Shown here: positions 1-25,144 of the stretch, piece by piece
How positions within the stretch are numbered: position 1 is the stretch's first letter
Layout: every line of letters starts with the position of its first letter
Source: a virus
DNA: 25,144 bases
IMG/VR virus record: IMGVR_UViG_3300031673_000443
Coordinates: 1 to 25,144 of that record
Direction: 5' to 3' (one strand)
The notes under the pieces: generated by a model
The model's input: the letters and a program-made list of their open reading frames with translations, nothing else
Database searches by the model: none
Told to the model about the DNA's origin: nothing
Position numbers and translations under genes: made by a program

Positions 1-1116
1 GATGATATCTTGATCGTAGACCCAGCAGGAGAGTTGGCAGGCCCGACAGGTGTACCCACAATCCCAGAACAGGGGGTTCGTCCTTTTGGTGACCAATCCA
101 TTGATGCTCGAGGCGCACCTTCGTATGAGGCTGGTAGGCCGTCCGATCTTGACGACAATCGAGGATTTTACCGCATTAACGTGGTGAACAACGACAGCCT
201 AGAAGTCACGGGCGTTTCTGAGTTTTCTGGTGATTTTAGTAATCTACCCACAGACAAGGTATTCCCTGAAGGAACTCCTGTTTCAACGTATGGTTATGCG
301 GTTTACCCGACAACACATGATTCTCAGTTGAATGCGGCTCCGTTCACGTCTGCCCACCTTGATCGGGAAGGCCAAATGGACTTACGGCCCACATCTAAAG
401 CTGGGGATAACGGGAGTCCTCCAAATTCTTTTAAAGACAACTTTTACTCAATCAGGCCGTTCTCGTACAAGATCATCCGTCCCTCTGGATTATTTTCCCA
501 AGAGGCAATTGATCTTATTTTGTTGATGCGGGAGCGTTTGTTATCGTGGATGGAAGAGATAGAGGCTCTGATTTCAGGTAAGAAGGCGGGCTCCTATTTT
601 GTGTTCCAGCGCGATGAACACGCCGAAGACTTGGGTTCTCCGTTAATCCCAGATGAGGGTCTTGGTGTTTTGCCCAACAGTTTGATTGAGGGGGTACGCG
701 GGTTGGAGTCGGTCACTCCTTTTGCAAGTTCGTCTGATTGTTTGTCGATCTTGGATAGGCGTTTTTGGATCTTGGATTACAGGTTGGACTCGCTGGTTCC
801 GCCCTACACGGATTTTACGAACCCAGTAGGTGGCGTTGTGCGGCCAGTGTTGCCAGACCTAATATCGCTGGTGTTGGATCGACGGGACAAATTCAGGCAG
901 TTGCGCTACACGTGGTTAAATTACCGAACACACTTGGTAAATGGGACGTTACCGGCAATAGATCGATTGAACAAAGAACTCCCTGAAAAACTCGACTCAC
1001 CCAAGTCGGAGAAGCAAAAAGACGAAGAAGATCGCCTCGGTAAAAAGCAAGATCAACGCGAAAAAGAGAAAGACTTGGTTTTGCGTAAAGAGTCTCTAGG
1101 AGATGGTTGTCCATGA
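1..1116 (+). CDS. Virion-region protein of unknown function, 5' end cut by window
   Basis: The frame is open from the first base (codons before the TTG at 10 read Asp-Asp-Ile), so the gene almost certainly begins upstream of the window and the TTG at 10 is not a trustworthy start. At least 371 residues are visible. The first part is rich in Gly, Pro and Asp and looks like a beta or loop-rich structural protein. The middle, around nt 500-960, is more helical with many Arg, Leu and Trp residues. The last 35 or so residues (nt about 985-1090) are very highly charged, mostly Lys, Glu, Asp and Gln, and probably form an extended or helical tail. No known domain, signal peptide or membrane segment was recognised. 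Its stop overlaps the next start as ATGA, which places it in one operon with the following tail genes. A role in the tail or baseplate is inferred from context only. Confidence 0.8.
   Translation, partial: DDILIVDPAGELAGPTGVPTIPEQGVRPFGDQSIDARGAPSYEAGRPSDLDDNRGFYRINVVNNDSLEVTGVSEFSGDFSNLPTDKVFPEGTPVSTYGYAVYPTTHDSQLNAAPFTSAHLDREGQMDLRPTSKAGDNGSPPNSFKDNFYSIRPFSYKIIRPSGLFSQEAIDLILLMRERLLSWMEEIEALISGKKAGSYFVFQRDEHAEDLGSPLIPDEGLGVLPNSLIEGVRGLESVTPFASSSDCLSILDRRFWILDYRLDSLVPPYTDFTNPVGGVVRPVLPDLISLVLDRRDKFRQLRYTWLNYRTHLVNGTLPAIDRLNKELPEKLDSPKSEKQKDEEDRLGKKQDQREKEKDLVLRKESLGDGCP
1098..1102 (+). promoter_or_regulatory. Shine-Dalgarno AGGAG for the 71-aa gene
   Basis: AGGAG lies 10 nt before the ATG at 1113 and only 4 nt before the TTG at 1107. 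The spacing and start-codon strength favour ATG 1113 as the start of the next gene. Confidence 0.5.
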
Positions 1117-1328
1117 GCATAGAAGACGAACTTAAATCCAAAGGGATCGATCCCGGTATCTGGCAAGAATTCCAACTAGGGAAAGCAACGCCTGATTTTT
1201 TAAAAAAGAATCAAGCCATCTTGGTGCAACTTAGAGATATTCTACAACAACAGATGGAAGCTGATATGGCCACAGTGGCCAAACTCAAAGAGATAAAAAA
1301 CAAAGATCAGTTTGGTGGCGGTGAGTAA
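1113..1328 (+). CDS. Small helical protein of unknown function (71 aa)
   Basis: I place the start at the ATG at 1113, which overlaps the previous stop as ATGA, instead of the TTG at 1107. The protein has 71 residues and is predicted by eye to be almost wholly helical. It is rich in Leu, Gln and Lys, with a Met/Gln/Leu-rich amphipathic stretch in the second half and a flexible Gly-Gly-Gly-Glu end. It has no cysteine, no membrane segment and no signal peptide. The stop overlaps the next start as TAATG, so it is translationally coupled to the 921-aa protein and may be its partner or a small chaperone. That role is inference from position. Two overlapping slippery heptamers sit at 1199-1208, but the -1 frame stops after about eight codons. 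Confidence 0.75.
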   Translation: MSIEDELKSKGIDPGIWQEFQLGKATPDFLKKNQAILVQLRDILQQQMEADMATVAKLKEIKNKDQFGGGE

Positions 1329-4093
1329 TGGCAAAAATTGGCCAATGGGAATCGATGACTATAGGGGAACTCCCCAAAGAGGTTACAGATGCTGCCCAAA
1401 GCATTGTCACAGCGGGCAACTTCATCAACAACCTTTTGAGCATTGCCCTTCAAGTCACAAACTTGATCAAATCGGCCAGTTTCGGGTACTTAGACCCAAT
1501 ACAGGCAATACTAGATGCGTTGATTAAGGAGATAGACAACTACATCAACGACCTGGGCCAAATTGGGTTGTTTTTGGCAGGCGACTGGAATTTAGTGTCA
1601 TACCCGTTTGACGATCTGCAAGGGGGGTACTCGGCCTACGAACGACGTATGATTTCCCGGTTCATGAACAAAGATGATCCCACGCGGCCTCAGATCAGTA
1701 CCGCGACCAAAGTGGTTGCCTTCTTTTTCTATACGTCCACGGTAGATGGGGGGCAAATCCACCAAATTTTGGAACCGATCAAGTACTTTACTCAATTTTT
1801 CAACCGTGAGGCCCCAGGCAAAAAATCATTGCCGGTACCTGTAAATCTGAAGGCAACATATGGGATTGCGGGTGCGTCGATTTTCGACTTCCGTAATTTA
1901 AGTGCTTTATTTGAAGAGGGCTTGAGTACTGATCCGCCCTCCACGGCGCGAGTTGCCTGGACGGTGTCCGCAACCCCCACCAAAGACCCGGCGATCCCGT
2001 TTCTGAAGCCTGCTCCACAGGGGTTTATCGTTGAGGTATCTACGATAAAGGACGGCCTACACGTTTACTACGAGCGGCCCCAGGCGGATTCACGGTTGAC
2101 CAAAGGCAGGGGGTCATCGCTAGTTCAGGTTCGAGAACACGGTCGGATTCTTGATCCGTTGGGTAAACCACTGACTTTGTTTGGTGGCGCAGATCAAATT
2201 TATATCTCTGACCGCCTTAAGTTCAACAACACCGTAGATATTTTGGGGAATATGAAACCAGGTGCTGCACGGATCTATTCCACCAGATCTCCTGTAGACA
2301 GATCCCCAATTCCCCTAGAGATGCTTTATGATGTGCCGACTGGGAAGTATCTCCTCCAACGTACATTTTTTGTGACTCAGACGGAAAACGCATTTTTCCC
2401 TGGGGACGGGTACGGGATCACCCTCAAAAAAGAAGATCTGCCCAACGAAGCTGAATTTACGGTGGGATCGAATGGCAACGTGACCGTAAAGGTGCTAGAG
2501 CGCCCCACCACGTATTATGTGCGTGTTCGGTCAGTGTCGGGAAACCCTGCATCCAAATCCTTTACCTATAATATTGATGGCGACACGATAGACACCCCTG
2601 GGAAGCCCGTTAAAGCAACAAGCAGCGCCCAGATGGGTTCTGATATAGGAGAGCCGTCAACACCTGTTGTGATCACGTTTCCCGACGAAAACACGCAAAC
2701 CTACTTGGACACAATCACGATTGCCTTGGTGGTTCTCGTGCTCAGTCGGTCTGATCTACCGACAGCTACGTTCAAAGACAGCCCCTCTGAGCCGGACACC
2801 AATGTGGCGGACGAGAAAACAGGACTCGAGGGACTGGCATCGTTGATGAAACGAATCTACCCCACCCCCGACTTCAAATTCAAAGAAAAGGGTGGTCGTC
2901 CTCGAAATTTTAGGAGTGATCTACTCAATCGATGTAAGCGTTTGGCCAACTTGTTATACAATTCGTTGGGTTCGATGCCAGCCCTGGAGAAATCTGTGGT
3001 ATCGCGCACAAAAGAATTGAGGGCCTGGAAGTGGAAAGATAGCCTGAACACGACATTCTCCAACGATCCATACATCAAAAACTGGTTTGGAGATATGACA
3101 ATTCTGGAGTCGCTGAATATTTACCAGGCAACTCGAAGCGTTGTCGGCGGGAAGACCGTGGACACGCCCGATGGAGGAGGATCAGAAGAATTCGGTATCG
3201 CCCTGAATCCCTGGTCATTGGGATCTCCTGAACAAATTGTAGAGCGTGATTTTTTCCTCAAGAAGTTTGGGATCATTCAGCGTACAGCACCGACTGGTGG
3301 GACAGGGTTCTTTGAGTTTGAGCAAACACTGAACTACAAGAAGATCGTGGGTGGCAAAGTGGTTTCTGGGAAGTTACCCGCTAATATGACCCAGGCTCAG
3401 GCAGATATAATCATAACCGACAACCCCCACTTAAAAAACTTCTTCAGAACCATCAAACGTCGGGAAGACGGGAAGGTTGTGTACAAAGTCCCCGATGAGT
3501 ACCGGCGAATAGCCGAGGGCGTTGTGTATGTGCGCGGATCAGCCGATTTTTCACCGGTGGCCTACGTGAACCAAAACAACTTGATCCAAGGCGGTTCAGG
3601 CGGCAAGGTGTTTTATTGTCGTAGTTTGTTCAGTCCAGAGGTTTACAGCCAAGCTGCTTTGGTTTTGAACTTGGCTTCGGCGGCCTTCAAAAAACCAGCC
3701 GCCGATGGAGAATGGATCGCTGCTCGGTTGTTTCTGACAATGCCGGAGCTTCAACAGTTGTTCAAGAGCATCAGCTTGTGGTTGAACACGTTGAAGACTG
3801 GCACTAAATCGACCACAAACGCCATTCAGCAATATATAGACTTCTTGGAGGCTCGTATCATAGAGCTTCAACAATTAATAAACCGCATCACCGCGTATAT
3901 ACAGTTGCTTACCCAGATAAAATTCCCCACTGTGAATGGTCTTGTTGTGCTGGCTGATGGATCTGACGGGGTAATGGCAGCATTTGTTGGTGCGCAGAAC
4001 AAGCCGTCCGATTCAGCATTGGCCTATGGGGGAGGGGCAGTTCTGTTGTCTGGTGGGGCTCCCTCATTTGTGATCGATCTACTTGGAGGGTGA
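1328..4093 (+). CDS. Large phage structural protein with FnIII/Ig-like region and C-terminal coiled coil (921 aa)
   Basis: The start ATG overlaps the previous stop as TAATG. Residues 1-85 are mostly helical and hydrophobic. About residues 160-430 are beta-rich, with strand patterns and Pro-rich linkers resembling fibronectin type III or Ig-like domains, including a Tyr-Tyr-Val-Arg-Val-Arg strand at nt 2513-2530. The central part (about 500-620) is helical and basic. About residues 800-865 form a long Gln/Leu/Ile-rich amphipathic helix, probably a coiled coil, followed by a Gly/Ala-rich end. I recall a similar coil-plus-Gly-rich end in other large-phage tail proteins but cannot verify it here. 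No enzyme motif is visible. A role in the tail or baseplate periphery is likely from its neighbours, and a precise name is not supportable. Confidence 0.8.
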   Translation: MAKIGQWESMTIGELPKEVTDAAQSIVTAGNFINNLLSIALQVTNLIKSASFGYLDPIQAILDALIKEIDNYINDLGQIGLFLAGDWNLVSYPFDDLQGGYSAYERRMISRFMNKDDPTRPQISTATKVVAFFFYTSTVDGGQIHQILEPIKYFTQFFNREAPGKKSLPVPVNLKATYGIAGASIFDFRNLSALFEEGLSTDPPSTARVAWTVSATPTKDPAIPFLKPAPQGFIVEVSTIKDGLHVYYERPQADSRLTKGRGSSLVQVREHGRILDPLGKPLTLFGGADQIYISDRLKFNNTVDILGNMKPGAARIYSTRSPVDRSPIPLEMLYDVPTGKYLLQRTFFVTQTENAFFPGDGYGITLKKEDLPNEAEFTVGSNGNVTVKVLERPTTYYVRVRSVSGNPASKSFTYNIDGDTIDTPGKPVKATSSAQMGSDIGEPSTPVVITFPDENTQTYLDTITIALVVLVLSRSDLPTATFKDSPSEPDTNVADEKTGLEGLASLMKRIYPTPDFKFKEKGGRPRNFRSDLLNRCKRLANLLYNSLGSMPALEKSVVSRTKELRAWKWKDSLNTTFSNDPYIKNWFGDMTILESLNIYQATRSVVGGKTVDTPDGGGSEEFGIALNPWSLGSPEQIVERDFFLKKFGIIQRTAPTGGTGFFEFEQTLNYKKIVGGKVVSGKLPANMTQAQADIIITDNPHLKNFFRTIKRREDGKVVYKVPDEYRRIAEGVVYVRGSADFSPVAYVNQNNLIQGGSGGKVFYCRSLFSPEVYSQAALVLNLASAAFKKPAADGEWIAARLFLTMPELQQLFKSISLWLNTLKTGTKSTTNAIQQYIDFLEARIIELQQLINRITAYIQLLTQIKFPTVNGLVVLADGSDGVMAAFVGAQNKPSDSALAYGGGAVLLSGGAPSFVIDLLGG

Positions 4094-4096
4094 TCT

Positions 4097-4969
4097 ATGT
4101 CATCTTTTGGTGCAAACGCTAGGTTTCGGGTTGGCTACTGGATCTATGTGCGATCTTTTCTGTTGAGGGAACGTCGCGATGTGGCGAGTCGCTTGGAGGT
4201 AATCCAAGCTGAGCTTTTTCGTATTGGTCGTGTTCGTGTGCAATACGAACGAATCACAGACCCACAAACAGGCAAGATCACGGTGACTGAGCTACGAGAG
4301 GGGATATCTGTGTCTGCTGGGTCAACTTTGGAAAAACTCATGCAGGCTTATGTGGCTTCTGGGGGGAACCCGTTTGATATTTCCCATTTCCTGATGCCCG
4401 ACGAAACTCAATTTGTGGACAGTCCCGACGGCCAGGAGTCTTTGTTCTACAATTACCCGTACGGCGGCGTTGCTGCACCACAAACTGCCGAGTATAACGA
4501 ACCAACTGGCACCTATTATGCGTACCCCGGTGGATTTGTCCCACTCAAAAAGTACATCCCCAACAGATACAGCTACCGGCCTGATTTTAATGAGAACACA
4601 GATATGGTCGCAGATTTGATGGCAACGTTACGGCGGCCTAGTACGCAAGCTATCCGCGAGAAAGTACAAGAGTTGGAGCACCGAATCCTAAAGTTGTGCG
4701 ATCTTCGAGAACAGCTTGTGCAAGAACGTGACGATCTTTTGACCCAGGCTTTTGGGGGGACGCTCTATGCGATCCCCGACCTTGATACAGATCGATTCTC
4801 TGATAATCTCCGAAGCCAACAAATAATAGACCTGATTGATGGGATTATTTTTGAGAAGGGCCCTGATGGTAAGACGGACGGTACCTATACAGATCCTGAG
4901 CGATTGGCTCAATACGATCCTTTTTACGAAGATGTCGGAGAAGAGATCTGGCTCTCACTTATGGCATAG
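4097..4969 (+). CDS. Phage structural protein of unknown function (290 aa)
   Basis: The ATG at 4097 is preceded by a strong GGAGGG (4085-4090) with good spacing, and lies 3 nt after the previous stop. The first 60 residues are helical and Arg-rich. The middle (about 90-165) is rich in Tyr, Pro and Gly and looks extended. About residues 185-218 form a charged heptad-like helix with Glu, Leu, Arg and Gln, a probable coiled coil. The C-terminus is acidic. I recognise no family. It is the last gene of the first block, before the 42-nt gap that precedes the baseplate genes, so a tail or baseplate component is the best guess. It shows no sign of truncation or frameshift. Confidence 0.75.
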   Translation: MSSFGANARFRVGYWIYVRSFLLRERRDVASRLEVIQAELFRIGRVRVQYERITDPQTGKITVTELREGISVSAGSTLEKLMQAYVASGGNPFDISHFLMPDETQFVDSPDGQESLFYNYPYGGVAAPQTAEYNEPTGTYYAYPGGFVPLKKYIPNRYSYRPDFNENTDMVADLMATLRRPSTQAIREKVQELEHRILKLCDLREQLVQERDDLLTQAFGGTLYAIPDLDTDRFSDNLRSQQIIDLIDGIIFEKGPDGKTDGTYTDPERLAQYDPFYEDVGEEIWLSLMA

Positions 4970-5011
4970 ACCTTCTATATTTTCTACTGAGAGAAAGGTA
5001 GGGAGTTTTTT
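4970..5011 (+). other. 42-nt intergenic gap with small hairpin and T-tract at a ribosome-binding site
   Basis: This is one of only three gaps above 40 nt in the window. TTTCT (4981-4985) can pair with AGAAA (4992-4996) around a 6-nt loop, and CCTT at 4971 could also pair with AAGG near 4996. The sequence then gives GGGAG (5001-5005), six T residues (5006-5011) and the ATG at 5012. The GGGAG is the ribosome-binding site of the gp25-like gene. The stem is too weak to call a terminator with confidence. It could mark an RNA processing or promoter site between two blocks. Confidence 0.35.
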
Positions 5012-6091
5012 ATGTCAGTTGATGTACAACTTGCACACTTATGCCCCCACTACACGATTGAAGAACGGGTAGTGTTGGGTTCAGATCGAATGTCGTTGGC
5101 AACACGTCAACCAGTCGCTTCTAGCGGATCTGTGCAAATCACGATCAACAATGCGCACTACATCCCCTCTGGTGGTTTGTTTTCGTCAGCTAAGTTGGTG
5201 GGATCTTTCTCAGGGCCATTCAACATTCAGGCTGGGTTTACAAGTCTCCAGATCAGCACCGCGACTGAGACAAGGGTACTCAATGTCCCATCCGGGTCTA
5301 GGGTTCAGACGTCTCAGATTGTGAACGCAATTCGTGCAACCGATCCACAGACGTTTACAGTCAAGAGTGACAACGGTTATTTGCGCATCAACGAAACCAG
5401 TACGATTGGGATTCAATCTACCCTATCAATTCGAGGTGACGCCGCCAACGCTCTTGGGTTTGACAGACAACGTGGATCAAAGGGTCGCCAGATTTACCCT
5501 GGGTGGCAACTCTACAAGCGCCCAGATTCAATCACAAACTTATATCCCAGGTTCAACGAGCCAGTTAAGGCCAACCCGGTTTTCAAGGTCACATACGCGG
5601 CCCCTCCACAAAGATGCTTACGTTGTGGCGGCACTCTGATTGAAAACGATTATCGGTTTACCCCGCAAGGGTTTGTGCTTTTAATCGACAACGAGAACTT
5701 GCTGTACCAGGCATCACTCAAGATCATTTTGACTGATTTGGGGTCAAACCCCTATCATACGTGGTACGGGACGACCATACGAGGCCGCATTGGAAGTAAG
5801 GCCATCGGCGGCGTGGCTGCTGTTATCAACGAAGACGTACGGCGTGCTTTGGACAAATTCCAAACGATCCAAGAAGAGCAGGCCAAATACCAGGTGGTTA
5901 CGTTCAAGGAGCGTTTGTATCGGGTGTTATCCGTACAAACCACTGTGAGCCCCGATAATCCGTACACGTTCCTGGTTGATGTGGTCGTGCAGAACGCGGC
6001 TTCCGATCCGATAACTTTGACAATTGTTTTTACTGTGCCGGGCGTTATCTCCACTGTTAAGGGAGATGGTGTCTTGCTGTCATTGGGGTAA
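5012..6091 (+). CDS. Baseplate wedge protein with C-terminal gp25/GPW-like domain and central CxxC motif (359 aa)
   Basis: The ATG follows GGGAG at 6-nt spacing. Three parts can be seen. Residues about 60-165 resemble a small beta domain common in phage virion proteins, ending with Asn-Ala-Leu-Gly-Phe (146-150) and a Gly-Arg...Pro-Gly-Trp end. Next is Cys202-Leu-Arg-Cys205 followed by Gly-Gly, a half zinc-ribbon-like knuckle; possible partners are His9, Cys11 and His13. About residues 225-350 match the pattern of the T4 gp25 / phage W (GPW) family: a Leu-Thr-Asp strand, Pro-Tyr-His...Trp251-Tyr-Gly253, a helix of Glu/Asp-Val-Arg-Arg-Ala-Leu type, and a final run of beta strands. In T4, gp25 is a wedge component near the sheath start. 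It sits directly before the J-like gene, as expected. The usual stand-alone gp25 is about 130 aa, so this is an extended form. Family match is by eye. Confidence 0.6.
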   Translation: MSVDVQLAHLCPHYTIEERVVLGSDRMSLATRQPVASSGSVQITINNAHYIPSGGLFSSAKLVGSFSGPFNIQAGFTSLQISTATETRVLNVPSGSRVQTSQIVNAIRATDPQTFTVKSDNGYLRINETSTIGIQSTLSIRGDAANALGFDRQRGSKGRQIYPGWQLYKRPDSITNLYPRFNEPVKANPVFKVTYAAPPQRCLRCGGTLIENDYRFTPQGFVLLIDNENLLYQASLKIILTDLGSNPYHTWYGTTIRGRIGSKAIGGVAAVINEDVRRALDKFQTIQEEQAKYQVVTFKERLYRVLSVQTTVSPDNPYTFLVDVVVQNAASDPITLTIVFTVPGVISTVKGDGVLLSLG

Positions 6092-6097
6092 CGGGCA

Positions 6098-9000
6098 ATG
6101 GCGAATGCTCCAGAGTTTCTAGGCCCTGACGGGATCTACCGGACGAATTACATTTTTTCGACTGTAAGATCGTTCCGTTTCTTTACAGGACGGATGGATA
6201 TTAGCACAGTCGATATGCAGGTATCGATCCGTGGGGCGGCGTTTTCCAGCAACCCAGATTTGATCACGTTTGAGGGGGTATCTTTTACTGTCCCCAATCC
6301 AACAGCATATCCAGAGGGCCTTCCTTTGTTGTTGGGAGATAACGTTATTGATGTGAGGGCGATCAGCACCTCTGGGGCTGTTTCAGGCACGTCGTCTACG
6401 ACCGCGCGTTTAGTCCAAGAGGGGGATCTTGGTCTTATCGTGGAGGCTCCTTCTGGGATTTCCATAGAGAAGATGGATGGGAAAGTACGGATCACAGTTG
6501 AGGGACTCGAAAACGACAACATCCAGGGGTATAACTTTTATGCTGCCGTGGACGAGGGTGGTGGTGCTGATGGATATTTTCAGATCAATCCTTCTCTTGT
6601 AAATGTGGGTGATCGGGAAGAGGTTTTAGACGAAATAGGTACGTTGGCAGTTGACGCCGACGTTAAGTTGACTCCCGCAGGTGTTCCAGCCGCAGACCCC
6701 CTTTTCCTTAACTATGTTGGGACGCAGCAAAATTCCCTAGATGTCGTGCTACAAACAGACTTCAACGAAAGCTTGGAAGTAGCTGAGTCCGTGCGTAAGG
6801 TACGGACAAACATGGTTGTTAGCTCTGTGCGCGAGGTTTCCTATTATTCGTTTACGCATGACCGGTCAGCGGACACCACATCTGAAGATCCCGCCATCCC
6901 TAACAATGAGTTCAATGCAATTGCTGAAACTGACCCTCTTTATTACGTGGTCACGGCAGTTTACTATGATCCAACAACCCAATTAGAGCTTGAATCGTTT
7001 TTTTCGCCAGAGCTTGTTGGATATCCAATTTTGATCACACCGGCCATAGGTACGTTTCCCAATGTTACGCGCCAGCAACTCGTTGACGACACGGCTTTGT
7101 CGATCTTTCGCACTCAACCCCAAGTGTCTATTCAAGCTGGGGCCGTGGTGCGCGACACATTTATCGATCCGTTTTCAACAGAGGCCGAGCGATTGCGGTT
7201 CTTGGTGGACTTTTTACATAGGGCCCAATCGTTTACAACCCTTTTGCCGATTGATGATCCCACAGGAACGGGAGAGTCCGTCCCTGTCTCTGAATCAAAC
7301 TACAAGTTGGCCCTGAAAGCTGCCTTGTTTTTGGTCAGTGACGATGATGTGCAGGCTGTTATTGATGCATCATTTGAACATCTGGCTTCTAAGTTTGGTG
7401 TCTTTCGTCGTTCTGGGAGGCGTTCTGCTGGTGAGGCTACCTTTTACACAAAAAGGGTTCCTCCATCATCGGTACCCGTTCCCATTGGATCAACGGTTTC
7501 TGGTGGCGGTCTTAATTTCAGGACAACCGAGAACGCTGAAATCACCCTTTCCAATATTGCCAGTTTTTTTAACCCTGTGACTGGTAGGTACTCGGTGCGG
7601 GTTGCGATTCAAGCTGAAGACGTTGGTGAAGCTGGTAACGTATCTGCTGGCCAGATCACAAGCATCGAGGATACCCTGCCAGGTTTATTGGTGGTCAATG
7701 AAGGGCCTACATTTGGTGGTGCCGAAGAGGAGTCTAACCGAGATCTTGCAGCCAGGGCGCAGGGTCGGCTCTCTTCGGTGGACTCTGGAACATACCAAGG
7801 ATACCGACAGGCTGCCATTGATGCTCCCGGTGTGGAGGAAGTTCGAGTTATTGAGGCTGGCAACCCTCTTATGCAAAGGGACTACGATCCCGTTGATGGT
7901 GAACACCGTGGTGGGCGCGTAGACATTTGGATCAGGGGAGAAAACCTCTCCACTGTTACCGATGCGTTTGCCTTTTCATTTGAGATTGGGCGCAATATCC
8001 AATTCCAGGTTATTGGTAATCCGCAGGACTTGATCTTCAGGGCGGTTGACCCACGGCTTTCAACAAGCTTCCCTATTATTGAAATGCTGGAAATCCCTGT
8101 GATCGGATATGTTTTCCGCAATGTATCCAAGAGCATCACAATGAGCCTCATTGATGTGCAGATCTTGGATTACAACTTGATCCAGCTTTCCGACACGCAC
8201 AACGACCCGACGCAAGTTGATCTAAACGATGTTGTGTTGGGCTATTACCGTTATCGAACGAGCGACAAGTTTGTTTTCCCGCGCCAACCTGTTAGATCAA
8301 TCGAGTCTCTTGAAGGTACTGTGACGGGGGAAGTTTCGTCGGATACCTTTGCGCTGTACCACCCAGAGGCCCCGCTAGCAAAGGGGCGCTCCATCAATGC
8401 AGGAGACTACCTCCAGATTGTAGCTGATGAAGCCGCTGACCAGGGTCTGACAATACCATCGGGTGATCCTGTTTCTGTTGTTGACGAGGATCACGTTTTT
8501 TTGGGTGAGCATATCGAGTACCTCCAAAGCTTGGGGGCCAACCAACTCACGGTACACGTTTATAATGAGGATCGAACCATAGAGTACAACGGGCCGTTCA
8601 GTGTTACCGGCGCAACAGACTTCACAATCATTGACGGAACACAAACTTCGCCTGTTGGATTGAAGCGGACTGACACGGGGTCAATTGCTTCAGGCCAAAC
8701 GGTGTTGATCGACTATGAACACGATGAGAACTTCACTGTAACGTACGTTATCAACAGTGTCGTCAGCGCGGTGCAGCGCGTGATTAACGCCACGCGCCAT
8801 GCTGGTGCCGATGTGCTGGTCAAAGAGTCGATCCCATCTCCGGTTGATATTTCAGCAACAATTGTGTTGAACCAGGGCGCATCGCCGGATACAACAGGAG
8901 CTTTGATCACAACCAACCTGGCCAATTACTTTGGGTCACTCGGCCAAGGAATTCCCTTACGGCAATCGGATATAATCGGGGTTGTCGAAACAACCGATGG

Positions 9001-9847
9001 TGTGTCGTACATAATTGTACCGTTAACCAAGATGGTACGGGAAGAGGGTGCCACGGTTGTACGCGAGGAGTTGGTTGTTCAACAAGACACGGACTACACA
9101 CTGATCCGCCAGTGGTCGTCTGCTCAGGTTTCTGTCTATTTACTTACGGACGCCCTTAAGTCTGCCACAACCAACGGAGGTGGCCCGGAGAACGAATTCA
9201 GGGGGGTTTTCCAGAGTGACGCAGCTTTGTCCCTTGTTACGGCGACACCGAACGCCCAAGGTGTCCCCCTGAGCAATAGCACAGGCAATTCGTTCATCAT
9301 TGGATCAGGTGGCATCTCCATTACTGGATACACAGATGACGCAACATTGTTTGCGGAGGCCCCATACACCACGTTAGAGGAAAACCAAGTTTGGGTTGCG
9401 GCTCAACGTAAGTCCCGCACAGCCAACCGTGTTTTGGTAACACTCGACGGCGGCGTATCTACCGTACCCGGAGAAGGCCATAACTTGGTGGGCAACCAGA
9501 TCTCGTTCTTGGCCTACAACGGTATATTCTCCGAAACAATCGCTGTGTGGAATTCAGATCGCACGGTTCAGTACACTAGCACAGGGACAAGCCCAGACTA
9601 TGTGATTGACAGCGGCACACTGACAACACCAACAGGAATACGTCGGGTTGCTGCGGGGACGATCTTGTCTGGCCAACATGTTCTGGTAGATTACCAATAC
9701 CACGAGCCACAGAAATTGCCCACAAGCTATGACTACACGGTAACCTACGTTGTTGGTGCGGACTCAGGGACAAAAAATGTGGAGCCGGGAGAAGTCGAAT
9801 TCGTTGAGGTCGGTAATTTTGACTTTACGTACGATGAGGATGTGTGA
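6098..9847 (+). CDS. Baseplate J / gp6-like protein, extended (1249 aa)
   Basis: This is the best-supported identification. About residues 450-640 carry the baseplate J-like pattern: a Val-Pro-x-Gly-Ser-x-Val strand, Gly-Glu-Ala-Gly-Asn-Val, and the signature Gly-Gly-Ala-Glu-Glu-Glu-Ser-Asn-Arg-Asp-Leu-Ala-Ala-Arg starting near residue 541. About residues 890-975 look like the C-terminal J domain, with a Tyr-Phe...Gly-Gln-Gly-Ile-Pro-Leu motif. The N-terminal 330 residues look like Ig/FnIII-type beta domains. Two similar beta domains lie at about 819-885 and 1150-1220. J proteins (P2 gpJ, T4 gp6) form the baseplate ring that joins wedge to periphery. Family members are often 300-450 aa in small phages, so this one has large additions. 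It is flanked by the gp25-like and I-like genes. The ribosome-binding site is weak (GGGG about 14 nt upstream, ACGGG close to the start). Confidence 0.85.
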   Translation: MANAPEFLGPDGIYRTNYIFSTVRSFRFFTGRMDISTVDMQVSIRGAAFSSNPDLITFEGVSFTVPNPTAYPEGLPLLLGDNVIDVRAISTSGAVSGTSSTTARLVQEGDLGLIVEAPSGISIEKMDGKVRITVEGLENDNIQGYNFYAAVDEGGGADGYFQINPSLVNVGDREEVLDEIGTLAVDADVKLTPAGVPAADPLFLNYVGTQQNSLDVVLQTDFNESLEVAESVRKVRTNMVVSSVREVSYYSFTHDRSADTTSEDPAIPNNEFNAIAETDPLYYVVTAVYYDPTTQLELESFFSPELVGYPILITPAIGTFPNVTRQQLVDDTALSIFRTQPQVSIQAGAVVRDTFIDPFSTEAERLRFLVDFLHRAQSFTTLLPIDDPTGTGESVPVSESNYKLALKAALFLVSDDDVQAVIDASFEHLASKFGVFRRSGRRSAGEATFYTKRVPPSSVPVPIGSTVSGGGLNFRTTENAEITLSNIASFFNPVTGRYSVRVAIQAEDVGEAGNVSAGQITSIEDTLPGLLVVNEGPTFGGAEEESNRDLAARAQGRLSSVDSGTYQGYRQAAIDAPGVEEVRVIEAGNPLMQRDYDPVDGEHRGGRVDIWIRGENLSTVTDAFAFSFEIGRNIQFQVIGNPQDLIFRAVDPRLSTSFPIIEMLEIPVIGYVFRNVSKSITMSLIDVQILDYNLIQLSDTHNDPTQVDLNDVVLGYYRYRTSDKFVFPRQPVRSIESLEGTVTGEVSSDTFALYHPEAPLAKGRSINAGDYLQIVADEAADQGLTIPSGDPVSVVDEDHVFLGEHIEYLQSLGANQLTVHVYNEDRTIEYNGPFSVTGATDFTIIDGTQTSPVGLKRTDTGSIASGQTVLIDYEHDENFTVTYVINSVVSAVQRVINATRHAGADVLVKESIPSPVDISATIVLNQGASPDTTGALITTNLANYFGSLGQGIPLRQSDIIGVVETTDGVSYIIVPLTKMVREEGATVVREELVVQQDTDYTLIRQWSSAQVSVYLLTDALKSATTNGGGPENEFRGVFQSDAALSLVTATPNAQGVPLSNSTGNSFIIGSGGISITGYTDDATLFAEAPYTTLEENQVWVAAQRKSRTANRVLVTLDGGVSTVPGEGHNLVGNQISFLAYNGIFSETIAVWNSDRTVQYTSTGTSPDYVIDSGTLTTPTGIRRVAAGTILSGQHVLVDYQYHEPQKLPTSYDYTVTYVVGADSGTKNVEPGEVEFVEVGNFDFTYDEDV
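8552..8752 (+). repeat. Beta-domain repeat copy 1 inside J-like protein
   Basis: Residues about 819-885 of the J-like protein. The order of motifs is Val-Tyr-Asn-x-Asp-Arg-Thr, then Gly-Thr-x-Thr-Ser/Thr-Pro-x-Gly, then Ser-Gly-Gln-x-Val-Leu-(Ile/Val)-Asp-Tyr, ending Val-Thr-Tyr-Val. The second copy is at 9545-9754. Confidence 0.65.
9545..9754 (+). repeat. Beta-domain repeat copy 2 inside J-like protein
   Basis: Residues about 1150-1219. It repeats the motif order of copy 1: Val-Trp-Asn-Ser-Asp-Arg-Thr, Thr-Pro-Thr-Gly, Ser-Gly-Gln-His-Val-Leu-Val-Asp-Tyr and Val-Thr-Tyr-Val-Val. The two copies bracket the C-terminal J domain. Confidence 0.65.
9836..9840 (+). promoter_or_regulatory. Shine-Dalgarno GAGGA for tail protein I-like gene
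   Basis: GAGGA ends 6 nt before the ATG at 9847 and 3 nt before the GTG at 9844. Spacing and codon favour ATG 9847, which overlaps the J-gene stop as TGATGA. Confidence 0.5.
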
Positions 9848-11160
9848 TGAGTAACAACGACGACGGCAACAACACTAAGTACCTGCCGTCATCTATAGTA
9901 CAAAACCCGTCTAGCACACCGCAATCTGGGCAAGACTACCAAGACAAGACCAGAGCTTTGGTGGAGAACATCTTAAGTGTGTTCTACCAGTTGTTGCCAT
10001 CAAACTATGTTTCTCAGGTCACCGGGCCTTTTTATACGTTGCAGTTTCAGGCGGCAGCCGAGCAAATAGCTAAGGCGCAGGTTGCTCTCCAGGAAGTTTT
10101 TTATGACTCAGATGTAGATTTCACACGGCCAGAGTTTTTGTACCAGATCATTGGATCTCTGGTGTTCCCAGATGCTGACGACGGAATCCCCCAACTTGAT
10201 GGTGATCTAACATACCGCACCTTTTTGAAGCGCATGATCCTACTGCTACTTGATGGGGCCACCGCGACCACCATAGAGCAGGGCCTAGAGCTACTCACAG
10301 ACGCTGATATTGAGGTCATCGAGAAAGCTGTTGTAGCAAGAGACACTCCCGGTTCAGCTTGGGGGTTCGATGAGCAACATGAGCTTGAAATCAACATCAG
10401 AACCGAAAACTGTGATTCTTTCCCAGATGATCCCTTTGTTTTGCAGGAGAACGCTCGTTTAGTCATTCGGGCCCTCAAACCTGCAACCAAATTGTTTCAA
10501 TTCAGGTTCCTTTTTTGTGAGGCATTTGGCCCCCTATTTGAGGATGAGGTTACCTGGGAACTTGATATTTACAGATACGAGGATTTCAGGAAATATTGTT
10601 TGGGGGCAAAAGAACTAGTCGGGTCTGCCGGTGAAACCCTGACAGATCGGGGGCTTTTTCGCGATCCATATAGAAGTTTCAGATCCATTTCACCAGGGGC
10701 AGTGGTAACGATTTCCAGTGGGGCAAATGCCGGACGTTGGATCGTCAAAGAGATCTTGGTGTACCCATTAGGGGATGATTCAACACCTCGTTCCTTTACA
10801 ACATCGCCGTCAAGCCTCACAGGGACGTTGACCATCACGGACGGCGTTATCGAGGATATCACTGCGAGTGCCGACTTCTCAGATGCGGTTGAGGGAGAGG
10901 TGTTAACCATTGCTGATGGTCCTAATGCTGGGCCGTACCGATTGGAAACTTTGATCAGTGGGCAGGGTGGCCCTGTGGGAACAGTCCCATCTGGATCGTT
11001 GATTTACAGGGTAACTCCGGCTCCTAGTTTAATTCGGATCGAACGAAGGATGCCGGTTGTCGCAATCGGGCAGGCTTATACAATAACGGTTGATCGACTG
11101 GGAATCCAAATACCAAGAGTGGTGCTAAAAGAAGACCACTCAGCAGAATTTACCCTATAA
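9847..11160 (+). CDS. Tail protein I-like baseplate protein (437 aa)
   Basis: I choose the ATG at 9847, overlapping the stop of the J-like gene, over the GTG one codon earlier. The first 45 residues are polar and Asn/Ser-rich. About residues 35-220 are helical, with an aromatic segment (Phe-Tyr-Gln-Leu-Leu-Pro-Ser-Asn-Tyr) and a Leu-Leu-Leu-Asp-Gly-Ala-Thr-Ala-Thr-Thr-Ile stretch that recalls the helical part of P2 gpI / Mu gp48-type proteins. The position directly after J supports the same assignment. The C-terminal half has two copies of a Gly-x-x-(Val/Leu)-Thr-Ile-x-(Ser/Asp)-Gly-x-Asn-Ala-Gly motif, at residues 284-296 and about 350-362. The protein is longer than typical gpI (about 180-250 aa) because of these beta modules. 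In P2, gpI is a baseplate component next to J. The family call is moderate because sequence similarity in this family is weak. Confidence 0.5.
   Translation: MSNNDDGNNTKYLPSSIVQNPSSTPQSGQDYQDKTRALVENILSVFYQLLPSNYVSQVTGPFYTLQFQAAAEQIAKAQVALQEVFYDSDVDFTRPEFLYQIIGSLVFPDADDGIPQLDGDLTYRTFLKRMILLLLDGATATTIEQGLELLTDADIEVIEKAVVARDTPGSAWGFDEQHELEINIRTENCDSFPDDPFVLQENARLVIRALKPATKLFQFRFLFCEAFGPLFEDEVTWELDIYRYEDFRKYCLGAKELVGSAGETLTDRGLFRDPYRSFRSISPGAVVTISSGANAGRWIVKEILVYPLGDDSTPRSFTTSPSSLTGTLTITDGVIEDITASADFSDAVEGEVLTIADGPNAGPYRLETLISGQGGPVGTVPSGSLIYRVTPAPSLIRIERRMPVVAIGQAYTITVDRLGIQIPRVVLKEDHSAEFTL
10696..10740 (+). repeat. Gly-x-x-Val-x-Ile-x-x-Gly-x-Asn-Ala-Gly module, copy 1
   Basis: Encodes Gly-Ala-Val-Val-Thr-Ile-Ser-Ser-Gly-Ala-Asn-Ala-Gly, the core of a small beta module in the I-like protein. 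A second copy is at 10894-10932 and a third relative lies in the next gene at 13526-13576. Confidence 0.5.
10894..10941 (+). repeat. Gly-x-x-Leu-x-Ile-x-x-Gly-x-Asn-Ala-Gly module, copy 2
   Basis: Encodes Gly-Glu-Val-Leu-Thr-Ile-Ala-Asp-Gly-Pro-Asn-Ala-Gly-Pro-Tyr-Arg. It aligns with copy 1 without gaps across 13 residues. Confidence 0.5.
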
Positions 11161-11170
11161 GGGAAGGCAA

Positions 11171-14100
11171 ATGGCGGGTTATGGCATAGGGTCGTGGGGA
11201 GTGGATACTTGGGGTGCTGCTGGCATTGCGCCCACAGTTACGAGCGCAGTCAGCCTCGATGGGTTCCGCATAGAAGTCACGTTTTCAGAAGATATGCAGT
11301 CGAGTGCTGCTTTTTACAGCCCATCTTCCTATTTTTTTACGCCATTCTGGGGTGGTGCACCGGTAACCACTATTTCTGTAATTGCCGGGACAATAGGCCC
11401 TCTCGGACCAAGATCTGCCGTAATCACCCATACAGGGACAACGTTTGGTGGTTTCTATCGAACGATGGTTGTGGGCCTCAAAAATGCTGGCGGGACGGCA
11501 ATAGATCCAGCAAACAACTACGCTGACATTCTGACCAGGGGCGATGAACCAACCTACACGGCGACAGCCACAGCAGGAAACAAGGTAGTCCTACAGTTCT
11601 CACAGAATATGTTGTCCGAAACAACGGTATCTCCAGGGATCGAGCAAGTATCCGCGTACAGTTTTGAACATACCCCTCCCGCGTTCCCAATTCCGTTAAC
11701 CTTGCAATCTGTTTCGCATCCGTACACCGGTGATCTTAAAAAAGTTGAACTCACTGTTCAGGGTATGACCTCGATCTGGTACGACAGCACCGTGGGTGTG
11801 GGGGATGCAATTCGTTTTGACGGCACGTACCTGCCAAGCACGAGTACTACGTTTCTTGGGGTTGAGCTTGGTTTGGGGACAACAACTGTGGTTGTAGATC
11901 ACTTGTTGTTGTCTAAAAATAGCGGCAGCATTTATGGGTGGGGGTTTATTGATACCTCCGGTAGACTCACAGGGACATCAACTGTACGGGATACTTTTGT
12001 TTTTGACGTATCAGTTGGTTCGTTTGGCCCCCCCGCTGAAGAATATGGTGTTGGTGCTTGGGGGACTAGTACTTGGGGCGCTGGGCCTCCAGGTGAGGGT
12101 CATTTAGGCACGTACTCATTTTCTGATGGGGCGACCCAAATCGATGTGCGCTTTGAGCAGGTAGGGGGTATTAAAAAAATAACTGTCCAAAGTGGCTTCT
12201 TCTATGCGCAAGTAGACGCGGATTGGGGGGCGGGGCCTACTGAACTTTGTGTGGTGCGTAACCAGCTAGCAGACACGTACACTATTGGGATGGATGGAGC
12301 GCCGCTAGTGTCTGGTTTAATAGCGGCTTTTACAGGAAGCCCTTCTATTTTGGGGGGTAATCCAGGGACACAATTTACGTTGGCCGCTGATTTTGATGTG
12401 GTCAATTTTTCGTTATCCAGTGTGGATCTAACGTCTACTGAAACGATCTTTGGGCACACTTGGAATTTTGTCCATAGTTCTGTTTCTATGTTTCTTGGCT
12501 CTGCGGTTTTGGCAAGCGACCATCTTTATACAGATCGAGGTCCATTGGTGAAGGGCTGGGGCGATGCAACCCCCGCAACCACCCAAGATGTTGCCGTTTT
12601 TGTCAACAGTTTGGCGTACACGTGGATCGATTCTGTGAATCCCTACACTGGTAAGATCACCTTTTCCATCCCGATACCGTTCATGCCGCCAGGCACCACT
12701 ACTGTAGAGGTAGATTATATTTGGTTTGCGAACCCGGTGTTCCCCTTTGCAGGGTTCAACACCGATGGTTTGGTATTCAACAAATGGGATCGGCGAGACG
12801 GGATGGCAGCATACCCCCCTGCGCACGGCGAGCAGATCCAGACACTGCCAGCATTCCCCAAGGGATATACAAGTACCTCCCGGTTCCCATTCAGCGCAAC
12901 GATGGGGCCTTGGTCAGATGGAACCCCGCAACCTCTATTAATCGGCCACCGCTATTTGGGACTTGTTCGTGAGTATTCAGCAACTTTCAACAACCCAACG
13001 ACGTTGCTCTTTAACCAGAACCCCCATTCAAGCAGAGTCCGTGGCTTTGCGCTAACGCCTCCTCCAGTATCTGAGGCGTTTGAGGGTGTGCGCGATCCGC
13101 AATTTGATGATCCCCCCTGGATTCTGGAAGGTTCAGATACAGGGGTAGCCGACGCTGTCACAGGCATCTATACCCTCAAGGATGAGTCAACCGGGACGTT
13201 TGGTACGGGCCAGGCTGCGTTCTATCAACGTGACGCCGACTTCTCCTTTCCGTCATCCGTGGTGATGGCGGCTCGATTCGAGGTTTCTGAATTCACAGTA
13301 GATGGGGTATATACCGGGATCAGCTTTGGGATGCACGACAACCGCAGGCTCTACCTGGTAGGATTATTATATGTAAACGGAGTGCGTCATGTTGGGATGC
13401 TCAAAGACCCAGGGCGCTTGCAAGAGATATCTTCGTGGGACGTGGGCCCTACAACAGCCATTGAGATCTTGAACAGCACAACGTACACGGCGCAGACCTC
13501 AGATATCCCGACTGATGTCGGTGTGGGGACGCGGTTTCAGATATTCACGGGATCACAAGCTGGGGTATATACCATCAAAACTAGGGTAGACCTCCCAAAC
13601 GGTACATCTACGGTAACTGTAGATGACACCATCAGTACTTTCCCAGCAGATCCCCAGTGGTGGGGCAATCGGTATTACTCGATCCACTACGAAATTTTGT
13701 GGAGCAGCAACCCCTCAACATATCGGATGGTTGTCGAGCCTGAGCAGGCGCTGGCCCAGTTGCTTATTGGTGGCGCAATTTCTGCCGAAGTTCTTACGTT
13801 TGACAGCGCCCCAGACTTCCCGATCCCACCTGACACGACCCTGATGTTGAACACAACCAGGGGTGGTCAGATCTTTTGGGGATCTTTAAGCCGTGAGGCC
13901 ACCAATACAAGCCTTTGGTCATTTTTCCGTTACGGGGTGCTGCCAGACCAAACAACATTGAACTCTCGTGGGCATATTGTTTCGTCTGAAATGACGGCAA
14001 CTCCTGATGACGATGCCAACAGCGAGTGGTTTGAGCCACAAGACTTCGGATATGCCGAAGTTGACAGCACTGGAAACCAGATCTTGCTGAAGAGCACATC

Positions 14101-16234
14101 TGGCAGTGACACACTTGATCTAGTGTTTGGCTACAAGAGGATCGAGCCATTCTTGCGCCACGACACCATGACTGATGTAGACGGAAAGTTCAAGGTTGAG
14201 TCCGGTGTGTTGGACTCTGGCGATGCTACGGTGCGTATATGGGACACCCAACGCGATATCCGGCTGGCAACACTCCTCTATACAGAGAACCCCCTGGAGC
14301 CGTACAACTTTAGAAACCTGATTAGGTTGCCAGCGATATCTTTGTCTTGTTTGTACAAGCCTAGCGAGGCTGGATGGGTTTCTGGACAAAGCACAGATGT
14401 GTCTGAAGAAGTGCGTCAACATAGGTTGATGGTCAGTGTCCCCACAGGTAGCTACTACACCAACGTGTACGGGCCGTTGGCGGCATTAGTTGACGATGTG
14501 GGATCTCGAATACTGGAGGCTCGGTTTGCCGTTGAGAGCTACACGTATGATCCAGTCCAGGGAGACACAGGGATCTATATTGCCGCCGAGTGTGGTGGTG
14601 TTACGGGGGTGTCCAAAGTTGTCGGTTTGACCTTGTGGGCACCACACCTTGGTATTCCAGCCAAGGTGGTTTTAGTAGATCCAATTGACGTTGCGGTACC
14701 TGGGGCCTTGTTTCCCATCCAAGATTTCGATTTTGACTGGACAGATGGCGCACAACACACATATCGCGTCTTGATGGATGATGTGACCGACACAGTCACG
14801 TTAGTAATTGACGATCAAGTTCAAGTACCCACCGTTGATATCAACTTGTTTGGTAACACGGTGGACAACAAACGTGTGTCTTTTGGCAACTCTAACTACC
14901 TGGACACGTCTTCTACAATCGAGTGGCACTCAGTCTCATACCAGTCCCAGCCTCCCTGGAATGTTATGCGAACACTTGGTATTTGGTTGGGTGGCGACCC
15001 CACGGACATCAATAATTGGGAGCTACCGCGCACAGATTCCAACAATGATCCCAACAGGTGGATTACGGCTTCTGTGGAACCAATGGACTGGTCATCTGAT
15101 ATCGAGTTTCGACTCCGCAAAGATCCAGGGTGGGGTGTAACGTTATTTAGGCCGGATTTGCCTGTACCACCGTTTTATACGGGTGACTTTGCCACCAAAA
15201 TGACGGAACCGTCTGCCGGTTGGATCAATGTCTCCTCTGATGCCTTACCTACAACGACCGATCCTTTTGGTGGGGTTGCTTTTGGGGCGCTAGATCCACG
15301 ATCCATAACCCAACAACGGTGGGATTATGTTCGTTACCGGGTGTACAAGCCAGAGTTTGATGAGTTCATTGAACCCCGCTATATGGTCTTCAACCAGTAT
15401 GGTGTAATTTCCAGTGGGGAGCTTGAGAACGATGTTACCCCAGAACAGGTTACTGTTAGGACGATAGATCAGTCCACCGTGTCCCTAATCCCAGCAAACA
15501 TATTTGCAAATCGGATTTTCGTGATCACCGATGGGTCAACGGTTTTTGTCCCAGATCAATTCACATTTCGGGTAGAATCCCAGACGGTCTTCCTCAAGAG
15601 CGGCCACAATTTCTCAGGTGATCACATCCTGGTGGATATCACGTTTGCTCCTGGTAAGCCTGTTACAAAAACTTATCTGGAGGGCCAGCCCCTCCTGGCA
15701 AGTACAGAACTGGTTAACGAGGGAACCCCTGCATATCTGCGGCATTTGACAAGTGATCCTGAGCGAAAAGTTGTGTTTGGCAGTGTTGTTACTGATCCTG
15801 ACGGAGACTTTATTGACAACACCCCCTACCAACAAGTTGAGTTTGAAGATCGAGATACGACTGTTTACGAGAACATGGCGTTCTTTGACGTAGATAACGG
15901 TGGTGTGCGCGGATTTATTGAGCCTTTCTGTGATAGCTCTTTCCCAGAGCATGGTCTTTCTGAGATGGGTTTGGAGGGGGAACTACTTACAGAACACCAA
16001 GCTGGTGCACCCAAAAATAAACCATTCGAGTTTCCAGATCACATCAAGGCCAGCGGTGGTTCTTTTGAGGATGGTGTGTTGGGGCCTATACCAGTGGCCC
16101 CTGGCACTGAAATCATGTTCCCCAACCAGCAAGCATCTGGAGTGCGCCCCGGAACCCAAACGATGGGCTTAAACCAGAGTGTGCAGATGATCATGATCGA
16201 TGGTGGAGTTGTGGTGCTTAAAAAGGAATGGTAG
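11171..16234 (+). CDS. Giant multidomain tail fibre or adhesin-like protein (1687 aa)
   Basis: The ATG at 11171 is preceded by a purine-rich AAGGGAAGG. The N-terminus has a Gly/Trp motif (Gly-Ser-Trp-Gly-Val-Asp-Thr-Trp-Gly) that returns near residue 292. Residues about 17-120 and 125-250 look like two tandem Ig-like domains of the SbsA/Big type, each with a Phe-Ser-(Glu/Gln)-(Asp/Asn)-Met core. About residues 650-870 and 1100-1256 resemble LamG/concanavalin-like jelly-roll domains; the first is interrupted near residue 786 by the Gly-x-x-Phe-x-Ile-x-x-Gly-Ser-Gln-Ala-Gly module. The C-terminal 200 residues hold no domain I recognise and end Lys-Lys-Glu-Trp. There is no signal peptide or chaperone domain. 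LamG-type folds often bind glycans, so a surface-binding appendage is plausible. It follows the J and I genes, where fibres are commonly encoded. Confidence 0.65.
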   Translation: MAGYGIGSWGVDTWGAAGIAPTVTSAVSLDGFRIEVTFSEDMQSSAAFYSPSSYFFTPFWGGAPVTTISVIAGTIGPLGPRSAVITHTGTTFGGFYRTMVVGLKNAGGTAIDPANNYADILTRGDEPTYTATATAGNKVVLQFSQNMLSETTVSPGIEQVSAYSFEHTPPAFPIPLTLQSVSHPYTGDLKKVELTVQGMTSIWYDSTVGVGDAIRFDGTYLPSTSTTFLGVELGLGTTTVVVDHLLLSKNSGSIYGWGFIDTSGRLTGTSTVRDTFVFDVSVGSFGPPAEEYGVGAWGTSTWGAGPPGEGHLGTYSFSDGATQIDVRFEQVGGIKKITVQSGFFYAQVDADWGAGPTELCVVRNQLADTYTIGMDGAPLVSGLIAAFTGSPSILGGNPGTQFTLAADFDVVNFSLSSVDLTSTETIFGHTWNFVHSSVSMFLGSAVLASDHLYTDRGPLVKGWGDATPATTQDVAVFVNSLAYTWIDSVNPYTGKITFSIPIPFMPPGTTTVEVDYIWFANPVFPFAGFNTDGLVFNKWDRRDGMAAYPPAHGEQIQTLPAFPKGYTSTSRFPFSATMGPWSDGTPQPLLIGHRYLGLVREYSATFNNPTTLLFNQNPHSSRVRGFALTPPPVSEAFEGVRDPQFDDPPWILEGSDTGVADAVTGIYTLKDESTGTFGTGQAAFYQRDADFSFPSSVVMAARFEVSEFTVDGVYTGISFGMHDNRRLYLVGLLYVNGVRHVGMLKDPGRLQEISSWDVGPTTAIEILNSTTYTAQTSDIPTDVGVGTRFQIFTGSQAGVYTIKTRVDLPNGTSTVTVDDTISTFPADPQWWGNRYYSIHYEILWSSNPSTYRMVVEPEQALAQLLIGGAISAEVLTFDSAPDFPIPPDTTLMLNTTRGGQIFWGSLSREATNTSLWSFFRYGVLPDQTTLNSRGHIVSSEMTATPDDDANSEWFEPQDFGYAEVDSTGNQILLKSTSGSDTLDLVFGYKRIEPFLRHDTMTDVDGKFKVESGVLDSGDATVRIWDTQRDIRLATLLYTENPLEPYNFRNLIRLPAISLSCLYKPSEAGWVSGQSTDVSEEVRQHRLMVSVPTGSYYTNVYGPLAALVDDVGSRILEARFAVESYTYDPVQGDTGIYIAAECGGVTGVSKVVGLTLWAPHLGIPAKVVLVDPIDVAVPGALFPIQDFDFDWTDGAQHTYRVLMDDVTDTVTLVIDDQVQVPTVDINLFGNTVDNKRVSFGNSNYLDTSSTIEWHSVSYQSQPPWNVMRTLGIWLGGDPTDINNWELPRTDSNNDPNRWITASVEPMDWSSDIEFRLRKDPGWGVTLFRPDLPVPPFYTGDFATKMTEPSAGWINVSSDALPTTTDPFGGVAFGALDPRSITQQRWDYVRYRVYKPEFDEFIEPRYMVFNQYGVISSGELENDVTPEQVTVRTIDQSTVSLIPANIFANRIFVITDGSTVFVPDQFTFRVESQTVFLKSGHNFSGDHILVDITFAPGKPVTKTYLEGQPLLASTELVNEGTPAYLRHLTSDPERKVVFGSVVTDPDGDFIDNTPYQQVEFEDRDTTVYENMAFFDVDNGGVRGFIEPFCDSSFPEHGLSEMGLEGELLTEHQAGAPKNKPFEFPDHIKASGGSFEDGVLGPIPVAPGTEIMFPNQQASGVRPGTQTMGLNQSVQMIMIDGGVVVLKKEW
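11180..11215 (+). repeat. Gly-x-Trp-Gly...Thr-Trp-Gly motif, copy 1
   Basis: Encodes Tyr-Gly-Ile-Gly-Ser-Trp-Gly-Val-Asp-Thr-Trp-Gly at residues 4-15 of the fibre-like protein. The second copy, at 12044-12079, has the same length and spacing. Confidence 0.7.
12044..12079 (+). repeat. Gly-x-Trp-Gly...Thr-Trp-Gly motif, copy 2
   Basis: Encodes Tyr-Gly-Val-Gly-Ala-Trp-Gly-Thr-Ser-Thr-Trp-Gly at residues 292-303. It matches copy 1 at 8 of 12 positions and marks the start of a new domain block. Confidence 0.7.
13526..13576 (+). repeat. Gly-x-x-Phe-x-Ile-x-x-Gly-Ser-Gln-Ala-Gly module inside LamG-like region
   Basis: Residues about 786-802 of the fibre-like protein. It matches the pattern of the modules at 10696 and 10894 in the upstream gene (Gln-Ala-Gly in place of Asn-Ala-Gly) and interrupts a jelly-roll-like region. 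Confidence 0.4.
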
Positions 16235-16288
16235 TGGCTAATCTATCTATAGAGACAAGATAGTAGAACACGAAGCCGGAGGGCTGAG
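16235..16288 (+). other. 54-nt intergenic gap before the ART-like gene unit
   Basis: It contains CTATCT (16243-16248) and AGATAG (16258-16263), which can form a 6-bp AT-rich stem with a 9-nt loop, and an 8-nt palindrome TCTATAGA (16246-16253). It ends in a strong GGAGGG (16278-16283) 5 nt before the ATG at 16289. There is no T-tract, so a terminator is not supported. A promoter is possible but no consensus is recognised. Confidence 0.35.
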
Positions 16289-16933
16289 ATGACCAAATAC
16301 AGAGAAAAAATGCCCCAGCCAAGAGAACAGTTGGCGATGGCCCTGCATTTACAAAACACAGAGAAGGCTCTGGGAATGATACCCCGTGAAGGTAAATTTA
16401 TCTTCGATATGCGGGATGCCAGATCGGGTGAACAACTTGTTTATTTTGAGAAAAAAAACATAATCACCAGGGACGCATCGATCCAGGCTGCCCGGCTGTT
16501 CAAAGATAATACAGAACCCAACTTTGGGATCTTGATGTTGGCAGTAGGCACCGGGGCCACTGGCAATCTCCTTAGCCCCGATGTGCCAGATGATCGGCAA
16601 CGCAAACTCAACGCTGAAATTGCACGCAAGACGTTCTCATCAACTTCATTTAGAGACTCTACCGGTGTGGCTGTGGCCTACCCAACCAATGTGGTTGATC
16701 TGACAACTACGTTCGGGCCGTCAGAAGCCGTTGGTGCCTTGAACGAGATGGGCCTAATCTCGCCAATCTCATCAAACCCAACGATCTTGAACCCTAACCC
16801 CAACAACTTCCCAACCTACGATGCCACGCTGGATATCACACCGTATGACATTTTGATTAACGACTCCACGTTTGGCGTCGTAAGTAAACCAGCTACAGCA
16901 AATCTTATTTTAACTTGGAGACTTACGTTCTAA
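16289..16933 (+). CDS. Small tail-fibre/appendage-type protein (214 aa)
   Basis: The ATG has a near-ideal GGAGGG five bases upstream. The protein follows a pattern I know from many phage tail-fibre-type proteins: a helical start, an Asn-Ile-Ile-Thr-x-x-(Ala/Gly) segment near residue 57, then Ala-Val-Gly-Thr-Gly-Ala-Thr-Gly (about 86-93), a Leu-Asn-Ala-Glu-Ile-Ala-Arg-Lys element (about 108-115), a beta stretch with Thr-Thr-Phe-Gly-Pro-Ser-Glu-Ala, and a Glu-Met-Gly-Leu element near residue 153. The C-terminus is beta-rich. A virion appendage or collar role is likely, though no exact family is named. Its stop overlaps the next start (TAATG), tying it to the two ART-like genes. An A8 run at 16451-16458 forms a slippery site, but the -1 frame stops within about 17 codons. 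Confidence 0.55.
   Translation: MTKYREKMPQPREQLAMALHLQNTEKALGMIPREGKFIFDMRDARSGEQLVYFEKKNIITRDASIQAARLFKDNTEPNFGILMLAVGTGATGNLLSPDVPDDRQRKLNAEIARKTFSSTSFRDSTGVAVAYPTNVVDLTTTFGPSEAVGALNEMGLISPISSNPTILNPNPNNFPTYDATLDITPYDILINDSTFGVVSKPATANLILTWRLTF
16917..16920 (+). promoter_or_regulatory. GGAG ribosome-binding element for the first ART-like gene
   Basis: GGAG lies 12 nt before the ATG at 16933, longer than ideal. The overlap with the upstream stop (TAATG) suggests that translation of this gene depends mainly on coupling. The TTG at 16915 overlaps this element and is an unlikely start. Confidence 0.35.
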
Positions 16934-18159
16934 TGCAAGTGCGTAGATCAGCGATGCGTGTGGTTTCCCGGTACCTGGAAAAAAGGGGGATAATTCAGCA
17001 CCCTCCCCGGAGGCCACAGCAGTACTTCAACAATTGGATTAAACGATTACGAAAAGTGATCCAAGAGGCCAAGAAGTTGGAGCGTCCGCTGACGAGTGGC
17101 GGCAAACAAATCACGGATGAGTTTTTCCAAGACTCGCCCCTGTGGATCGGCATAGAAGATCTCAAACGCCTTTTTACCGGTGACGATTGGTCAAAGGGTT
17201 CGTTAGACGGATTGCTCCAAAATGTGGAGGGGTTTGTTACTGAACTTGATTGGGCCAACAAGGAAGAGTCAAGTTCTTATGATCGTCGTCAGTGGTGGGG
17301 CCATCTCCAGAATTCATTGAAGTTTTTTCAAAACGATCTAAACACAGGCCATGTGAATTATGTTCTCCGAGACGTTAATGATAAGGCTTCTGAACTACGT
17401 GGGTTCGCTCAAGATCAAGAACGCTACTATGTTGAGGATGGTTTGCCCAAAGGATTTTCTGACAACCTGTTCCGTTTAGTATCCCTGATCGAACAAGCCA
17501 AGGAGATCACCCAAGAGGCCAAACCCAAACTCGATGAGCTAGTACGGCTCTACCTGACAGGGTGGGAACGAAGCGATGATGCCAGGCCGCCATCAGAGAG
17601 CATCGAAACGCTATACCATACTTCGGTTAGGGCGCGGCAACTATATTCCAGTGGGTTTAGCCCGACAGTACCTAAGATGGAGGGCCTTGGTGGATCACAA
17701 ACAGACAAGTCCGGGAAACCTGCAATCTCGTTTACAAGTGATCTATATGTTGCCAAGGAGATTATGAGGACGCTGCGTGAGGCGATCTTGGTAGCCAAGG
17801 GCCAGGTCAGGGCAGACCATATTTTGGATTGGGCCAAACGGGCTGGCATACGTGATCGTGTGCTGGATACCTTTAGAGGCATCAAGGGCGATCTTGATCT
17901 GAAGCGGAAAGATCACGTCATGGAGCTATATCGTATCTACTTGACGTATTACGCCGAGAAGGGGACACGATACAACCCTCTGTTCTTTGGTGATATGGAA
18001 GCCCTCATGCAGAAATTCAAAGGTATGAGTCCACGTGATGTTGGTGTTTTGGTGTGTTCCGTGAATATGACTGACCCCAACATAAGCTACCTCCCGTCCA
18101 TGCACGAATACCGAGTTGCCCCCAAAAACGTAGTATCGATTGACAGGATCATCTCATGA
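16933..18159 (+). CDS. Putative ADP-ribosyltransferase-like virion-region protein 1 (408 aa)
   Basis: Start chosen at the ATG overlapping the upstream stop. Residues 9-16 read Arg-Val-Val-Ser-Arg-Tyr-Leu-Glu, a peptide repeated at the C-terminus of the next gene's product. About residues 25-215 are helical and charged. From residue 227 the sequence fits the ART fold: Leu-Tyr-His229-Thr-Ser on the first strand, a helix, Gly-Phe, then Ile-Ser-Phe267-Thr268-Ser-Asp followed by a helix starting Val-Ala-Lys, and a late Met-His-Glu392-Tyr-Arg-Val strand. This is compatible with an H-(Y/F)-E type site, with a helical insertion of about 100 residues between the second and third elements. ARTs transfer ADP-ribose from NAD+ to protein, RNA or DNA targets. 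No signal peptide or membrane segment is present. Alternatives are an inactive ART fold or a related RNA 2'-phosphotransferase fold. Family call is by motif reading only. Confidence 0.5.
   Translation: MQVRRSAMRVVSRYLEKRGIIQHPPRRPQQYFNNWIKRLRKVIQEAKKLERPLTSGGKQITDEFFQDSPLWIGIEDLKRLFTGDDWSKGSLDGLLQNVEGFVTELDWANKEESSSYDRRQWWGHLQNSLKFFQNDLNTGHVNYVLRDVNDKASELRGFAQDQERYYVEDGLPKGFSDNLFRLVSLIEQAKEITQEAKPKLDELVRLYLTGWERSDDARPPSESIETLYHTSVRARQLYSSGFSPTVPKMEGLGGSQTDKSGKPAISFTSDLYVAKEIMRTLREAILVAKGQVRADHILDWAKRAGIRDRVLDTFRGIKGDLDLKRKDHVMELYRIYLTYYAEKGTRYNPLFFGDMEALMQKFKGMSPRDVGVLVCSVNMTDPNISYLPSMHEYRVAPKNVVSIDRIIS
16957..16980 (+). other. Shared peptide R-V-V-S-R-Y-L-E (N-terminal copy)
   Basis: Codes for residues 9-16 of ART-like protein 1. 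The same peptide with His and Gln substitutions closes ART-like protein 2 (19179-19202). A location or packaging tag is inferred. Confidence 0.5.
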
Positions 18160-19226
18160 AGGTCGGATCGGCAAAATATCGCGATAAGCTGGAGGCCCTC
18201 AAAAAGATTTACCACGACCAAGATCTTTGGGTTCTTGTCAACCCTAAGTCCATGAGTACCCCACGTTGGCGCTCCCTTGAGGGCCTTGCAGGAGATCCTG
18301 AAGCCGAAGAGTACGTCAACAGTTTGTACGCCCAGGTACAGAGTCGGATGCCCGAAGCGTTGAAGACACGCGAAAAAGACCACCAAGAGGAAACTGAGCG
18401 CCTTAAGTACGAGGGGCAAGGGGTAGCAATAGATTCGTATGACCCGCCCCCTCTTGAGGCTCTTAGAGGCAAGAAAGTGTGGCTCTACCACGGTACATCA
18501 ACGTCGTTTGACGAAGCCATCAAGAAGAATGGTTTAGTGCCTGGTAAGGCAGGATCGAACTATGGTTGGCGCAAAGACTACATCTTTTTAACAGCCCGAT
18601 CACACGGGAGCCACAGTTCTGCACAATTTTATGCCAAGCAGGCTGTAGCAAAGCATGGCGGTGATTCGGTTATTTATCGTGTTCTAGTAGAAGGTAATCA
18701 GTTGGAGCCTGATCCAGACGATGCAGACATTTACGCAGGCAGGTTTCAATACATTGTACGTAAAGTAAGACCCGCTCAAATAAAAGAGCGCTTGAAGGTA
18801 GGAACCATGCAACGATCGGCTGTGTTGACTTCTTGTTTTAGGGATATCAACTCTTTGTACTTGGATGTGCGGGATGTGATCAAGAAAAAACCCTCCGTTC
18901 TCCAGGGTCCTGACTACGACCAAGCAATGCTTTGGGCGGTGGAGATGGAACGTCTTTCAAACCAGTTGGTTTCAAAAGTGGGGTACGCGCTACGGCAACA
19001 GGCAGAGGCGTATCGTGATTTTGCCCAACAAGTTATTTTTGGGATTGACCACGGTGATCTGAAAAGCCTCACAAAGCTAACCGTCAAAGTCAACCCAGAG
19101 ATTCGCCGGTACTATAATCTTCCCGATGAAAGTAGCGGAGAGTCCGATGAGTTCTCAAAATTTGGTCGTTTAGTGCAGCGTGTCGTCAGCAGACATTTGC
19201 AGGAATCAGAAGGACAGCGAAAGTAA
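18156..19226 (+). CDS. Putative ADP-ribosyltransferase-like virion-region protein 2 (356 aa)
   Basis: The ATG overlaps the upstream stop as ATGA, with AGGA (18145-18148) 7 nt before it. Residues 1-100 are helical and charged. The ART-like core spans about 108-215: Leu-Tyr-His112-Gly-Thr-Ser, a helix, Asn-Gly-Leu-Val-Pro, then Asp-Tyr-Ile-Phe-Leu-Thr146, a helix with Ala-Gln-Phe-Tyr-Ala, a Val-Ile-Tyr-Arg-Val-Leu-Val strand, Glu-Pro-Asp-Pro-Asp-Asp, and Arg-Phe-Gln198-Tyr-Ile-Val. The Tyr-His-Gly-Thr and Phe-Leu-Thr pair is typical of PARP-like ARTs and of KptA-type folds. The third catalytic position appears to be Gln198, not Glu, so classic Glu-dependent chemistry is uncertain. Residues 218-356 are helical and end with Arg342-Val-Val-Ser-Arg-His-Leu-Gln349. 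It closes the three-gene unit and is followed by the longest gap in the window. Confidence 0.55.
   Translation: MKVGSAKYRDKLEALKKIYHDQDLWVLVNPKSMSTPRWRSLEGLAGDPEAEEYVNSLYAQVQSRMPEALKTREKDHQEETERLKYEGQGVAIDSYDPPPLEALRGKKVWLYHGTSTSFDEAIKKNGLVPGKAGSNYGWRKDYIFLTARSHGSHSSAQFYAKQAVAKHGGDSVIYRVLVEGNQLEPDPDDADIYAGRFQYIVRKVRPAQIKERLKVGTMQRSAVLTSCFRDINSLYLDVRDVIKKKPSVLQGPDYDQAMLWAVEMERLSNQLVSKVGYALRQQAEAYRDFAQQVIFGIDHGDLKSLTKLTVKVNPEIRRYYNLPDESSGESDEFSKFGRLVQRVVSRHLQESEGQRK
19179..19202 (+). other. Shared peptide R-V-V-S-R-H-L-Q (C-terminal copy)
   Basis: Codes for residues 342-349 of 356 in ART-like protein 2. It matches the N-terminal peptide of ART-like protein 1 at 6 of 8 positions, with two conservative changes. 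Confidence 0.5.
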
Positions 19227-19233
19227 GAACATA

Positions 19234-19263
19234 AAAAAATCGGGTAGAAAAAATCCCGGGTTT
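19234..19263. terminator. Possible weak hairpin terminator, perhaps on the - strand or in both directions
   Basis: CGGG (19241-19244) pairs with CCCG (19255-19258) around a 10-nt A-rich loop. A T-G pair and AAA/TTT pairs can extend the stem across a one-base bulge. The + strand has only TTT after the stem, whereas the - strand reads A then seven T after it. It sits 15 nt after the stop of ART-like gene 2. The stem is short, so this is tentative. Confidence 0.3.
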
Positions 19264-19272
19264 ATACCAAAA

Positions 19273-19301
19273 CCGTAAGGCGATCAACCTCCCGTAAGGG
19301 A
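19273..19301 (+). repeat. Two CCGTAAGG direct repeats, each able to form a GTAA-loop hairpin
   Basis: CCGTAAGG occurs at 19273-19280 and 19292-19299, 19 nt apart. The second extends to TCCC-GTAA-GGGA (19290-19301), a 4-bp stem with a GNRA-type tetraloop; the first gives only a 2-bp CC/GG stem. They lie in the untranslated leader region of the 1144-aa gene. Confidence 0.55.
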
Positions 19302-19340
19302 ACACAAATTGAACTTTTCCGACCCTTGTAGGAATAACTG

Positions 19341-22300
19341 ATGTCAGTTCAAGACCGCGACAAACACTATTCGGCACTAACGGGAACGACCCCTAACACG
19401 GTGTCTCGTAACACTTTAGTAGGCGATCGGTCGTACGGAGGTGTGGTTTACCAATCAGGCAAACCAATACTCGACAGCGAATTAAATGCCCTCCAGGATG
19501 TTTTTGGCCAAACCAGATCTCTGTTGCAGCGTCAGCCTTCCGGGTTCCTACTCAGCCAACAGCGACCTTCTGTTTTTGATGACTTCACTTTTTATTCGGT
19601 TGGTAGCCCATCCTTCTTGGCAAACGCCTTCCATATGGCCCGGAAAGAGGCTTTGGTAGCGGGGTTCCCCTTGGTTGTAGAGTTCACAGGGACAGACACT
19701 GTGCTGGACAACATTGTCACCCTCCAAGCCCCACAGATCTACGATGGGACACCAAACACGATCAAGCGTACAGACTTTGTGTTCCTTGAAGTTTGGCAGG
19801 AACTGCTTGCACCGTCACCGCACGCTACAGGAACCATCCAAGTATCCAATCCTAGTGATGGGGATACCGTAACAATAGACGGCACCCCTCTCACAGCCAA
19901 GTTAGTCCCTGTAGCCCCTACTGATTTTTTGATTGGGGCAACAGACGCCGACACGGCAACCAACCTGGCAGCTTGTATCAACACAAATATCGTGACCGTT
20001 GCTGGCAATGCTGGCGGGACGGCTACGGTAACTGTCACCGCTCAAGTGCCGGGTGCGGCTGGTAATTTGATTGCGCTAGCAACATCCAATCCGGTTGCCT
20101 TTGTATTGTCGGGGGCAACCTTGGCAGGCGGTGCAAGTCGTCCTGGGAAACCCGCTGCGGATAAGCTCTATCGCCACGGAAATACACAATCCCATATGAA
20201 CACGTGGCTTGATGACGACATAATGGACCCCCTTCTGCTCAGGGAAACAGCCCAGCGCATCCAGATCCAATACCGCATCCGAACTACGGGAACAGCCGAG
20301 GGAGTCAACTTCAAAGATCACCCAGATGGGTTCTCGAACGTAACAAACCCGATCTATGCCCAGGGCGGTCAGGCTGCCCCTGTGGGATCATACCCGTTTG
20401 TTCCTGCAAACAACGCAGCTACTTGGATGAGCAGTAGCGCCCCGAACTACGGGGTGGTTGATGGGGGGTTGTATATAGCGGGAGACGGGTCTTCGGCGGC
20501 ATCGACAGCTTTGGGAACCCTGGATGGTTTTGTGTATGCCATCCCCATTTCCTTTGTGTTTCGACATAATGATTGTTCTGATCCCACTGCCGCGATCAAG
20601 GGCTTTGACCCGCGCCTCAACACCAACGGCGGCCCCATGTCTACACACGTAGGGTACACTGGTGTTCTAGGGGCTATTCCCGCTGGATTATCTGATAGAC
20701 CCGACAAGGGATATGCCGACGAAGTTGTTGCTGCAAACTTGTTAGATCTACGAAAACACACATCCATGACCGGGGTGGACTTGTCTGCGGAGCACCAGTA
20801 CCAGATCCAAAGCCTACTTGATGGGCAAACCAGAACATGGGCCATCGATACGGCTTCCAAACAAGAGCTTGGCGGTGGGTCTGGTGATGTGTCGCCGTTA
20901 CCGTTGGTGTGTAATGAGATTGGCCGAGAGGCGGCACTTGGCGGAAATCCTCCAGCGTCTGGTAACACATCACGTGGGGAAACCATCCGTAATTTTGATC
21001 ATTTTGCCAGGCGGTTTGGCGATCAGCCTGTGGTGGAAAAGGTCGTTCTGGCTTTTTATCCGGGAGACAGACCTACAGCGATTGCTCAGGGCGGTCCTGT
21101 GGCTCCTGGCCTAGAGAACCTTGGCAAGTACGTGGTCAAGGCCGAAGATCCCCCAGGAACCCCCATAACAACAGGGACTTGGTATGAAAACGACGAATTG
21201 CACTTGGACTTATCACAGTTGGACGCCACCACACAGGGAACACTTTTTCAAGGCGGCCCCTGGGCGTCTAGTGGGCTTGGTTTACCAGCAACCGATGTGT
21301 TTACGTTTCTCCCGGCAGGTACTACCATCTCCGATGTCTTGTCGCTTTACCATGACGATGGGAATTGGGATCACATCATAGATCAGCGTGTCGAGCCCAA
21401 GCTGGTCACAGGTATCGGCACATCGCATTTGGTAATCCAGCTAGATGTCAATCAGGAAAGTGTCACAGGTGGCTTGGATGTGGCTCCGTATATTTTGGTG
21501 GGCCAGGCTGTGCCGCCAGCGCCGCCAGATACTGCATCACCACGCAGAATATTTGTGGAGCTTGAAGTCACGTACCCCTTGGGCGCTGGGCTAACCGATA
21601 CTCCAGATGAAGAGGTTGTCCCAGATACGACCGTCGCGGCTTGGAAACACGGCCCCTTGATTGAAAACGATGCGACACAGAAACCGTTGGACTCCAATGA
21701 TATCGTGCTTTACGGATATCGAGAGGGATTCCGAGAAGTCACCAATCAATATGTGGCCGGTGATCGTAACACCCCCGCGAGTCCAGTTGGTACAACAATT
21801 ATTGAACAGATTGTCAGCCGAGATAGGCAGACTTTGCATTTCCCACGGCGCGTCTATGGCAGTGCCACACACGGCATCACCATTGAAGATGTTGAAACGG
21901 CTACCGCGAAAACACCTGATCTAGTCAACACAGAGTTCGGAAGTAGCTCTCGAATGGTCAAGATCATCGGTGCTGAGTTTTTGTCTGGGATGGGGCAAAC
22001 CTTGGCTGAGATTACCTATTGGGCCCAAGACCCAATCCCCAATTACGGCCCAGCGGGTGGTGGCTATCAGATTGCCAACTATTTCCGAACCAACGCCCCT
22101 CAAACTGCCGGGGTTAAGGAAGGGAACATCATCAACACGGCAGATGGTACGATCCCTACGATCTTGCGTGTTGATCCGTTGAGTGCCGCAGATCACATTT
22201 GGACTGGCCAGGTTGGGATGGGTTCTGTGGAACTGCCTTTCCCATATATTGCACCATTAGATCAGATCCCTGTGAATGACGGTACGCCGCCAGATCCCAG

Positions 22301-22775
22301 TTTCATCGCAGGGACGACCTTTGAGTGGTTCTTTGCCGCGATTGCTGAAACCTCCGTCGATGACTTTGAGGCGCAGACAGGTTTGTTGTCTTTGCATAGT
22401 TTTGTGCAAATTGATAAAACAACTCGTTTGTCCCTTGGTGGGGCCGCTGCGGGCCAATTCCCAGTCAAGGATGCTGAATTTCGAGCCTATTATCCATATA
22501 CAGATGAGAACGCCTATCGGCCAACAGCGGCAGCGCAGACGCTGTCAGGCCCTGTCAGGCATAAGACGTTTACCTCGATGCTTGCTAGGGTAGCTGAGGA
22601 AGCCGTTGGGACTCAAGGTGGGATGTTGTTCAGGGAAGGCGAGATTGTGTTGGTCGTATTCAACAACCTATACGTGGTCGATGACGAGAACATTGTTCGC
22701 TTTATTGACACAGGCAACCGGACTTGCGCGGGTGTTTACAAAACCCGTGGCATATTGATGGCATCGGGAGGTTGA
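19341..22775 (+). CDS. Large virion structural protein, tail or baseplate appendage (1144 aa)
   Basis: The start ATG has AGGA at 7-nt spacing. Near residues 30-55 the sequence shows Gly-Gly-Val-Val-Tyr-Gln-Ser-Gly-Lys-Pro-Ile-Leu-Asp-Ser-Glu-Leu-Asn-Ala, a pattern I associate with phage virion proteins of the type Gly-Val-x-x-Gln-x-Gly-x-Pro-x-Leu-Asp-x-Glu-Leu-Asn. Residues about 162-267 form an inserted module: Gly-Asp-Thr-Val-Thr-Ile-Asp-Gly, Thr-Asn-Leu-Ala-Ala-Cys-Ile-Asn, Gly-Ala-Ala-Gly-Asn and Leu-Ala-Gly-Gly, common in tail proteins. Around nt 20692-20748 is Arg-Pro-Asp-Lys-Gly-Tyr-Ala-Asp-Glu-Val-Val followed by Leu-Leu-Asp-Leu-Arg-Lys, another recurrent virion motif. The rest is beta-rich with no enzyme motif. 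It likely belongs to the tail or its appendages and leads the last block of the window. Confidence 0.65.
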   Translation: MSVQDRDKHYSALTGTTPNTVSRNTLVGDRSYGGVVYQSGKPILDSELNALQDVFGQTRSLLQRQPSGFLLSQQRPSVFDDFTFYSVGSPSFLANAFHMARKEALVAGFPLVVEFTGTDTVLDNIVTLQAPQIYDGTPNTIKRTDFVFLEVWQELLAPSPHATGTIQVSNPSDGDTVTIDGTPLTAKLVPVAPTDFLIGATDADTATNLAACINTNIVTVAGNAGGTATVTVTAQVPGAAGNLIALATSNPVAFVLSGATLAGGASRPGKPAADKLYRHGNTQSHMNTWLDDDIMDPLLLRETAQRIQIQYRIRTTGTAEGVNFKDHPDGFSNVTNPIYAQGGQAAPVGSYPFVPANNAATWMSSSAPNYGVVDGGLYIAGDGSSAASTALGTLDGFVYAIPISFVFRHNDCSDPTAAIKGFDPRLNTNGGPMSTHVGYTGVLGAIPAGLSDRPDKGYADEVVAANLLDLRKHTSMTGVDLSAEHQYQIQSLLDGQTRTWAIDTASKQELGGGSGDVSPLPLVCNEIGREAALGGNPPASGNTSRGETIRNFDHFARRFGDQPVVEKVVLAFYPGDRPTAIAQGGPVAPGLENLGKYVVKAEDPPGTPITTGTWYENDELHLDLSQLDATTQGTLFQGGPWASSGLGLPATDVFTFLPAGTTISDVLSLYHDDGNWDHIIDQRVEPKLVTGIGTSHLVIQLDVNQESVTGGLDVAPYILVGQAVPPAPPDTASPRRIFVELEVTYPLGAGLTDTPDEEVVPDTTVAAWKHGPLIENDATQKPLDSNDIVLYGYREGFREVTNQYVAGDRNTPASPVGTTIIEQIVSRDRQTLHFPRRVYGSATHGITIEDVETATAKTPDLVNTEFGSSSRMVKIIGAEFLSGMGQTLAEITYWAQDPIPNYGPAGGGYQIANYFRTNAPQTAGVKEGNIINTADGTIPTILRVDPLSAADHIWTGQVGMGSVELPFPYIAPLDQIPVNDGTPPDPSFIAGTTFEWFFAAIAETSVDDFEAQTGLLSLHSFVQIDKTTRLSLGGAAAGQFPVKDAEFRAYYPYTDENAYRPTAAAQTLSGPVRHKTFTSMLARVAEEAVGTQGGMLFREGEIVLVVFNNLYVVDDENIVRFIDTGNRTCAGVYKTRGILMASGG

Positions 22776-22776
22776 A

Positions 22777-23352
22777 ATGGATCTGAGAGCTAGGGTTATT
22801 CGTTTGGCCTATGCCAACCCAGATTTGCGCTCCGAGCTACTCCCTTTGTTGATTGAAAGTGATCTGCGTACTATTTGTGCAGGGAATCATCGTGAAGCTG
22901 GTGCTGGTGTATCTCAACTGGTGAACACGCTATCAAAAAAATCACCTAAGTTCAGGGACTCCCCTTTCGTGAAAAATTTGAGAGCGATCTTGGCGTTTTT
23001 GGCTAATGCAGGCCGTGAGGTCTGGAAAGCGGTAGTTCGGATTCTTAGTGCGGTAGCCCGATTCATTTTTGACGGTGAGGACTGTAGTGATCTTCTTTCT
23101 GAAAGGAATCGCCTACTAAACTTTATGAAGGGTAGCCGCGAGGATGTGAAGAAACGCCACCCACAGCTATATCGTTTGATTCTTTATCAGGAGTTCCAGT
23201 CAGATGCCGCCCCCAAGTTGATGGCTCTCTATGAAGCTATCCGGCGTCGTGGCGCAAAGGCACATGATGTTCCAGGGGACGCCCTCAATTATCTTGAAAA
23301 GGTTGTGTCTTTGGCTTTGGTCACAGACCAGATCAACTATTACAAATGTTAG
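22777..23352 (+). CDS. Small helical protein with shared N-terminal I-R-L-A-Y peptide, 1 (191 aa)
   Basis: A strong GGAGG (22767-22771) lies 5 nt before the ATG, which is 1 nt after the upstream stop. Residues 7-25 read Val-Ile-Arg-Leu-Ala-Tyr-Ala-Asn-Pro-Asp-Leu-Arg-Ser-Glu-Leu-Leu-Pro-Leu-Leu and match the start of the next protein. About 66-98 form a long hydrophobic or amphipathic helix broken by Arg and Lys, so a true membrane span is doubtful. The C-terminal half is helical and basic. There are four cysteines and no recognised enzyme motif. Function is unknown. Its place among virion genes and the shared terminal peptide suggest a packaged internal protein, which is inference. Confidence 0.7.
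   Translation: MDLRARVIRLAYANPDLRSELLPLLIESDLRTICAGNHREAGAGVSQLVNTLSKKSPKFRDSPFVKNLRAILAFLANAGREVWKAVVRILSAVARFIFDGEDCSDLLSERNRLLNFMKGSREDVKKRHPQLYRLILYQEFQSDAAPKLMALYEAIRRRGAKAHDVPGDALNYLEKVVSLALVTDQINYYKC
22795..22851 (+). other. Shared N-terminal peptide (I-R-L-A-Y ... L-L-P-L-L), copy 1
   Basis: Encodes residues 7-25 of the 191-aa protein. The copy in the next gene (23387-23443) keeps Ile-Arg-Leu-Ala-Tyr, the Pro at position 9 of the peptide, Arg at position 12 and Leu-Leu-Pro-Leu-Leu. Confidence 0.65.
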
Positions 23353-23365
23353 GAGTGGCCGATAA

Positions 23366-23899
23366 ATGTCTGAACTGAGGAAAAAAATCATCCGGTTGGC
23401 CTACGAGCAGCCAAAATTTCGCGAGGATCTACTTCCCCTGTTGGCGAAGGAATCTGACAACCAAACTAAAGAAGCTATTGATTTTATGGGGCTTGATCCC
23501 ATGACGATGCTTGCAACAATTCAGGGCATCCCGTTTGATGTCAAGGCGCTTTTTGTACGTGCAGTTGCTGATGGCGTGAAGTGGGCAAAACCGGTAGTGG
23601 TCGCAGTATTGGCCGTACTGTACTATTTGTGGCAGGGCGTCCCAGTCAAGGAGTCTGTTCGGTATGCGCTTGAGAAGATTCGGCCATACAAAGAAAAACT
23701 CGAAAAGTTTCTTTTCCCAGAAGATGTTGTCAAAATCAAACAAATGACGCTCAAAGAAAAAATGGACGCTTCCAACCGGATCGACCCCTTGATGTGGGAA
23801 ACACTCAAGATGGGATCTACCAAAAAGGACGTGGCCCTGCGCCGATACTTACTGCTAAGTGCCCTTGAAGAAGCAATCATCAAATGGATAAAGAGATAA
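23366..23899 (+). CDS. Small protein with shared N-terminal I-R-L-A-Y peptide and hydrophobic segment, 2 (177 aa)
   Basis: AGGAG (23351-23355) lies 10 nt upstream of the ATG. Residues 8-26 repeat the peptide of the preceding protein, with Lys/Glu-rich variation between the fixed positions. Residues about 74-90 are strongly hydrophobic and uncharged after Lys75 (Pro-Val-Val-Val-Ala-Val-Leu-Ala-Val-Leu-Tyr-Tyr-Leu-Trp), so a single membrane-spanning or membrane-inserting helix is plausible. The rest is helical and basic, ending Lys-Trp-Ile-Lys-Arg. Beyond the N-terminal peptide it shows little identity with its neighbour. A holin-like role is possible from the hydrophobic helix but is not supported by any other holin feature. 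A packaged virion protein is an equal alternative. Confidence 0.7.
   Translation: MSELRKKIIRLAYEQPKFREDLLPLLAKESDNQTKEAIDFMGLDPMTMLATIQGIPFDVKALFVRAVADGVKWAKPVVVAVLAVLYYLWQGVPVKESVRYALEKIRPYKEKLEKFLFPEDVVKIKQMTLKEKMDASNRIDPLMWETLKMGSTKKDVALRRYLLLSALEEAIIKWIKR
23387..23443 (+). other. Shared N-terminal peptide (I-R-L-A-Y ... L-L-P-L-L), copy 2
   Basis: Encodes residues 8-26 of the 177-aa protein. It aligns with copy 1 over 19 residues without a gap. Confidence 0.65.
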
Positions 23900-23902
23900 C
23901 CA

Positions 23903-25144
23903 ATGCCACGTAAGGGTAATCCAGGTAATATTCGGGCTGGTGCGGGTAAAAGAACCCCCGACAAGGGTAATCTTACGATTAACACTGTCTCAACCACCCC
24001 GACAGTTGGTTGGTTGGGAGATAGCCCCGAAGCAGAGGTCACAGCTATTGACGGGCTTGAGGGTGGTGCGCCAGGTCTAAAGGCCCATGTGAACTACCCC
24101 AAGAACGCCCACCCGGCAGCCACCATCTCAATCGATCCATACCCGCCACTTTATCTGGGTGAAGATGTAAACGCTGCCTTAGATGAACTTGCCGCCCTAA
24201 TACCACCGATGCCCCCAGTTGTTGGGCGATGGTCTAAGTTTGTTGAGGTTTCGGGTATCCCTGACTGGGGTGTTTTGAAGTTGAACGAATCCCCTCTGGA
24301 CACTCGTGGCGGTTTTGTTTTCTGGCAAACCGGGAACGCCGATAGCGAGATCTATCCCTACTATTGGTACCCGCCCCATCCAGCGCAGGAATACCCGCCG
24401 TTCACACCAGAGGGTACACATGGCCCCCTGCAAGATCAGGGTGGTGGTGATCCAGCCACAGATCCCATATTCAATGTCACAGACATTCCCTACGATGGCG
24501 GTGGGCCTGGTGACACGTACGCAGGTGCTTTTACAAGGGCCGGGACTGATCTTGTCAAAACAGCCAGGGTCATGGAGTTTATTGCACCGAACCGACCTGT
24601 GGTTGTTTCTGGCGTAGTATTTCCGGCAGATCGAGGTGTTTTGGCTCTTTTGCATTGGCCCCCTAATGGTGGTTGGCCCGAATTTCTGGCCCAACCGCTG
24701 ACAGATCGCTGTGCGGCGGCTCTTTTGTTAGGTGGTGGTTTACTCGATGGTTTAGATGGCCTTCCCGGTGGGATTTTTTCAGTGGGTGCTGAGGGAGGGT
24801 TCCCCGGATATCCATACGATCCATTTTCGTTTCCAGGGCAGGCCACAGGACAGTTTGATCTGAGAGAGATCCACACCGGTTTGTTTAGCTCCGATTTCCC
24901 TCCCCCCAAGGGAGGTTCTCCGTTACCGTGGCCGTATGACACAGCCAATCCCGCTGGAGGTCAGGTACGGTTAGGCACTGACCCAGAAGCGGGGATTGTT
25001 CCTGTACCCAACGGCATCCCTATCCTTGGTGGAACCACTGTTGCACGGGGCGGCGGGGACGATAACAACTTTTTCAGATACCGGTTGCCTTATTGGGATG
25101 ACTACACAAATGCAGGGTTGAAGTACTCACCACCAGAAGAGTTA
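23903..25144 (+). CDS. Gly/Pro-rich tail appendage-like protein, 3' end beyond window
   Basis: An uninterrupted frame of 414 codons runs from the ATG at 23903, 3 nt after the previous stop, to the last base of the window, so the protein is longer than 414 residues. I translated it by hand. The first 30 residues are basic and Gly-rich. About residues 80-110 contain Tyr-Pro-Pro-Leu-Tyr, then Asp-Val-Asn-Ala-Ala-Leu-Asp-Glu-Leu-Ala-Ala-Leu-Ile-Pro-Pro, a helix type often seen in tail-fibre shafts and attachment regions. The rest is very rich in Gly, Pro, Tyr and Trp with many short beta or loop segments and no enzyme motif. Its upstream AAAGAGA is a weak ribosome-binding site, so it probably relies on read-through from the previous gene. 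A fibre or baseplate decoration protein is likely from composition and context, with no named family. Confidence 0.75.
   Translation, partial: MPRKGNPGNIRAGAGKRTPDKGNLTINTVSTTPTVGWLGDSPEAEVTAIDGLEGGAPGLKAHVNYPKNAHPAATISIDPYPPLYLGEDVNAALDELAALIPPMPPVVGRWSKFVEVSGIPDWGVLKLNESPLDTRGGFVFWQTGNADSEIYPYYWYPPHPAQEYPPFTPEGTHGPLQDQGGGDPATDPIFNVTDIPYDGGGPGDTYAGAFTRAGTDLVKTARVMEFIAPNRPVVVSGVVFPADRGVLALLHWPPNGGWPEFLAQPLTDRCAAALLLGGGLLDGLDGLPGGIFSVGAEGGFPGYPYDPFSFPGQATGQFDLREIHTGLFSSDFPPPKGGSPLPWPYDTANPAGGQVRLGTDPEAGIVPVPNGIPILGGTTVARGGGDDNNFFRYRLPYWDDYTNAGLKYSPPEEL

What the first reader, a model, noticed from the sequence alone, without database searches (positions are those of the whole stretch)
16933..19226. 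Two adjacent ADP-ribosyltransferase-like proteins inside a virion structural operon
Both products carry a Tyr-His-(Gly)-Thr/Ser strand, a Gly-Leu/Phe turn, and a Phe-(Leu)-Thr strand followed by an Ala-containing helix, the core signature of PARP-like/ART folds. Protein 1 adds a Glu-Tyr-Arg-Val strand near its end; protein 2 has Gln at the matching place. They sit among tail genes with no gap between them. Established knowledge: T4 packages the ART Alt in its head and uses it to modify host RNA polymerase. The inference is that this phage carries one or two ART-like effectors in its particle, perhaps as an active and a divergent or inactive pair.
Basis: partly seen in the sequence, partly recalled or inferred. 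Interest (0 to 1): 0.75.

Follow-up and report, generated by a model that had tools for sequence, protein, structure and literature searches.

The report
Tagged ADP-ribosyltransferase pair in huge phage
A very large uncultured phage carries two adjacent enzymes of the ADP-ribosyltransferase type among its particle-building genes; both end in a short peptide also found on the ends of unrelated effector-like proteins in related giant phages, which suggests an address label for loading injected proteins into the particle.

Summary
Window 16933-18159 (P1, 408 aa) and 18156-19226 (P2, 356 aa) are overlapping genes in a tail/baseplate operon of a huge phage whose nearest annotated relative is LR745208 (485 kb). 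P2 contains an ADP-ribosyltransferase (ART) domain: its family matches KptA by profile, and its model's ten best Foldseek hits are all Tpt1/KptA. It is not KptA, and Gln198 replaces the usual catalytic acid in all three closest members. P1 belongs to a family named in no library searched; ten relatives conserve His229, Ser266, Thr268 and Glu392 in ART order, but structure search did not confirm its fold. Location alone proves little: the slot is empty in most relatives, or holds homing-endonuclease-like or PhoH genes. Stronger: most P1 relatives lie beside terminase, portal, capsid or baseplate genes, and P1's N-terminus and P2's C-terminus share the peptide RVVSR[YH]L. In four related huge-phage contigs this motif is about 60-fold above shuffled proteins and sits at protein ends in 21 of 24 cases, on an ART-PolyVal protein, HExxH proteins, 2H phosphoesterases and a P1 homologue. 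I infer a cargo tag for particle loading and injection. Packaging and activity are untested.

The parts
16933..18159 (+). P1, 408 aa: helical N-terminal part (1-222) and C-terminal ART-like domain
17599..18156 (+). P1 ART-like domain (residues 223-408): H229, S266/T268, E392 invariant in 11 homologues
16957..16977 (+). P1 N-terminal tag RVVSRYL (residues 9-15)
18156..19226 (+). P2, 356 aa: N-terminal helical part, KptA/PARP-like ART domain, C-terminal helical part ending in the tag
18471..18797 (+). P2 ART domain (residues about 106-214): H112, F144, T146, Q198
19179..19199 (+). P2 C-terminal tag RVVSRHL (residues 342-348)
16289..16933 (+). Upstream flank of the slot: phrog_5417 protein, homologue of phage G gp190
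19341..22775 (+). Downstream flank of the slot: 1144-aa protein with homologues in LR745208, phage G (gp211) and Tunturi_5 (there called tail fiber)

Best explanation
P1 and P2 are two NAD+-using ADP-ribosyltransferase-type effectors made together with the structural genes, loaded into the phage particle through a short terminal peptide ([RK]V[AV]xR[YFH]L; N-terminal on P1, C-terminal on P2), and delivered into the host at infection, where they modify host macromolecules (working like T4 Alt or the ARTs of polyvalent proteins). Shown here: the P2 ART domain, the conserved ART-like P1 family, the shared tag and its terminal bias in related genomes, and the morphogenesis contexts. Inferred: late expression, packaging, injection, catalysis and target.
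For: P2 family profile: best PDB sequence hits are KptA (E 2.4e-4), then DarT1 (0.095), with PARP12 also listed (1.0). hhalign to E. coli KptA: probability 96%, E 3.9e-9. Foldseek top 10 all Tpt1/KptA, best E 1.8e-4. P1: H, S/T and E invariant in 11 homologues; strands at 224-231, 265-268, 371-378, 392-395 and 400-407; in-register match to the P2 family, E 2.8e-4, probability 41%. P1-type genes lie after a major head protein (phrog_2522, E 1.4e-50), between terminase and portal, upstream of terminase, and near baseplate wedge genes. The P2-type domain in L106 is in a protein with a polyvalent InPase domain (E 2.7e-37) downstream of a portal gene. Tag: G048 plus LR745208, 15 core matches against about 0.17 in shuffles, 12 of 15 terminal, p 9e-8; held-out G035 5 of 5 and G010 4 of 4 terminal. 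LR745208's tagged ART is Pfam ART-PolyVal, E 9e-12. P1 homologues in L103, L105 and L114 start with T4-CTS-like peptides ending [LI]xE; in L103 five neighbouring genes share that start.
Against: No proteomics or activity data. The slot also takes homing-endonuclease-like and PhoH genes, so position alone is weak evidence. P1's fold is not confirmed by Foldseek, and no Pfam ART family hits P1 or its relatives. The tag's link with HExxH proteins (p 8e-9) did not replicate in the held-out contigs. P1's G025 homologue has no recognisable tag, and G025 has no core matches.
Confidence: 0.6

Rival explanations
1. Both are ART-type effectors or anti-defence proteins made in the infected cell and acting there (like T4 ModA/ModB or a DarT-like enzyme); they sit among structural genes only because that slot is an insertion hotspot, and they never enter the particle.
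For: In relatives the slot is mostly empty or holds homing-endonuclease-like, PhoH or other non-structural genes. Small phage ARTs of the P2 type also occur outside structural clusters, e.g. phage G gp53, gp251 and Vibrio phage proteins.
Against: P1 homologues recur next to different head, packaging or baseplate genes; the nearest P2 relative is in a polyvalent-style protein beside a portal gene; a shared terminal tag is not explained.
Confidence: 0.25
2. They are ART-type enzymes, but the RVxxR[YFH]L tag has another destination: for example a phage-made compartment, the membrane, or a protease or chaperone adaptor.
For: The tag occurs on varied proteins at either end, and no packaging experiment exists. 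Its pattern (basic, hydrophobic, Arg-aromatic-Leu) suits an amphipathic helix of unknown partner (inference).
Against: Tagged proteins include types independently proposed to be head-packaged (ART-PolyVal, zincin-like, 2H phosphoesterases; PMC5512222, PMC9503650), and T4-CTS-like starts appear on P1 homologues elsewhere.
Confidence: 0.12
3. P1 is not an ART but an unrelated fold whose LYH, ISFT and EYR motifs resemble one by chance; P2 alone is an ART.
For: No ART hit in Pfam, PHROGs, NCBIfam or PDB by sequence, and none by Foldseek; the profile match to LR745208's ART failed.
Against: His, Ser/Thr and Glu are invariant in ART order across 11 divergent sequences with matching strand order; in-register alignment with the P2 family.
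Confidence: 0.13

Closest known systems
Phage T4 Alt (head-packaged, injected ART)
   Same: Proposed role: ART made with late proteins, packaged and injected. Some P1 homologues (L103, L105, L114) have T4-CTS-like N-termini.
   Different: P1/P2 have His at the strand-1 position where R-S-E enzymes have Arg; no Alt-family hit; the window's tag differs from a CTS and can be C-terminal.
ARTs of phage polyvalent proteins (ART-PolyVal PF18760, Tox-ART-HYD2; Iyer 2017, PMC5512222)
   Same: The P2-type domain in L106 sits in a polyvalent-style protein near a portal gene; LR745208's tagged ART is ART-PolyVal.
   Different: P1/P2 do not match PF18760; they are separate proteins with a terminal tag, not domains of one long chain; third active-site residue is Glu (P1) or Gln (P2), not the Asp described.
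KptA/Tpt1 RNA 2'-phosphotransferase
   Same: P2's ART core aligns with KptA by profile and structure.
   Different: NCBIfam KptA score 13.7 bits against a 233 cut-off; only the ART part aligns; different flanking regions.
Small phage PARP-like proteins (phrog_2110, phrog_13493, phrog_11974; phage G gp53, gp251)
   Same: Same ART core as P2; phage G's members share an N-terminal peptide of their own (MKRL[IV]...).
   Different: The P2 branch conserves Gln in the GR[FYH]Q[YF] motif, and window P2 has a helical C-terminal part ending in the tag.

Membership tests
ADP-ribosyltransferase superfamily (P2) | ART-type split beta-sandwich fold | tested here: met
   Foldseek top 10 all Tpt1/KptA, prob 1.00, best E 1.8e-4; hhalign to KptA 96%
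ADP-ribosyltransferase superfamily (P2) | Strand-1 His; aromatic or Ser/Thr residue in strand 2; acidic or variant residue in the last core strand | tested here: met
   H112, F144, Q198 (variant third residue), kept in L106 and L119
ADP-ribosyltransferase superfamily (P1) | ART fold | tested here: inconclusive
   Strand order fits; Foldseek dominated by the helical part
ADP-ribosyltransferase superfamily (P1) | Conserved His / Ser-Thr (or Tyr) / Glu residues in order | tested here: met
   H229, S266/T268, E392 invariant in 11 sequences
PARP (PF00644) | Score above Pfam gathering cut-off | tested here: not met
   No hit for P1 or P2; P2 relatives below cut-off
KptA/Tpt1 (P2) | NCBIfam equivalog cut-off | tested here: not met
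   13.7 bits against 233
T4 Alt/Mod (R-S-E) ARTs | Catalytic Arg in strand 1 | tested here: not met
   His at that position in all members
ART-PolyVal (PF18760) | Score above cut-off | tested here: not met
   No hit for P1/P2; met by LR745208's tagged ART only
Head-packaged injected effector | Present in the particle and ejected into the host | not testable with these tools
   Needs proteomics; indirect evidence
ART enzyme | NAD+-dependent transfer of ADP-ribose | not testable with these tools
   Needs a biochemical assay

The most novel reading that the evidence does not exclude
Huge phages of this lineage load a set of unrelated effector proteins (ARTs, zincin-like proteins, 2H phosphoesterases, a DnaJ-domain protein) into the particle using one short portable peptide that works at either terminus; other lineages use their own peptides (MKRL[IV] in phage G, LRRRxYLAE in L103). 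The injected cargo would then be recognisable from sequence alone.
Probability: 0.45. Interest if true: 0.82.

Novelty: new variant of a known kind. Interest (0 to 1): 0.62.

Why it matters
Head-packaged ARTs are an established idea: PMC9503650 places about 44% of phage ARTs in packaging-like contexts. New here are (1) an ART-like family, P1, named in none of the libraries searched, (2) a P2 branch with conserved Gln in place of the catalytic acid, and (3) a short terminal peptide shared by unrelated effector-like proteins in huge phages, with its terminal bias replicated in two contigs not used to find it. If the peptide is a loading signal, injected cargo of huge phages could be listed from genomes alone, and it could be compared with the T4 capsid targeting sequence as a route for placing proteins in large capsids.

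Tried and rejected
Single-protein pattern searches of viral contigs and tblastn against phages found no P1/P2 homologue; homologues came through whole-contig searches and alignment-based scans. Two genome-contig scans found no P1 relative. hhalign of the P1 family with LR745208's ART failed. P2 as KptA: rejected on cut-off. P2 as an inactive duplicate of P1: rejected because Gln is conserved and the families differ. Position in the operon as evidence of particle location: down-weighted after the slot survey. Tag similarity within the two window proteins alone is modest (26 of 5000 shuffles of the two ends reach it; not significant over full lengths); the case rests on the other genomes. HExxH enrichment among tagged proteins did not replicate in held-out contigs. 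GC content of P1/P2 (0.487, 0.486) lies within the range of neighbouring genes, so no sign of recent acquisition. Text searches of two reviews and of the paper library found no description of such a terminal tag; the library lacks most subscription papers.

Full report
What is there. The window is a 25,144-base virus record with one long + strand operon. A baseplate protein (5012-6091, phrog_2669, E 4.6e-5) and a phrog_5417 protein (16289-16933, E 7.4e-21) are recognisable. The phrog_5417 protein and the 1144-aa protein at 19341-22775 have homologues in LR745208 (uncultured, 485 kb; 48% and 41% identity), Bacillus phage G (gp190, gp211) and Tunturiibacter phage Tunturi_5. The window is therefore a fragment of a huge phage of that broad group. 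P1 (16933-18159) and P2 (18156-19226) overlap by 4 bases.

The slot. Eighty relatives of the 1144-aa gene were fetched. In most of them the gap between the two flanking genes is about 0-80 bases. In others it holds genes that look like homing endonucleases (HNH-like, or with the HYCRSTLEANFARIL...WVELKG pattern; read by eye, not searched), PIN-PhoH genes, or other proteins. The ART pair is accessory cargo in an insertion-prone position, so position alone does not show a structural role.

P2. Sequence libraries give only weak direct hits: phrog_2110 E 0.0018, KptA E 0.041. The phage proteins it resembles form a web of PARP/KptA-like families, including phage G gp53 and gp251 and Vibrio phage nt-1 ORF157. 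The closest relative, L106, is 45% identical over the domain. It is part of a protein of over 1000 aa that also has the polyvalent InPase domain and lies just downstream of portal and head-morphogenesis-like genes. With the family alignment, PDB sequence hits are led by KptA and then DarT1, with PARP12 further down; hhalign to E. coli KptA gives 96%; and the AF2 model's ten best Foldseek matches are all Tpt1/KptA. Overall model confidence is low (mean pLDDT 60), but most of the ART region is at 73-89. P2 is not KptA by score. The motif GR[FYH]Q[YF] is shared by window P2, L106 and L119, so Gln198 at the third active-site position is a conserved variant.

P1. No library names P1. A homologue was found in contig G025 (E 9.8e-21), then more by alignment-based scans. 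Across 11 domains, 21 columns are invariant, among them LYH229, IS266xT268xD and E392. Secondary structure of the model has strands holding H229, S266 and E392 in the expected order, with most of the ART region at pLDDT 72-93. hhalign with the P2 family aligns LYH with LYH and ISFT with IFLT, but weakly (probability 41%, E 2.8e-4). Foldseek with the whole model did not return a recognised ART. I put P1 being an ART at about 0.85.

Where P1 relatives lie. G025: right after a major head protein (phrog_2522, E 1.4e-50) and downstream of a head-maturation-protease-like gene. L101: between terminase and portal. L104: upstream of terminase. L105: near two baseplate wedge genes. L112: fused to an HExxH domain. 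L113 is an exception without obvious structural neighbours. Contig G051 (543 kb) holds both a P1-type and a P2-type ART.

The terminal tag. P1 begins MQVRRSAMRVVSRYLEKRG and P2 ends GRLVQRVVSRHLQESEGQRK. Contig G048 (407 kb, with a P1 homologue starting MNLSARVAQRYL) has the motif mostly at protein ends. For G048 plus LR745208 the core motif [RK]V[AV]xR[YFH]L occurs 15 times against about 0.17 in shuffled proteins; 12 are within the first 25 or last 15 residues (2.4 expected, p 9e-8). The motif was first seen in the window and G048, so the fair test is the two contigs examined afterwards with the same pattern: G035, 5 of 5 terminal (p 3.5e-4; two of the five are the two ends of one protein) and G010, 4 of 4 (p 3e-3). 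Tagged proteins include a P1 homologue, an ART-PolyVal protein (E 9e-12), HExxH proteins, 2H phosphoesterases, a C39-peptidase-like protein, a DnaJ-domain protein and a SWIM-finger protein; the match in the LR745208 2H phosphoesterase is internal and only to the relaxed pattern. Over-representation of HExxH proteins in the first two genomes (p 8e-9) was not seen in the held-out ones. ORFs were called mechanically in 20-kb pieces, so counts are approximate. G025 lacks core matches.

Other lineages seem to have their own peptides. In the first 400 kb of phage G, six ORFs start with an MKRL[IV]-like peptide, and all three proteins with an HGT[ST] ART motif are among them (p 9e-7; noticed first, then counted). 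In L103, the P1 homologue and five neighbours have MxLRxRxYLAE-like starts, and the L105 and L114 homologues start MRIREVITEA and MRAYEFLNET, resembling the T4 capsid targeting sequence ending in [LI]xE (the T4 consensus is from general knowledge).

Interpretation. The best-supported reading is that both proteins are ART-type effectors loaded into the particle and injected. Iyer et al. (PMC5512222, PMC9503650) already proposed this for phage ARTs fused to MuF or polyvalent chains or encoded near head genes. What differs here is separate effectors joined to the particle by a short shared peptide at either end. That is inference: neither packaging nor catalysis has been shown. The main rivals are intracellular ARTs in an insertion slot, and a tag with another destination.

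Verdict. The ART claim stands for P2 and is likely for P1; the active/inactive pair idea is not supported; the particle claim is plausible and now testable through the tag.

Noticed in passing
L007, L008, L037, L041, L047, L058, L018, L027, L028, L042, L045 (slot between phrog_5417 and 1144-aa homologues): In relatives the same slot holds genes that look like homing endonucleases (HNH-like or HYCRSTLEANFARIL type), several overlapping the upstream stop by about 18 bases: an insertion hotspot.
   Followed up: partly
L002:20727-22073, L040, L041, L048, L049: A PIN-PhoH protein occupies the same slot in LR745208 and close relatives.
   Followed up: no
Phage G JN638751 ORFs starting near 28218, 35181, 73330, 178671 (- strand), 244460, 245985: Six ORFs share an N-terminal MKRL[IV]-like peptide; all three with an HGT[ST] ART motif are among them.
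   Followed up: partly
L103:9443-14136: Run of short genes whose products have MxLRxRx[YF][LI]xE starts, including the P1 homologue and a second ART-like protein (11812-12264).
   Followed up: partly
L097:15673-18906 (- strand): 1077-aa protein near the G025 head genes with HELGH and HELTH motifs and an ART-like YHATPWDRVPSILRKGL segment; no PHROG match.
   Followed up: no
L112:2853-5324: P1-type ART domain fused to an HExxH (zincin-like) domain in one 823-aa protein.
   Followed up: no
L214:8841-10136 (G035): 431-aa protein with the RVxxR[YF]L tag at both ends; no Pfam match.
   Followed up: no
L156:7195-8688 and L212:2955-3593: 2H phosphoesterases with weak similarity to anti-CBASS Acb1 and a tag-like motif, in two different huge phages.
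   Followed up: no
L101:11126-12433: Apparent DNA methyltransferase gene (DPPYNTGNKF motif) between the P1 homologue and the portal gene.
   Followed up: no
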